From Pyropia haitanensis (Eukaryota; Rhodophyta; Bangiophyceae; Bangiales; Bangiaceae), in NCBI GenBank assembly GCA_008729055.1, contig SDUX01000009.1, positions 876,806 through 940,805 on the forward strand: DNA of 64,000 nucleotides, in the 5' to 3' direction. Below the pieces are notes generated by a model. That model saw only the letters and a list, made by a program, of their open reading frames with translations. It did no database searches and had not been told where the DNA came from. The position numbers and the translations under genes were made by a program. Below are positions 1 to 64,000 of this stretch, piece after piece. Every line of letters begins with the position of its first letter. Position 1 is the first letter of the stretch.

Positions 1-367
1 CACGACGGACGAAGCAACTTGGTCGCCGAGGGACGGCGACAAGCTAACACGGGGGGTATGTGGCATATATACGCCTGGGGGGCGCGCAGGGGCCGTCCAC
101 GGCTAAGTGGACGGCACGCGCCGCAGCCCCACGGGCGGCCACACCCGCCGAGGGCGTCGTCGCAACCCCTCTCCCCGACCCCTGTAAAAGGGTCGGGCGG
201 CGCACCGGGCCCGAACGGTCGCGTCACGGGTGGGGCTAGCCCCCCCCCCTAGGTCGCTTGTGATTGGGTCGAAGGCGTGCGCCGGCGGGCGATCCTTCGA
301 CCCGAGGGACAGCTCCCGGGCCGGGGGAGGACGGCCGCGGGAGCTGGATCGAGTACTCCCTGTGACG

Positions 368-390
368 ATCGATAGGATCGACCTATCGAT
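368..390. repeat. Perfect 9-bp inverted repeat
   Basis: Arms ATCGATAGG (368-376) and CCTATCGAT (382-390) with a 5-base spacer. Function unknown; possibly a protein-binding palindrome or a subterminal transposon site. Confidence 0.6.
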
Positions 391-469
391 TGTGGTACGC
401 CCTTTCGGGGGGTACTCACCAATTTCGCATGCAATTATCGTCTTGGAGGGATTTCGCTTCTATTTCTTA

Positions 470-501
470 GGACAGGTCGACCCTGCCCGGTCGACCTGTC
501 C
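470..501. repeat. Perfect 13-bp inverted repeat
   Basis: Arms GGACAGGTCGACC (470-482) and GGTCGACCTGTCC (489-501) around a 6-base loop. It can form a stable hairpin or cruciform. No gene is adjacent, so its role is unknown. Confidence 0.65.
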
Positions 502-741
502 GATCGAGGGTTGCGGCGGGCGCGCGCGCGCCTCTTCTGGGCACGCGACGGCGTTCTCGCCCCGCTTCTCCCTGCTCGTCAGGTCTAAACGTATCCTTCT
601 TTGTCCCGCTTACTTGCCATAGTCTTGGCACTGCGGTTACGGGTCTGTGCGTCAACCCTCCCCCCTGATTACGGTACCCTGTGGACACCCGACTTGCCAC
701 ACTCGCACACTCGCACCAGACTCGCAAAGGCAAGAGTGTCC

Positions 742-788
742 AAGGAAAAAAAAAAGCCCCGTACCACAGGGGCAAAAAAAAACCTTTT
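742..788 (-). promoter_or_regulatory. ENE-like U-tract/hairpin element in the transposase 3'UTR
   Basis: Read on the minus strand, 12 nt after the transposase stop: AAAAGG, U9, GCCCC, an 8-nt loop (UGUGGUAC), GGGGC, U10, CCUU. This gives a lower AAGG/CCUU stem, a near-symmetric U-rich internal loop and an upper GC stem, the fold of expression-and-nuclear-retention elements that clamp a poly(A) tail in a triple helix. The same design recurs after two other genes (5844-5885 and 6381-6421) with different loop sequences and the stem kept. Assignment is by structure only. Confidence 0.6.
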
Positions 789-800
789 GTATGCTCTCAG

Positions 801-2291
801 TCACAAGTACGGGGCCAGCAGCTTCTCCCGTTCCGCCCAGACATGCTCAGCCAGATCATCCCTCAGCGCAACGTGCTCCCGCTCCGACCGCACCTCCCGC
901 CAAGCAAGCATGGCGCGTACATAGGGGGACTGGGCAATCGGCACCACAGCCGGCGGCGGGATACCGAGAGCGGGGAGTACCCCACCGCCCCCCAGCCCAG
1001 CGGCCGGCCCGGCCGCAGCAGCACCCCCACCGCCAGGTCCCCCAGCGCCGGCGAAGGTCCCATCCATGGCGGCACCCCCAGCACCGCCAGCGGTTGCCCC
1101 ACTCACCGCCGCACCAGCACCGTACCCCGTCCGCGTGCGGGAAAAGTACCCGTCCCGCCGCATCTCAGTCACCATGTTGTGCAAAATGCACACGGCCTTG
1201 GCCACAGTGGTAATCTGCGGGACTGTCCCCATCCGGGCGGGGTGGAGGGCCACGTGAAACCGCGCCGTCAGGACAGCGTACAGCCGCTCGGCGTCCTTCC
1301 GCACCGCCTCCTGGAGGCGGTTGAACGTCTTCTGCTTTCTGGTGGTGGTCGTCGGGTAAGGGCGCACAGAGAAAGCGTAGTGAGCATAAATGGAGTCCAC
1401 CAGATAGTAGAGCAGCGTGCGCGCGCGACCGTTTGCAGTAAAAGTGAACTTGCGGGGCGGCCACAGCCCGGCGGTCACGTCCTGGTACAACGGGGACTGC
1501 TGCAGCACATTGAGGTCGTGAAAGCTCCCCGGGGCGCCCACGAAAAGATGCCAGATGTACAGGTCCTCATCACACACAGTCTCCATAATGATGGTCCGCC
1601 GCTGCTTGCGGTTTTGGTATATCCCCGCCAGGCCTTTGGGGCATGCCCGCCACTCCCAGTGGGAACAGTCCAAAGACCCCATACAGCCCGGGAGGCCGCG
1701 CTCAGCGTTGCGGCGCAATATGGTAGTCAGCTCCTCGTCGTTGGGTGGGCGCAGATAGAGGGGCTCATACTCCGAAACAATAAACTCAACCAGTTTCCTC
1801 GTCGCAACGTCAACAGTGGAGCGGGCGAGGCGTACGTACTCATCCGCTCGGTCAGCAGCTTCCCCATACGCTAACACTCGAAACGCGGCCACCACCTTTT
1901 CCAGTGGGTGGGCCTGCGGCCGCCCGGTGGCGTGAACGGCCTGGCGGAACCCCGGGAGGTCGCGAACGGCCCGGTAAATGCGCACGAAAACAGACCGCGG
2001 CACCCGGAAGCGCCGCTCAAAATCGTCCTCGTCGTAGATCGGCGGCTCCCCGTTCACCCCGAAGTAATCCCTCAAAATGCAGTAGAGGCCCATTGCAAAG
2101 TTACGCTGCTTGTTGGGGCGCCGTCCAGGCACAGAGCCCCGATAGCGCCGGCGCCCCTGGCAGTGCGATGCCTGCGCGCGCACGCGCCAGCGTCGCAACA
2201 CAGCAAGGTGCGCGGCCACAGCGGTGCCGATCTCCACGTCCTCAGTGTCCTCCAATAGGGCATTGGCGCTCAGGTCCACAAAGTCCGCCAT
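801..2291 (-). CDS. PIF/Harbinger DDE transposase
   Basis: 496-residue transposase of the plant-transposon-protein/DDE_Tnp4 type, which would cut and rejoin the element ends in the nucleus with its Myb-type partner. Conserved blocks are GSLDCSHWEW (first Asp, D208), YLVDSIYAHY (second Asp, D299) and KDAERLYAVL (Glu, E335), a DD35E spacing; the C-terminus is Gly/Ala-rich. The frame is open upstream to 2660, but the Met at 2291 is chosen because the paralogue at 4358-5803 starts at the equivalent position and the proteins align from there (ADFVDLSANALLEDTED against AEDLSLLDVEALLQDAED). All catalytic residues are present and the frame is intact, so it may be active. A 3' ENE-like element follows within 12 nt. 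Confidence 0.9.
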   Translation of the reverse strand: MADFVDLSANALLEDTEDVEIGTAVAAHLAVLRRWRVRAQASHCQGRRRYRGSVPGRRPNKQRNFAMGLYCILRDYFGVNGEPPIYDEDDFERRFRVPRSVFVRIYRAVRDLPGFRQAVHATGRPQAHPLEKVVAAFRVLAYGEAADRADEYVRLARSTVDVATRKLVEFIVSEYEPLYLRPPNDEELTTILRRNAERGLPGCMGSLDCSHWEWRACPKGLAGIYQNRKQRRTIIMETVCDEDLYIWHLFVGAPGSFHDLNVLQQSPLYQDVTAGLWPPRKFTFTANGRARTLLYYLVDSIYAHYAFSVRPYPTTTTRKQKTFNRLQEAVRKDAERLYAVLTARFHVALHPARMGTVPQITTVAKAVCILHNMVTEMRRDGYFSRTRTGYGAGAAVSGATAGGAGGAAMDGTFAGAGGPGGGGAAAAGPAAGLGGGGVLPALGIPPPAVVPIAQSPYVRAMLAWREVRSEREHVALRDDLAEHVWAEREKLLAPYL

Positions 2292-3361
2292 GGCAGGGCG
2301 GTGGAGCAGGGTGCGAGTGGGAGCGGTCAGGGCGAGCGGGAGCAAGACGAGCGCCACGACGGCGGAGGCGGGAGGCGCAGTGATGTGCGCACCCACCAGA
2401 ACGGGCTTGCAGGGCAGCCGGGCCGCCCAGCTGTCCCTATCCGCTGACCGCCCCACCCGACCAGCAGCGGGCTCTGACCCGGGTCCCACCGTTGCCCCTA
2501 ATGGGGCCACACCCCCCCACCAGCGCGCAATCTGCGCGCCTGGAGTATCTGGGGCCCCCAATCCGCCCACAGCCCTCCCGCCAGCCCATCGGCCCCGGTC
2601 CACCCAGGGCACCCAATATGGCCGCCACCCCCCTGTCCCCCCCCCCCCCCCCCAGGACACGAACGGTCACCAGTCTCGGAATGCGGCGGCCCCACGCGGC
2701 AGGCGAAAAAAATCGGCCGCGTCGTGCCAACCGCCACCCTCGGAAACAGTGGCGTGCGGGCCGCCAACCGCACTGTCGTCCCCCCCCCCCCCTCCCGGCA
2801 GGCAGAATAATGGGACCTGACTACCCCAGAAAACACTGGCGTGAACTGCGGTCTCGTCGTTCACCCGCTGGATTGGTGGCGGGGCGCATCTCCCGACGTA
2901 CATGACGTGGCCCGCCCTGCAGTGGACCATGCAACGATCTGGCTGCTGGCCGTTTTCGTGTTGCGGCGGCACGAAAAGTGGACCGATCGAAGGGGCTTGG
3001 TGCACATTTTCAACGATGACGATCTGCTTGAGCCTCTTTTTCATCATCGATTGACCCTCTCTTTCCGCGATCGTCCACAGCCACGTTTCAGTCACCCCAT
3101 TGGTCCGATTTCGTTTCACAGGTCGCCAACAGGATGGGGATGGTCCCGCTCGCTCCCCATTTTCGCACGAAATGGGGCGCAGGAGAGACCAACCCCATCT
3201 TGCGATCCGAATATGCAGAGTACTTACCAAAAATATATGAATCAGATTCGGCATATATGGCCTGCCGTTGGGGCGTCATGTGGCCGTTTGTATTGACTGC
3301 TGAGCGTTCGAACCCCATCCAGAAAATATGAGAGCCACGTGTACGTATTCGCGACCATCCT
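2292..3361. other. Subterminal region of the first Harbinger element
   Basis: Upstream of the minus-strand transposase and ending at the element's terminus. No convincing coding sequence. It holds a homopolymer-rich part (2640-2790), A/T-richer sequence after 3000 and one long imperfect inverted repeat (3133-3199). The promoter of the transposase should lie here, but no clear TATA box was identified. Confidence 0.4.
3133..3199. repeat. Imperfect 32-bp inverted repeat
   Basis: Left arm 3133-3165 begins GATGGGGATGGTCCC; right arm 3168-3199 read in reverse begins GATGGGGTTGGTCTC. Both end in CCCCATTT-CG around a 2-base centre. It could be a MITE-like remnant, or a subterminal hairpin of the Harbinger element, since it lies within 250 bp of its end. 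Confidence 0.55.
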
Positions 3362-3384
3362 GACATTGTTGGATGTGCTCTGAG
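3362..3384 (-). repeat. Terminal inverted repeat, first Harbinger element
   Basis: Reverse complement starts CTCAGAGCACATCCAACAAT. It matches the 23-bp TIR of the second element at 19 of 23 positions and overlaps that TIR by five bases, creating a palindrome around GTGCTCTGAGAGCAC. Confidence 0.6.
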
Positions 3385-3402
3385 AGCACACCCAACCACG
3401 TC
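3380..3402 (+). repeat. Left terminal inverted repeat, second Harbinger element
   Basis: Starts CTGAGAGCACACCCAACCAC. It is a perfect 23-bp inverted match to 9985-10007. The exact outermost base and the 3-bp target duplication could not be fixed, because the left flank is itself a TIR of the neighbouring element. Confidence 0.85.
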
Positions 3403-4357
3403 AACCCCATCGGGAATAAGCAAACGTGGCACGTAATTGGACCGCGAATCGGCTTAAAACGGCATCAAATCTCTGTTCTGGCTGGTTTCAAGATTGCGGG
3501 CGGTCACATAGTGACGTCGACGGAAGGATCTCCACGTTCTCGGATCGGATTCGACGAAACCCAATTCATGTAAGTCCTCCCGGGTTTCGGGCATGTTTGG
3601 GGCCCCGTTGGGGAATGGGAATGGGGACACCCCAATCTGGTCGGAAATGGGCCATCCCCATCCCCATTCCCCATTCTCGCGGGCTGGTTGGGCCTCGACC
3701 ACGTGTCCGATCGTCGCCGCATGGCAATTTTTTGCAATCTGAATCTGACCGTGCACGATCGGTGACGACCGCAGCACGATCGCAGGCGCTTCGGGGCCCC
3801 CATCGGGCTCCGCGAAGTGGGGCGAATGGTCGGCGGGTAGCACTCGCGTGACAACCACAACAGGCACGTGGCGGCTGCCCGCTGTGCCCGCGCCACTGGC
3901 ATGGGGCGAGGGGCACACAGGCGGCGTGTCGGCCGGCGGTTGCGCAGCACCACAAACCGTTCCTGCGAACCCAGTCGCGTGGCGTCCGCGGCCGCGGTGG
4001 CGCGCCGCCACAGCAGCCACTGGCAGTGATGTGGCCATGTGGGGTGTCGGTTGTGGCGTGCCCTCCCGAGTCTGTCCGCGTTCCGGCGTACGGGGAAGTG
4101 CTCTCTTTTTCTATTGGACGACCGGCCCATTGCTGGAGGGCGGGACGGGGTGCGAGGTGCGAGGGACATCGACAGCGGGGGCGGGGCGGGGAAGAAATCT
4201 GATTGGTTGAGCGCTGTTTCGGGGGCCACAGATTCTCGGCCGCGCGCTGGGGTCAGCTGTGATCGTGGTGGGTGCCCACGGTCGTGACCCCGACCGGCGC
4301 CATCACCGTCGTCGTGGCCATCACGCTCCCGCGCGCGTTTTTTGGGACCCGCACACC
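3403..4357. other. 5' region of the Harbinger transposase gene
   Basis: Non-coding by inspection. Contains the 3610-3672 inverted repeat. From about 4050 a plus-strand open frame leads into the transposase but shows no conserved sequence before the Met at 4358. Promoter elements not identified. Confidence 0.4.
3610..3672. repeat. 18-bp near-perfect inverted repeat
   Basis: Left arm GGGGAATGGGAATGGGGA (3610-3627) and right arm TCCCCATCCCCATTCCCC (3655-3672) match at 17 of 18 positions with a 27-base spacer. It lies about 230 bp inside the left end of the Harbinger element and resembles the composition of the 3133-3199 repeat at the mirror position in the other element. Confidence 0.55.
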
Positions 4358-5803
4358 ATGGCTGAGGACCTATCGCTCTTGGACGTGGAGGCTCTCTTGC
4401 AGGATGCTGAGGACATGGAAATTGCGGAAGCTGTGGCTGCCCATCTGACCGTGCTGCACCACTGGAGGACGAGGAAGAGAGCTGCCCGCGTTGGCGGCGT
4501 GCGGCGGTACCACGGATCTGTTCTTGCACGGCGGCCCAACAAGCAGCGTAACTTTGCGAGGGGGTTGCGCAACATTCTGATCGACTACTTTGGGGTGGCA
4601 GGGAATCCGCCTGTGTATGACGAGGATGATTTTGAGCGTCGCTTTCGCGTGCCGCGATCTGTGTTTGTGCGTGTGTATCGGGCTGTGAAGGACCAGCCTG
4701 GTTTCAAGCAGGCCATTGATGCCACCGGCCGACCTCGGGCGCACCCGCTCCAGAAGCTGGTCGCTGCTTTTCGCGTGCTGGCTTATGGGGAGTCCACTGA
4801 TCGTCCCGATGAGTATTGCCGTATCTCTCGCTCGACGGTGGACAATTCTGTGCGTGACCTGGTCTCCTATGTCGTGGATCTTTTTGGACCTATGTATTTG
4901 CGCCAGCCAAACGCCGAGGAGCTGACCGTCATGCTTAAGCGGAGCGCGGAGCGGGGGATGCCCCGCTGCATTGGATCACTTGATTGCTCTCACTGGGAGT
5001 GGCGGGCGTGTCCCAAAGGCATGCAGGGGTCATTTCAGAACAGGAAGGGGCGCCGATCTATCGTCATGGAGGCGGTGTGTGACGAGGACCTGTACATCTG
5101 GCACCTTTTTGTCGGTTGCCCCGGCAGTATGAATGACATCAACGTGCTGCAGCAGTCGCCGCTGTACCAGGACGTCACGGCCGGTCTGTGGCCGCCGCGG
5201 GACCAGCCCTTCACTGTCAATGGGGTCACACGCACGCTGTTGTACTATCTGGTGGATAAGATATACCCCCACTACGCGTTTTTTGTGCAGGCGTATGCCA
5301 ACCCTGACACGGACAAGAAGCGGATCTTCAACCGGCTGCAGGAGGCGCTGAGGAAGGACGCAGAGAGGCTGTACGCTGTACTGACGGCGCGCTGGCACAT
5401 TGCTCTACATCCTGCGCGGTACGCCACCGTCCAGCGGATCACACTGGTTGTGAAGGCCGTGGCTATTTTGCACAATATGGTGACTGAGGTACGGCGGGGC
5501 GGATATTTGTCTCGTCAACGTGCGCGGGAGGAAGCTGGAGGGGCGGGTGGACTGGGGGGGGGGGCTGGAGTTCCTGCTCCCGGGGTTGGGGCACCCGGCG
5601 GCGGGGATCTGGGCGGCCTCCCCCCTCTGGCCCATCCCCCCCCCGCTGTTCAACCCCTAGGGCAGCTGCCGGTTGATTCCTTTTTGCGGGCTGCGCAGGC
5701 GTGGAAGGAGGTGCGGAATCAAACCGCGCACGTTGCTTTGCGCAATGACCTGGCGGAGCACATCTATAAGAACCGAGCGGCACTTCTGGAGCACTACCTG
5801 TGA
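4358..5803 (+). CDS. PIF/Harbinger DDE transposase
   Basis: 481-residue transposase, a close paralogue of the minus-strand protein at 801-2291 (long shared blocks such as YDEDDFERRFRVPRSVFVR and VLQQSPLYQDVTAGLWPPR). Catalytic triad by family alignment: D209 in GSLDCSHWEW, D300 in LVDKIYP and E336 in DAERLYAVL, spacing DD35E. The N-terminal third (roughly residues 50-150) has the region upstream of the catalytic core seen in plant-transposon-protein family members; the C-terminus is Gly/Pro-rich and ends with a conserved short block. The open frame begins at 4259, but Met at 4358 fits the paralogue and follows ACACC. Expected to act in the nucleus with the Myb-type protein of the same element. 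The 3'UTR has an ENE-like element starting 40 nt after the stop. Confidence 0.92.
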   Translation: MAEDLSLLDVEALLQDAEDMEIAEAVAAHLTVLHHWRTRKRAARVGGVRRYHGSVLARRPNKQRNFARGLRNILIDYFGVAGNPPVYDEDDFERRFRVPRSVFVRVYRAVKDQPGFKQAIDATGRPRAHPLQKLVAAFRVLAYGESTDRPDEYCRISRSTVDNSVRDLVSYVVDLFGPMYLRQPNAEELTVMLKRSAERGMPRCIGSLDCSHWEWRACPKGMQGSFQNRKGRRSIVMEAVCDEDLYIWHLFVGCPGSMNDINVLQQSPLYQDVTAGLWPPRDQPFTVNGVTRTLLYYLVDKIYPHYAFFVQAYANPDTDKKRIFNRLQEALRKDAERLYAVLTARWHIALHPARYATVQRITLVVKAVAILHNMVTEVRRGGYLSRQRAREEAGGAGGLGGGAGVPAPGVGAPGGGDLGGLPPLAHPPPAVQPLGQLPVDSFLRAAQAWKEVRNQTAHVALRNDLAEHIYKNRAALLEHYL

Positions 5804-5843
5804 GTGTCTGTTGAGTCTGCTGGGACGGTTGTGGCATCAATAG

Positions 5844-5885
5844 AAAGGTTTTTTTTCCCCGTTGGGCAGGGGTTTTTTTTTCCTT
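5844..5885 (+). promoter_or_regulatory. ENE-like U-tract/hairpin element in the transposase 3'UTR
   Basis: AAAGG, U8, CCCC, an 8-nt loop (GUUGGGCA), GGGG, U9, CCUU, all in the sense of the transposase mRNA. Lower stem AAGG/CCUU, opposing U tracts, upper CCCC/GGGG stem. It differs from the 742-788 copy in loop sequence and in one closing pair of the upper stem, while keeping tract lengths and loop size. Confidence 0.62.
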
Positions 5886-6380
5886 GGATCTTTTTGCCAT
5901 ACTGCATCAGCGTGCGTCTCCGGCACGTGTCCGTCAGCATCAGCGCGGGGTAGGCCCGGTGGCCTTTGCCAAAATGGCTGGGGACAGTGGCAGGGGTGGG
6001 GGGGGGCGTCGGCGGCCGCCGCCGTCATGATGGAAGTTCGTGGTGGGAAGGGAGGGCAACACGAGAGAGGGGACTTTTAGTAGAGGCGGCGGCCTCCTGA
6101 GCGGGGTGGGGGAGTGGCGGTAGCGACGGGCGCCTTAGTGCGGTGCGGCGTAGGGGGGGAGGGCCAGCAGTGGCCGCCTCTGCGCGAGAGCGTAGGGGGG
6201 GGGGGGGTGTGGCTCCTCTCGCGTCCTGTTCCCCCCACCCGTCGCTGTGGACGCCACCGCGCTGCCGCGGGGTGCGCGCTGCACGAGTCCCTGTCCTCTC
6301 AGCCTCTCACGTGACTTTCCCCTTCGCCTTCTATAGACTGAAAGGGACGCAGATGCCCACAGGCAGGTGACAAAGTAAGT
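5886..6380. other. Intergenic core between convergent Harbinger genes
   Basis: About 500 bp between the two ENE-like elements. GC-rich with poly-G runs (around 6195). No gene recognised; probably overlapping 3' ends and spacer. Confidence 0.4.
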
Positions 6381-6421
6381 AGGAAAAAAAAAACCCTGCC
6401 GAATGGGAAAAAAAAACCTTT
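6381..6421 (-). promoter_or_regulatory. ENE-like U-tract/hairpin element in the Myb-gene 3'UTR
   Basis: Minus-strand reading: AAAGG, U9, CCC, an 8-nt loop (AUUCGGCA), GGG, U10, CCU. It begins about 146 nt after the stop of the Myb-type gene. Upper stem is 3 bp here, lower stem AGG/CCU. It is an inverted copy of the 5844-5885 element, so both convergent transcripts of the transposon would carry the same structure. Confidence 0.6.
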
Positions 6422-6567
6422 GCTCATGCACTGCTACTACTACAGGTACGGTACGGCCGCAGGTACTGCGACTGCTACAGGTCCAACCGCTCAAACAGGT
6501 ACAACGCGTCCATGGCAATCAACAAAAAAAACAATAGACAAACGGAACAGCAAAAGCGATTGTGGCA

Positions 6568-8073
6568 CTAGGCACTGTCCGAGTCGGTCGCGAACGACGA
6601 CTCAGACGACATGTCCTCCAGCCGAGGAGGGGCACCAGGGGAGGCCTCGCTGCCAGAGTCAGAGAGAGGCACGGTAGTGCGCAGCGCGGCGTTGAGGCGT
6701 TTGGCTGCGGCAGCGGCTTTGCGCATCTGCGACTCCGTGCCGCGTGACCGCTTCTTCGGCTTGCCGGCTTGGCCACAGGCTGACGGGCGAACGAGAGACG
6801 GGGTGCGACCCCGCCCGCGCATCGTGGCCGCAGCTGGGACTGGAGCGAGGGGAGGGGGGTCAGAGTTGGCCGCTTCAGCAGCAACAGGCGCGGTGGGAGC
6901 GGGTGCAGAGGGCGGCACCACCGCCACAGCAGGTCCATCAGGTCCAACAGCACCGGCGGTGGGCGGTCCAGGTACCACCCAGACCGGCGGGGCCTCAGGA
7001 GGAGGGGGGGGCGGCCGCTCCCAGTCTTCATCGTCAACGATCTCCTGCACTGCAGGTCCAACGGTAGTGGTAGCCGTCCCGGCCGAGGTTGTGGCGGCAT
7101 CGCTGGTGTCAAGAGTGATGCCCGCCGCAGCCAGCGCAGCACGAGCTTTGGCCTGGCGAAAAATCTTAGCCTCCTCAGTAAAACGCATCTCGGGTAGATT
7201 GAAGAGAATAATCGACGATCGCTCCTTGGATGCGTTGGCGATGGCCTCCAGCGCGGCCGTGCTTGCCTTCATCTGCCGGGATATGCTCAGCTCCTCCGCT
7301 TTCTGCTTCTTTGCTGCCTTGCTGCCAATGGGGCGGCGCTCAAAAGGGCGGACGGCGCGCGACTTGACGGTCGCCCCAGCACCACCACCCGCACCAGCGC
7401 CACCAGTACCGCCAGCACCACCCGCACCGCCAGCACCACCCGCACCACCAGAACCACCCTCGCCGCCAGCGCCAGCAGACTGGCCAGCACCAGCGGCACG
7501 GCCCGAGTCACCGTCCTCAGCGTCTCCAGAGTCGTCGTCGTCGTCGATGTCGCTGTCGTCCTCGTCCTCGTCGCCAGTAAAAAGCCCAGCAGCAAGCGAA
7601 CCAGCAGCACCGCTCCACTTGTCGTGGCCGCGCATGACCTTCCAGCAGGGCACCCACTTTTCGAGGTGGTAGCTCTTCCGCTTGTCCTCCGCCGTGGCAG
7701 TGCCGTCCAGGCGCCGCTGGTGGGCCTGGATCGCCTGGTACACGGGCTGGCCCTTGCTGTGGGCCAGAGCTCCCATAATCATTGCGGCCTCATCAGGGTT
7801 GCCGGTCAGGTCCATCCGCTGCACAGCTAGCCAGGAAGACGCAAACGCGCAGACGCCCTTCTTGGCCTTCCCAAGCACCTTCTTGACCGCGCTCACAGTC
7901 CGCCGCACGTAGTCCACATTCCCCATAACCGCCTCGTCATACGTCTCCGTCACAGCCGCCCAGAACTCGGCAGTCCGCTGGTCGGTCCCCTTGATAGGGT
8001 CGTTGCTGACCGCCAAAAAAGTCTCACACAGAACGGACAACTCCTCCTTGGTCCACCCCCGCTGGGATCCCAT
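6568..8073 (-). CDS. Harbinger Myb/SANT-type accessory protein
   Basis: 501-residue protein starting MGSQRGWTKEELSVL. The N-terminal ~90 residues (W at 7, FW and two later aromatic/Trp positions) have the trihelix/Myb-SANT pattern of the Harbinger second ORF, the family often named NAM-associated or GST-T3-like in plants. Such proteins bind the element termini and carry the transposase into the nucleus. Then come a conserved Lys/Trp-rich block (YHLEKWVPCWKVMRGHDKW), an acidic run of Asp/Glu, a long Gly/Ala/Gly-Thr low-complexity linker, a basic segment and a coiled-coil-like stretch with SISRQMKASTAALEAIANAS. Met at 8073 is used although the frame stays open upstream, because conserved sequence begins there. 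It lies 10 nt after a separate proline-rich ORF. Confidence 0.82.
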   Translation of the reverse strand: MGSQRGWTKEELSVLCETFLAVSNDPIKGTDQRTAEFWAAVTETYDEAVMGNVDYVRRTVSAVKKVLGKAKKGVCAFASSWLAVQRMDLTGNPDEAAMIMGALAHSKGQPVYQAIQAHQRRLDGTATAEDKRKSYHLEKWVPCWKVMRGHDKWSGAAGSLAAGLFTGDEDEDDSDIDDDDDSGDAEDGDSGRAAGAGQSAGAGGEGGSGGAGGAGGAGGAGGTGGAGAGGGAGATVKSRAVRPFERRPIGSKAAKKQKAEELSISRQMKASTAALEAIANASKERSSIILFNLPEMRFTEEAKIFRQAKARAALAAAGITLDTSDAATTSAGTATTTVGPAVQEIVDDEDWERPPPPPPEAPPVWVVPGPPTAGAVGPDGPAVAVVPPSAPAPTAPVAAEAANSDPPPLAPVPAAATMRGRGRTPSLVRPSACGQAGKPKKRSRGTESQMRKAAAAAKRLNAALRTTVPLSDSGSEASPGAPPRLEDMSSESSFATDSDSA

Positions 8074-8083
8074 CGTGGCAAAG

Positions 8084-8818
8084 TCAATAGCGCGGCGGGG
8101 GGCGCGAGGGGCGCCTGTCTGGGCGGCGAGAGCGATCGTCGCCGTCACCCCCACGGCCGTCGGCAGGAGGCGGAGGGGCGCGCGGAGGCGGCGGCGGCGG
8201 GGGCGGCGGCGGCGGCGGCGGCGGCGGCGGGGACAGTGATGGTATTGGAGGAGGCGGGTGGCGAGGGAGGTAGTCCCGTCCGTCGTCGTGCGGCCCGGAA
8301 AACCGCTGCTGCGGCGGCGGACGGTGACGGCGTGGGTCAGCGGGTGGACCGTAGTTAGGCGGCCCACCCGCACGTCGGTAGGCGGGCGGCGACCACCCAC
8401 CGCGGTCACGGTTGCGATGCCACGGTGGGGTGGGCAGGTACTCGTCGTAGGGAGGGGGCGGCACCCAGCCGTTCTCGTCCTCAGCGTCCGCGTAGTAGGG
8501 GGGAGGACGTCGGTCGACCGTGCGCTCCCGCTCGAGCTCCAGAAGGGGACGGCGCGCGGGCATCCGGGGAGATGAGGGCCGGGGAGGGGGCGACGGGCGA
8601 CGGTGGGCCGGCCCGCCTCCAAAAGTACGCCAGCGTAGAGGGCGCGCCGGCGACAGGCACGGGCACTCGTCTGCCTCATGGCAGTGGCAGGAGCAGGTAG
8701 GGCGAGGTGGGGGCCCCCTCCAGCGGTCGAACTCATCGGGATAGGGGCCGCGGGGATCGCGCAGCGGCCGCTTGCCGCTCGCTGCGTACCGAAGGTAGTC
8801 GTCGTAACGGTGGGCCAT
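8084..8818 (-). CDS. Proline/arginine/tyrosine-rich ORF of the Harbinger element
   Basis: 244 residues, starting MAHRYDDYLRYAASGKRP and ending RPPPRY. Rich in Pro, Arg, Tyr and Asp, with a small Cys/His cluster (CSCHCHEADECPC, residues about 41-53), and a poly-Pro run of about 16 encoded by a GGC repeat at 8178-8230. No domain recognised. Its non-random composition, unlike the Arg/Ala/Gly shadows on the other frames, argues that it is translated. It stops 10 nt before the Met of the Myb-type protein, in a different frame: either a bicistronic mRNA, or the N-terminal part of one protein split by an indel or an intron. Confidence 0.5.
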   Translation of the reverse strand: MAHRYDDYLRYAASGKRPLRDPRGPYPDEFDRWRGPPPRPTCSCHCHEADECPCLSPARPLRWRTFGGGPAHRRPSPPPRPSSPRMPARRPLLELERERTVDRRPPPYYADAEDENGWVPPPPYDEYLPTPPWHRNRDRGGWSPPAYRRAGGPPNYGPPADPRRHRPPPQQRFSGPHDDGRDYLPRHPPPPIPSLSPPPPPPPPPPPPPPPPRAPPPPADGRGGDGDDRSRRPDRRPSRPPPRY

Positions 8819-9984
8819 GGTGTGTCGGGTGGTGCGGGGAAGGCGGGCGCCACCCGCACGCGGGAAGCGTGGCTGGGGCCACCCGCGCGCGGGCAAAGAG
8901 AAGGCCGCCCGCGCAAAAGAGATAGCGCGCGCGGGTCGAAGGGAACGGACGGGAAGGAGACGGTCACGACAACGGCGGATGACGGGTCGTGACGGTGGCG
9001 GATCGCGCCCGCCCGCCCGCCCTATGGGCGCGGTTGCCACACCCCCCCCTCTCAGACAGCGATCCGAGGGGGGTTGCAAAATCGTCGAGAGGGGGGGCCG
9101 CCACCCCCCACTAGAACGCAAACCGCGGGGGGGTGCAACCGCCCCCGCCCAGAACGCGGCCCCGAGGAACCGCCACCAGGCCCACCCCCCCGGAAGCACA
9201 ATCATGAAGGGGGGCGGCTGCGCCCTCTCCCCACCCACCACGAGCACAGGAGGCGAACCTCCTGTTCCCCCCGCTGGGGGGGCGGGCCTGCCGCCCCTCG
9301 CGCTCGCCAGGCTGCTGCCCCCGGCGCGGCGAGGCGGGACCACCCTCCACACGACTGCTGTGGGTGCGCTGACCACTGCCCGTCGCGCTTCGCGCGGGAC
9401 GGCGCCGAAGAGGCGGACCGTCTGTTTGGGTCTCGCGTACACGCCTCGCGGCGGCCCCAGCGGCCAACGTGTCTGCACGCCGCTGCAATGGCGCTACATG
9501 ATTGGACGATGCAACCTTTGAACGTGAGGGGTGCATCCTCCCAGTGCGCGGTGAAATGACAGAGCCGCGTCGTGGCACACGACGGTCCACGTTTCAAGAA
9601 AATTGACCCCCGACGACCGCTACTCGATCGCCCGAGATAGCGCCAGATACACCAAGACCGTCTATGATCGCTGCCATGTCGTGCAAAATTGCGCTCCAAC
9701 GGGCGATGATCGCTCCACAATCGCCGGTCGATTGCGACGGATCTCGAGAGATACTCAGCAGACAGAGGAGCCACGTCAAACAAGTAAAGAACACATTTAC
9801 AAATGGAAAAAGCTGGCACGTCGCTGTGTGTGTCGCGACCCAATCATCGGCGTTCGAAAGCAGCCGTTCTACACAAGTCCTTCCGAAACGGTTGGGGATC
9901 GATATATAGAAATGGGCACTCCACTCACATGCCGCCACGTGCGATACGTGGCATCCTAGAATGAATACTTGGGGCGTTGGGATG
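8819..9984. other. 5' region of the Harbinger Myb transcript and right subterminal region
   Basis: GC-rich to 9480, then A/T-richer from 9490 to 9960. Open frames here give only Arg/Pro-rich sequence without recognisable motifs. Promoter of the minus-strand transposon genes is expected here. Confidence 0.4.
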
Positions 9985-10007
9985 GACGTGGTTGGGTGTG
10001 CTCTCAG
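9985..10007 (-). repeat. Right terminal inverted repeat, second Harbinger element
   Basis: Plus strand reads GACGTGGTTGGGTGTGCTCT and continues TCAG; an exact inverted match to 3380-3402. Similarity decays inward after about 35 bp. Confidence 0.85.
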
Positions 10008-10221
10008 GGGCGCTGCAGGGGTTCTGTTTGGTCCTTCTGTCTCTCTTGTGGAAATGGGCCGCTGCGTACAGGTGTCGTTGTCGTCGAGCGCCGAGCCTTC
10101 AACTTGTTCGTGCCCACCCCCAGCTGCGGGCAGCGCCGTCAACAGCGGAGTGGTCACCCCCCCCCCAACCCTCCCCTTAACTCTCCCGGCCACGCCGCCG
10201 CATCAGCAAAGCGCGCGTCCC

Positions 10222-11540
10222 CTACGCCGAGCCGCCGCCGGCACACGCGGCGCCCGCCGCCGCCGCGGCACCCGCGGCGCGAACCATCATAATCGCCGCC
10301 GCGGCCGCCACCGCGGCGGTCTCCACGCGCAGGCGCCCCCCCCCAGGCGCACCAGCACCCCCCCCGCGGCCACCAGCTCCCCCACCTCGGCAGGCGTAAA
10401 GCCGCCCTCGGGGCCGACGAGGAGCAGCCCCCCCCGGGGTCCCACGCCCACGCCCGCCCCCGCCACCGCCCCCCCCTGCGCCACCCCCCCCCCGGTGGAA
10501 ACGAGGAGCGCGCCCAGCTCCACCCCCTCCACGTCCGCCACCCACACCGGCTCTGCCCGCCGCACCGTCGCGGTGACCAGACCCCGCACGGCCGCCCACG
10601 ACGCGGGCACCTCCACCGTCGGCACCACCGGCCGGAGGCTCTGCTTGGCCGCCGCGACCGCCAGCCGCCGCCACCGGTCCGCGCGGCCGGCGGCGGTCGC
10701 GGCGGCGGTCGCGGCGCCGCCGGCGGCGCCCGCCGACCGAGTAGTCGGGATGGCCACAATGCGCGCGGCGCCGACCTCGGTCAGCTTCTCTACCGCCCAG
10801 TCGGCCGCCGCCGCCGCGGCGGGCAGCGCGACCGCCGCGGTCAGGCCGTCGGGGGGGGGGGCCGCCGCGGGGGGGCCCGTCAGCCGCACCACCGCGGTGC
10901 GCAGCGGGGAGGAGTCCCGCCGCCGCTGCCGCCGCCGGGGCGGCGACGATGGCGACGACGATGACGGCGACGGGGGCGGCGGGGGGGTGGAGCCGCCACC
11001 ATCCCCGCCGGCCCCCACTACAGCGGCCGCGGCGGCACCCACATCCATGACGGCAGCGGCGGCCGCTTCATCCGGCGGCAGCAGCACCGCCGTCGCGACG
11101 GCGCCCGTGCCGTTGAAGAGCACCACCGCCGCAGGCGGCCGCACACGGCGGGCGCGGAGGTGCGCGGCCTCGGCGGGCGGCAGCGGCAGCGCCGCGCCCG
11201 CGGGGGTGGCGAGCGTCAGCAGCGGTGGGGGGACGTAGACGCGCTCGAGCGATGCGTTGGGGGTAGCGTAGTCGGCGGTCGCCGCGGCGACGGCGGCGGC
11301 GGCGGCGGTGGTGGTGGTCCGTGCGGGCGGCGGCAGGGGTGGGGGGGGCGGCGGGGGGGGACCCGCCGCGCACCGAGGACATGGGCGGGGGGTGGTATGG
11401 AGCCTCCCGGGCAGACGGTGGTGAGCAGAGGGAAGGGCACTGAGGAGTAGAGGGTGGCAGACAAACGAAATGGTGGCATCTCTCCGACACGCCACCACCA
11501 TGACGAAGAGACAAGAAGATGGCACGGGAGCAGCGAACAA
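10222..11540 (-). pseudogene. rsmE: RsmE-like 16S rRNA m3U methyltransferase, frame broken in a G run
   Basis: RsmE (SPOUT family) methylates N3 of the 16S rRNA uridine U1498 (E. coli numbering); an organellar enzyme is expected here. Recognised from the PUA-like N-terminal block (RVYVPPP, HLRARRVR, VVLFNGTG), ADWAVEKLTEVGAARIV, DRWRRLAVAAAKQSLRPVVP and the SAM-knot motif LLVGPEGGFTPAEVGEL. The N-terminal ~80 residues are Ser/Arg/Pro-rich, fitting a plastid or mitochondrial leader, and there is a Ser/Pro/Arg-rich insertion. The main frame (10287-11540) loses homology at VRLGGG, while the family signature LRVETAAV resumes at once in another frame that ends at 10222. The switch is inside a run of nine C on the plus strand (10336-10344); ten would keep the family spacing. 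Either a sequencing error or a true one-base deletion. Start Met is uncertain. Confidence 0.82.
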
Positions 11541-12609
11541 AGGGGGGAGGATCGCCCGTCGTTCAGGAGGACTGCGGCAGTCAGAGCACCAGCGCGGGAT
11601 TCAGCAATCACGACGAGCGAGACGGAGCTGTAAGCACCTGACATCTACCAGTTCTGGACACGGTTCCGCTCGCTGGCCGCACGCAAGGCTCTCCTAAACC
11701 CCCGCCCCCCGCCCATTACTTCGGTTGGCACGCAGACACGCAACGGCTGCGAGGGGGTGCACCCAAGAACAACACGTCTTTGTTGTGCGCAGCGCGACAG
11801 CGCCGTCCGCGGACACCCGGTGCGAGCGGTGGCAGTGGCGGCGGCCGCGGCGGCATTGGCGGCACATCTACGGCAGCGGCGTGGGGTGCTGGTGGCGGCC
11901 GTGGTGGTTGCTGGGACGGCGGCAACCGCTGTGGTGGCCGCGAGTCGCGGCGCACGTCGCTGGCCGATACATCAATTGCCTAGGTGCGTCTGGCGTGTGG
12001 CTGGGAGGTGCTGTTCACGCTACCTGTAGCGCCGCTCCCTGAGGGGCATTGCCTTTGTGGCCCCTTTCGTTTGCGTTTGGGTGCTCGCCGCCGACCGGGT
12101 GTGACTCACACACCGACAGATGCCGAGGCGACCGGCCTGATGGACCGACCCGGGGCGCCCGCAGGCAGCTACGCCGCGCCGTGGCGTGGGGCTGGCCCCG
12201 CCGCGGCGGCTGGTGGCTTGGGGGGGGGCGGCGACGCGCGCGCGCCGCCCTTGCCGGCAGGAGGTCAACCCGCAAGCGGACGGGTGGACGGCGGCCTCGC
12301 CCGTGGGTATGCCGCGTGTTGTCCACCTTTCTGGATGGCCTTTATTTTTTTCCCCGCACTGTGCGCAGTGGGGGGCCGCTCTGTACACTTGAATGTGTTT
12401 CTTGGGGCGGCTCCATGGGGGCTGCTGGGGAGGCTGGCATGGCTCGCCTTGTGACGGTTACGAGTGGGCGGACAGCTGCGGCATGTTTTGGACGGTGGGT
12501 GGGTGGAGAAGCAGGCTTTTCTGACTGTCGCGACCATGTCTTCCTCGTCTTCTATCCTTGCGGCCACTCCCCGTTTTTTTTTCCGTTTTCTTTTCGCTGC
12601 AGCGGGGCC
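11541..12609. other. Divergent intergenic region, RsmE-like and F-box genes
   Basis: No recognised protein. Holds a 9-bp stem hairpin at 12352-12374 preceded by T7, and ends in a strong polypyrimidine tract with a CAG at 12600-12602, seven bases before the F-box start, which looks like the acceptor of a 5'UTR intron. Confidence 0.45.
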
Positions 12610-14079
12610 ATGGCGGGGAACGACCGAGGAGGCCCCTACGGCGTGTCGGGAGGCGTCGGCGGCGGTGTGGCGCGGAATCTTTCAGGTGCCGGAAGAGCAT
12701 CCGGCGACGGCGGTGACGTTGGGGACGGCGGTGGGGGTGGCGACGGCCGCGGCGGCGCGGCTGGGGGCTACGGCGGTGCCGCTGGTGGCGACGGGGACGA
12801 CCATGGCAGCGACCATGGCCGGCGCAACAGCGGGGATTCTGACCAAGTCATGGGGGGAGGGGAAGAGGTGGATGAGCTGTACGTGGGCGCGGAGGACCCA
12901 GACTCGGTGTCCAACCTGGTAGCGAACATCCATGAGATGCTCGACTATGTGAAGAAGAAGCCGCTGCTGCTGGGTGGCTCGGCGTCCTTCATGCGGGACC
13001 ACCTGCGCACGCTGCTGGCATCCAATGCTGCCGCCGCGGATGTGGCTGCCTCGGTGCGGGACGCACGCTTGACGCGTGTTCGCGCAGCGCTTGCCAGCGC
13101 GCTGTACGCGTCGGAATATCCAACCGGCAACCCACCGCCACACCCACCACGCTCCCCGGGGAGTGACCCGGAGACGGCGATGGACGTGTTTGGGGGAGAC
13201 GCCAACGCCGGCCCGTACACTGGGGCCGCGGCGGCCCACCCGTACCCGCCGGGGTATGAGGTGGGCGGCGGTGCCGTCGAGTACCCCGCCGTAGCTGGCA
13301 GTGATGGCACACCAGGCGCCGGGCCCATGGACGACCAATACCACGGGGCCGTGGAGGCTGGCCTTGCCTCCCCGCCGTATTCGGATGCCGCCGCGGCAGA
13401 GGCGAGGGCGCCCGGGGTTGGCGACGCCGGCTCCCTGTTTGCGAGCCTCCCCGACGCGCTGGCCCAGACGGTGTTTTCCTTTCTTGACGGCCCCGAGCTG
13501 TCGCGCATGCACGGCGTGTGCCGGCGCTGGCGGGAGCTGGCATCGGATGCACACCTGTGGAAGGCGCTGACGCTGCGGCATTGGCGGGCGCTGGAGCACG
13601 ACGAACACGTGTGGAAGTTTGTCGACGCGTCCCTGGAGGATGGGGACGACCAAAAGTGGCGGCTCGTGTACCCGACGGTCTCCACGCGGGCGCGGTGGAC
13701 GTGCCGACTGCAAAAGACGGGCAAGTTCATCTGCAACTTGGTGGCCCACCACATTGCGGGTGCGACGCTCGGCGACGACGGCCTGCCGTCGGTGCTTGTG
13801 GTGGAGCGCCGGTTCAACATCCATCACCTCAAGAACTTTGTGGTGCCCAACGCGTCCGTGCTCTACTTTGAGCCCGAGACGGACGCCGACGCCGCCGGCT
13901 TCCACGACTTTATCGAGTACCTGATCAAGCGGACCCGCGCGGGGCTGGCGTTGGAGGAGCAGCCGCCGCAGCGTCGCTTCATCTTTATCCCCCCTTGCGA
14001 GTTCTCTACCGAGCTGGGCTACGCGGGGCCTAGCCTCCTCGGGGTTGTGCAGGTGGCGTACCCGCCCATCAATCCATAA
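12610..14079 (+). CDS. F-box protein
   Basis: 489 residues from the Met at 12610. F-box at about residues 277-325 (FASLPDALAQTVFSFLDG, then VCRRWRELA and LWKALTLRHW), which would bind SKP1 in an SCF ubiquitin ligase. Before it: a Gly-rich N-terminus and a conserved-looking helical block (residues ~95-165, HEMLDYVKKKPLLLGGSASF). After it: a ~150-residue C-terminal domain (KWRLVYPTVSTRARW, VPNASVLYFEPETDADAAGF, RRFIFIPPCEFSTELGY) that may recognise the substrate but which I do not recognise as a named fold. The frame is open for 187 codons upstream without conserved sequence; the acceptor-like CAG right before this Met supports it as the start, in the exon after a 5'UTR intron. Confidence 0.8.
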   Translation: MAGNDRGGPYGVSGGVGGGVARNLSGAGRASGDGGDVGDGGGGGDGRGGAAGGYGGAAGGDGDDHGSDHGRRNSGDSDQVMGGGEEVDELYVGAEDPDSVSNLVANIHEMLDYVKKKPLLLGGSASFMRDHLRTLLASNAAAADVAASVRDARLTRVRAALASALYASEYPTGNPPPHPPRSPGSDPETAMDVFGGDANAGPYTGAAAAHPYPPGYEVGGGAVEYPAVAGSDGTPGAGPMDDQYHGAVEAGLASPPYSDAAAAEARAPGVGDAGSLFASLPDALAQTVFSFLDGPELSRMHGVCRRWRELASDAHLWKALTLRHWRALEHDEHVWKFVDASLEDGDDQKWRLVYPTVSTRARWTCRLQKTGKFICNLVAHHIAGATLGDDGLPSVLVVERRFNIHHLKNFVVPNASVLYFEPETDADAAGFHDFIEYLIKRTRAGLALEEQPPQRRFIFIPPCEFSTELGYAGPSLLGVVQVAYPPINP

Positions 14080-14653
14080 CGTTTGGCGGGGCACGGGCAA
14101 TTGCTGCGCCAGCGTGGTCGCCCTGTGTCCATTGGCCCGTGTCCCTGAGGTGGCGCCCCGCGGGCGGCGCGTGCGGACGCGCCAGCGGCAGTGGCGGTCT
14201 CGTGAACCCGCCGCCGCTGCTGGACTGGGTGTTGATGTGGTGGCGGGCTCATGATGGATCGTGAGAATGTCAACACCCTCGATGCGCTCGGGGTTCACTG
14301 AGGACCGCGTCTTTTGACACTCCTTTTTTTCTTGTCTGTTCTTCTGTTTTGAGATGGCGAGCTTCATTGCGATGCGCGAACCTTCTTCTGGTCTGCTGTC
14401 GCACACCTCGCGTCGCGTCATGGGATGGCACGCCCATGCGTTGTGTTGAGCGACTCCCTCTTCTTTCTTGCAACCGATGAATAAGAGCAACCACCTGGAG
14501 TGTGACACCAGATAACCCAGCCGTTCATCGTGACCGCTCCAACCGACGAAAACGCAGGGATCGCTGGCCTGGCCGATGCTGTACAGACCGCAACGCCGTA
14601 CAGACAGTACACCCACCCACCGACCGACTCCTATGAACGGCCCTCACGACTCA
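14080..14653. other. Convergent intergenic region
   Basis: Between the 3' ends of the F-box gene and pheS. No gene seen. Moderately GC-rich; presumably holds both polyadenylation regions. Confidence 0.45.
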
Positions 14654-15898
14654 TCAATCCTGCATGAACTGAGACAGGAAGCGCCAGTCCGACTGGTACA
14701 GCAACCGGATGTCGGGGATGTCGTGGATGATCATCGCGAAGCGCTCCACCCCAAAACCGGCCGCAAAGCCTGCGTACTTCTCCGGGTCAATGCCAACGTT
14801 CGTAAGCACCGCCGGGTCGACCATCCCGCAGCCGAGGATCTCCAACCACTTGCCCCGAAAGAGCACGTCCACCTCCATGCTCGGCTCGGTGAAGGGGAAA
14901 AAGGAGCCACGGAAGCGCACCTCAATATCCTTGCCGAGCATCTGCTCGAGGAAGTAGGTGACTGTGCCCTTGAGACCCCCCAGGTTAAGCTCGCCCATGG
15001 GCGCCACGGCCAAGATCTCAATCTGGTGAAACATCGCCGAGTGCGTCGAGTCCACCGTGTCCCGCCGATATACCCTGCCAGGCGCAATAACAGCAAATGG
15101 GGGTTTGTTCCTCTCCATAAACCGGACCTGCACAGACGACGTCTGCGACCGCAGAAGGAGGTTGGGGCCCTCTGGGTTAGACGGGTCCTTGATATAAAAG
15201 GTGTCTTGCATGTCCCGCGCAGGGTGGTCCTCGGCGCAGTTGAGTGCGCCAAAGCAGTAGTACTCGGTTTCAATCTCGGGGGTCAACTCCGGGTCGTCAA
15301 TGACTGAGTAGCCCAGGTCCTCAAAGATGTCTAGCGCCCGATCAATGGTGCTATTGATCGGGTGCTTGTAGCCAAGAGGCCGCGAATACACCCCCGGCAT
15401 GGTCACGTCAATCTCCTCGGCTGCTGCTGCCTCCTCCAGAGCCTCATTGGTCAGCTCCTCTTTTCGATCGGCCACCGCCGCCGCCACCGCGTCCTTGGCG
15501 GCGTTGACCTCACCACCAACTGCCGGTCGGTCCTCCTTGTTGAGCTTGCCCAGCGTCTTGAGGACCGCCGTGAGACGACCTTTCTTGCCCAGAAATGCCA
15601 CCCTCACAGTATCCAGCGTGGGGAGGTCGGCAGCGGCAGCCACCGACGCGAGCGCCTCGTCCCGGTCTGCGGCGACCTGCCGTAGTGTAGCAGCCAGTTC
15701 TGGGGATAGGGCGGTCGGTGCGTCTGCGGATGCGGTCAGCGTCACCCGTCGCACCGGAGCGGCTCGGGGCGCACCAGCCAGCGGACGTGCGCGCACGGCG
15801 GCGGCGCCGCGCCGCACAAGCGGTAGCGTGGCGGCTGCCGCAGTGAAGCAGCATGGTGAGTGGGCGATGGCGCGGGAACGGCACGTAGGTTGTGCCAT
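14654..15898 (-). CDS. pheS: Phenylalanyl-tRNA synthetase alpha subunit, organellar
   Basis: 414 residues from the Met at 15898 (a longer form from 16075 is open). Charges tRNA-Phe. Bacterial-type PheS: N-terminal coiled coil with FLGKKGRLTAVLKTLGKL, then the class II core with GYKHPINSTID, LLLRSQTSSVQVRFM, RVYRRDTVDSTHSAMFHQIE (motif 2) and AGFGVERFAMI (motif 3), ending DWRFLSQF as in bacterial alpha subunits. It lacks the C-terminal anticodon-binding domain of the monomeric mitochondrial enzyme, so it must pair with a beta subunit. The first ~55 residues are Ala/Arg/Ser-rich without acidic residues, like a plastid transit peptide. In red algae the beta subunit is plastid-encoded, so a nuclear alpha/plastid beta enzyme is the natural reading. 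Frame intact. Confidence 0.93.
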   Translation of the reverse strand: MAQPTCRSRAIAHSPCCFTAAAATLPLVRRGAAAVRARPLAGAPRAAPVRRVTLTASADAPTALSPELAATLRQVAADRDEALASVAAAADLPTLDTVRVAFLGKKGRLTAVLKTLGKLNKEDRPAVGGEVNAAKDAVAAAVADRKEELTNEALEEAAAAEEIDVTMPGVYSRPLGYKHPINSTIDRALDIFEDLGYSVIDDPELTPEIETEYYCFGALNCAEDHPARDMQDTFYIKDPSNPEGPNLLLRSQTSSVQVRFMERNKPPFAVIAPGRVYRRDTVDSTHSAMFHQIEILAVAPMGELNLGGLKGTVTYFLEQMLGKDIEVRFRGSFFPFTEPSMEVDVLFRGKWLEILGCGMVDPAVLTNVGIDPEKYAGFAAGFGVERFAMIIHDIPDIRLLYQSDWRFLSQFMQD

Positions 15899-16181
15899 CG
15901 TGCAGGATGCAGGTCCGCCGGACGGAGGAGCGTGGCCTTGTGCAGTGCTGGAGTGGATGGTGAGAGTGGCAGCGGCGTACGGTGGTCGAGGCAGGTTGGA
16001 AGTCGTCGATGGCATGGGTGGAGTGGCGGAGGGGATGCGACGTGCTCGTCCAGACGCTCGGGAGATAGATGACATTGACGCATGTAAGTACAGAAATTAC
16101 TACGTCGATGTAGTGAAAACTACCAAGCACGTGGTCGGCGGGAAAGGAAATTCAGCGAACGGGATTTGAAAAAATAGGATC
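15899..16181. other. Upstream region of pheS
   Basis: Short intergenic stretch, A/T-rich near 16080-16180, between pheS and the 3' end of the next minus-strand gene. The pheS promoter should lie here; no clear TATA box. Confidence 0.4.
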
Positions 16182-18176
16182 TCAGGCCGAGAAGCAGCGG
16201 AAACAGCAGAATTCACACTCTGAGAGCACGGGCGGCAAGAGGGACGCTCTCCCATGGCCAAGCCGGTCAGAGCACCGCATGGTGAAGAAGCCCATCAATG
16301 ACGGCAGCCGCGCCCGTTTCTGAAGAGCAGTAGATGTCTTCCGTCGTCTGCAGTTGCACAGCAGTGAAGGGCAGATGCCGCACGTGACACAAGCAAACCA
16401 CAGCGAGGCGAACAGAGCAGTCCACAGGCGTGTCAGAACGGTCAACAGGAAGCACGAAACCAGCTGGTCAACGTGCGCTCGCATCCCCGGCGCGTCCTGC
16501 TGGGCAGAGTAGCCAGCTGTGCAGGAAACCACACACCGAGCAGCTCTGCGGGCAACACACCAGTCAGAAAGAGCAAACCAACCATCACCAAGGCAACCGC
16601 CTGCGGCACGTACCTCGTCCGGTTCCCCCCGCTCCCCCCCATCCACCACTGCAAGCCCAACGGGCGGCTCCCCCGCCGCCCGCTTGCCGCCCACGGCGTC
16701 CACCACAAACGGCTTGCGCCCGTACACGAGCGTCCGGCCCGGCTCCACGCCTAGCATCTTTTGCACAAACGCGACCGCGTCGGCAACCGACGCGGCCGCC
16801 GGGCTGCACACCACCTGCGGCCGCCCGTCGGCGGCCGCGGCGACCGTCACCCGCACCTTAACGCCGTTCGCAGCGAGCGCGGCGGCCACCTCAGCCGCGA
16901 GCGCCGGCGCGTCCGCCACGGAGGGGGCGACGTCAAACGCCAGCCGGTTGCGGGCCGCCTCGCCGGCGGCCGCGGGGGGCGGGGGGCGCCGAGCCGATAC
17001 GGGAGGGGGAGAAGGGCGCGGGGGGGACGCGGCCGCACCGCCGTCGGCCGCGGCCGCCGGCGGCGGCACGTGCGCCGCGTCTGCCGGCGCGGCGGTAGGG
17101 CCTGCTGCCGGTGCCGCCGCGGCCGGCGGCGGCGGCCGGGACCCCGCCGGCGACAGCCGCTCCCCAAACGCGGACGCGACGACCCACGCGATGGGCTTGG
17201 GCGCCCACGCGCCCGACTTGGACACCGTCTCCTCCCACAGCGGGTCGGCGGTGCGGTAGCCTGACTGGTACAGCTCCGCGCCGTCGTGGCAGAGGGCGGC
17301 GTCGAGCCAGGGCGTCGGGCCGCCGCGAGCCGACGCAGACGCGGCGGCGGCGGCGGCAGGGGGCGGGGGCGGCGGCGGCGCCTGCCGCGCCGCCGAGGCG
17401 GGCCCAAAGCCCGCCCCGCGCGACGGCCGCCGCCCTGGCGGCGGCGGCCGCGCCGGCGGCGGCGGCGGCGGCGACGACGGCGGCGGCGCGTCGACGGCGA
17501 GCATCTCGAGCAGCCGCACCGCCTCGGCGGGCGGCCCAGACGTGGCGCCCACCACGTACGCGCTCCCGCCGGCGGCCTTGTGGGTGGCAACCCGCGCGAC
17601 GAGCTCCGACAGCGCGCCACGGGCGCCGCTGTTGCCGCCACTGCCAACGCTGCCGCCGCTGCGGCTGCTGCTGCCGCTGCCGCCGCTGCCGCCGGCGTCA
17701 CCGCCGCCGGCGCCACCGCCCACGCCGGCGGCAGCGGCGCCGCCGCCCGCGTCGAGGCGGCTGCCCGGCGGGGACGCCCCCGCCGCGAGCGCCTCGAGCT
17801 GCAGCACCAGCAGGATGACGGGCGTCCGCGGCAGCGGCGGCCGGCCCGCCCGCCCGCCGCCGCGCGCCGACGCGGTGGGCGTCACGAGCGGCGGCGGCGG
17901 CGCCGCCGCCGCCGCCGCCGCTGCAGCCGGGTGCCACCCGTGGCGAACCGACGGCGGACCACGGCCGGTGGCGTAGCGGAGCCGGCCGGCGGCGCCGTCG
18001 GTCCCGCCGCCGCCGCCACCACCGCCGCCGCCTCCGCCGCCGCCGCCGCCGCACCACCGCCGCAAGGCGGTAACGGTGGTGTTGGGGGGAGCGCTGGGGG
18101 CGGTGGCGGCCGCCGCCACCGCAGCGGGCGGCGGGAACCGCCACGGGGGCGGGACGACAAACGCGGTGGGCGCCAT
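16182..18176 (-). CDS. SPP-like HAD-fold protein, likely non-catalytic
   Basis: From Met 18176. Resembles the sucrose-phosphatase-like C-terminal domain of plant sucrose-phosphate synthases: RTPVILLVLQLEALAAG where the Asp-nucleophile motif should be, GGSAYVVGATSGPPAEAVRLL, LDAALCHDGAELYQSGYR, and KVRVTVAAAADGRPQVVCSP followed by VEPGRTLVYGRKP where true HAD phosphatases have GDSGND. Both catalytic Asp motifs are absent, so it is a pseudophosphatase if the match is right. Several long Gly/Ala/Pro/Ser insertions interrupt the fold. A consensus donor (GAG then GTACGT) at 16613 suggests an intron to about 16546 and a short last exon; the sequence beyond is not conserved. Alternative: an unrelated low-complexity protein. 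Confidence 0.45.
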   Translation of the reverse strand: MAPTAFVVPPPWRFPPPAAVAAAATAPSAPPNTTVTALRRWCGGGGGGGGGGGGGGGGTDGAAGRLRYATGRGPPSVRHGWHPAAAAAAAAAPPPPLVTPTASARGGGRAGRPPLPRTPVILLVLQLEALAAGASPPGSRLDAGGGAAAAGVGGGAGGGDAGGSGGSGSSSRSGGSVGSGGNSGARGALSELVARVATHKAAGGSAYVVGATSGPPAEAVRLLEMLAVDAPPPSSPPPPPPARPPPPGRRPSRGAGFGPASAARQAPPPPPPPAAAAAASASARGGPTPWLDAALCHDGAELYQSGYRTADPLWEETVSKSGAWAPKPIAWVVASAFGERLSPAGSRPPPPAAAAPAAGPTAAPADAAHVPPPAAAADGGAAASPPRPSPPPVSARRPPPPAAAGEAARNRLAFDVAPSVADAPALAAEVAAALAANGVKVRVTVAAAADGRPQVVCSPAAASVADAVAFVQKMLGVEPGRTLVYGRKPFVVDAVGGKRAAGEPPVGLAVVDGGERGEPDEVRAAGGCLGDGWFALSDWCVARRAARCVVSCTAGYSAQQDAPGMRAHVDQLVSCFLLTVLTRLWTALFASLWFACVTCGICPSLLCNCRRRKTSTALQKRARLPSLMGFFTMRCSDRLGHGRASLLPPVLSECEFCCFRCFSA

Positions 18177-19155
18177 CCGACCAGCCGGGGGGGGGGGGGG
18201 GGGGGCGCGCTGGCGCTGCAAACGACCCCACGGGTAGCTGCAGGAGACGTCGGGGATGCAGCTGAGCGGACGCGGCGTGACACGAGCAACGATGCAGTAG
18301 AGAGCTTCAGCAGGAAGGATCTGGGAAGAGATCTCGGTAATTTCTCGGTAGCGTGGCAGCAGAATTTTCTTACCAGAACTGAGGCTGCAGGACCTTGACA
18401 CCGGTTGACAGCTCTCGGTGAGGCGCGTCGAGTTACGTAGCTAATTCGGAACAGTTCAGAGCTCAGAATCATCTGTTTTTTTTTGTCATGCGCCACATAC
18501 AAAGCCAAAAACAAAAAAGTATTGATTTAATTTATAGATCAATCAAAGCGGGAACAAAAAAACGTTAGGTTTTGGCCAACTTTGGCCTCTGACGACATGC
18601 TGGGGGCGAGGGGGGAATGCACCCTGCCCAGGCAGGGCGAGCGATGAATTTCCGCCGCCAAGGCGGGGCCGGCCGGCATCGTGGGCAGAGGTCGGTGAGC
18701 CTTTGCGCTTCCGACGGGGTAAATTGATGGCGCGTTGATGCACGCCGCCGCAGCTGGCGCAGGCACGCAGCGTGCTCCCCCCCCCCCTCCCCCACCGCCC
18801 CCCCCAGCGTCACCCGCCGCCACTTCCAGGCCGACGCGAGCGGTGGCGCCCCGCGCAGCCGCCGCCGCCGCCGCCGCCGCCCTCCCCGCCGCGTCCTCCC
18901 CGCCACCCCACCGGCACGCACCCCCCCCCCCCCCTCCTCCTCCCCTCCCCCCCGCCCGCCTTTTGACAATTTGATCTTGGCGGCGGGCCGGTCGGCCGCC
19001 TGCCCGCCCGGGCCGGTCCGCCGCCTGCCCGCCCGGCCCTGCCGCCCCGCCCGCCCTTCTGCCCGCCCGCGGCGGAGGGGCCGTGCCCGCCGGCGCGGCG
19101 GCGTCGGCGGGGCCCGCCGCATCAGCCACGCCGCGGCCGGCCGGTCGGTCGACGG
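18177..19155. other. Intergenic region upstream of the SPP-like gene
   Basis: Contains an A/T-rich island (18420-18560) unlike its surroundings, with a T9 run at 18477, then very C-rich sequence. No gene recognised. Plausible promoter region of the SPP-like gene. Confidence 0.4.
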
Positions 19156-20020
19156 TGTAAGGATATGCCCCTTAAATCCCCAAGACTGGAGCCTAGGGGA
19201 TAAGGACTGGGGCCTCTCCTTCCCTGTCCTTCTCAGCCAACTCCTTCCAAGACGCATCAACTCCAAGGTAATCTGGGGCATGCCGCGGTGTCCGTCCGAT
19301 AATCTACTACTAACGGACGGTCAGCACGGGAGCCGTGGATTGGCTAACCGTCACTACCCTGACTCATCTGCCGACGGGTACAGTCTCCAACGGATCAACG
19401 GACTAACGGACCAAAAGACGAGCCACATCTCTGACGCGTCAGCAAGCCGGAACAATCTCCCCGTGGACCAATGGGAGCGACAAGACTTGCTGACCCACGG
19501 GAGATAGTCGACCCGAAGACTGGCGTCTGCTTACACGCCTCTGAGGCTTTTCGGGTCGAATGGCGCGTGGGGCCAGCCGCGCGGCGCTACGAGCGCCGCA
19601 CACCGTCCCCCCCCCCGTTTGGGGCTCTCTGGTGGGGCGCCTTGGGGCGCACACGCCCACCCTTGCTTTGTTCTGAGAGCCCATGCTTTGTTTTGAGAGC
19701 TTTGGTGCCGTCCACCGGCACGACGGGCAATCGCATGCTTTGGGGCACCCTGGGTGCCCCCCTGGGGGTATATAATGCGTGAGTGTGGGCTCCACCGGGA
19801 GAGACCTCGGGGGGAACAACCACAGACAGAGACACAAAGACCTCCTTTACCTTCGACCCCCTCGACCCTCACCGACGTCACGCCCATCCACTTCCCCACC
19901 CCCATCACCGTCATCCCACCCGTCACCTTCCCCGCGCCCGGCATCCTCATTGGCTTGCACGGGTTGCTGACACCGGCACCAGTACGTTGAGGGCTGCCCG
20001 TGTGTGGGTGGTGCCTCGCA
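19156..20020 (+). mobile_element. Solo LTR (865 bp)
   Basis: Starts TGTAAGGATATGCCCC and ends GTGGTGCCTCGCA, the TG...CA ends of an LTR retrotransposon. A near-identical copy lies at 55776-56636. It has a TATA box (TATATAA, 19769-19775) as expected of the U3/R junction. Flanks are GACGG (19151-19155) and GATGG (20021-20025), a 5-bp target duplication with one change. No internal retrotransposon region or primer-binding site is attached on either side, so it is a solo LTR left by LTR-LTR recombination. Confidence 0.85.
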
Positions 20021-22330
20021 GATGGGCCCCGTACGCGGTGGCCGTGCCCGGCGCGCGGCGGCTGACGCTGAGAGCGGCAGCGCGGCCGCCGCAGACACCG
20101 CCGCGGCGGGCGCCGTCTCTGGGACGGCGGGGACCCTCTAGTGCCCCTCCGTCCCCTCCCCGCCCGGTCGTCCCCGCCCCACGCCCCCCTCTGTGCCCCT
20201 CCCCCCCTCCTCCTCGCCGCCGCTCCGCCCTTCTCCCCCCGGCCCCCGCCTCTATCGGCCGCCTACCGCCCGCGCCGCCTCGGGACCCTCTGTGTCCGCC
20301 GCCCGCCGCCGCCCGACGGCGCGCCGCCGTCTCTTTCACCATTCCCGGTTTCTGAGATGGACCGCTCTTTCCCGGTTCCCGGGACGGGGCGGCCGCCGCC
20401 CGCCGCCGCCGAAGACGCAGCCGCCGCCGCCGCCGCTGCCGGCAAAGCGTCGGATGTGCGGTCATTCGTGGTGGCCGTGGCGGCCAGTGGGCGTGCCGGC
20501 CGTGGCCGTTGGCGCCTCTACACCCCGCGCGCGCGCTCGCGGGGGTGGCGCCGTCGGCATCCGCAGGCAGGGGGCGCCCCCCGCCCGGCGCCCGCCGCGC
20601 GCGGTTTTTGCTCTTCGCGGTGTTGGTGCTGGTGGTGCTGGTGGTGGTGGGGGTGGTGCTTTTGGCGGTGCTGATGGCGCCGCGCCGCGCCGCCTCCACC
20701 CCCCCCCTCCCCACCCCTCATCCCCCGACGCTGTGGGCGTTTCCCACACGCGCCCGCCCCCCAAGGCAACGGCGTTGCGGTGGCCGGCGCTGCCGCTGGT
20801 GGCCGGGTGGGAGGGCGGGTCACCCGCTGGGACCACCCGATTGTCGGGCGCGGGCCGATCGAGCTCCCCGACCGCCCCGCCGAGCTGCCGTTCGTGTCGT
20901 CCATCTGTGGAACCTGCTCTGACGGTGCCGACGACAGCAGTCCACCTCGGCCACGGTGAACGCGCCAGCGGCGGTGGCGGCGGCAGTGGCGACGTTGGCA
21001 ATGGTGACACTGATGACGGCCAGCGGCTGTCCTTGGCTTTTTTCTTCTTCCAGACGTCGTGCAACTCGCTGCTGTGGGGGATCCTGCAAGCCTCATCCCA
21101 CAAGCGTTGGGCGATGCTCCCGCAACGGCGCCACGCTCGCCCATTGCACGCCGCGGCTTGAGCAGCCCGTCGGCGGCGACCGCCGGCGGGTCACCTGCCC
21201 CGCCCCAACGGGCGTGCTCTGCGCGCTGCGGCTTTGAGCTTGGGGGGGACCCGAACCGCTGGCGCCTGCTACTCCTTCTGCGGGTCGCTCGCGGCTGGGC
21301 AGCCACCCGCCGACGTGGCCACCGCCCGGGTCGGCGCGCCTCCACAAGGCGTCGTCGGCCTCTTTTGTCGTCTCTTGCCGCCGCTGTTGCAGGCTGCCGG
21401 CCGGTGGAGGGGGGGTGCCGGGCCAGCCTGGGAAAGGGTACTGCTGCGGCGGCGGTGGCGGTGGCCGCGGCGGCGCCGACGGGGGCTTCTCCGCCTCCGA
21501 CACGGAGCGCGGGTCGTGGCCCAGAGCGCTCCCCGTCAGTGGTGGTGTCGGTGGCGTGCGACTGGGCGCTACCGGACCGGCCTCCGGCTTGGGCGGCGGC
21601 CACCCGCCCAACCACCCGTGGCGAATGCGGCCGAGCAAGCCTGGTGAGAGCCCCGCGCCGCGGCACCGCTGGGGCTTGACCCGGCCCACGCCGGCCCCCC
21701 GGTGCACCGGCGGTTGCAGGCTGGCCGGCGGTGGCCGCCACCGCGGCTTCGGCAGCGGCGGCGGCGGCGGGGGTGACGCCACGTAGGACCCGTCGGTGGA
21801 CGGCCAGCTGGTCGTTAAAGAGGATGGCGGGGATGCCCGGGTACTGCGTGTGCCACACGTCCGCTGTAGCAGTACGGCTACGCCGACCCACAACTTGTGG
21901 GGGCGGAACACGCACGCTCGGGTCCCAACTTGGAACACCGAAAGCAACCCGTGTAACACCAACACGCGACTTGCGTGTGACGAGTGGCCGACTCGCCAAG
22001 GCACGAACAAGATGTGTCGGAGCCAGACGGAGTTTACTTGGCAGCCAAGGGGGGCCCTCCCCGCCGTGCTGTCCCGCGCATATAAACCCTCATGTGCACG
22101 CATGCGCGCGCACACCCCTCGCAAAACACGCAAAAAATGAACACTCAGACCACCCAATTAAAAGGCTCTACAATCCAAGCAAGCAAGCGTAGAAATCCGT
22201 CTGGCTCCCGCGCAAAAAGCCCCAAGATACGACCCACTGCAATACTCTGCAAATGGGGTGCCAAAAGTCCCAGTCGTAATTTCGAGCTGAAATCGGAATA
22301 TTTCACTCATGGGTCGGGTGAAATCCAATC
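20021..22330. other. Unassigned GC-rich region with coding-like fragments
   Basis: No gene recognised. Two short stretches read like real protein but in isolation. On the plus strand from about 20770 a frame reads GRVGGRVTRWDHPIVGRG and then LPFVSSICGTCSDG. On the minus strand near 21800-21860 a frame reads VWHTQYPGIPAILFNDQL followed by AVHRRVLRG. They may be exons or relics. A TATA-like site (22080) has no gene after it. From 22130 the sequence becomes A/T-richer. Confidence 0.35.
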
Positions 22331-23066
22331 TCAATTCTGAGCCACTTGCTCCGCATATTCAAACCTAGATTCGGGGTTTGTCACATCCGCCACCGTCTTC
22401 GAAATGGCCTCGAGTGTGTCCGCGTCGAGATACCCCGTGTCAGTCCAACAGTAGAACCGAGGCCACGTCCCCTGGGTGATGCTCGGTGCGTCTTTCATAG
22501 AGAAGTTGACCGTGGCCCCGTCGCCGTCCCCAAACCGCGCCTTAAGGATGTAGACGCTGAGAAGGATCCGGCCGTCGGCACCAACAAACGGCGGCAGCGT
22601 GGCCACGGTACAGTGCCTGGTTGACCTCACATTGGCCCGCTCCTTGCTCGCCGCCTCGACGCGGCTGAGCTTCATGCTGCCCCTGCACCATCCGGGTTTT
22701 GTCAAAGTTGAAGACCGCATGAGAGGGGATTTGGTGGAACTTTTGAAAAGTGGTCAGCTCCTGGCAGAAGACAATGACGCCATCGTACACCACCTCTCCG
22801 GCCCTCTTGTCGGCGAGCGCCCTGCAGGCCCGCTGGCTGAGCTCATGCCGGTGCCGATGGATGAAGCGGGAGACCCACATCTTGAAAACCGCTACCACCC
22901 ACGTCCGCCCCACCAGCTGCCGCTGCTGCGCCGAGCTCATCGCCACATTATTGACACTGAAGGCCTGGGCCACCCCCAACAGGATGGCGTCTTGCTCGGG
23001 CAACAGCTTCTTGTTGGCGTGGCTTGACCCGCTGCGCCGGCGAGAGCGGTGGTATGCAACTCGCAC
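22331..23066 (-). pseudogene. Pogo/CENP-B-type DDE transposase remnant
   Basis: Two overlapping minus-strand frames form one DDE_1-type transposase fragment. The first (from 23066) has a helix-rich region and QIPSHAVFNFDKTRM, the segment with the first catalytic Asp. The second (to 22331) continues with SMKLSRVEAASKERANVRST, then LPPFVGADGRILLSVYILKA. The join needs a one-base frame change near 22690. The fragment stops before the second and third Asp motifs, so it is truncated as well as frameshifted. Diverged from the intact pogo-like protein at 49348-51093. Confidence 0.75.
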
Positions 23067-23724
23067 GGATTATACACTGCGGTTGGTCAGGCACGCCACG
23101 TGCTTGAACGCGGCTTTGACGGTGGGGAATTCCTTCTTGACGTCCTAGATAAGGCCTAGGACAGGGGCAGTCTTCATATCACAGGCACCTCCAGCCCCTG
23201 TCCGCCCCCCGCCACCGGCCCCCACCCATCCTCGACTGCAGCCACCACCGCCGTTGAGACACGGCCAGGGAGCGGGGGGGGGCACGACTGCTCGCCGCAG
23301 TTGGCATAGACCGGGGGCGGTTGGCAGCACCGTGGCTGCAAAAGCCCGGGTGACACGAGGTACGCAGAACAGACGCTGGGTCGGGGCGGAGGAGAGGGAG
23401 GGGGGGGGAGTGAGCCGTCTCATAGTCGGCGGCGGTGGAGGTGGCGGGGTTGAGGGAGGCCGTGAAGGAGGGGGAGTCCCTGCCACATCGGCAGTGGGAC
23501 GCACGGCTCATGTGCGCGTCAACAAAGTAGCGGGGGGCGGGCTTGGGAAGGGTATGGAGCGGGGGGGCGCTGGTGTAGCTGTATGGGGTCCAGCCGCCCG
23601 TGCGACCGCCAAAAATTCATCTGTATGGCCTTTGCTGCGATAGAGTGCCCGCCAAAAATCTGGCGGGTTCCTGGGATGGCACGGTTGCTGGATGTGATTT
23701 GGTGTGTGAAGATGTGATTTCTCG
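23067..23724. other. Spacer, no gene seen
   Basis: GC-rich, with tracts of G and C; contains no recognisable protein, repeat or RNA. Confidence 0.4.
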
Positions 23725-25866
23725 TTACCGCCTCATTATCATCGCGGACCCAAAGAAAAGCAGCCGCCCAGGTTCCAGACAGGCTCTCCCCGCCGTCAGC
23801 GCTCCCGAAGATGCCGGCGGCGGGTCAGCGACAAAGGCGGCGGCGGGCGGGGCGCCCCCCACTCTCGACCCACCCCCTGCCGCAGCATCAACGCGGGTGG
23901 TGGTGTGGGCAGCGGGGGCCTCGGCACAAGCGGCGGTGACGGCGCCCGCCGCCGCCCCCAGAAGCGTCACCACTCGGGCAGCTGCCTCGGCCGCCGCCGC
24001 CCCCCCCTCGGCGGCCACCGTCCACCGCCGTCCCCCACCCCCAGGGGCACCAGAAAGTCGTCCAGGTCTTCCAGTTCGGCCGCCTCCCCCTCCCACAGGC
24101 ACTGCCCCACAAGCGCCGCACGGGTGGCCCGCCGCCTCTGCGCGGCGCGTGCCGCGGCGGCGCCGCCGCCACGCCGTCGTCGCCGTTGCCGCCGCCGCCG
24201 CCGCCGCCGTCTCCGCCGCCGCCGCCGCCTCCTGCGCTGTGCCCGCCACCTCTCCTGCCGGGGGCGGCGGCGGCGGGACTAAGGGTAGCGGCTCGAAGCG
24301 ACTCAGCAGCCCCCCTGCCGCCGCCATCGGAAGTGGCCATCGCGTCGGCAGTTGCGCAGCCGCGGGATGGCGGCGACGAGCCCCGCCCAGCGAGGCGGCG
24401 AGCTGGCGTGGGTGGGGGAGGCCGCGGCGGCTGCCGCCGCTCCCCTGCGTGAGCTTTGTTGAACAGCAGCCCGGCAGGCCGGGGGCCAGTGGCCGGGCTC
24501 CCCCGCCCCCCCAGCCTGTAGGTGGCGCCCCCCCGCCTGGGCGCCCGCCCACACCGCGGGGATAAGCGCAAGGGGCGCGCGCCGGTGGGGGGCGCCCTGG
24601 GGGCCTACACCCTTGGTCTGGCCATCGCGCGGGGGGACGCTGCTGGCTGACGGTCGGGGCGCCCACGCCTACCTGAGGCTGTCGGCGCGGCTGGAGAAGG
24701 CCGGGGCCGCCACCGGTGGCGATTGGGGACGTAGGGGGGGGGAGGGGCGCTCCCGGGGGTGGACGTGTGTGGACGTGGGCGGCCAACCTGCCCCCGTTTT
24801 TGGGACCTACCGAGGGGGGTGTACTGGGGGGGACCCCTCGCGGCCGTGGTGATGCCGTGGGGGGGGGGGGGCGACGGCGGCGACGCGCCGGCCGTGGCAC
24901 CTGCCGCCGCCGCCCGTGACTGCCCGCACCCGCGGGGGCGTGCGGTGTACCCCCCTTGGTAGAGGCGGTGGTGGAGGCGGCGGTCGCCGACGCTGCCGCC
25001 ACTCGGGGCACCCACCCCGGGAGTCGCTGCAACGACACTGCGCCGCCACGTGCCCCGGCGCCAGCGCCCGCCGGAACATCTCCGCCTCGGTCCCCGTGGC
25101 AGGCGCGTCCTCCGCGGTGCCCGCCCGCCGACGGGCGGCGGCCGCGCCCACCAGTGTCTTGGCATGGGACTCGGGGGGCGGCCGCCAGCAGCGCAACCGC
25201 GTCGTCTGGGACGCCCAGGTCCTTGCCCGCAGCCGTCGCCACCAGCGCCTTGACTCAGCCCCGCAGGGAGCGAGAGAGGTCTAGGTTCCAAGGCGTCCCA
25301 GGCGGCGGCCGGCGCAAGCGGCACGCCCGTGACGGCAACCAGGTCGGCCACGCGCCCACAAGGGACCCGACCAGCAGCGCATCGTGCGCCACTGCAGGCG
25401 ACGCGCGCACCGACCACACGCCGGTGCCCTTCCCCCCCCACGATGCCCACCGGGAAGCGCGTAGGGGCAGGGGCGGGGGTGCCCGCGGCCAGCAACTGCA
25501 CGCACCCAGAGGCGGCGGCCTGGCCTCACTCCACGGCGGTCCCAGCCACACCTCCCCCGCCGCCGACGCCCTCGTCGTCATTGCCGGCGGCCATCCCTGC
25601 CGCCGCCGCCACGGGGGCGGGGCTGGGGAAAGAGGAGGGCGGGGCCCCAAAGCCGCTGGCGTCGACGGCGGCCGGCACGGGCGGCGGCGGCAGTGGAGGC
25701 GAGAAGGCCACAGACCCGAGGCACCGTGAGACACAGCGGGGGGCAACGCACCCGCACCAGGGTTGACGGCTCCCACGTGGACGGCCGCGGCAGCCGGGGG
25801 TCTCGAAGGGCGCTGCGGGGAGCGCCGCTGGGGGCGGGCCCTCCTCGGGCCCGCCACCGCCGCTGC

Positions 25867-25917
<51 letters not shown>

Positions 25918-26658
25918 TGCCGCCACCCCCCAGCGAATGGTGTGGATCCTACCCGTCCACCAACCAGGTCAGCAACACCACCGCCTCCCGCACCTGTACG
26001 TAGCTGGGACGAATGAAGGGAACCCCCCCCTCCCCGGCCGCCATCAGGTCCTCCACCGCCAGCCGCGAGGCGACGGCGGGGCCACAGCCACCAGCGGCCG
26101 CCCCTCCTGAGCCGCCGCCAGCAGTCAGAAACCTCCTCTCTTAGCAGTCACCGCCGCCACGCGGCGAGGGGCCAGGCCGGGGTTTGGGGGGGGGGGGGAG
26201 AGGCACCGCCCGTTGGGGGCGGCGGCGGGCACCCACACCCCCCTCCCCCCCCCCCCCTTCCCCCTGCTGGAATTGGTGGCGGCAGCGTCGGCAGCGCCAG
26301 CGCACCATCCCGTGCGAGCAGGCGCTGCCGCAGCGCCGCCACGGAGCTCTCCTCCCCCTCCCCCCCCCCAGCCCCCAAGCAGGAGTGCCACCGCCGCCTC
26401 TACCGCCGCCCCAGAGACAGGCACAATGGTGCGCACGTACAGCCCCCCCCCCGTGAGGGGTCGCGGAGGACGCGTAGGGGGGGGGGGGAGGGCGGACGCC
26501 AGCGTCCCGGTCGTCGCTGTCCGAGTCGGACGACCCAAAGGAGGATCAGAGGGGGGGGGGGGGGGGGGGGCAGTGGCAGCGTTGGTCATTGCGCGGGCGC
26601 CACGCTTGGGGGGAGAGGGGGGGTGGGGACGAGGGGGCGATGCCCTGAGAACGGTCAC
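23725..26658 (-). pseudogene. Frame-switching coding-like region, product unknown
   Basis: Read on the minus strand, plausible peptides follow one another but in changing frames: LYVRTIVPVSGAAVEAAVAL, then SSVAALRQRLLARDGALALP with TLPPPIPAG (amidase-like), ASRLAVEDLMAAGEGGVPFI, VADLVAVTGVPLAPAAAWDA then LEPRPLSLPAGL, VATAAGKDLGVPDDAVALLA, SHAKTLVGAAAARRRAGTAE, and LWEGEAAELEDLDDFLVPLG near the end. None is long enough to name. This could be one or two genes broken by several indels, a spliced gene, or base-calling errors in homopolymers. A (GCC)n run sits at about 25855-25920. Confidence 0.3.
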
Positions 26659-26875
26659 AAGCCGAGGGCGGGAAGGGGGGGAGGGCAGCTCATCGAAGGG
26701 AGGCGGCGGGGTGGCGGGAAAGGCTCGATATACGCGTATTCCGCAAGCCCGCTCTCAGTCAACGCCTTTGCATTGCCTACAGGCTGGCAGAGCAGTTCGA
26801 ACTTTCATCGATTCCGTAGCCGACCGTCTCCCACACCGTTGCCGTTCCCCGCCTGGCACCCTCTCGTCGTCGTCC

Positions 26876-27060
26876 GACGGGCGGGCCCCCTTGTCGCCGC
26901 CTGACGGGCGCGCCTCCTTGTCGCCGCCTGACGGGCGCGCCTCCTTGTCGCCGCCTGACGGGCGCGCCCCCTTGTCGCTGCCTGACTGGCGCGCCCTCTT
27001 GTCGCTGCCTCACTGGCGCACCCTCTTGTCGCCGCCCGACGGGCGCTCCCTTGTCGCCGC
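26876..27060. repeat. 27-bp minisatellite, about 7 copies
   Basis: Unit GACGGGCGCGCCTCCTTGTC plus GCCGCCT, repeated with drift toward the right. 27 is a multiple of three, so every frame stays open (nine-residue repeats such as SPPDGRASL). It precedes the large P-loop gene by about 280 bp. Confidence 0.85.
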
Positions 27061-27334
27061 GTTGTTGCCACCGGGCTCCTTGTTGGTCGATGTTGGTCGT
27101 TAACGTTTCATTCCTCGTGCGTGACCTTCGCTCGGTACGTTTTTTCCTTTTCGAGTTGGCCATGCTCAGTAACTGGGCTGAGCATCGCGAAGACTGGAAG
27201 GTTGTCCTTGCGCTCCAGCGGTCGCGTGTGCTGTATGATTCACTTGCTGACTTGATTGTGACACGTACGCTGAGCTCGTCGTATGGCTTTGTTTCCCCTC
27301 GTACACAGCTGGGTGACACCTGCGGCCAAAGTTC

Positions 27335-30220
27335 ATGGCGTTGGCCTTTGTGAAGGGTGTCTTGCCGACGCTTCTCCCTGGGCCAAACCGACTGAGCAGC
27401 AGCACGTCCGGCTTGCACGCGAACGGAGCTGGCGCGCGGGGACGCTATGCTGTCTCGCGCACGTTGCGGAGCGCCCGTCTTGGTGTGAGGCTGCTCGCTG
27501 CTGCGGCTGAGCCGGGCCAGACGCAACCGGTGCCTGATGACGGCATTCGGTTGTCGCGTGGGGCAGCGGATGGTGCAGGAGTAACGGCCGGCAGCGGCTC
27601 CTCCTTTGACAAGGCGACCGGCGGCGATGCTGCCGTCGAGCGGGCCAAGCGCCTGCAACAGATCCAAGAGGCGCGGCGGCAGCTCAACTCTGACCGGCTG
27701 GAGGCCCTGAGAGGGATGAAAGATGCCGACGAGGAGATCAGGAGCTACTACAAGGACTTCCTGACGGAGGTGGAGCAGCAGATCCAGAGCCTGCGGGAAC
27801 AAGCTCAAGAGCTCTCAGCTCCGCGGGTCATCTCTTTGCGGCAGCTGATGGAGAAGATGGGCTGCTGCCGGCTTGACGGGTCGCCACCAGTGCCCGGCTC
27901 CATCTTCCGTGGTGCCCCTGTAGCCTTCCCGGAAGTGCGTTTCCCGCGCTCTCGTGTGCTGGCTGCAATCTTCCTGCGGATTCGGCGCCAGCTCAAGGAC
28001 GTGCGCCTGGTCTCCTTCCTGTCGGCGTCGTCGGGTGCTGGCAAGACCCAAGTCCTCGCAGACGTGTGGTCCGCCTTGCTGCAAACCCGTTTGGGCACGC
28101 CTCCCGTACCCGGCGAGCCGTTCTTCGAGCTGGACTGGGACCTGTACAACAAGCTGGAGCTGCGGCAGCTGGCGTCTTCCATGGAGGTGTTTGGCATCAC
28201 GTTCAACAATAGCACGGAGTTTTGCGACCGCGAGGCAAAGGCCTGTCAACTGGGCGGGGAGTACCTGTACCTGCCGCTCTACTCCCGCATTATCTGGGGG
28301 GAGCACCAGAACGGGGAGGTCTCGTGGGAGAAGTTCCTGTTGACGATGCACCAGCGGCTGGAGATCGCGGAGGTCGCGGCTGATGGACCAGCCGTGCGGG
28401 AGCGCCTGGACGTACATGCGATTGCGGCGGAGGCGCGCGAGATCTTGGACGGTCGTCGGGCTACGCCGGGGGCGTGTGGCCTTCTTTTGGTGGACGAGCT
28501 GTCGCGGGTGTGCTCCTTTGACGACAGGTATCCGCTCCATGAGGACAAGCGCCTGCTCTCCGGAGCTCTCCGTTCCAAGACCTGCGCACTGCGGGAGACG
28601 GGCACCAAGCAGAAGCCGTTTTTCATCCTTTTTTCATCACTTTCCATGCTCTTCATGGAGGCGGAGAACTCGGCGACGCTCGTCGAAACGACGTCTGGGC
28701 GCACGCTGGTATGCGCTAGCGCCCTTACCCGCCCGCCTACACCCGATGTCCGCGCGTTCTTCCAGCAGCTGCGCACCGTTCCGGGACTCGCCGTCTCGTC
28801 GGCGTCTCCCACCAGTGCCCCTTTGGACCTGGACGCCCTGATTGAGGGCGTCTCATTCCTGTCCGGCGGGCACCCGCGGTCCATGCAGACCATCCTCACG
28901 GAGCTATCTCAACCCAATGTGCGGTACAAGCTGGTGTGGAACCTGTTGGACGTTGCGCTACGGACCATGTCCACGTCATCCTCGTTCAAGGAGATTGAGG
29001 ACACGCTGGTGAAGAGTCCTCTGGTGTGCGCGGTGGCGCTTCTTGGGCACCCTGTGGAGGGGTCCCGTCTTGTCCCTGGGTCTGACGGTGCGGTCCTGAC
29101 GGTGAGGGGCAAGCCCCAGCGGTTTGACGACCTTGTGGCGACCACCACCCTCGTCGACTCGGCAACCCAATTTGGGATGTTCGTGGAGCCAGCCATCGTC
29201 CCGAGCTTCCTCATTAACGCGATTGGCACTCATGCGGCCGCTCGAAGTGTGCAGACCAAGGCCTACCTCGCCAGACGGGAGCTGGACGTGACGGCGGAGC
29301 TCGAGCCGGACTCCAACCCGGTGCTGACGTCCTTGGCCAACATCAGCCAGCTGTTTGCATCGGGGACGGCTGCCAAGGGCTTTGAGATCTTCCACCGCAC
29401 GTGGGAGGTGTCCAGCAGCTTATCCCGCGCATGCATCTCGCAGTCTATGCCCGCTGTGGACGCGGATGCCCCCAACACGTTCACCTTGCGCGAGCGCTAC
29501 CCTGCGACGCAAGGTGTATGCGGGTCGGGCTCTCTGCTGAGTACCGCGCTGGACAAGAATCGTGTGCTACTGGGCTCACGCTCGTTTACGACGATGGCGG
29601 AGCTGCTGGCGTACACACCCGACGAGCTGGTGCAGTACTTGTGGGTGCCGACGTCTTCCAACTTCCCGTCTCTCGATGCCGTGGTCTTCCATGCACGTGC
29701 TGGAGCTGATGTAGGGGGGGAGCTGTCCGACCACGACGTCTACATGACGGCCATCCAGTGCAAGACCAAGGAGCCTACCACAGATGACAAAGGTGTTGAT
29801 CTGAATGCGAAGTTTGTTGAGCCATTCCGCAGGTTGTGCAAGGCGTTCAACAACGACGAGCTGTGGGCGGTGTGGAAGCCGCGCGTTGCGTACGTTGCAG
29901 TCGTTAACCTGCCTGTGAGTGTTGCGCAACCAAAGGAGACGCAAGCGGGGCAGACGCGACCGGAGCAGGTCAAGACCCTCACGCCCGTGCTCGACAGGAA
30001 GGTGCGAGCAGTACGTGGGTCTGCGGCACCCCGAACAAGTCAAGGGGGGTGTGATGGTGCGGATGACGGCAAGATCACCCTTCGAGAGTTCCTCGACGGA
30101 GAAGGCAAGAATACCATCCTGGTCGCTCGGGAGACGATGGACCAGATGTACGGGTCCCTTTTCAGCGACTTGCTTTGGCCTGCCATTGCGCTGGTGGGCG
30201 CGCACCTCTCCACTACATAG
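27335..30220 (+). CDS. P-loop NTPase plus PD-(D/E)XK nuclease protein, Crinkler-RHS type
   Basis: 961 residues, one uninterrupted frame. A coiled-coil region (~95-160, ERAKRLQQIQEARRQLNSDR) is followed by an NTPase: Walker A SSGAGKT (residues 232-238) and Walker B LLVDEL (384-389), then a conserved GGHPRSMQTI element. The C-terminus has a restriction-like nuclease core: D781 in SLDAVVFH and Q808-x-K810 in YMTAIQCKTK. This NTPase plus nuclease order is that of Crinkler/RHS-type proteins, described in oomycetes, chytrids and other eukaryotes and proposed to act in nuclear conflict or pathogen-host interaction. Here the role is unknown; it may be a selfish or defence gene. The usual ubiquitin-like header is not evident; the first ~90 residues are Arg/Ala-rich. 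A small ORF at 27110-27350 could hold a further 5' exon. Confidence 0.75.
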   Translation: MALAFVKGVLPTLLPGPNRLSSSTSGLHANGAGARGRYAVSRTLRSARLGVRLLAAAAEPGQTQPVPDDGIRLSRGAADGAGVTAGSGSSFDKATGGDAAVERAKRLQQIQEARRQLNSDRLEALRGMKDADEEIRSYYKDFLTEVEQQIQSLREQAQELSAPRVISLRQLMEKMGCCRLDGSPPVPGSIFRGAPVAFPEVRFPRSRVLAAIFLRIRRQLKDVRLVSFLSASSGAGKTQVLADVWSALLQTRLGTPPVPGEPFFELDWDLYNKLELRQLASSMEVFGITFNNSTEFCDREAKACQLGGEYLYLPLYSRIIWGEHQNGEVSWEKFLLTMHQRLEIAEVAADGPAVRERLDVHAIAAEAREILDGRRATPGACGLLLVDELSRVCSFDDRYPLHEDKRLLSGALRSKTCALRETGTKQKPFFILFSSLSMLFMEAENSATLVETTSGRTLVCASALTRPPTPDVRAFFQQLRTVPGLAVSSASPTSAPLDLDALIEGVSFLSGGHPRSMQTILTELSQPNVRYKLVWNLLDVALRTMSTSSSFKEIEDTLVKSPLVCAVALLGHPVEGSRLVPGSDGAVLTVRGKPQRFDDLVATTTLVDSATQFGMFVEPAIVPSFLINAIGTHAAARSVQTKAYLARRELDVTAELEPDSNPVLTSLANISQLFASGTAAKGFEIFHRTWEVSSSLSRACISQSMPAVDADAPNTFTLRERYPATQGVCGSGSLLSTALDKNRVLLGSRSFTTMAELLAYTPDELVQYLWVPTSSNFPSLDAVVFHARAGADVGGELSDHDVYMTAIQCKTKEPTTDDKGVDLNAKFVEPFRRLCKAFNNDELWAVWKPRVAYVAVVNLPVSVAQPKETQAGQTRPEQVKTLTPVLDRKVRAVRGSAAPRTSQGGCDGADDGKITLREFLDGEGKNTILVARETMDQMYGSLFSDLLWPAIALVGAHLSTT

Positions 30221-30439
30221 GCGTCGGCAGATTCAGGTGGCTTTGGCGGCTGCCGTGGGTCGGTCTTTGTCTACTAGGCGGGCTTTGAAGTGCTTATCTG
30301 CGTGATAGGCGGCCTCGGATGCCACCTCGGATCCAGAAGACGGGGGGGCTGCTGGGGGGGGGGGCGGGTCCTGTCGCCGCCGCCAGCGGCCGAGCCGCCG
30401 ACGGCGGGGGCGGCACGCCGCGACGGTCCCCCAGCATAC
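30221..30439. other. Spacer after the P-loop nuclease gene
   Basis: No feature recognised apart from a poly-G tract at about 30351-30365. Confidence 0.4.
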
Positions 30440-31521
30440 GGCGGTGTGGGTGGGGCACCCTCCCCTCCCCCCCGCCCCCCCCGCCTGCGGGTGGCTGTGC
30501 TGCGGGGCGATGAGGACGCGCTCGTCAAGTTCACCTCCCACCCCGCGGTGAACCGGGCGCTGGGCGACGCCGCGACCGGCCTCTGGCGCCGGGGCCACGT
30601 GCGGGTGCTTTTTGCGCTGCCGCTTGGGGTGGTTGACGCCGTGCCCCTCTTTGCCACCCCCTTCTCCGTCGAGAGCGTGGAGGAGGGGACAGAGGTGCTG
30701 GTGAGCACCTCTGCCACTGACGCCGCGGCCGTGGACAGCCAGCGCGGGGGGGCGCGGCCGGTGGGGGGGGGTGCCCGTCGTGGCCCTCGCGCCCGGCCGC
30801 GTGCGGCTGCCGGCGTCGGCCGTGCCGCCGCCCCGTGCCGCCACCATCACCTCGTCATCCTAGTTGGGCGGGCTGCCTCTGGGCGGCCGGGGCGGCAGCG
30901 GCGGCGGCGGCGGGAGTGGCGTTTGACTTCCTCCCTGGCGCTGCCGTTGGTGGCCCGTGGGCTGCGCGGCTCCCCCGCCCCCTCCGCCACGCAGCGTGGA
31001 CGCTGCGGCACCTCCGCTGCCGCACCAGCCCCGCGCTGCTGCTGCAAGGGCCCAAGGTGGGGCTGGACGAGGCGCGGTCGGAGGCCCTGGCAGCCCACCG
31101 CGCCCTCCTCCGGTCGACCGTGGCGGTGGCAACGGCCGTCTCCCGGGTGGACGTGCTGCTCCTCCCGCCCGTGGGGATCTCCGCCCTCTGGACGGGGCGG
31201 GATGGGGTGGGGCTGGTTGGGGCCTTCCTCGTCGCCCTCTTTTCGCTGCTGGACGTGCCCGTGGGGATGATGCCCGTGACGCTGGTGGCGGCCACCGCGT
31301 CCGAGCTCTCCCCCGCCTCCTGGGGGGTGGGCCGCGACGGCCGCGGCGGCCGCCCCGGCGCCCTCCACCGGGTGGCATCGCGGGCGGTGGCCGGAGCGGG
31401 GGGGCTTCCGGATGGGGTGCAGGGGGCGGGGCGCCCCTGGCGGGAGAAGGTGGTTGTCCGCGCCATGGCCGAGGTGGGGGCCGCCGTCGCCCACAAGGTG
31501 GGTGCTATAACCGTCAAATAA
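30440..31521 (+). pseudogene. Amidase-signature enzyme, C-terminal part only
   Basis: Resembles the C-terminal half of fatty-acid-amide-hydrolase/GatA-type amidases: LRVAVLRGDEDALVKF with HPAVNRALGDAATGLWRRGH in one frame (to about 30740), then in another frame SRVDVLLLPPVG, LVALFSLLDVPVGMMPVTL and LPDGVQGAGRPWREKVVVRA. The N-terminal Ser-Ser-Lys catalytic region (GGSSGG box) is not found upstream, where the P-loop gene sits, so the gene is truncated and also frame-broken near 30740-30890. The last ten or so codons come from the DIRS terminal repeat that begins at 31488, so the array's left edge lies at the 3' end of this gene. Confidence 0.6.
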
Positions 31522-31566
31522 CAATCATACGAAGGGGTTACAAAGGGGAGGGAGCCGCGTATGCCA

Positions 31567-32607
31567 TCAAGTGGAGTACGGGCGCCGACCCCGCCCGGCC
31601 GAGGCCGGGCAGAGGCGACCGAAAAAACACCGGTCAGAGGGCGACGGGGTGACCAACGCGGAGATGTAGGTCTCGGCCAGGGTCAGCTCCGACGTGTTGG
31701 AGTACTCGGAGATGGCGCCGCGGGGGACCCCCGCCGCGTTGGCCGACGTGGCGCCGCCCTTCTTGAGGGAGTGGCTGGCGTAGCGCGCGCCCAGAGGTGC
31801 GGATACGCCGACGCGTGCCAACCCCTCCCGCAGCCAGGCCGTCAGCGTGGCGCTGGCCTGATTGGGGTGGCAGTCCGAGAAGAGCCGGTCGCCGGGCGCG
31901 GCGTCGGCGGCACGCCGGTCCGTCAGTAGCCGCGCGAGTAGCTGGCGCGGCACGTCCGCGTCGGGGGTGTCCGACCGGGGCAGCTCCCGGGAGATGGGGC
32001 CGTCTACCGCCGCCGTCTTGTGGTAGCGCACGATGAAGCAGGTCCGTCCGTCCGGAGGGAGGTCGACGTCCGCCAGGGTGAACCGGATGAGGTCCTTGGC
32101 GCGGCGCATCCACCAGAAGGCGCAAACGACGGCGGTAAGCCGGTGCCGCATCGCGCGAGGGGAGTAGGTTGCCAGAAGGGCAAGACTCCAGGCGGCGGTC
32201 GACGGCAGCGGAACGACGGCCCGCGAGGGCTGGGGGCGAAGCGCCAGCCCCGCCCGTCGGAAGCCCGACTTGGCCTCGCGGACGCTGTCGGCGTCGCAGG
32301 GGTTGCGGAAGCCAGCCGCGAGATGCCGCTTGCGCACTGCCGCCAACAGAGGCTTGAGGGACACGGCTACGACCGTGCCGCGCCGCCACAGGGAGCCGAT
32401 ATATCGAACAACGGTCGCCGTGCTGGCGGGGAGAGATGGCACGCCGCGGCTCGCGCAGTAGTCGGAGAAGCGGCGCCAATGGCCTTCGTAGCGGTCCGCC
32501 GTGGCGGCCACGACGGACCACGACCGCAGGTAGCGCGCGGCAGCTCCGTCAGCACCGCCGCCGGGGGAGGCACGCGCCAGTGCCGAGCGTTGGCCACGCC
32601 ACCACCG
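31567..32607 (-). CDS. DIRS tyrosine recombinase, copy 1
   Basis: Integrase of the element, joining a circular DNA intermediate to the target. Core sequence: RYLRSWSVVAATADRYEGHW, ARG box FWWMRRAKDLIRFTL, box II ASHSLKKGGATSANAAG, and the nucleophile region LAETYISAL. No ATG lies near the start of homology; the frame is open far upstream, antisense or alternative to RT, so the start given is the approximate onset of conserved sequence. It lies in the -1 frame relative to RT and overlaps its 3' end by about 240 nt, so translation probably uses frameshifting, or a spliced RNA. Confidence 0.85.
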   Translation of the reverse strand, partial: RWWRGQRSALARASPGGGADGAAARYLRSWSVVAATADRYEGHWRRFSDYCASRGVPSLPASTATVVRYIGSLWRRGTVVAVSLKPLLAAVRKRHLAAGFRNPCDADSVREAKSGFRRAGLALRPQPSRAVVPLPSTAAWSLALLATYSPRAMRHRLTAVVCAFWWMRRAKDLIRFTLADVDLPPDGRTCFIVRYHKTAAVDGPISRELPRSDTPDADVPRQLLARLLTDRRAADAAPGDRLFSDCHPNQASATLTAWLREGLARVGVSAPLGARYASHSLKKGGATSANAAGVPRGAISEYSNTSELTLAETYISALVTPSPSDRCFFGRLCPASAGRGRRPYST

Positions 32608-35057
32608 GTTCGCCGCTGGCGTCGGTTGAAGCGTTGTCGGCGTTGGTCGGCTCGCTCGGCTGCCGCCCGTTTTGCTTGGACGAAGGCCGGAGGGTGGCCG
32701 CCTTGCACGAAGCGGAGGACTGCCATGCGCCAGCGCGGAGGGCTGGCCGGCCGGCGGGCTTGACCCGACGAGAAGGGCGCGGTGCGCCCGGGAAGTAGCC
32801 ACGCCTCTGTGGCGTGCGCCAGCGCAGGAGCCCACCACGCTTGGGCCGTCCAGACCGGCAGCACCACGGTCGCTGTTGCCTTGTCCGCCAAGACCTTGGC
32901 GATGACACGCGCGGCCTGGGAGAACGGCGGGTAGATCCAGTTGTTCTCGTTGCCGCCCCACGGCACAGAGAAGGTGTCGACGCCCTCCGTCCCGGGGCCG
33001 TGCCGCTGCGAGTTGAAGCGCGCGCAGCGCGCGTTGAGGGCGGTGGCGAAGCGGTCGACGGTGTGGACTCCGTAGCGGTCTTGGAGCCGCTGGAAGATGG
33101 CGTCGTCCAGACGCCAGTTGTCGCGGTCCCGTTGCCGGGACAGCGCGTCCGCCCACACGTTGGCGACAGAGGCGATCCAGGTCGCATTGATCGTGATGCC
33201 CAGCCGTTGGACAACCTTGTGCAGCCGGCGGAGCTCGGCCATGAGGGCGGCGGACCGGCTCGAGAGGGAGTTGATCACGTGCATGGCGACTTGGTTGTCG
33301 ACTCGCAGGCGCAGGGTGCCGGTACGTCCCGCCATCTGCTTGCCGAAGGCGAGCAAGCAAAACCGCACGGCGCACACCTCCTTGACGTTGATGTGCCAGT
33401 TTTGCTGGGACAGGGTGAAGAACCCCGCCGCTGGGACAGTGTCGCCCCAGTGGCCGCCCCAGCCCCAGGGTGACGCGTCCGTCGTGAGGTAGCCGACCGT
33501 GTCCGCCCACAGCGCCCTTCCGACGCCCGGGTTGGTCCGTAGGTGGGCGAACCAGTGGAGGTCGCGGGCAGCGCCGTGGGAAAGCTTGGTCGAGCCTGTG
33601 CGCTTGCCCTGGCAGTTGTAGAGCCGCCGCAGGTAGAACCTTGCGGACGGCATCGCCAGGGAGCAGGATACCGCGGTTCCAGTGAAGCGGCACAGGGCTT
33701 TGGCCGAGACGACGCGGGCGTTGGCGCCCGACGCCGTGAGCAGAGCCTTTGCCAGGCGCACGATCTTGTCCAACCGCTCCTTGGGTAGAAACAGGAGCCG
33801 CCGGCGCGTGTCGACCAGAAAGCCGAGGAGTGGAAGCTTGGTTGTGCCGACGCTGACGCCCTTGGTCGGGTGGACGTGGATCCCCAGCGTCTTGAACAGG
33901 TCCAGGATCGCCACCCTGCCGACGGTCGCGGACGCCGCCGTCGAAGGGCGGATGCCGCAGCCCGTCGCCGCAAAGTCGTCCACGTACGCCATAACAGTGT
34001 AGCCCTTGTTCCGTAGGGCGGCGACGACGGGACGTAGCACCTTGGTCCATGCCCAAGGGGAGAGACGCATGCCGAATGGCAGCACGCGCGGCTCGTACAC
34101 GACGCCGTCGACGATGAAGCGGAAGTACTTGCGGTGGGCCGGCCACAGGCGTATGTGGTAGAAGGCGTCCTTGACGTCCCACGACACCAGATGCTCGTCG
34201 GGGAGCAGCGTGGAGAGGAAGTTGGCCAGGCGCTGGTACTTGAACTTGCGTTCGGCGATGAACCGGTTGATCTGTCTCAGGTCCACCACCAGCCGGTCCT
34301 TGGGCCCGTGGACGACAAACGTCGGGGACACCCACAGCGAGCCCGCGCCTGCCGCTATGCTTAGACGGCGGGCATAGCCGGCGGCCACCCAGCGCTTGGC
34401 CTCGTTGGTGCTCCAAAGCTGCTCGACGCTGGGCATGGGATACCCCTTGGACCGCGTGGGCGGAGGGAGGGAGACCCAAGGGATCCGCAGACCAAAGAGG
34501 ATGGTCCGCAAAACCCAACCGGTCGCCCCCATGGCCGCCCATGCGGCCGCCGAGAGCCGCAGCGTGGAGAAGGGCGAGGCGGCCGCCGCCGCCTCGTCCT
34601 CTGCCGCCACGCGGGCCTCGTGCCGGCGCTGCCTCTTGGTAGGGCGGCGTCGGCGGCTGCGTGCCTTGGTCGCTGCCACGCCCCCCGGCACGCGAGGGGG
34701 CGGGCCCGACCCCCGAGAAGGGCGGGGGGTCGGCGAGGCCCAGCCGGGTGGCTTAACGGCGCCGCTTGGGGCCGTCCCCCTTGCCCGGCTTGTCGGGCGG
34801 CTTGGGGTTGTCGGCGCGGATGCCCGCGGCGTGGCGGGTGCCGTGGCGTCTGGCGGCTTGCTTGACGAAGCTCTCCGTCTGGGCGTTCTGGAGGAAGTCC
34901 CAGGCGGGGCAGTAGACGCCGTCGTCCGCGTTGTCGAAGACCAACGCTCGGAGAGTCTCCGAAGCAGGTCCATCGTGGGTGGCGAGAGAGATGACCTTGT
35001 ACCGGGCCGAGGTGAGGGAGAAGAGCTGATGGAGCCACAACCGCGTCTCGCGGTCAA
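32367..35057 (-). CDS. DIRS reverse transcriptase/RNase H, copy 1
   Basis: 896 residues. RT palm with KDRLVVDLRQINRFIAERKF, LVSWDVKDAFYHIRLWPAH, PFGMRLSPWAWTKV and the active site YVDD (residues 358-361). RNase H follows, with LTTDASPWGWGG, NVKEVCAVRFC, LRVDNQVAMHV and NVWADALSRQRDRDNW. Copies the element RNA into DNA. Starts within the 3' part of gag in a +1 frame. The protein is identical in all three copies. The Ser/Arg/Pro-rich N-terminal ~150 residues overlap gag and may not be translated as such. Confidence 0.92.
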   Translation of the reverse strand: MTARRGCGSISSSPSPRPGTRSSLSPPTMDLLRRLSERWSSTTRTTASTAPPGTSSRTPRRRASSSKPPDATAPATPRASAPTTPSRPTSRARGTAPSGAVKPPGWASPTPRPSRGSGPPPRVPGGVAATKARSRRRRPTKRQRRHEARVAAEDEAAAAASPFSTLRLSAAAWAAMGATGWVLRTILFGLRIPWVSLPPPTRSKGYPMPSVEQLWSTNEAKRWVAAGYARRLSIAAGAGSLWVSPTFVVHGPKDRLVVDLRQINRFIAERKFKYQRLANFLSTLLPDEHLVSWDVKDAFYHIRLWPAHRKYFRFIVDGVVYEPRVLPFGMRLSPWAWTKVLRPVVAALRNKGYTVMAYVDDFAATGCGIRPSTAASATVGRVAILDLFKTLGIHVHPTKGVSVGTTKLPLLGFLVDTRRRLLFLPKERLDKIVRLAKALLTASGANARVVSAKALCRFTGTAVSCSLAMPSARFYLRRLYNCQGKRTGSTKLSHGAARDLHWFAHLRTNPGVGRALWADTVGYLTTDASPWGWGGHWGDTVPAAGFFTLSQQNWHINVKEVCAVRFCLLAFGKQMAGRTGTLRLRVDNQVAMHVINSLSSRSAALMAELRRLHKVVQRLGITINATWIASVANVWADALSRQRDRDNWRLDDAIFQRLQDRYGVHTVDRFATALNARCARFNSQRHGPGTEGVDTFSVPWGGNENNWIYPPFSQAARVIAKVLADKATATVVLPVWTAQAWWAPALAHATEAWLLPGRTAPFSSGQARRPASPPRWRMAVLRFVQGGHPPAFVQAKRAAAERADQRRQRFNRRQRRTGGGVANARHWRVPPPAAVLTELPRATCGRGPSWPPRRTATKAIGAASPTTARAAACHLSPPARRPLFDISAPCGGAARS

Positions 35058-35840
35058 AGCTGCTTACCTTCTTGCCCGCCTCCTCGCGCTCGAGCTCCTT
35101 GGAGAGGATGCGGTTGTGCAGCGCCTGGACCCAAGCACACACGTTGTACACGAACTCGAGCTCATGCGCCGCCTTGCCGTGCACCTTGGCCTGCACGCGC
35201 GCGTAGCGCGTGTCGCCGACGACGTCAAACGGCGCCGGGCGACGCAGCAGCGGGCTGCCGCCAGGCGGGACGTAAAACCCACGGATCACGGGGCGCGCCG
35301 CCTGCACCCGGGAGACCTCCCTAGGGTGGAAGGGGCTGCGGTACACGTTGGCCTTGCCGTCGTACTCGTCGTCCTCGTCGTCGTCACTGTAGTCGTCGTC
35401 GGAGTCGTCACCGGGCGGGGGCGGATCGTCGTCCTTGCCGCCACCTCTGCGGCGGCCGTCGTCGTTGTCGTCGTCGTCCTTGTCGCCGCCGTCGCCGTCG
35501 CCGCCTCCGTCGTTGTCCTCGTCGTTGTTGTCCTCGTTGTCGTTGGCAGGGGGAGGTCTTGGGCGTCGTCACGGCCCGCCGCGGCACCACCGCCGCCAGC
35601 CGCGCCGGCGCCACCACCCCGGCGTCCACGACCACCACCCGCTACTTGGCGGACGTGGGGGAGTACAGACGACAGGCTCAGAAAGAGGGCCGCCCAAAGG
35701 GTGGAGCCGATGGCTCCAGAGTTAACCGTCGCCGCCGAGGCGGGGCCGGAGCGGCAGGGCAGGATGCCCAACAAGCCGCTTCCCACAAGGGGAGCTGCCG
35801 CCGAGAGCGACGACATGAGTCGGGGCCGCGTCGTGCCCAC
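34753..35840 (-). pseudogene. DIRS gag-like ORF, copy 1, frameshifted
   Basis: Same gene as the 362-residue ORF of copies 2 and 3, but one G is missing in the run at 35547-35551, so the N-terminal part (from 35840) goes out of frame before the acidic tract. The C-terminal 197 residues remain open from a Met at 35346. Confidence 0.8.
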
Positions 35841-36112
35841 CGATGACCGGTAGACGCTGCTTTTCCGCGGAATGCGGAAAAACAGCGGACGTGCCGGACC
35901 CGGCGGTCAAGGAGGAAGACGCGGCGGCGTCGCCTCTTATGGCGTCGGGCGGGGGGAAGGGCGTGCGGACCCGCTGCGGTGTGGCGACCGCGGCGGCGAC
36001 GGCAGGACCCTCGGTGCCCAAGCCTGTGGCTGTGGGGCAACGCCCATCCCCCCTCGGTGCTGCTTGCGCAAGCGCCGCCGGCTCAGGGGGATCTGAGATC
36101 GCCCCCTGGAAC

Positions 36113-36129
36113 GGACGGTCGGACCGTCC
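36113..36129. repeat. 17-bp palindrome in the DIRS 5' leader
   Basis: GGACGGTC-G-GACCGTCC, with a second palindrome GCTTGCGCAAGC at 36062-36073 and a CAGGGGGATCT/AGATCGCCCCCTG near-palindrome between them. All recur in copies 2 and 3. They lie 5' of gag in the sense direction and may be RNA structures or recombinase sites. Confidence 0.7.
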
Positions 36130-36252
36130 GCGCCATAAGTCTTTAGTTTCTCCGCCAAAAACAAGTACGGCGCCGCCCACAAGGTGGGTGCTATAACCGT
36201 CAAATAACAATCATACGAAGGGGTTACAAAGGGGAGGGAGCCGCGTATGCCA

Positions 36253-37293
36253 TCAAGTGGAGTACGGGCGCCGACCCCGCCCGGCCGAGGCCGGGCAGAG
36301 GCGACCGAAAAAACACCGGTCAGAGGGCGACGGGGTGACCAACGCGGAGATGTAGGTCTCGGCCAGGGTCAGCTCCGACGTGTTGGAGTACTCGGAGATG
36401 GCGCCGCGGGGGACCCCCGCCGCGTTGGCCGACGTGGCGCCGCCCTTCTTGAGGGAGTGGCTGGCGTAGCGCGCGCCCAGAGGTGCGGATACGCCGACGC
36501 GTGCCAACCCCTCCCGCAGCCAGGCCGTCAGCGTGGCGCTGGCCTGATTGGGGTGGCAGTCCGAGAAGAGCCGGTCGCCGGGCGCGGCGTCGGCGGCACG
36601 CCGGTCCGTCAGTAGCCGCGCGAGTAGCTGGCGCGGCACGTCCGCGTCGGGGGTGTCCGACCGGGGCAGCTCCCGGGAGATGGGGCCGTCTACCGCCGCC
36701 GTCTTGTGGTAGCGCACGATGAAGCAGGTCCGTCCGTCCGGAGGGAGGTCGACGTCCGCCAGGGTGAACCGGATGAGGTCCTTGGCGCGGCGCATCCACC
36801 AGAAGGCGCAAACGACGGCGGTAAGCCGGTGCCGCATCGCGCGAGGGGAGTAGGTTGCCAGAAGGGCAAGACTCCAGGCGGCGGTCGACGGCAGCGGAAC
36901 GACGGCCCGCGAGGGCTGGGGGCGAAGCGCCAGCCCCGCCCGTCGGAAGCCCGACTTGGCCTCGCGGACGCTGTCGGCGTCGCAGGGGTTGCGGAAGCCA
37001 GCCGCGAGATGCCGCTTGCGCACTGCCGCCAACAGAGGCTTGAGGGACACGGCTACGACCGTGCCGCGCCGCCACAGGGAGCCGATATATCGAACAACGG
37101 TCGCCGTGCTGGCGGGGAGAGATGGCACGCCGCGGCTCGCGCAGTAGTCGGAGAAGCGGCGCCAATGGCCTTCGTAGCGGTCCGCCGTGGCGGCCACGAC
37201 GGACCACGACCGCAGGTAGCGCGCGGCAGCTCCGTCAGCACCGCCGCCGGGGGAGGCACGCGCCAGTGCCGAGCGTTGGCCACGCCACCACCG
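36253..37293 (-). CDS. DIRS tyrosine recombinase, copy 2
   Basis: Same conserved region as in copy 1 (31567-32607), with identical protein sequence there. Start approximate; -1 frame relative to the overlapping RT ORF. Confidence 0.85.
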   Translation of the reverse strand, partial: RWWRGQRSALARASPGGGADGAAARYLRSWSVVAATADRYEGHWRRFSDYCASRGVPSLPASTATVVRYIGSLWRRGTVVAVSLKPLLAAVRKRHLAAGFRNPCDADSVREAKSGFRRAGLALRPQPSRAVVPLPSTAAWSLALLATYSPRAMRHRLTAVVCAFWWMRRAKDLIRFTLADVDLPPDGRTCFIVRYHKTAAVDGPISRELPRSDTPDADVPRQLLARLLTDRRAADAAPGDRLFSDCHPNQASATLTAWLREGLARVGVSAPLGARYASHSLKKGGATSANAAGVPRGAISEYSNTSELTLAETYISALVTPSPSDRCFFGRLCPASAGRGRRPYST

Positions 37294-39743
37294 GTTCGCC
37301 GCTGGCGTCGGTTGAAGCGTTGTCGGCGTTGGTCGGCTCGCTCGGCTGCCGCCCGTTTTGCTTGGACGAAGGCCGGAGGGTGGCCGCCTTGCACGAAGCG
37401 GAGGACTGCCATGCGCCAGCGCGGAGGGCTGGCCGGCCGGCGGGCTTGACCCGACGAGAAGGGCGCGGTGCGCCCGGGAAGTAGCCACGCCTCTGTGGCG
37501 TGCGCCAGCGCAGGAGCCCACCACGCTTGGGCCGTCCAGACCGGCAGCACCACGGTCGCTGTTGCCTTGTCCGCCAAGACCTTGGCGATGACACGCGCGG
37601 CCTGGGAGAACGGCGGGTAGATCCAGTTGTTCTCGTTGCCGCCCCACGGCACAGAGAAGGTGTCGACGCCCTCCGTCCCGGGGCCGTGCCGCTGCGAGTT
37701 GAAGCGCGCGCAGCGCGCGTTGAGGGCGGTGGCGAAGCGGTCGACGGTGTGGACTCCGTAGCGGTCTTGGAGCCGCTGGAAGATGGCGTCGTCCAGACGC
37801 CAGTTGTCGCGGTCCCGTTGCCGGGACAGCGCGTCCGCCCACACGTTGGCGACAGAGGCGATCCAGGTCGCATTGATCGTGATGCCCAGCCGTTGGACAA
37901 CCTTGTGCAGCCGGCGGAGCTCGGCCATGAGGGCGGCGGACCGGCTCGAGAGGGAGTTGATCACGTGCATGGCGACTTGGTTGTCGACTCGCAGGCGCAG
38001 GGTGCCGGTACGTCCCGCCATCTGCTTGCCGAAGGCGAGCAAGCAAAACCGCACGGCGCACACCTCCTTGACGTTGATGTGCCAGTTTTGCTGGGACAGG
38101 GTGAAAAACCCCGCCGCTGGGACAGTGTCGCCCCAGTGGCCGCCCCAGCCCCAGGGTGACGCGTCCGTCGTGAGGTAGCCGACCGTGTCCGCCCACAGCG
38201 CCCTTCCGACGCCCGGGTTGGTCCGTAGGTGGGCGAACCAGTGGAGGTCGCGGGCAGCGCCGTGGGAAAGCTTGGTCGAGCCTGTGCGCTTGCCCTGGCA
38301 GTTGTAGAGCCGCCGCAGGTAGAACCTTGCGGACGGCATCGCCAGGGAGCAGGATACCGCGGTTCCAGTGAAGCGGCACAGGGCTTTGGCCGAGACGACG
38401 CGGGCGTTGGCGCCCGACGCCGTGAGCAGAGCCTTTGCCAGGCGCACGATCTTGTCCAACCGCTCCTTGGGTAGAAACAGGAGCCGCCGGCGCGTGTCGA
38501 CCAGAAAGCCGAGGAGTGGAAGCTTGGTTGTGCCGACGCTGACGCCCTTGGTCGGGTGGACGTGGATCCCCAGCGTCTTGAACAGGTCCAGGATCGCCAC
38601 CCTGCCGACGGTCGCGGACGCCGCCGTCGAAGGGCGGATGCCGCAGCCCGTCGCCGCAAAGTCGTCCACGTACGCCATAACAGTGTAGCCCTTGTTCCGT
38701 AGGGCGGCGACGACGGGACGTAGCACCTTGGTCCATGCCCAAGGGGAGAGACGCATGCCGAATGGCAGCACGCGCGGCTCGTACACGACGCCGTCGACGA
38801 TGAAGCGGAAGTACTTGCGGTGGGCCGGCCACAGGCGTATGTGGTAGAAGGCGTCCTTGACGTCCCACGACACCAGATGCTCGTCGGGGAGCAGCGTGGA
38901 GAGGAAGTTGGCCAGGCGCTGGTACTTGAACTTGCGTTCGGCGATGAACCGGTTGATCTGTCTCAGGTCCACCACCAGCCGGTCCTTGGGCCCGTGGACG
39001 ACAAACGTCGGGGACACCCACAGCGAGCCCGCGCCTGCCGCTATGCTTAGACGGCGGGCATAGCCGGCGGCCACCCAGCGCTTGGCCTCGTTGGTGCTCC
39101 AAAGCTGCTCGACGCTGGGCATGGGATACCCCTTGGACCGCGTGGGCGGAGGGAGGGAGACCCAAGGGATCCGCAGACCAAAGAGGATGGTCCGCAAAAC
39201 CCAACCGGTCGCCCCCATGGCCGCCCATGCGGCCGCCGAGAGCCGCAGCGTGGAGAAGGGCGAGGCGGCCGCCGCCGCCTCGTCCTCTGCCGCCACGCGG
39301 GCCTCGTGCCGGCGCTGCCTCTTGGTAGGGCGGCGTCGGCGGCTGCGTGCCTTGGTCGCTGCCACGCCCCCCGGCACGCGAGGGGGCGGGCCCGACCCCC
39401 GAGAAGGGCGGGGGGTCGGCGAGGCCCAGCCGGGTGGCTTAACGGCGCCGCTTGGGGCCGTCCCCCTTGCCCGGCTTGTCGGGCGGCTTGGGGTTGTCGG
39501 CGCGGATGCCCGCGGCGTGGCGGGTGCCGTGGCGTCTGGCGGCTTGCTTGACGAAGCTCTCCGTCTGGGCGTTCTGGAGGAAGTCCCAGGCGGGGCAGTA
39601 GACGCCGTCGTCCGCGTTGTCGAAGACCAACGCTCGGAGAGTCTCCGAAGCAGGTCCATCGTGGGTGGCGAGAGAGATGACCTTGTACCGGGCCGAGGTG
39701 AGGGAGAAGAGCTGATGGAGCCACAACCGCGTCTCGCGGTCAA
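37053..39743 (-). CDS. DIRS reverse transcriptase/RNase H, copy 2
   Basis: 896 residues, identical to copies 1 and 3 at the protein level; YVDD active site and complete RNase H motifs. Confidence 0.92.
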   Translation of the reverse strand: MTARRGCGSISSSPSPRPGTRSSLSPPTMDLLRRLSERWSSTTRTTASTAPPGTSSRTPRRRASSSKPPDATAPATPRASAPTTPSRPTSRARGTAPSGAVKPPGWASPTPRPSRGSGPPPRVPGGVAATKARSRRRRPTKRQRRHEARVAAEDEAAAAASPFSTLRLSAAAWAAMGATGWVLRTILFGLRIPWVSLPPPTRSKGYPMPSVEQLWSTNEAKRWVAAGYARRLSIAAGAGSLWVSPTFVVHGPKDRLVVDLRQINRFIAERKFKYQRLANFLSTLLPDEHLVSWDVKDAFYHIRLWPAHRKYFRFIVDGVVYEPRVLPFGMRLSPWAWTKVLRPVVAALRNKGYTVMAYVDDFAATGCGIRPSTAASATVGRVAILDLFKTLGIHVHPTKGVSVGTTKLPLLGFLVDTRRRLLFLPKERLDKIVRLAKALLTASGANARVVSAKALCRFTGTAVSCSLAMPSARFYLRRLYNCQGKRTGSTKLSHGAARDLHWFAHLRTNPGVGRALWADTVGYLTTDASPWGWGGHWGDTVPAAGFFTLSQQNWHINVKEVCAVRFCLLAFGKQMAGRTGTLRLRVDNQVAMHVINSLSSRSAALMAELRRLHKVVQRLGITINATWIASVANVWADALSRQRDRDNWRLDDAIFQRLQDRYGVHTVDRFATALNARCARFNSQRHGPGTEGVDTFSVPWGGNENNWIYPPFSQAARVIAKVLADKATATVVLPVWTAQAWWAPALAHATEAWLLPGRTAPFSSGQARRPASPPRWRMAVLRFVQGGHPPAFVQAKRAAAERADQRRQRFNRRQRRTGGGVANARHWRVPPPAAVLTELPRATCGRGPSWPPRRTATKAIGAASPTTARAAACHLSPPARRPLFDISAPCGGAARS

Positions 39744-40527
39744 AGCTGCTTACCTTCTTGCCCGCCTCCTCGCGCTCGAGCTCCTTGGAGAGGATGCGGT
39801 TGTGCAGCGCCTGGACCCAAGCACACACGTTGTACACGAACTCGAGCTCATGCGCCGCCTTGCCGTGCACCTTGGCCTGCACGCGCGCGTAGCGCGTGTC
39901 GCCGACGACGTCAAACGGCGCCGGGCGACGCAGCAGCGGGCTGCCGCCAGGCGGGACGTAAAACCCACGGATCACGGGGCGCGCCGCCTGCACCCGGGAG
40001 ACCTCCCTAGGGTGGAAGGGGCTGCGGTACACGTTGGCCTTGCCGTCGTACTCGTCGTCCTCGTCGTCGTCACTGTAGTCGTCGTCGGAGTCGTCACCGG
40101 GCGGGGGCGGATCGTCGTCCTTGCCGCCACCTCTGCGGCGGCCGTCGTCGTTGTCGTCGTCGTCCTTGTCGCCGCCGTCGCCGTCGCCGCCTCCGTCGTT
40201 GTCCTCGTCGTTGTTGTCCTCGTTGTCGTTGGCAGGGGGGAGGTCTTGGGCGTCGTCACGGCCCGCCGCGGCACCACCGCCGCCAGCCGCGCCGGCGCCA
40301 CCACCCCGGCGTCCACGACCACCACCCGCTACTTGGCGGACGTGGGGGAGTACAGACGACAGGCTCAGAAAGAGGGCCGCCCAAAGGGTGGAGCCGATGG
40401 CTCCAGAGTTAACCGTCGCCGCCGAGGCGGGGCCGGAGCGGCAGGGCAGGATGCCCAACAAGCCGCTTCCCACAAGGGGAGCTGCCGCCGAGAGCGACGA
40501 CATGAGTCGGGGCCGCGTCGTGCCCAC
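39439..40527 (-). CDS. DIRS gag-like protein, copy 2
   Basis: 362 residues. N-terminal hydrophobic/Gly-rich part, an acidic tract (Asp/Glu/Asn-rich, residues ~95-160) encoded by GTC-rich repeats, then a folded-looking domain (VYRSPFHPREVSRVQAARP, ELEFVYNVCAWVQALHNRIL, FDRETRLWLHQLFSLTSARY) and a basic C-terminus. Position and lack of enzymatic motifs suggest the DIRS gag. No zinc knuckle seen. Confidence 0.8.
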   Translation of the reverse strand: MGTTRPRLMSSLSAAAPLVGSGLLGILPCRSGPASAATVNSGAIGSTLWAALFLSLSSVLPHVRQVAGGGRGRRGGGAGAAGGGGAAAGRDDAQDLPPANDNEDNNDEDNDGGGDGDGGDKDDDDNDDGRRRGGGKDDDPPPPGDDSDDDYSDDDEDDEYDGKANVYRSPFHPREVSRVQAARPVIRGFYVPPGGSPLLRRPAPFDVVGDTRYARVQAKVHGKAAHELEFVYNVCAWVQALHNRILSKELEREEAGKKVSSFDRETRLWLHQLFSLTSARYKVISLATHDGPASETLRALVFDNADDGVYCPAWDFLQNAQTESFVKQAARRHGTRHAAGIRADNPKPPDKPGKGDGPKRRR

Positions 40528-40939
40528 CGATGACCGGTAGACGCTGCTTTTCCGCGGAATGCGGAAAAACAGCGGACGTGCCGGACCCGGCGGTCAAGGA
40601 GGAAGACGCGGCGGCGTCGCCTCTTATGGCGTCGGGCGGGGGGAAGGGCGTGCGGACCCGCTGCGGTGTGGCGACCGCGGCGGCGACGGCAGGACCCTCG
40701 GTGCCCAAGCCTGTGGCTGTGGGGCAACGCCCATCCCCCCTCGGTGCTGCTTGCGCAAGCGCCGCCGGCTCAGGGGGATCTGAGATCGCCCCCTGGAACG
40801 GACGGTCGGACCGTCCGCGCCATAAGTCTTTAGTTTCTCCGCCAAAAACAAGTACGGCGCCGCCCACAAGGTGGGTGCTATAACCGTCAAATAACAATCA
40901 TACGAAGGGGTTACAAAGGGGAGGGAGCCGCGTATGCCA

Positions 40940-41980
40940 TCAAGTGGAGTACGGGCGCCGACCCCGCCCGGCCGAGGCCGGGCAGAGGCGACCGAAAAAA
41001 CACCGGTCAGAGGGCGACGGGGTGACCAACGCGGAGATGTAGGTCTCGGCCAGGGTCAGCTCCGACGTGTTGGAGTACTCGGAGATGGCGCCGCGGGGGA
41101 CCCCCGCCGCGTTGGCCGACGTGGCGCCGCCCTTCTTGAGGGAGTGGCTGGCGTAGCGCGCGCCCAGAGGTGCGGATACGCCGACGCGTGCCAACCCCTC
41201 CCGCAGCCAGGCCGTCAGCGTGGCGCTGGCCTGATTGGGGTGGCAGTCCGAGAAGAGCCGGTCGCCGGGCGCGGCGTCGGCGGCACGCCGGTCCGTCAGT
41301 AGCCGCGCGAGTAGCTGGCGCGGCACGTCCGCGTCGGGGGTGTCCGACCGGGGCAGCTCCCGGGAGATGGGGCCGTCTACCGCCGCCGTCTTGTGGTAGC
41401 GCACGATGAAGCAGGTCCGTCCGTCCGGAGGGAGGTCGACGTCCGCCAGGGTGAACCGGATGAGGTCCTTGGCGCGGCGCATCCACCAGAAGGCGCAAAC
41501 GACGGCGGTAAGCCGGTGCCGCATCGCGCGAGGGGAGTAGGTTGCCAGAAGGGCAAGACTCCAGGCGGCGGTCGACGGCAGCGGAACGACGGCCCGCGAG
41601 GGCTGGGGGCGAAGCGCCAGCCCCGCCCGTCGGAAGCCCGACTTGGCCTCGCGGACGCTGTCGGCGTCGCAGGGGTTGCGGAAGCCAGCCGCGAGATGCC
41701 GCTTGCGCACTGCCGCCAACAGAGGCTTGAGGGACACGGCTACGACCGTGCCGCGCCGCCACAGGGAGCCGATATATCGAACAACGGTCGCCGTGCTGGC
41801 GGGGAGAGATGGCACGCCGCGGCTCGCGCAGTAGTCGGAGAAGCGGCGCCAATGGCCTTCGTAGCGGTCCGCCGTGGCGGCCACGACGGACCACGACCGC
41901 AGGTAGCGCGCGGCAGCTCCGTCAGCACCGCCGCCGGGGGAGGCACGCGCCAGTGCCGAGCGTTGGCCACGCCACCACCG
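40940..41980 (-). CDS. DIRS tyrosine recombinase, copy 3
   Basis: As in copy 1 (31567-32607), identical protein. Approximate start; overlaps RT in the -1 frame. Confidence 0.85.
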   Translation of the reverse strand, partial: RWWRGQRSALARASPGGGADGAAARYLRSWSVVAATADRYEGHWRRFSDYCASRGVPSLPASTATVVRYIGSLWRRGTVVAVSLKPLLAAVRKRHLAAGFRNPCDADSVREAKSGFRRAGLALRPQPSRAVVPLPSTAAWSLALLATYSPRAMRHRLTAVVCAFWWMRRAKDLIRFTLADVDLPPDGRTCFIVRYHKTAAVDGPISRELPRSDTPDADVPRQLLARLLTDRRAADAAPGDRLFSDCHPNQASATLTAWLREGLARVGVSAPLGARYASHSLKKGGATSANAAGVPRGAISEYSNTSELTLAETYISALVTPSPSDRCFFGRLCPASAGRGRRPYST

Positions 41981-44430
41981 GTTCGCCGCTGGCGTCGGTT
42001 GAAGCGTTGTCGGCGTTGGTCGGCTCGCTCGGCTGCCGCCCGTTTTGCTTGGACGAAGGCCGGAGGGTGGCCGCCTTGCACGAAGCGGAGGACTGCCATG
42101 CGCCAGCGCGGAGGGCTGGCCGGCCGGCGGGCTTGACCCGACGAGAAGGGCGCGGTGCGCCCGGGAAGTAGCCACGCCTCTGTGGCGTGCGCCAGCGCAG
42201 GAGCCCACCACGCTTGGGCCGTCCAGACCGGCAGCACCACGGTCGCTGTTGCCTTGTCCGCCAAGACCTTGGCGATGACACGCGCGGCCTGGGAGAACGG
42301 CGGGTAGATCCAGTTGTTCTCGTTGCCGCCCCACGGCACAGAGAAGGTGTCGACGCCCTCCGTCCCGGGGCCGTGCCGCTGCGAGTTGAAGCGCGCGCAG
42401 CGCGCGTTGAGGGCGGTGGCGAAGCGGTCGACGGTGTGGACTCCGTAGCGGTCTTGGAGCCGCTGGAAGATGGCGTCGTCCAGACGCCAGTTGTCGCGGT
42501 CCCGTTGCCGGGACAGCGCGTCCGCCCACACGTTGGCGACAGAGGCGATCCAGGTCGCATTGATCGTGATGCCCAGCCGTTGGACAACCTTGTGCAGCCG
42601 GCGGAGCTCGGCCATGAGGGCGGCGGACCGGCTCGAGAGGGAGTTGATCACGTGCATGGCGACTTGGTTGTCGACTCGCAGGCGCAGGGTGCCGGTACGT
42701 CCCGCCATCTGCTTGCCGAAGGCGAGCAAGCAAAACCGCACGGCGCACACCTCCTTGACGTTGATGTGCCAGTTTTGCTGGGACAGGGTGAAGAACCCCG
42801 CCGCTGGGACAGTGTCGCCCCAGTGGCCGCCCCAGCCCCAGGGTGACGCGTCCGTCGTGAGGTAGCCGACCGTGTCCGCCCACAGCGCCCTTCCGACGCC
42901 CGGGTTGGTCCGTAGGTGGGCGAACCAGTGGAGGTCGCGGGCAGCGCCGTGGGAAAGCTTGGTCGAGCCTGTGCGCTTGCCCTGGCAGTTGTAGAGCCGC
43001 CGCAGGTAGAACCTTGCGGACGGCATCGCCAGGGAGCAGGATACCGCGGTTCCAGTGAAGCGGCACAGGGCTTTGGCCGAGACGACGCGGGCGTTGGCGC
43101 CCGACGCCGTGAGCAGAGCCTTTGCCAGGCGCACGATCTTGTCCAACCGCTCCTTGGGTAGAAACAGGAGCCGCCGGCGCGTGTCGACCAGAAAGCCGAG
43201 GAGTGGAAGCTTGGTTGTGCCGACGCTGACGCCCTTGGTCGGGTGGACGTGGATCCCCAGCGTCTTGAACAGGTCCAGGATCGCCACCCTGCCGACGGTC
43301 GCGGACGCCGCCGTCGAAGGGCGGATGCCGCAGCCCGTCGCCGCAAAGTCGTCCACGTACGCCATAACAGTGTAGCCCTTGTTCCGTAGGGCGGCGACGA
43401 CGGGACGTAGCACCTTGGTCCATGCCCAAGGGGAGAGACGCATGCCGAATGGCAGCACGCGCGGCTCGTACACGACGCCGTCGACGATGAAGCGGAAGTA
43501 CTTGCGGTGGGCCGGCCACAGGCGTATGTGGTAGAAGGCGTCCTTGACGTCCCACGACACCAGATGCTCGTCGGGGAGCAGCGTGGAGAGGAAGTTGGCC
43601 AGGCGCTGGTACTTGAACTTGCGTTCGGCGATGAACCGGTTGATCTGTCTCAGGTCCACCACCAGCCGGTCCTTGGGCCCGTGGACGACAAACGTCGGGG
43701 ACACCCACAGCGAGCCCGCGCCTGCCGCTATGCTTAGACGGCGGGCATAGCCGGCGGCCACCCAGCGCTTGGCCTCGTTGGTGCTCCAAAGCTGCTCGAC
43801 GCTGGGCATGGGATACCCCTTGGACCGCGTGGGCGGAGGGAGGGAGACCCAAGGGATCCGCAGACCAAAGAGGATGGTCCGCAAAACCCAACCGGTCGCC
43901 CCCATGGCCGCCCATGCGGCCGCCGAGAGCCGCAGCGTGGAGAAGGGCGAGGCGGCCGCCGCCGCCTCGTCCTCTGCCGCCACGCGGGCCTCGTGCCGGC
44001 GCTGCCTCTTGGTAGGGCGGCGTCGGCGGCTGCGTGCCTTGGTCGCTGCCACGCCCCCCGGCACGCGAGGGGGCGGGCCCGACCCCCGAGAAGGGCGGGG
44101 GGTCGGCGAGGCCCAGCCGGGTGGCTTAACGGCGCCGCTTGGGGCCGTCCCCCTTGCCCGGCTTGTCGGGCGGCTTGGGGTTGTCGGCGCGGATGCCCGC
44201 GGCGTGGCGGGTGCCGTGGCGTCTGGCGGCTTGCTTGACGAAGCTCTCCGTCTGGGCGTTCTGGAGGAAGTCCCAGGCGGGGCAGTAGACGCCGTCGTCC
44301 GCGTTGTCGAAGACCAACGCTCGGAGAGTCTCCGAAGCAGGTCCATCGTGGGTGGCGAGAGAGATGACCTTGTACCGGGCCGAGGTGAGGGAGAAGAGCT
44401 GATGGAGCCACAACCGCGTCTCGCGGTCAA
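41740..44430 (-). CDS. DIRS reverse transcriptase/RNase H, copy 3
   Basis: 896 residues, identical to the other copies, with all RT and RNase H motifs. Confidence 0.92.
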   Translation of the reverse strand: MTARRGCGSISSSPSPRPGTRSSLSPPTMDLLRRLSERWSSTTRTTASTAPPGTSSRTPRRRASSSKPPDATAPATPRASAPTTPSRPTSRARGTAPSGAVKPPGWASPTPRPSRGSGPPPRVPGGVAATKARSRRRRPTKRQRRHEARVAAEDEAAAAASPFSTLRLSAAAWAAMGATGWVLRTILFGLRIPWVSLPPPTRSKGYPMPSVEQLWSTNEAKRWVAAGYARRLSIAAGAGSLWVSPTFVVHGPKDRLVVDLRQINRFIAERKFKYQRLANFLSTLLPDEHLVSWDVKDAFYHIRLWPAHRKYFRFIVDGVVYEPRVLPFGMRLSPWAWTKVLRPVVAALRNKGYTVMAYVDDFAATGCGIRPSTAASATVGRVAILDLFKTLGIHVHPTKGVSVGTTKLPLLGFLVDTRRRLLFLPKERLDKIVRLAKALLTASGANARVVSAKALCRFTGTAVSCSLAMPSARFYLRRLYNCQGKRTGSTKLSHGAARDLHWFAHLRTNPGVGRALWADTVGYLTTDASPWGWGGHWGDTVPAAGFFTLSQQNWHINVKEVCAVRFCLLAFGKQMAGRTGTLRLRVDNQVAMHVINSLSSRSAALMAELRRLHKVVQRLGITINATWIASVANVWADALSRQRDRDNWRLDDAIFQRLQDRYGVHTVDRFATALNARCARFNSQRHGPGTEGVDTFSVPWGGNENNWIYPPFSQAARVIAKVLADKATATVVLPVWTAQAWWAPALAHATEAWLLPGRTAPFSSGQARRPASPPRWRMAVLRFVQGGHPPAFVQAKRAAAERADQRRQRFNRRQRRTGGGVANARHWRVPPPAAVLTELPRATCGRGPSWPPRRTATKAIGAASPTTARAAACHLSPPARRPLFDISAPCGGAARS

Positions 44431-45214
44431 AGCTGCTTACCTTCTTGCCCGCCTCCTCGCGCTCGAGCTCCTTGGAGAGGATGCGGTTGTGCAGCGCCTG
44501 GACCCAAGCACACACGTTGTACACGAACTCGAGCTCATGCGCCGCCTTGCCGTGCACCTTGGCCTGCACGCGCGCGTAGCGCGTGTCGCCGACGACGTCA
44601 AACGGCGCCGGGCGACGCAGCAGCGGGCTGCCGCCAGGCGGGACGTAAAACCCACGGATCACGGGGCGCGCCGCCTGCACCCGGGAGACCTCCCTAGGGT
44701 GGAAGGGGCTGCGGTACACGTTGGCCTTGCCGTCGTACTCGTCGTCCTCGTCGTCGTCACTGTAGTCGTCGTCGGAGTCGTCACCGGGCGGGGGCGGATC
44801 GTCGTCCTTGCCGCCACCTCTGCGGCGGCCGTCGTCGTTGTCGTCGTCGTCCTTGTCGCCGCCGTCGCCGTCGCCGCCTCCGTCGTTGTCCTCGTCGTTG
44901 TTGTCCTCGTTGTCGTTGGCAGGGGGGAGGTCTTGGGCGTCGTCACGGCCCGCCGCGGCACCACCGCCGCCAGCCGCGCCGGCGCCACCACCCCGGCGTC
45001 CACGACCACCACCCGCTACTTGGCGGACGTGGGGGAGTACAGACGACAGGCTCAGAAAGAGGGCCGCCCAAAGGGTGGAGCCGATGGCTCCAGAGTTAAC
45101 CGTCGCCGCCGAGGCGGGGCCGGAGCGGCAGGGCAGGATGCCCAACAAGCCGCTTCCCACAAGGGGAGCTGCCGCCGAGAGCGACGACATGAGTCGGGGC
45201 CGCGTCGTGCCCAC
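44126..45214 (-). CDS. DIRS gag-like protein, copy 3
   Basis: 362 residues, same as copy 2 (39439-40527). Overlaps the RT ORF by about 300 nt, with RT in the +1 frame. Confidence 0.8.
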   Translation of the reverse strand: MGTTRPRLMSSLSAAAPLVGSGLLGILPCRSGPASAATVNSGAIGSTLWAALFLSLSSVLPHVRQVAGGGRGRRGGGAGAAGGGGAAAGRDDAQDLPPANDNEDNNDEDNDGGGDGDGGDKDDDDNDDGRRRGGGKDDDPPPPGDDSDDDYSDDDEDDEYDGKANVYRSPFHPREVSRVQAARPVIRGFYVPPGGSPLLRRPAPFDVVGDTRYARVQAKVHGKAAHELEFVYNVCAWVQALHNRILSKELEREEAGKKVSSFDRETRLWLHQLFSLTSARYKVISLATHDGPASETLRALVFDNADDGVYCPAWDFLQNAQTESFVKQAARRHGTRHAAGIRADNPKPPDKPGKGDGPKRRR

Positions 45215-45547
45215 CGATGACCGGTAGACGCTGCTTTTCCGCGGAATGCGGAAAAACAGCGGACGTGCCGGACCCGGCGGTCAAGGAGGAAGACGCGGCG
45301 GCGTCGCCTCTTATGGCGTCGGGCGGGGGGAAGGGCGTGCGGACCCGCTGCGGTGTGGCGACCGCGGCGGCGACGGCAGGACCCTCGGTGCCCAAGCCTG
45401 TGGCTGTGGGGCAACGCCCATCCCCCCTCGGTGCTGCTTGCGCAAGCGCCGCCGGCTCAGGGGGATCTGAGATCGCCCCCTGGAACGGACGGTCGGACCG
45501 TCCGCGCCATAAGTCTTTAGTTTCTCCGCCAAAAACAAGTACGGCGC

Positions 45548-45599
45548 CGCCCACAACGTGGGTGCTATAACCGTCAAATAACAATCATACGAAGGGGTT
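45548..45599. repeat. Terminal direct repeat closing the DIRS array
   Basis: 52 bp that repeat the left end of each unit (31488, 36174, 40861) with one substitution (C at 45557), then diverge at TTTTTT. An array of n units with n+1 copies of a short terminal repeat fits recombination of circular intermediates at the element end. Confidence 0.85.
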
Positions 45600-46840
45600 T
45601 TTTGTCCTCCACCAGGCTACGGAGAGCTACAGACGCAGCCTGAGGGGCGCCCGCGGCGACCAGCGGCCGCGGCGCCGTTCGCAGCGCCGGCGAAGACGAC
45701 CACAAAGGCGACGACAGAGGCGCCACGAGAGGGGCGCCAGGCAGAGGCCCCGCCACGGCGGCCAGCGCGCCCGGCGCAGCGAGCGCAGGTGCGCCCGGAC
45801 CGGGCGCCCCAAACGACGGCCGCGCCACGGCCAGCACCACAGCCCCCTGCCCGGTGCCGGTAGGGCGCCAAACACGGGCGCCCGCGGCGCCCCCGCCGGC
45901 GGAGGCGTCGGAGTTGCGCCCCCACCCCGCCGCGGCGGCGTCGTCGCCGGCACAGCCGCCGTCGCCAGTGCCGCCTCCGACCCCTACGCCGGCGTCGACG
46001 GCGACGGCTGCGCGGCGGAGGAGGCGGAGGCGACGGCGTCTCCGCCGGAGGCCAGACCCCCACCCCGTCCCCCTTCGCCGTCGCCGGCGGCGGCAGGAGC
46101 GACCAATAGGGCGAGAAGGCCGCCGGCGGGAAGGGCGACGGCCCTCCCCGCTTCCCGGCCGCCGGTGGGGCCAACACCCGGCAGCTGCTGCCGCGGCCGT
46201 TGCCGGCGGGCGCCGGCGACGCTGCCGCGCGCGACGGCGTTCCGCCGTTGCCGCTGCCGCTGCCGCTGCCGCTGCCGCTGCGGTTGCCGCCGGCCGCGGC
46301 AACGCTGCTCGCTGAAGCCGCCGCGGGGGGCGTGCCGCCAAAGCGAAATCCCCCAAGCAGGGCCCCCCCAAAGGGCCCCCCCCCGGGGGTGGCCGCCCCG
46401 CCGCGCAGGCGCACCCCAAAGGGCGTCCCATACGTCGAGGGGGTGGCCCCAAACGGCGGCGCCGCCACCACCCCGCCGCCGCCGCCCGCCGTCGGCGTGC
46501 CGCCACTGGGGACGCCGCCGCCCACCGGGGCGGCGCCCGCCCCCGCCCGCGCCGGCGTCTGGGGGGTGCCCCCCGCCGGCGGGGCACCCGCCGCCGCCGT
46601 GGCGCGGGGGTGGGCAGAGGGGAAGACCTGTGAAGGAGGAGGAGTAAACTGGCAACCGTTCGGCTGAGGGGGCTTTTCCCGTAGTCGACCCCCCCTCTGC
46701 GCTCGGTCATGGTGTGCGGAACCCGCACGCGCCAGGCTCTCTCTGCTTCTGTGCGTCCGCGGCACGCGGCGGGCGCGCAAGACCTGGCACATGGTGCCGC
46801 GGGCGGCGATCCCAGGTGCAGCGCCACCGGCCCGGGCACT
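45600..46840 (-). other. Low-complexity coding-like region next to the DIRS array
   Basis: Minus-strand frames give an FG/GTP-rich stretch (PPFGATPSTYGTPFGVRL, LLGGFRFGGTPP) near 46300-46480 and, in another frame, VVLAVARPSFGAPGPGAPAL and on to VALRSLVEDKKPL at 45610. The latter frame runs straight into the DIRS terminal repeat. It may be a Gly/Pro/Phe-rich host protein, nucleoporin-like in flavour, cut by the array. No domain assigned. Confidence 0.25.
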
Positions 46841-46986
46841 CGACAAAAAGCGCGCCAAACTCATCTTCTGCTCAGGCTTGGATGCACCCAAGCTCCCCCA
46901 AGGGCAAAGAGACGGCGCTGAGTTCGTTTCTGGCCTCAGAAAAGGCGGCAGGTGGCGGGAACTAGAAGAAAACAGACACTGAAAAA

Positions 46987-47023
46987 CCGGATCATTTGAT
47001 CCGAAAAGGATCAAATGATCCGG
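46987..47023. repeat. Perfect 16-bp inverted repeat with palindromic arms
   Basis: Arms CCGGATCATTTGATCC (46987-47002) and GGATCAAATGATCCGG (47008-47023) around GAAAA. Each arm itself contains the palindrome-like GGATCA-TT-TGATCC. It lies 120 bp beyond the 3' end of the glycosyltransferase relic and is A/T-richer than its surroundings. Confidence 0.8.
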
Positions 47024-47141
47024 TCGGTAGAATAGACACTAGCCGTTCGCGGCGCGCCGGGTACTGACAGCCATGGACCGCCCGGCGGGGCCGTCCCAGA
47101 GCGGTGCTGTCGCCGCCCCGTGTGGATGGGGCCCCCCTCCC

Positions 47142-48001
47142 TTACCCTCCTCCCCGACAGGGCACCCCCCCCCCCCAACCCCCCCGAACCCGCAAAGTCC
47201 CGCCCCGCGAGGCGCACGCGCCGGCGCCCCCCCCCCCCCCCCCCACGGAGCGCCCCACCACCGCCGCCCGCAGCCGCAGAGCGGCTTCGGAGAAGGAGCT
47301 CCACGAGGAGCCGAGCAGCTCCCCTGTGGCCGCCAGCGCCAACAGGTCCACCAGCGCCGCCCGCCCGCACGACAAGGCGCGGCCGGCGCTGGCGGGGCCG
47401 GGGCCACACGCCACGGCCGCGACGGTAATGCCATCGGCGGCCACGCCCGCGCCGCCGCCGCCTCCGCCCCCCCCACCCCGGCCGTCGCCGTCGCCATCGA
47501 GCCGTTGCCGTTGCCGTCGCCGTCGGCGGCGGCGGCGGTGGTCACTATGTGGAGGCGGCCACCCGCGGCGGCCAGCCCGGCCCGCACCACCCCCACCGCC
47601 GCCGGGTCGTCGGCCATCACCAGCACCGTCCGCCTCTGCGCCGCGGCTGCGACCGCAAGGAGCGGGGCCACAAAGTGGCCCGCCGCCGCCTCGGACCGGG
47701 CGCGCCCCATCGCCGCCACCGCGGCGGGGGCGTACGCGGCGACGGGGTCCACGCCGGGGGTGTCCGCGGCGAGCGGCACGCACCTGACGTGGACGCCTAC
47801 CGCGGCAGCCAGGCGGTGGCAAGCCACGGTGGCGGCAGCGCGGGCGGCCAGGGGGGGGCGGGGGGGAAGCCGCGCCAGCGCCACATTCTCAGAATCCCAG
47901 CTAGTGAGGGCGCCGGGTGAATGGTGGTGCTCGGGGACGGAGGAGGCGCGGACAACGAACGGGGGAAAGGGGGGGGGGGGGGCGCCACCACACCACAGTC
48001 G

Positions 48002-48050
<49 letters not shown>

Positions 48051-49062
48051 CGTCCACCACCGAGGGGAGTGGGGGGGACGGGGGGTCCACCAACAGGTCT
48101 GCCACAGCCCACCCCGACCAGGCGTCGTCGGTGGCGGCAGCGGGCGGCCACGGCGGATGGGCGGTGGACACGTTAAACACAGGGGGCGGGGGGCCCGAGG
48201 CGTCGGCCGCCGCCGTGGCGGCGGCCATGCGGAGGCGCCCCCCCCGCGCCACTCCGCCCCTCCCCCCCTCCCCCACCCCCCGGTAGGGGCGGCCCACACA
48301 GCTCCCCATACGCCGCCCCACAGTGCACGTCGAGGGGCCACATCAGCACCAGCACCCGCCGGGTGGCGGCCGCGAATGCCATTGCCGAGGCAGAGGGTGC
48401 GGAGGCGGTTGCCAAGCCCGTGGGCGGCCACCACCACCGGCAGCCCCGGGCGGGGCGCCGCTGGCGACAGGGGGCGGCCCCCATCCCCGCCGCCGAATCC
48501 ACGGCCAGGCGACCCCCCCCGCCCCCGCCCCCGCCCCCGCCGACCCGCCGCCGGCGGCGCAGGCGGTGGCCCCGCACCGAGGGGGGCTGGCGGACATGCC
48601 GCGGCGCGCAGGCCCGCCCGCTGCCCCGCCGACAGCACCCGCAGCAGCGCCGACGGCACTCCGCACGCGTCGTGGAGGGCGGCGGCGGTGGCGTCGGTGA
48701 GGCCGGGGGGCGGCGGGCCCTACCGCCCCGCGCCGGTTTCGGCGGAGCCGGGACCGCCGCCACCCGCGGGCAGCCCCGCGCGGGCAACGATGGCGGCGGC
48801 GGCGGCAGCGGCAGCGGCGGCAGCGGCCGGGGAGGGGGGGCGGGGCAGCGGAGGGGGGGGATCCACTTGTGCCGGGTAGCCACCACCAGCAGCAGCGCCA
48901 CTCCCGAGGCCGCAACGGAGGCGGCGACGGCGAGCGGCGGCGCGGCGCGGCGGGTGGCAGCGGCGCCGGGGGAGCCGCAGGAGCGGGGGGGACAAGGGGC
49001 GGGGGCGCCAGGCGCAGCAGGAGCCGCCGGAGGGCCCGCCGCGAGAAGAGACGGGGACGCAT
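47142..49062 (-). pseudogene. Fucosyltransferase-like (GNRLR-type) glycosyltransferase, frame broken
   Basis: Minus-strand peptides fit one Golgi-type glycosyltransferase of the NodZ/O-fucosyltransferase-like kind, but in changing frames. In order: MRPRLFSRRALRRLLLRLA and a membrane-anchor-like AVAASVAASGVALLLVVATR; LPVVVAAHGLGNRLRTL; SAMAFAAATRRVLVLMWPLD with VHCGAAYGELCG; VGVHVRCVPLAADTPG and RRTVLVMADDPAAVGVVRAG; and LAATGELLGSSWSSFSEAAL near the end. GLGNRLR, the W-D-x-HC segment and GSxWSSFSE are family hallmarks. One break is an extra base near 48392, not in a homopolymer, which favours real decay; others fall in long G/C runs. A GGC microsatellite (48003-48045) encodes poly-Ala. The pogo element sits 34 bp upstream of the putative start. 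Confidence 0.6.
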
Positions 49063-49096
49063 AGCACGCTGGGGAGGGGGAGGAGGGGGAGAGGTA

Positions 49097-49121
49097 GCCT
49101 GTCTGGGCCAAATGTCGACCA
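49097..49121 (+). repeat. Left TIR of the pogo-type element
   Basis: Begins GCCTGTCTGGGCCAAATGTC, preceded by TA (49095-49096). Exact 25-bp inverted match to 51510-51534. The inner motif AATGTCGACCA recurs a few bases further in (about 49130) and in reverse near 51334, likely transposase-binding sites. Confidence 0.95.
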
Positions 49122-49347
49122 GTGCCAGAAATGTCGACCAGCTTACAGCAACCACTGTGTGGCAAGAGTGACTGCAAGGAACAGCGATTGACTCGGCGGT
49201 GCCAGTGTTGACCGCCGCGTATCGCCCGTGTGCATATTTCCAACGTTGTTTACTGAGCCACACGGCACAATCACCGGCCGGTGTCGCACCCATCGCATCC
49301 GACCTCTCGTCGGCTCCCACTCACTTTTTTTTCCACCTTCCCCCGTC

Positions 49348-51093
49348 ATGTCGTCGCCCCCAACTGCAGGATCTACCTCCACCGACACCCCCGGCGGACG
49401 CCCCAAGTGGGGCACACGGCTGACCGAGCAGATGCGGGAGAGACTCGCTGCGGCGCACAAGGAGCAGGGATTGGCCAGCGTCGCCAAGCTCATGGCCGCA
49501 ACTGGCGCCTCCCGCTCCAACGTGCGGACGTGGCTCCGAAGCCCGGAGGCGCCCGTCAAGTTGGGCCGCCCTTCTTTTTTCTCTGCGGAGGAGGAAGAGG
49601 TCATCACCATGTACATGGCAGCCTGGACCAAGGGGGGGGACGTCCTGACCTGTGAGTTAGCCGGCACTCTTTTGCGTCAGTACATTGTTGATGTGGGGAG
49701 GGTGGAGGAGGCGGACCGTATGTTTGGACCGGATGGTATCCCTGGGCGCTCCTTTTTTGACTTGTTTTTGGGCCGCCACCCGGAGCTCCGTCGTGTGAGG
49801 CCCACTGCTATTGAGAGCGTGCGAGCAGATGCATCGACGCCCGAGGCTGTGGCTAAGTTTTTTGCCGCCTTCCGTTTTCTTTGCCGCGACCTTGGCATTA
49901 CCCGTGCTGCACAGGTGTGGAATACGTATGAGTCGAAGATCAACGCCCAAGCCCTGATGGAGACCACACCCGTGACCGTGCTGGCGCCCAAGGTCAACAC
50001 CTCGCTCGAATTTGTCTTCCCGAGCGTGCAGAGTGGCGCCGAGGCGGCCAGCCTCGTCGCCACTGTGTGCGCCGACGGCACTCGGCTGCCACTGTTTGTG
50101 GTGGTCACCGGGAGCGGCGGTCGCCTCCCTTTTGCCGTGGAGGACGACGGCAACGGCAACCAGCGCCGCGTCCCGCTGGCTGCCTACCTGGACGAGGGGG
50201 CCGAGGTGCATCGCCGGGAGAAGCCTGGGTTTGATGTGGCGCTCTGGGAGGTGTACGCCGCGTTTGTGGCACGCGCCATGAAGGACAAGTGCCCCACTGA
50301 GTGGAAGGTGCTGCTTATGGACGGGTGCAAGGTGCACGCCTCGGTGGTCGGCCTCACGCTGCTGAAATCCGCCAAGGTGGTGGTGCTGATGTTCCCGTCA
50401 CACCTATCCCATATTCTCCAGGCGCTGGACAATGACCCACTTATGAAGGTCAAGGTGCACGCACGGGCGGAGCTCCGGTCGATGCTGCCCACCATCCCGC
50501 GCAACACCCGTTTTAACTTGTCGCATTTGATGCGGGTGATCAAGGCTGGCGCGTTCCGGGGCTTGTCATCTGTCAACATTGTGAACGGCTTCAAGAAGAC
50601 GGGCACGTGGCCCATTTGCCCCTCCGAGATTGACGTTGGACGGCTCGTGCTGGGCAAGGGGGCACGCAACTCGGCGCGCAAGGTGGACCTGGAGCTGTTG
50701 GCCACCCGCCTTGGCCCGGAGGCGCGGCGGGATATGCGCCAGCCAATCATCGCCTTTGGGTCTGTGAGCACGCGTGGGCTTGCGCTGGAGGCGACCGCAC
50801 CGGCGGTGCTGGCCGCCTTAGCCTCGCAGGACGCCGAGGCGGCCAGGAAGCAGGCGGCCAAGGACGCATTGCAGGCCAGGCGGGAGGCGAAGGCCGCAGC
50901 TGCTGTCGCGTTGGACGCCCGCCTGGACGCCGAGGCGGCGGCGCGCCGCGCCAGCCCCGAGTTTGCCGCCCGCAAGCGTGACCTGCGAGCGCGCGCTGCA
51001 CGTGCCAGGGCGGCCGCGGGGGATGTGGCACCTTACGTGTGCGTAGGCGGGACGGTGGTGGAGCAGGAGAGGCGCCCTAAGCGCCGGCGGTAA
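49348..51093 (+). CDS. Pogo/CENP-B-type transposase with altered first catalytic residue
   Basis: 581 residues. N-terminal helix-turn-helix region (RLTEQMRERLAAAHKEQGLA, ATGASRSNVRTWLRS), a linker, then the DDE_1 domain: VWNTYESKI (Y194 where the family has the catalytic Asp), VLLMDGCKVHAS (D325) and ILQALDNDPLMKVK (D361), D-D spacing 35. The C-terminal ~150 residues are Ala/Arg/Lys-rich, probably coiled coil. Family members cut and paste the element at TA. With Tyr at the first position (codon TAT; Asp would be GAT) the protein should bind but not cut, unless another Asp substitutes. Met at 49348 follows a pyrimidine-rich leader and starts the conserved part. Confidence 0.9.
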   Translation: MSSPPTAGSTSTDTPGGRPKWGTRLTEQMRERLAAAHKEQGLASVAKLMAATGASRSNVRTWLRSPEAPVKLGRPSFFSAEEEEVITMYMAAWTKGGDVLTCELAGTLLRQYIVDVGRVEEADRMFGPDGIPGRSFFDLFLGRHPELRRVRPTAIESVRADASTPEAVAKFFAAFRFLCRDLGITRAAQVWNTYESKINAQALMETTPVTVLAPKVNTSLEFVFPSVQSGAEAASLVATVCADGTRLPLFVVVTGSGGRLPFAVEDDGNGNQRRVPLAAYLDEGAEVHRREKPGFDVALWEVYAAFVARAMKDKCPTEWKVLLMDGCKVHASVVGLTLLKSAKVVVLMFPSHLSHILQALDNDPLMKVKVHARAELRSMLPTIPRNTRFNLSHLMRVIKAGAFRGLSSVNIVNGFKKTGTWPICPSEIDVGRLVLGKGARNSARKVDLELLATRLGPEARRDMRQPIIAFGSVSTRGLALEATAPAVLAALASQDAEAARKQAAKDALQARREAKAAAAVALDARLDAEAAARRASPEFAARKRDLRARAARARAAAGDVAPYVCVGGTVVEQERRPKRRR

Positions 51094-51509
51094 CGGGGGG
51101 GGCGGGGGGGGAGGCGGGGGGAGGCGCGCAATGGGCCATGGTCGGGGCAGTGCGTGACTGGGGTGCTGTACGGGTGGGCTCGTCGGGGACTTGGGCGGGG
51201 GAGGGGATGGCGGCTTCGTTGGGAAAATATACATTTGCATGGCAGTGATGGGATACGACTGGGGATCACGATGGGATGTGCCTCCTGAGCCAGCAAACAA
51301 CCTGTCCCGAGATCAACGACAGGTCCTATCAGATGGTCGACATTAATATGTCAGGAAACTCTGTTCTTATTCTTCTTTATCTCGCCTACGGCTGCGGTCG
51401 TACGCATGAAATGAGCAACATAATGGAAAAAACCGTCCTTCGAACGGGCTTTTTTCTCGTACCTCGAGCGCCGACACGGCGAGTCTGTAGCGCGGACGCG
51501 CCCCAGAAA

Positions 51510-51534
51510 TGGTCGACATTTGGCCCAGACAGGC
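51510..51534 (-). repeat. Right TIR of the pogo-type element
   Basis: Exact inverted copy of 49097-49121, followed by TA at 51535-51536. Confidence 0.95.
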
Positions 51535-51536
51535 TA

Positions 51537-53525
51537 GGGGGTGAGGGTGGGAGGGTGGGGCGGCGGGAATTAGGGGGTGCGGCTGGAGTGCGCGGGAGAC
51601 GGGGTGGGATGGGGGGGGCCGGGGCGGGCGGGGGGAGGCGTAGATGGCGCAGAGCGCAGTGTCCGTCGAGGCGGGCGTCAGCATCGGGAGGCAGCGCAGT
51701 TCTGACAGTAATTCCACCGCACCATTCCGGTGTCACTGGGAGATTAGCCAGTTGGGTGCAAGGCCTCCCGTTGCAGCCGCAGCTGCTCCACCGTGGGAGC
51801 CCCCACTACCCGCTTTAGTAGTAGATTTAAATGTTAAATCTTACCCTCACTTGTCAAATGATTTTTTTGCAGATCGAAAGTTACATTTGCTTGCTAAGGT
51901 TATTGCACGTCCGCCAAGAGATATACATGCGGAAACACGGCTGGAAAACCACCCCACCCTGATGCGTCGCAGTCCGGGGAGCACACGAAACATGGCTCTG
52001 GTCTGCAGACCGCGGCACGATCTCGATGCTCATGAGTGGGTCATCCGGCCTAATCATCGCTCCGTGGGCACCTCCCAGGGGACCACTGCGGTTAGGAACT
52101 GCCCCGACAGAGAACTTTTGAGAAACTATTGGTGTTTCCTCGTTAGGCCTCCAGGGCAGGTGCTAATCCTGGCTTGGGAGGCGGGGGCGTTTGAATTGGG
52201 CGGCTCCGGGCCCGCGCGGACAGGCGTTCTTTGTAGAAACTACTGCGTTTCTCGGGTTCACGTGGAGTGAGTTTTCTTGCCACAGACGGGCTTGGAGGCC
52301 TGGTGGTTTGGAGAGGCGCTTCTGATTGGTGCAACGGGGTGAGGCGGTTCTCTCGGGGTCATCAGGTGACGGCGCTCCTCAGGCAGCCACTCTGGTGGGC
52401 CGGCTCGTACGTCCCCTGCACGATCGATCGTCACTAGGGCCCGAATCGGCCTCGCACGGCCCTCGCGCCTTCGCGCCCTCGCAGACCCCCTGTGACGGGC
52501 CAATCCGGAGGGCTCGCAAACTCCGTCGCAAAGCGGGGTTCGCCGCTTTGTGATCGACTGCGGCGAGCTTGTGCGATGCCATTTTCGAGCAAGGCCCGCA
52601 GTTCGAGTCGCGAGTGTCGTGAAATTCGGACAATCTGTTGGCTCTCTGCGACGACGCGGTCGAGTGTCGGACGGCTAGTCTGGCCAACTTGGGACTCGAG
52701 AGCGGTCCTGCTCTTACAGCACGCAGATACCAATTAGGGAGCACTAGGCGTGCTCTGAGTGGTCCGGTGTTTCTCGTTCTTGTGCTTTGGGATTCGTGGC
52801 TTTCGCCGAGCTCTTTCCCACCACTGCGACTCGCCACAGGCCACCGCTACTTGCGCAGGAACGGCACAGCTTTGCTTCAGGTGCAACCCAGTGCCCGACA
52901 ATCGCTGCTGCCGGCGTCGTACGCGCCGCTCCATGCGACCGCGTTGCCGTCGCGGCGCCAGACGATGCCAATGCTATCTTCACTCTCGCTACTGCTGGCG
53001 GCATGTGGCGGCGCAGCCTCCCGTCTTGCTCGCGGCCGCGGCGGTCCGCAGATTGCTCGCCCATGCATCCGTGCGAGAGACACGTCCGCGCACCGTTTTG
53101 TGGCGCCAGATGTGGCCGCAGTCGGTCGGACTCCGGCGGCGACGGCCGGGCTCCGCGCCGTATGCAACGACGAGTTCGTGTTTGGTTTCACTGCCGACGT
53201 GGTCGCCGCATTCTCCGCCGCGGCGGCGACCGGAGCGCTGTGCGTCGTGTGTTCTGTTTAGACTTGTCCGCGCTGTTTTCGGACGCAGACCGCGCGTGGT
53301 CATGGGCGCAATTGCCGTGCTCAACGGCGCGGCGGCAAGTGCTGTTCTGAGCCCCCCGAGGTTCCGGAAACGATTTCGTGGCGCATTTGGCGATAGACCT
53401 CATTGTCGCGTCGCCTGCCGTCGCGGTGACCGCCACATGTGCTGCGGCTTGTCGGCGCTGTTCTTCATCACGAACCAGTTTGCGGTCTTTCCTGCCTCGG
53501 CCGCAATCGGCATGCTGTGCGGGTC
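51537..53525. other. Unassigned region
   Basis: No recognised gene. An A/T-rich patch at 51815-51910, with TTTTTTTGCAG resembling a splice acceptor at about 51867-51877, stands out. A 208-residue plus-strand frame (51644-52270) has no known motif. 52400-53500 is GC-rich with several open frames but no conserved sequence. Confidence 0.35.
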
Positions 53526-54745
53526 TTTTTGGTGCTGTTGGTGCTGGTGGTCGTGCGCGCTGTGCCGGAGGTCGCAGCGCGGTCGGTCGCGTACGGGGCG
53601 ACTGTTTGGTACTGTTGGTGCTGGCGGTTGTGAGCGCTGTGCCGGCGGTCGCCGCGCGGTCGGTCGCGTGCGGGGCGACTGTTTGGTGCTGTTGGTGCGG
53701 GCGGTTGTGCGCGCTGTGCCGGCGGTCGCCGCGCGGTCGGTCGAATGCGGCGCGACTGCTTGGTGCTGTTGGTGCGGGCGGTCGTGCGCGCTGTACAGGC
53801 GGTCGCCGCGTGGTCGGTCGAGTGCGGCGCGACTGCTTGGTGCTGTTGGTGCGGGCGGTTGTGCGCGCTGTGCCGGCGGTCGCCGCGCGGTCGGTCGCGT
53901 GCGCGGCGACTGTTTGGTGCTGTTGATGCGGGCGGTCGTGCGCGCTGTGCCGGCGGTCGCCGCGCGGTCGGTCGAGTGCGGCGCGACTGCTTGGTGCTGT
54001 TGGTGCGGGCGGTTGTGCGCGCTGTGCCGGCGGTCGCCGCGCGGTCGGTTGAATGCGGCGCGACTGTTTGGTACTGTTGGTGCTGGCGGTTGTGCGCGCT
54101 GTGCCGGCGGTCGCCGCGCGGTCGGTCGAATGCGGCGCGACTGTTTGGTACTGTTGGTGCTGGCGGTTGTGCGCGCTGTGCCGGCGGTCGCCGCGCGGTC
54201 GGTCGCGTGCGGGGCGACTGTTTGGTGCTGTTGGTGCGGGCGGTCATGCGCGCTGTGCCGGCGGTCGCCGCGCGGTCGGTCACGTACGGCGCGACTGCTT
54301 GGTGCTGTTGGTGCGGGCGGTTGTGAGCGCTGTGCCGGCGGTCGCCGCGCGGTTGGTCGCGTGCGGGGCGACTGTTTGGTGCTGTTGATGCGGGCGGTCG
54401 TGCGCGCTGTGCCGGCGGTCGCCGCGCGGTCGGTCGAATGCGGCGCGACTGTTTGGTTCTGTTGGTGCTGGCGGTTGTGCGCGCTGTGCCGGCGGTCGCC
54501 GCGCGGTCGGTCGCGTGCGGGGCGACTGTTTGGTGCTGTTGATGCGGGCGGTCGTGCGCGCTGTGCCGGCGGTCGCCGCGCGGTCGGTCGAATGCGGCGC
54601 GACTGTTTGGTACTGTTGGTGCTGGCGGTTGTGCGCGCTGTGCCGGCGGTCGCCGCGCGGTCTGTCGCGTGCGGGGCGACTGTTTGGTGCTGTTGGTGCG
54701 GGCGGTCGTGTGCGCTGTGCCGGAGATCGCCGCGCTGTGGGACGG
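53526..54745. repeat. 77-bp tandem repeat array, about 15-16 copies
   Basis: Unit begins TGTGCCGGCGGTCGCCGCGC, contains GCGACTGTTTGGTRCTGTTG and ends near GGTTGTGCGCGC. 77 is not a multiple of three and the unit has no stop in any plus-strand frame, so a long artificial ORF of rotating frames runs through it. Units differ by a few bases and fall into subtypes. The array ends about 70 bp before the start of the SET-domain gene. Confidence 0.92.
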
Positions 54746-54813
54746 CTGTGTTGCGGCTGCTCGGCGCTCGTGGACGTGTGGAGGTCGTCGCCGATGCGCC
54801 CGCCTCGGCAGCC

Positions 54814-55656
54814 ATGCCTCTCACCCAGCCTGGGTGGGAGTGCCCGCGGGTCATTCTCGCGCACACCCGTTTGTCGTACGCCGTAATGCATGAGCTGCGC
54901 AAGGTGCCAGCAATGCGCGCTGTGTCGCATGGGTACAACATGTACCGCTTGCCGGTGCACGAGTGCCCGACCGGCGCTGCGGAAGTGCTGGTGCGAGTGC
55001 TGGAAGTCTTGGATGAGGCAGGCCTCAACTTCCTACTGCAAGCGGACGATTCCGCTAGCGGGACTGTGGTGCGGCAGTCCAGCATCCCTGGAGCCGGTTT
55101 GGGTGCGTTCGCGACGCGGTCCGTTCGAGTGGGAGAGCGCATCCTTCCTTTTTATAGGCAGGTTGTCTACCACGACCAGCAGGTACCTGCACGTTCGGAG
55201 AGTGCTCGCCTAGCGACCGAGCTTTACGGCGCGGAGACTTTGCCTATGCGCATCGCGACGACGGCGGAGCGGTGGCAGACAAGCGCGCTGCAACTGCGAA
55301 CGAGTACGTCACTGTGAAACGCGTCATCCTCTTCCTCCGCTACCGCCTCCATGGTTCCGTCAGCTGCCAGCGCTGTCATGGACAGGGTCACTGCGCAGTC
55401 GTGTGTTCCCGTGTGGGTGGTTCCTGCGGAGTGTTGCGCGGGCGGCAAGGTGAGTGACCCCCGACCGAGTACGGTTGCCAACACGTGCTTCGAGCAGCGA
55501 GTCGACCCCGTGTCTGACCAGAAGGACCTGATCAAGGTGTGGGGCGCGAGGCTGCGGGTGACGACGGATATCAAGGCTGGTGAGGATGTAACGGTGCCGT
55601 ACGGCTGTCGCTATCCTCTCCAGCTGAGTACGGGCGGTCCCGCCGCTGCAGTGTGA
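54814..55656 (+). CDS. SET-domain protein, two exons
   Basis: Exons 54814-55303 and 55364-55656, joined across a 60-nt intron (GTACGT...polypyrimidine...CAG) that keeps phase and removes an in-frame stop; 260 residues. SET hallmarks: VVRQSSIPGAGLGAFATRSV and RVGERILPFY at the start, and ANTCFEQRVDPV, DIKAGEDVTVPYGCRYP at the end. SET proteins methylate lysines of histones or other proteins. The usual NHxCxPN loop reads NTCFEQ, so activity is uncertain. No pre-SET, post-SET or other domain. The N-terminal ~85 residues are unassigned. Met at 54814 is the first after the minisatellite; upstream exons are possible. Confidence 0.65.
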
Positions 55657-55775
55657 GAGAGAATGGTCTGGGAGCATAGGGTTGTCCAGCGAAAGAGCAG
55701 GTGTCGTACGAGCTCAGACCCGCGTTAGAAATAGCCGCAAACGTGTCGTTCATGCTTTAATTCTGCCAGGGTATT

Positions 55776-56636
55776 TGTAAGGATATGCCCCTTAAATCCC
55801 CAAGACTGGAGCCTAGGGGATAAGGACTGGGGCCTCTCCTTCCCTGTCCTTCTCAGCCAACTCCTTCCAAGACGCATCAACTCCAAAGTAATCTGGGGCA
55901 TGCCGCGGTGTCCGTCCGATAATCTACTACTAACGGACGGTCAGCACGGGAGCCGCGGATTGGCTAACCGACACTACCCTGACTCATCTGCCGACGGGTA
56001 CAGTCTCCAACGGATCAACGGACTAACGGACCAAAAGACGAGCCACATCTCTGACGCGTCAGCAAGCCGGAACAATCTCCCCGTGGACCAATGGGAGCGA
56101 CAAGACTTGCTGACCCACGGGAGATATTCGACCCGAAGACTGGCGTCTGCTTACACGCCTCTGAGGCTTTTCGGGTCGAATGGCGCGTGGGGCCAGCCGC
56201 GCGGCGCTACGAGCGCCGCACACCGTCCCCCCCCCGTTTGGGGCTTTCTGGTGGGGCGCCTTGGGGCGCACACGCCCACCCTTGCTTTGTTCTGAGAGCC
56301 CATGCTTTGTTTTGAGAGCTTTGGTGCCGTCCACCGGCACGACGGGCAATTGCATGCTTTGGGGCACCCTGGGTGCCCCCCTGGGGGTATATAATGCGTG
56401 AGTGTGGGCGCCACCGGGAGAGACCTCGGGGGAAGAACGGCAGACAGAGACACAAAGACCTCCTTTACCTTCGACCCCCTCGACCCTCACCGACGTCACG
56501 CCCATCCTCTTCCCCACCCCCATCACCGTCATCCCACCCGTCACCTTCCCCGCGCCCGGCATCCTCATTGGTGCACGGGTTGCTGACACCGGCGCCAGTA
56601 CGTTGAGGGCTGCCCGTGTGTGGGTGGTGCCTCACA
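55776..56636 (+). mobile_element. Solo LTR with 5-bp target duplication (861 bp)
   Basis: Second copy of the LTR at 19156-20020, very similar along its whole length. TG...CA ends; TATATAA at 56388-56394. Flanked by GTATT on both sides (55771-55775 and 56637-56641), a perfect target-site duplication, so it arose by insertion of a complete element followed by LTR recombination. It inserted just downstream of the SET gene. Confidence 0.92.
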
Positions 56637-56922
56637 GTATTCGACTGCGGCGGCCGATTGTCAGCGACTCGGGCTGTCTGGCAGGGCAACGTGTAAGAGA
56701 GTGAAGCTGCCTGCCAGGGCATTGTGTGCAGGAGCGCAGCTGCGGCGGGCGCTGGGCGACCGTTGGCCAGCCGCTCCGGCTGTCCCTCAGGGCAGTTCTG
56801 GACAGGATGGTGCGCGTTACAGGTCGGCTCATTCAAGAAATAGAGCAGGCTCTCAATATTCCAACCGCCCACACAAAGCAACAATGGTATGCCTCGCTTA
56901 CCCGCACTGCGCATGAACTCCC

Positions 56923-59900
56923 TCAGCGACGACCATCGACCTCCCACGGATGAAAGTCGTTGACAAAAAACCGCATTCTCACGCGCTCAGCTTGATTGCC
57001 AGCGTCACTTGGAGGAGCAGCCGCCACTCCCCGCCTCTCAGACAGGTCCGCAAAGTCCGGCATCAGGAGCAGCAGCCGACGAATTGTCGACAATGGGATG
57101 ATGCGAATGACGATGCGGGTAGTACCGGGAAAAACCCGCCACGCAAGCCGTGCGCAACCCCGCTCATGCAGCGGGCACCCAGGCTACCCCGCCACCTCCT
57201 CCAATTCAGCAACGATGGCGATGTCGCCGTGCCCCATGCGTAAAACGGCGCGTAACACGCCCACGCTGGCAGTCCCCGGCGCACCACTCCCGTCTCTGTG
57301 TAGGACAGCGTCGTACCACGCCAACCCGAAGTACGACGCGGATGCGTGCACCGTTTGCACGGTTCGTGCCCCGCAGTCCATCACGGCGTTGATCTTGGTG
57401 TGGGACACCAGGTGCACCTTGGCGTCGCCCGACAACCCCAGCATGGCGCCGACCCCTGCCAGGTCCGGCCTGGCTTCCAGCTCATCAACCGTGACTTGTC
57501 ACAGGTGGTAGGCAGAGGAGACGCGCTGTGGGCGCTCAGCAGCTGAGACGCCATGAGGTGGAGCAGCGGGGGGAGCATCATGAGCGCCAGAGGGAGTGTC
57601 CCGATGACGTAGACCACGACGGGACCCGCTCGACCCAGCGCGTCCGTCGACCTCATCCAGCCGTCGAAGCACAGCTTGAGCTCCCCGCGCGCGCAGGACG
57701 AGCTGGCGCGTGTAGTCGGTTAGGTGCTTGTTCGTCCTTGAGTAGAACGGCTTGTCGAGCTTGTGCTGCGAATCGTTGTCTGCAGTGTTGCCGTTTTGAA
57801 AGTCGCCGTGCCACCGGATGGCAGACATGATGCGGCACAGAAGCTTGTGCACCTTCGTTGAGTGGATTGCTCCAAGAATGCGGTTGACGTACAGTGTCAG
57901 GAAGCGAGAGGCTTGCTCCGAAATGGACAGGCCTCGGCCAAGCGTCATAGGGGGAGGAACGCACGACCGCGCTTGTCCGCTCATGCGGGAGTACAGGGAC
58001 GCATACTCTGCGAACAATGCCGTTACAGCGCGGTCAAAAGAGGTGTCGTGCCACACCTCGCGGTACGCGGCCCAGTTGAAACCAGCAGAGCTGTCAACAT
58101 TGCCGGCCTCGACTTCGTCGTCAGCATCACAATCAGCGTCGGACCCATTGTCGTCGCCGTCGTCCGAGACGATGAGCTGAGGAGGTCCGCTGCCGCGGGT
58201 ACAAGCGTCCAAAGCAGGTTTGGTGGGCGCCCACGGCGCATCCGCCAACGCGAACAATCCCGGAACAATAAAAGGAAGAGCGGCAACACCATCGCGTTGC
58301 TGCTTCCCAGTGAATACTGCCTGCTTTGCAGCCGTCAAGTACCTGCCATCGGCGCCAAGACAGCAAAAAACAACTCGCCAGTGGTCGAGGTCCCAGGAGC
58401 TGTCAGAGAGATTCATGACCGCAGTCGTCTCGCAAACAGCACGCGATCATCACACGCAAAGACCAGCATCAGCAACTTACGCAGGCGCCGTTGTGCAAGC
58501 CTTGCTACGCCTGTGCAGATAGTCTAGGCGTTTGTTCCCAGCACGGAACGCCAATAGCGCACTTCCTGCTGCTGGATACCTGCCGCGGCACACGAGCGAG
58601 AAAACCTTCACGAGCCGTTGCACGAGCATACGGGTGACTCCGACGTCAAGACCCTGCGTCAAAAAAAATTGAAACGGTAGAAGAAAGCAGGGTCAGGCAG
58701 GTACAAAGCGGGATTAGTTACCTCCACTGTGCGACTTTGTCGTCAAAGAGCGCAACTAACAGCACACGCGCACACTAACACACACACGCCCCCGCATGCG
58801 GCCAAAAACCACACGCAAAATGTCAAACCCAATCATGTTGAACAGCAGATAGGGCGGGGATGACAAGCCCGCCATGCACGCCAGAGCAGGTGGCAAGCTG
58901 GTAGCGCTGTCAACGGCCTCCAGAGCCAATCGTCTCTGGCGCATCCGGTTGTCTCGAAGACATCGAAATCCTTCAAGCTCGCGCTCGAGCGTGACGACCA
59001 CGCCGCGCTCGCGAGCCCGAAGAGCTTGAAGTCCCCCCAGGACAGAAACGTGCACGTCACAGTTGGAACAGGGATGGCTGCACCTGCCCGACTTGAGGCC
59101 CAGGACCGCGCGTTCCTCGGGCTGGTCACACACGTAAAGCAGGATGCGCGGAAAGGCCCTTATGACGCGGTCGGCCAGCTCAAGACGCGCACCATCATGA
59201 CTTGCGCCAATCATTGAACGAAACACCAAGTAGAGCATCCGCTGCAGCATGCCGCACCGCCGAATGCGGCCGCGCTCCGCCGCCGAGCTCTCTTGCTCCG
59301 TCCGCACGACAGGAATGTACGCCACTGTGTGCCACTCGGCGCCGCCCGTCAAGTCATTTATGAGCTTGACCCGAACCGGGTACAGCTTGTGCGCTGCGCA
59401 TCACGAGGCAGGTCAGAACAAAAGTGGAACAGACGCAAGAACAAAAGGCATCGACAAAGCTCTGGTCAGATAGCAGCGCTTGTCTCAGAAGGCTCGCAGA
59501 ACGTCCACGCCGCGCCATAGACACAATCTTCAGCACGCCCACATGGAGAGTCGCGCGCAGACGTACCACCCAACCAAGACAGAAGGCTGCCGTCGCTGTA
59601 CACGTGGACGCCCAACACGCACGACTCCGGTCCATTGGCGCCAACAACGTCCGCCTCCGCCAAACGAAAAGCGTCCCCGTCCATCGGATGCTGCCGCCTG
59701 TCGGTTGGCGGCGCGGGTCCTGTCGGTTCGCTCCACATCTGAACGCCCGGCTCGCGTGCAAGCGACATAATCACGTCCAGCGCAGGGCGGAAGTAGTCTT
59801 CATAGGTGATGCCTCCTTCAGTCAGACGAACCCTCTTCCACCCGAGGTCTAGCGCAGCTGCTGCCACTTCGTCCTTGACAGCATTGACGAATGATTGCGG

Positions 59901-60758
59901 TGTCGCAAACACGTCACGCAGCGTCTTCTCGTGCCCGTCGTCCACGACCATGCCCAGTCGTGTCCCGTCCCAGGTGTCCAACAGCTCATACAAAAAGACG
60001 AGCTCCTTTTCAGAAAGCCCCGCGCCCCCAACTCGAAGAGCAAAGCGCAGAAGTGCACGCAAGCGGACCGTGTTGAACTTGCCAGGCTTCGCACCCTTGC
60101 GCTGCTCGACAATATCCCGCGCGCGAGCCCAGTCCTCCAAGGAGTCGTACACGGCCCGCAACTTCGTTGACAGCGTAGAGAAGTCGTACTCCGACGGCCG
60201 TCCTCGCGTTGCAGTGCGTGCAGCCGTGTCTTCCGCGCGGGGAGAGCGCGTCAGCTCAAACCGGTCTCTGACAGCCCGGCTAGCGCTCGCTTCGAAGCGC
60301 CCACGGTCGTCTGCCACCAAGGGCTCCGCTGCAGGCCGACCGACCGCGCCCTGCCTGGCCCGTCCACTCACGGGAGGACCGCCTGGTTGCTCAGCTAAAG
60401 CTGACGATGCCTCTCCGATTGAACGATGACGAGCATCGCGCGGCAGGCCGGTAGCAGAGACAGGAGGTAGAGCAGCAAGCACGTCACCACCCGCACTGGC
60501 CGCCGTCGCATCCGAGTCTGTCCCAACATCATTGCCGCTACTGCCGCCGTCCGCGGGTACACGCCGTCGCTTCCAGCGCGAGCGAGAAACAGACACAGCA
60601 AGTGATCTGCCGTGTACTGCAAGCTGGTGTCGGCGCAGACCCGCAAAGTGCGCCGTACAAAAGCCGCACCCGGCGCACTCCAACAATGGGGTCGACGAAG
60701 AAGAACGTCGCGCAGTAATGGCGGAGCCAGCTTCCATGCGTGTCGCGAAATTGGGCAT
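56923..60758 (-). pseudogene. Plavaka-like (CACTA-related) transposase gene with in-frame stops
   Basis: Multi-exon minus-strand gene. Exon 1 (60758-59567): C2H2 finger (C28, C31, H44, H49), then YEDYFRPALDVIMSLA and VYSDGSLLSWLG. Exon 2 (59393-58813): YPVRVKLINDLTGGAEWHTV, RILLYVCDQPEERAVLGLKS. Exon 3 (58653-58481): GLDVGVTRMLVQRLVKVFSL. Exon 4 from 58399: SSWDLDHWRVVFCCLGADGR and DKPFYSRTNKHLTDYTRQL. The end reads ARLAWRVFPGTTRIVIRIIP and stops at 56923. Introns 59566-59394, 58812-58654 and 58480-58400 all keep phase. In the same frame lie a TGA (57499-57501), which a further intron might remove, and a TAG (57184-57186) between LEEVAG and PGCPLHERG, which looks like a nonsense mutation. Termini of the element were not found. 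Confidence 0.7.
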
Positions 60759-62524
60759 ACTCCGTACTCGGACGACAACCCCGCGGTTCCCCCGCCTGCA
60801 GCCTCACGCAGCGGCCGGTCAGGCAGCGCACACCACCACAGCGTCAAACAGCATTGAGACAGACGGGAGCAAGCGGCATAACCTTCCCGACGAAAGCCGC
60901 GGATACAGCAACTAAACAAGCCTACCAGTAGCGACGAAGAAAGAGACCGTACCAAGCAGGTTGCAGACCGCGGAAGCCGCAGCAGCGCACACACCGTGGG
61001 CCACCGACCACCACAGCAGAAGCCCGCATCACAGAGGCGCGGGCAAGCCGCCGAAGGCACAGATACCGTCGCAAACCGGTCGGCCGGTTCCCGCAGCCAG
61101 AGACTCAACACGAAAGCCGCCCGGCGAAGAAGCAAGCGCACGCCGCGAAAAAGCCCACAAAAAACTACCTGCCGGGCAGCACAAAGAAAACCCGGTACAA
61201 ACACACGGCCGACCGCGCCTCTGCGCCGCACCCGGACGCGGTGATGAGCTGGTCGACTTCACCGGTAACCGTTTCTTCCAGCTTGCGCCGTGCAATTCGG
61301 TGAGCACACCAGGTTAACAAAAGCGACACACGAAAACGTCAGCTGGTCACTCCGTAAGAATGACAGCACGTGAACACGACGCCCAACGTCTTCGCCACGC
61401 TTTCGCGTGGCGGGGGGCCGGCCAACGAACGTATGTGGTGCATCTCGCTTGTCCCCGCCCAAATCAAACGCACTCCTCCACGACTTGCCCCTCGCAGAGA
61501 AACCACGCACGTACCATACTCAAGCGCCGTCCACCACCGTGACAGGTGGCCGTCCCGAACCACGAGCACGAGCCGTGAGGACAGCACACGGCACGTCAAA
61601 AAATCGGGGCTTGCTGCGGAGTCGACAGGCGGTCCTTGGCCAGCGCTTGGGCGATCTGCTCAGCTGCACGCTTGCAACGCACTGCCTTGGTCGCGTTTGC
61701 ACGTGGTGTGCTATCGGTATCAGCATGGGAGATAGCGGGCACACGCGATAGTTCAACATTTACTGTATCTCCAAATGTACTTCACAACAACGTGCAATAC
61801 AAATGTCGGTCATACAGCCAATCATACACACGACGGCATCTCTGCGCATTATTTTGGACGGAAATGTCACGTGAATTGCCTGCAATCGTTCTGGCAGTTG
61901 AATCTCGCTTCGGGGTGTACAGCTCGACACGCCGCCCGACTCCGTCTTGTCACTTCGTTTGGGCGTGGGCAGCGCAAGCTGGTTCACGTCGTCGCCGCCG
62001 CCCCCGACGTCAAGGACGGGACGGCTACCCTGACGTGCCACGCATGTGCGCGCAAATCGTACCCATTTGTGCGAGGCTTTCTGTTTTCGAGCTGTCGTGC
62101 ACCCACCACGAGCTCGCGCGCCTCGCGCCTGCCGAGCAGCATGGCTCAGGACCTGTTGTTGACGGCCTTTCCCGCGCGACGCAATCGGCATTGTCGGTAC
62201 GTGCTTCAGAGGGGTGTAGGCCGCACGATTGAGCGCACAGCGGCGCCGAACGAGATGCGACCGGCCTCTACAAGGCGCTGAGCCGCTTCAGAGATTATCG
62301 TGGGTGTCTCTGTCGGTTCTTGGGCGCACTTCAGCGCCGCACCTCGCTCTTTTACGCGCACACAGAAGCCTCCCCCCTCTGTCTGATGCCGGAATCGACT
62401 GTCGTCATCTCTGCGCTTGTGCATCACCGTTCACGATTACATTGCCGTTCCGCTTTCCATGTACGCTTCCTTGTGCTTTTTATTGTGCTTGGCCGCGTTC
62501 CCCGTTCCTTACTTTTGGGTAGAG
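60759..62524. other. Unassigned region upstream of two divergent genes
   Basis: Less GC-rich than the rest. Several open frames but none with known motifs; the best is a plus-strand 168-residue frame (61775-62281) containing KLVHVVAAAPDVKDGTATLT followed by CHACARK. Should hold the promoters of the Plavaka-like gene (minus) and of the last gene (plus). Confidence 0.4.
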
Positions 62525-62633
62525 GTGAGTCATCCATATGACACGCTGTTTTACCTGCTGTATGCGCTCCTTATGCTCTTTTTGGTGCCTTCTTCCTCTT
62601 GTTCACCTCACGTTTGATTTTTGTGCGGTCCAG
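62525..62633 (+). other. Probable 5'UTR intron of the last gene
   Basis: Donor AGAG/GTGAGT at 62525, pyrimidine-rich body (62560-62615) and acceptor GGTCCAG at 62633, 11 bases before the ATG. Length 109 nt, typical of the other introns here. Confidence 0.6.
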
Positions 62634-62644
62634 GTGATATCAAC

Positions 62645-64000
62645 ATGAGTCAATCGCAGCAGCAGGACAGTTCTGAAGCGCAACGCCGAGTGTCCCAGCT
62701 TCCGGGGTCGTCTGGCGCGCCATGCGCTGACGATGCTCGTCGCGCGCGTGGTGGGAGCTCTGGCGGTGGTCTGCCGTCGTTATTCCCAGGTGTTCCTGGT
62801 CGAGACTTGCAGCCACCGCTTCCTAGATCACAAAGTACGTCAGGAGTGCGTGGAGGCGCGCCATCCTACGACGTCGCGGCCAGAGAGTCGTACCTGGAAC
62901 AAACGCCGCTGTTGTACCCACTTCCGCCGTCAACGCAAGAGCACCCCGGTGCGGTTTATCCCTATGGTCAACCCCCTACAGGTGCCTCTCAACCCGGTCG
63001 TCCTGTTTGTTTGACGGCGTTGGACCTCAACCTCCTCGCAAGCACTGCCGCCGATGCACGGCCTGCATCGTCGCTGCCTGAGTTACGCCCAGCAGGTGGT
63101 AGCGCTCTTGATTCCGGGGCACTGCTGCGCACACGGGGTGCACTGGCTCCTTTCCCATCGCAGCATCGTACGCCGCCGCGGCCTGGCGAGGCTGCTGGTG
63201 GCATGAGACGGCTGGGGCTTGTCACACCAACGCTTCAAGAGCGTCTGGCGGCGGTGTCTACCACAGAAGGTCCCACGGTTGGACGCCTTCCGGCTACGAG
63301 CACCTCTGCTGGCGAATCATCTTTCACTGAGCTGGGTGAAAGCTGGTCAGCGGGCCAGCTGTTGCGTCATCTCGGGGAGTCCTTCGAGCAGCTGACGCCG
63401 AGCAGCGTCAGTGCTGCGCACTCTTCTGCGGCAAGTTTGCCTCCACGCCGGGTCATCGATAAGCCTCGCTGTGTTAGACCGAACGCCGGCCCGACCACGG
63501 CAGCGCTTCCTGCTGTACCAGTAGCCGGAACCGCCGCAAGTTGCGTGGCCCCTGTTTTTGCCTCCCCGCCACCTGTCGTGCCCGTTGACACACTTGCGGA
63601 CTCTGCAACTCCGGTGCCGGTGTCAAGTGCGGCTCCTGCCGCGGCCTGGGAAAGTCTTATGCCCAGCCCGCCGACGCCTCGACCTCTACGCCCTCGCTCT
63701 CGCAAGCGCGGTGGTGGAACGGCGGCGCAGCGTCTAGGCAGCCCAAGCGGAGCTGGTACATGTGCATCGCCTGCCTCATTGCCTGCTTCTCCTGCACCGC
63801 GGGACGGACGGCCAGCTGAGATGGACGCTCCGTTGGCCTCGCCTGGCGTGCCTCTCACGGACGAGGTCGTGAAGCTTGTCACGGCCAGCGTGACGAAGGG
63901 CCTGCGCGACGGTCTGCGCGGAATGCAGACGGAGCTGAGTGGCCTGCGCAACAAGGTGAACGCGATGGGAACGACGCTGAACATCCTTTGCCTGACTGTG
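62645..64000 (+). CDS. Low-complexity protein with coiled-coil segment, open at window end
   Basis: 452 codons open from the ATG at 62645 to the last base. Begins MSQSQQQDSSEAQRRVSQLP. Ser/Pro/Ala/Gly-rich throughout, with a Tyr-containing patch (SYDVAARESYLEQTPLLYPL), a basic patch (RPLRPRSRKRGG) and, at the end, a heptad-like helix (DEVVKLVTASVTKGLRDGLR and onward to the border). No known domain. Such a disordered N-terminus plus coiled coil is seen in many transposon and regulatory proteins; the rest of the gene is outside. The minus-strand open frame over 63367-63984 is a shadow. The start is supported by the 5'UTR intron just upstream. Confidence 0.55.
   Translation, partial: MSQSQQQDSSEAQRRVSQLPGSSGAPCADDARRARGGSSGGGLPSLFPGVPGRDLQPPLPRSQSTSGVRGGAPSYDVAARESYLEQTPLLYPLPPSTQEHPGAVYPYGQPPTGASQPGRPVCLTALDLNLLASTAADARPASSLPELRPAGGSALDSGALLRTRGALAPFPSQHRTPPRPGEAAGGMRRLGLVTPTLQERLAAVSTTEGPTVGRLPATSTSAGESSFTELGESWSAGQLLRHLGESFEQLTPSSVSAAHSSAASLPPRRVIDKPRCVRPNAGPTTAALPAVPVAGTAASCVAPVFASPPPVVPVDTLADSATPVPVSSAAPAAAWESLMPSPPTPRPLRPRSRKRGGGTAAQRLGSPSGAGTCASPASLPASPAPRDGRPAEMDAPLASPGVPLTDEVVKLVTASVTKGLRDGLRGMQTELSGLRNKVNAMGTTLNILCLTV

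Follow-up and report, generated by a model that had tools for sequence, protein, structure and literature searches.

Background

Some RNAs of viruses, plants and fungi have structures that grip poly(A). In the known ENEs the 3' U tract contacts poly(A) by Watson-Crick pairing and the 5' U tract by Hoogsteen pairing, and the tracts are usually, though not by definition, roughly 5 nt long. The double ENE of the transposon TWIFB1 consists of two stacked short U loops. The survey of Tycowski, Shu and Steitz (Cell Rep 15:1266, 2016) reportedly predicted no stack above five triples.

The ENE motifs of transposons number about 200, most of them from plants and fungi (PMC12501189); the ENE of Arabidopsis Evade needs the G-C pairs adjoining its U tracts (PMC12501189); the rice hAT transposon TWIFB1 carries a double ENE (PMC10855403), and the 3' triple helix of MALAT1 comprises nine U-A-U triples and one C-G-C triple (PMC11411715).

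The elements described here are found in a red alga, downstream of Harbinger transposase genes and of the partner genes that converge on them. They lie past the stop codon on the sense strand, share the anatomy of opposed U tracts closed by a GC hairpin, are retained in diverged families and change their upper stem by paired substitutions. With the plant and fungal transposon ENEs they have in common the location on transposon mRNAs, opposed U tracts between G-C-paired stems and varied hairpin sequences. They differ in having one loop with uninterrupted 8-12 U per side and perhaps also in belonging to Harbinger elements of a red alga and in occurring on both genes. The U tracts (modes 9 and 10 nt) exceed the usual ENE tract length of about 5 nt. 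Evade (Copia93) likewise has G-C-flanked U tracts in the 3' UTR and a tail protection that favours transposition, but it is an LTR retrotransposon with four U-rich tracts, whereas the red-algal elements belong to DNA transposons and have two tracts each (PMC12501189). TWIFB1 is a DNA transposon whose mRNA has a poly(A) clamp, as is proposed for the red-algal mRNAs; its two stacked short loops stand against one long red-algal loop, with probably about equal total U. The likeness to MALAT1 would be a long triplex. MALAT1 encodes its A-rich tract, whereas an A run of at least 8 occurs in only 2 of 24 stretches downstream of the red-algal elements, whose U tracts are, unlike those of MALAT1, mostly uninterrupted.

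The preliminary description of this DNA had held that such elements on both genes of one transposon, in a probable red alga, would be new as far as known. The kind is not new, since ENEs in transposon RNAs are already known, but novelty may lie in the red-algal Harbinger setting and in the length of the single-loop tracts. A literature search gave no report on an ENE or triple helix in algae or a red alga and nothing relevant, by title, on Harbinger in Pyropia. Rfam, which may or may not hold an ENE model, gave no match in the window at the gathering score, and a relaxed Rfam search of positions 600-6700 gave six matches, none of them on the elements.

Results and discussion

Elements and transposon genes in the window

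The window, i.e. the whole 64-kb stretch of DNA analysed, contains three elements and three transposon genes (Table 1). The preliminary description had placed two U tracts and a GC hairpin after each of three transposon genes with stops at 801, 5803 and 6568. Direct reading and a pattern search found the sites at these places and an ORF check confirmed the stops. The lower stem AAGG/CCUU, claimed for all three, is present in sites 1 and 2 and incorrect for site 3, where it is only 3 bp long (AGG/CCU) because the site ends in CCUA.

Table 1. Positions of the elements and transposon genes in the window
Feature	Position	Strand	Description	Sense strand (direct reading)
Element 1	742..786	-	3' of transposase 1; AAGG / U9 782-774 / GCCCC 773-769 / loop UGUGGUAC / GGGGC 760-756 / U10 755-746 / CCUU	AAAAGG-U9-GCCCC-UGUGGUAC-GGGGC-U10-CCUUGG
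Transposase 1 (Harbinger)	801..2660	-	long ORF ending ...LLAPYL*; PF04827 6.5e-54, PF13359 9.2e-15
Transposase 2 (Harbinger)	4259..5803	+	single long ORF; PF04827 3.5e-60, PF13359 2.2e-16
Element 2	5845..5885	+	3' of transposase 2; AAGG / U8 5849-5856 / CCCC 5857-5860 / loop GUUGGGCA / GGGG 5869-5872 / U9 5873-5881 / CCUU	GAAAGG-U8-CCCC-GUUGGGCA-GGGG-U9-CCUUGG
Element 3	6381..6419	-	3' of partner gene; AGG / U9 6416-6408 / CCC 6407-6405 / loop AUUCGGCA / GGG 6396-6394 / U10 6393-6384 / CCU	CAAAGG-U9-CCC-AUUCGGCA-GGG-U10-CCUACU
Partner gene (putative second Harbinger ORF)	6568..8073	-	501 aa from ATG at 8073

The pattern AGGT7N{8,30}T7CC has exactly three matches in the window, at 744-785 (-), 5846-5883 (+) and 6382-6419 (-), and none in 100 dinucleotide shuffles of it. 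The distance from the stop codon to the GG preceding the 5' U tract is 16 nt at site 1, 43 nt at site 2 and 149 nt at site 3, and equal stop-to-element spacing was found in other copies from the families of sites 2 and 3. In both the MFE and the centroid folds all three elements form a hairpin with the opposed U tracts as an internal loop; their folding energies are ordinary (z of -1.19, 0.22 and -0.13).

Both transposase ORFs match PF04827 and PF13359 above the cut-off, which bears out the Harbinger identity proposed earlier. Transposase 2, whose start is by eye probably at 4358, is 85 % identical to a Pyropia yezoensis protein. The host is a red alga, as shown by 11 phycobilisome-linker matches and by P. 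yezoensis as the source of the best named homologue. Site 1 goes with one transposase copy, sites 2 and 3 with another. The latter two follow the convergent transposase 2 and partner gene, and it is for them that the claim of a structure on both genes of one transposon holds.

The partner gene lies in an enclosing ORF at 6568-8967. The sole basis for calling it 'Myb-type' is a sub-threshold match to PF14303 (NAM-associated; 22.1 bits against a cut-off of 27.7, E 0.00031). Its identity to the gene preceding the element in another locus (L024) is 41 % over 320 columns, and homologues of it lie upstream of 17 elements genome-wide, 14 of which are convergent with a transposase. A PF04827/PF13359 transposase with a second ORF is what PIF/Harbinger elements have as well; the difference is that here the genes form a convergent pair with an RNA element after each.

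Elements 2 and 3 of the window form a 41-nt repeat, 90 % complementary and 496 nt apart, and a read-through transcript would contain A9/A10 tracts some 500 nt beyond its U tracts. The pair might be kept as an inverted repeat, with read-through or convergent mRNAs pairing (U with antisense A tracts) into dsRNA or a self-made triplex. This is extremely improbable, given that paired elements elsewhere differ in their hairpins (CCCTGACGGG with CCCTCCGGGG, GCCGGCGACGGC with a 27-nt hairpin, CACCCCTCGGGGTG with CCCCGTTGGGCAGGG), that both differing hairpins of one transposon keep their own pairing and that several transposases have, among the matches listed, the sense element only.

Association with Harbinger transposases in the genome

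The pattern AGGT8N{8,20}T8CC has 45 matches genome-wide in comparison to 1 for the reversed pattern; the looser GGT6N{6,36}T6CC has 78, plain T runs among them, in comparison to 34. Among the matches listed, a sense element lies within 4.5 kb downstream at 36 of the 53 Harbinger transposase loci. Reading raised this to 38 by adding C8:4725739, with one U changed to A, and C6:2611260, where only the 3' half of the element falls within the stretch read. A convergent second element is present, again among the matches listed, at 26 of the 53 loci and both elements at 25; the covariance model adds one more convergent element, with an interrupted tract, in L053. Upstream of 14 of the 26 convergent elements there is a homologue of the partner gene, and the other 12 have too little flanking DNA to tell. 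The element comes directly after an ...LLxxYL* C-terminus in 7 of 24 rows, several of the other rows showing the wrong frame or the partner gene.

Of the 101 matches to the T7-SS..SS-T7 pattern, 53 are downstream of a transposase at 4.5 kb or less, against an expected share of 0.46 %. A stem of at least 3 pairs is present in 49 of these 53 and in 9 of the 48 matches elsewhere (Fisher P 1.2e-14, with kinship among copies ignored). Four of the nine are pieces of Harbinger, judged by the neighbouring gene, two are some 5 kb downstream of a transposase and convergent with it, and three, with surroundings unread, have no such link. For three transposase genes of a sister clade no facing U tracts were found in 600, 291 and 600 nt past their 3' ends.

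Covariance model R1 was built from 8 elements, including sites 2 and 3 and excluding site 1. On the window it gave the three sites (elements 1, 2 and 3 at 45.5 bits with E 5e-7, 71.4 bits and 69.0 bits, respectively) and one chance-level match (E 5.7).

Several other matches were set aside. In 2.9 million viral contigs AAGGT8N{8,26}T8CCT has two matches, in near-identical AT-rich contigs, judged to be chance because they lie inside an ORF and have no GC hairpin. In the genome, C11:4353020 and C27:69234 have a 1-bp stem and lie inside a frame that by eye resembles another transposase, and a CCCCGGG group at four places has a 2-bp stem and no gene recognisable by eye.

The position between convergent genes could also suit transcription terminators or DNA boundary elements (poly(dA:dT), or a hairpin and a U run). 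Six of 25 rows (one of the 25 being non-Harbinger) have an antisense convergent element at 497-518 nt downstream, the hairpin with T10 behind it looks like an intrinsic terminator, and a terminator scan picks up element 1 among 15 sites, against 4.7 in shuffles. An intrinsic terminator, however, needs neither the 5' U tract nor the outer stem, and that reading was set aside. A dyad DNA site or two-way terminator should, by reasoning, pair an A tract at one flank with a T tract at the opposite flank rather than show T at both, and gene-sense elements occur at 38 of 53 transposases, including a UUCG-loop family without a listed convergent match. Terminators or boundary elements are therefore very unlikely.

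Pairing, tract lengths and conservation

The 32 distinct Harbinger-linked hairpins, broken ones included, have 117 contiguous pairs in comparison to 54.1 with halves swapped, and 26 of them have at least 3 contiguous pairs in comparison to 12.2; neither figure was equalled in 20,000 swaps. For this test three hairpins were trimmed of what was left of an interrupted 5' tract, and overlapping matches, two in number, were excluded. With 22 hairpins picked by hand, most of the near-identical or broken variants being left out, the figures were 91 and 32.6 pairs, a larger ratio than that of the full set. The pairs of the upper stem include C-G, G-C, A-U and U-A, and 6 of the 32 hairpins have fewer than 3 contiguous pairs. 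The covariation score of alignment A5 was 0.325 in comparison to 0.190 shuffled and at most 0.135 slid. Alignments A1 and A4 misplace the stems because MAFFT ignores structure, and were used for display only.

Tract lengths come from a parse of 32 rows, of which L053:3468 (interrupted tract) and window:18501 (a chance match) were unparsed and three were duplicates. In the 27 distinct elements that parsed, the 5' tract measures 9 nt in 12 and 8-12 nt in 26, and the 3' tract 10 nt in 16 and 8-12 nt in 26. Representatives of the element-bearing transposase clusters have 56-82 % identity, and U-tract lengths nonetheless remain close to 9 and 10 nt. Variation in the lower stem is very slight, with at least 3 pairs in 21, 2 pairs in 3 and none in 3 of the 27; two of the last three (L098 and L099) are cut-short matches with, by reading, no AAAGG. 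One of the lower pairs is non-standard in 13 of the 27 cells of A5, for which misalignment is partly responsible.

As the preliminary description had noted for the three sites, other copies and families mostly keep the U tracts and vary the upper stem by paired changes. Random loss in other copies, which that description had named as contrary to its reading, is not the pattern found, though some copies are broken. Shared descent alone, i.e. functionless repeats of one ancestral sequence, would agree with nearly identical copies within families and with tracts or stems broken in some of them. It would also agree with the substitution counts within three families (U tracts 6 per 55, 5' flank 60 per 456, 3' flank 165 per 606; a fourth family, A_my, was misparsed and left out), which give no clear difference between the U tracts and the 5' flank. 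Between families, however, the flanks look unalike, and what is retained is the U tracts, a paired upper stem and the place after the stop codon. A broken sense element, counted by hand, occurs beside 3 of 7 transposases with a stop or split frame and beside 2 of 30 intact ones (P 0.04; a weak, post hoc difference). The chance that shared descent is the whole explanation is regarded as close to negligible.

Putative poly(A) clamp

The arrangement makes it likely that both Harbinger mRNAs, that of the transposase and that of its partner, carry a cis-acting RNA element working like an ENE. The working part would be a pair of U tracts, about 9 and 10 nt long, that face each other between the GC upper hairpin and the short AGG/CCU lower stem. 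The poly(A) tail of the same mRNA would enter the U-rich loop and pair with the 3' U tract in Watson-Crick and with the 5' U tract in Hoogsteen fashion, so that as many as 8-10 U-A-U triples would stack between closing G-C pairs. The tail would be the obvious source of A, since encoded A runs of at least 8 are missing in 22 of the 24 stretches downstream of Harbinger genes (600 nt, or up to any antisense convergent element). Shielding of the tail from deadenylases would slow the decay of the transposon mRNAs, and the higher protein output might favour transposition. Less favourable to this reading are the ordinary folding energies, the small variation of the lower stem, the six hairpins with fewer than 3 contiguous pairs, the substitution counts in the U tracts and 5' flank, the sister-clade genes with no facing U tracts and the tract length, which exceeds that usual for ENEs.

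The U tracts could instead be bound by a protein that recognises single-stranded U, or by a cleavage/polyadenylation factor, with the hairpin presenting them and no triple helix forming. U-rich elements near 3' ends are commonly protein sites, and the partner-side L098 and L099 retain U tracts and hairpin without AAAGG. Single-strand binding, on the other hand, needs no matched tracts facing each other across a G-C-closed stem, and the tracts stay near 9 and 10 nt while the surrounding sequence changes; a protein site without triplex is thus considered unlikely.

If the elements clamp poly(A) as proposed, this would be a survival strategy of red-algal DNA transposons too, besides plant and fungal elements, and one transposon would have the clamp on both of its mRNAs. 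A bolder version, to which we would give slightly less than an even chance, is that red-algal Harbinger transposons have a 'long single-loop ENE' on both mRNAs, in which one U-A-U clamp of 8-10 layers does the job of the plant double ENE, and that poly(A) clamping is something on which a whole clade of DNA transposons depends. Such stacks would rank with the longest natural U-A-U stacks that have no interruption. The 32 natural hairpins make a ready set of variants for asking what the maximum uninterrupted U-A-U length is, which stems are required and whether deadenylation limits transposon activity, and the elements offer a simple signature for spotting Harbinger families in seaweed genomes.

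The parse gives two tracts per element and was not designed for detecting more. In one family (C9:86824, C8:4642010) an additional U8 is present about 17 nt downstream.

The three elements of the window and their genes

The three ENE-like sites claimed in the preliminary description are all present with the anatomy proposed, but the third ends in CCUA instead of CCUU, a difference in the last base pair. In the window, with a GC content of about 68 %, the element pattern has 3 matches in comparison to 0 in 100 shuffles. In the MFE fold as well as the centroid fold, each of the three elements forms its two stems and leaves the intervening U loop open; a few additional outer pairs were predicted at the third site. 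The folding energies were normal for the composition (z −1.19, 0.22 and −0.13 for elements 1 to 3), so stability by itself is no proof.

Elements and transposase genes located in the window
Feature	Position	Strand	Description
Transposase 1 ORF	801-2660	-	Harbinger, PF04827 + PF13359
Transposase 2 ORF	4259-5803	+	Harbinger, PF04827 + PF13359
Element 1	742-786	-	sense AAAAGG-U9-GCCCC-UGUGGUAC-GGGGC-U10-CCUU, direct reading
Element 2	5845-5885	+	sense AAAGG-U8-CCCC-GUUGGGCA-GGGG-U9-CCUU, direct reading
Element 3	6381-6419	-	sense AAAGG-U9-CCC-AUUCGGCA-GGG-U10-CCUA, direct reading

The assignment of the genes to Harbinger transposons held for both transposases, whereas the domain match of the partner ORF (end at 6568, minus strand, convergent with transposase 2) fell below the cut-off; it nevertheless resembles the second gene that Harbinger transposons usually carry. 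Among the named homologues of transposase 2, a Pyropia yezoensis protein ranks best (85 % identity). Outside the window, some 11 kb upstream, C1:865863 (L024) carries a partner gene that bears a GCAUCCC/GGGAUGC element of 7 bp. This gene and transposase 1 converge at a distance of about 12 kb; an insertion may have separated the two, giving a split transposon. A short inverted repeat (3609-3673, 26-nt arms, 13-nt spacer) with sub-threshold Rfam microRNA-precursor matches lies upstream of transposase 2, and 52001-56000 shows a marked strand asymmetry relative to the remaining window (AT skew −0.29, GC skew 0.12).

Genome-wide association with Harbinger transposases

The genome searched comprised 53 Mb in 136 contigs, with 11 phycobilisome-linker matches across 8 contigs; the host is thus a red alga, and by the homologue of transposase 2 probably one of the Bangiales. 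The pattern AGGT8N{8,20}T8CC gave 45 matches versus 1 for its reverse, and the looser GGT6N{6,36}T6CC, which includes plain T runs, 78 versus 34. The 59 PF04827 matches were merged into 53 transposase loci. Among the matches listed, a sense element lay at most 4.5 kb downstream at 36 loci, a convergent one at 26 and both at 25. Reading raised the first count to 38 by adding C8:4725739, whose 3′ tract has a single U to A change, and C6:2611260, where the stretch read covers only the 3′ half of the element; the covariance model found one more convergent element, with an interrupted tract, in the genomic stretch L053. Three of the remaining 15 loci were read beyond the stop and lacked the element there (600, 291 and 600 nt read), 2 were read short of that and 10 lay outside the sequence read, 7 of them with stops within the transposase domain.

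The pooled matches of two pattern searches included, among those listed, 101 of the form T7, two G/C, spacer, two G/C and T7, 53 of which lay downstream of a transposase (0.46 % expected). A stem of at least 3 pairs was found in 49 of these 53, compared with 9 of the other 48 (P 1.2e-14, with the caveat that copies of one family are not independent). The nine, again among the matches listed, comprised four Harbinger pieces recognised by a neighbouring gene, two elements in convergent orientation some 5 kb beyond a transposase on its downstream side, and three without a Harbinger link.

In a tblastn search with the L024 partner as a query (41 % identity to the window partner, 320 columns), 14 of the 26 convergent elements, and 3 elements elsewhere, had a partner homologue upstream; none was found within the approximately 170-590 nt covered upstream of the other 12. 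The element directly followed a transposase end of the ...LLxxYL* type in 7 of 24 rows and an acidic partner-gene end in 6, several other rows having the wrong frame chosen.

Clustering at 85 % placed the 32 transposase domains with DNA examined in 11 clusters. The sense element occurs in seven, whose representatives are 56-82 % identical and whose 3′ sequences look unrelated by eye apart from the element. The four clusters without a match are mutually closest relatives (66-79 %); the element was absent from the 3′ ends read in one member each of three (600, 291 and 600 nt). The sister clade C10:610706, C9:4998588, C40:108230 and C6:695279 has the transposase gene without the element (three 3′ ends read), and two of its loci carry a convergent U-tract hairpin about 5 kb downstream.

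Pairing and U tracts

The hairpins vary from CC-UUCG-GG to GCCACCCC/GGGGUGGC, and include a 12-pair stem containing G-U pairs. Other Harbinger copies had been expected to keep the stems and tracts, and largely do so: at least 3 contiguous pairs were present in 26 of the 32 distinct Harbinger-linked hairpins (12.2 with swapped halves), with 117 contiguous pairs in total (54.1 swapped), values reached in 0 of 20,000 swaps, but tracts or stems are broken in some copies. The covariation score was 0.325 versus 0.190 shuffled and at most 0.135 slid, in an alignment that was fitted to the model and leans towards it; of its 32 rows 29 are distinct, and one of these is at chance level. In the 27 distinct parsed elements the modal tract lengths were 9 (5′) and 10 (3′) and the range 8-12, save one 7 and one 18, with interrupted tracts taken at full length and the values for the two truncated matches, in the stretches L098 and L099, being lower bounds.

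The lower stem is nearly invariant (AGG/CCU), so pairing there is hardly tested; at least 3 lower pairs form in 21 of the 27, and AAAGG is missing by reading from L098 and L099. Within families, U-tract columns were no slower to change than those of the 5′ flank (6 per 55 versus 60 per 456); the 3′ flank changed at 165 per 606. Sense-element breaks were commoner beside broken transposases (3/7 versus 2/30, P 0.04), a weak post hoc comparison of hand-set classes.

Possible function

The dyad is flanked by T tracts left and right, an arrangement that is sensible for a single-stranded molecule; in a palindromic DNA site, one of the two would be an A tract. It deserves mention that the two elements of one transposon could act as an inverted repeat, since elements 2 and 3 of the window are 90 % complementary across 41 nt; in other families, however, each element keeps its own pairing though the two are dissimilar. 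An ENE-type poly(A) clamp is the best explanation: the anatomy would allow a triplex with the poly(A) tail, which in turn would stabilise the RNA. The tail is the likely partner of the U tracts because 22 of 24 downstream stretches, searched up to any antisense convergent element, lack an encoded A run of at least 8.

Transposon ENEs are already known, and a 2016 survey of them reportedly predicted no stack of more than five triples. The literature searched, with that survey outside its coverage, yielded no single-looped elements with 8-10 facing U that sit on both Harbinger genes in a red alga. For MALAT1, PMC11411715 describes nine U-A-U triples and one C-G-C triple. In the Arabidopsis Evade ENE, according to PMC12501189, internal loops rich in U and bordered by G-C pairs form a triplex with A20 in vitro, and the ENE stabilises the RNA and promotes transposition; the Pyropia elements appear to share this anatomy.

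Additional sequence features

A four-copy repeat (C9:4357807, C9:5881558, C11:379656, C40:13721), with no gene recognisable by eye within the stretches read, contains GG-U8/9-CCCCGGG-U7-CC near GCCA...UGGC. Several families show, by eye, an (A)CUUUGC-like motif downstream of the element (e.g. window 5886-5898, L098, L099), sometimes complementary to a GCAAAG right before the 5′ U tract, inconsistently across families. An 8-nt loop near RUUSGGCA (GUUGGGCA, AUUCGGCA, GCUGGGCA, GUUCGGCA; window 5861-5868 and 6397-6404) recurs on the partner side, in the convergent elements of several families, and also in some elements of transposase genes; this would fit a separate role of the loop or copying between the two elements of one transposon. 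The family of C9:86824 and C8:4642010 has an additional U8 about 17 nt past the element, a candidate second U loop.
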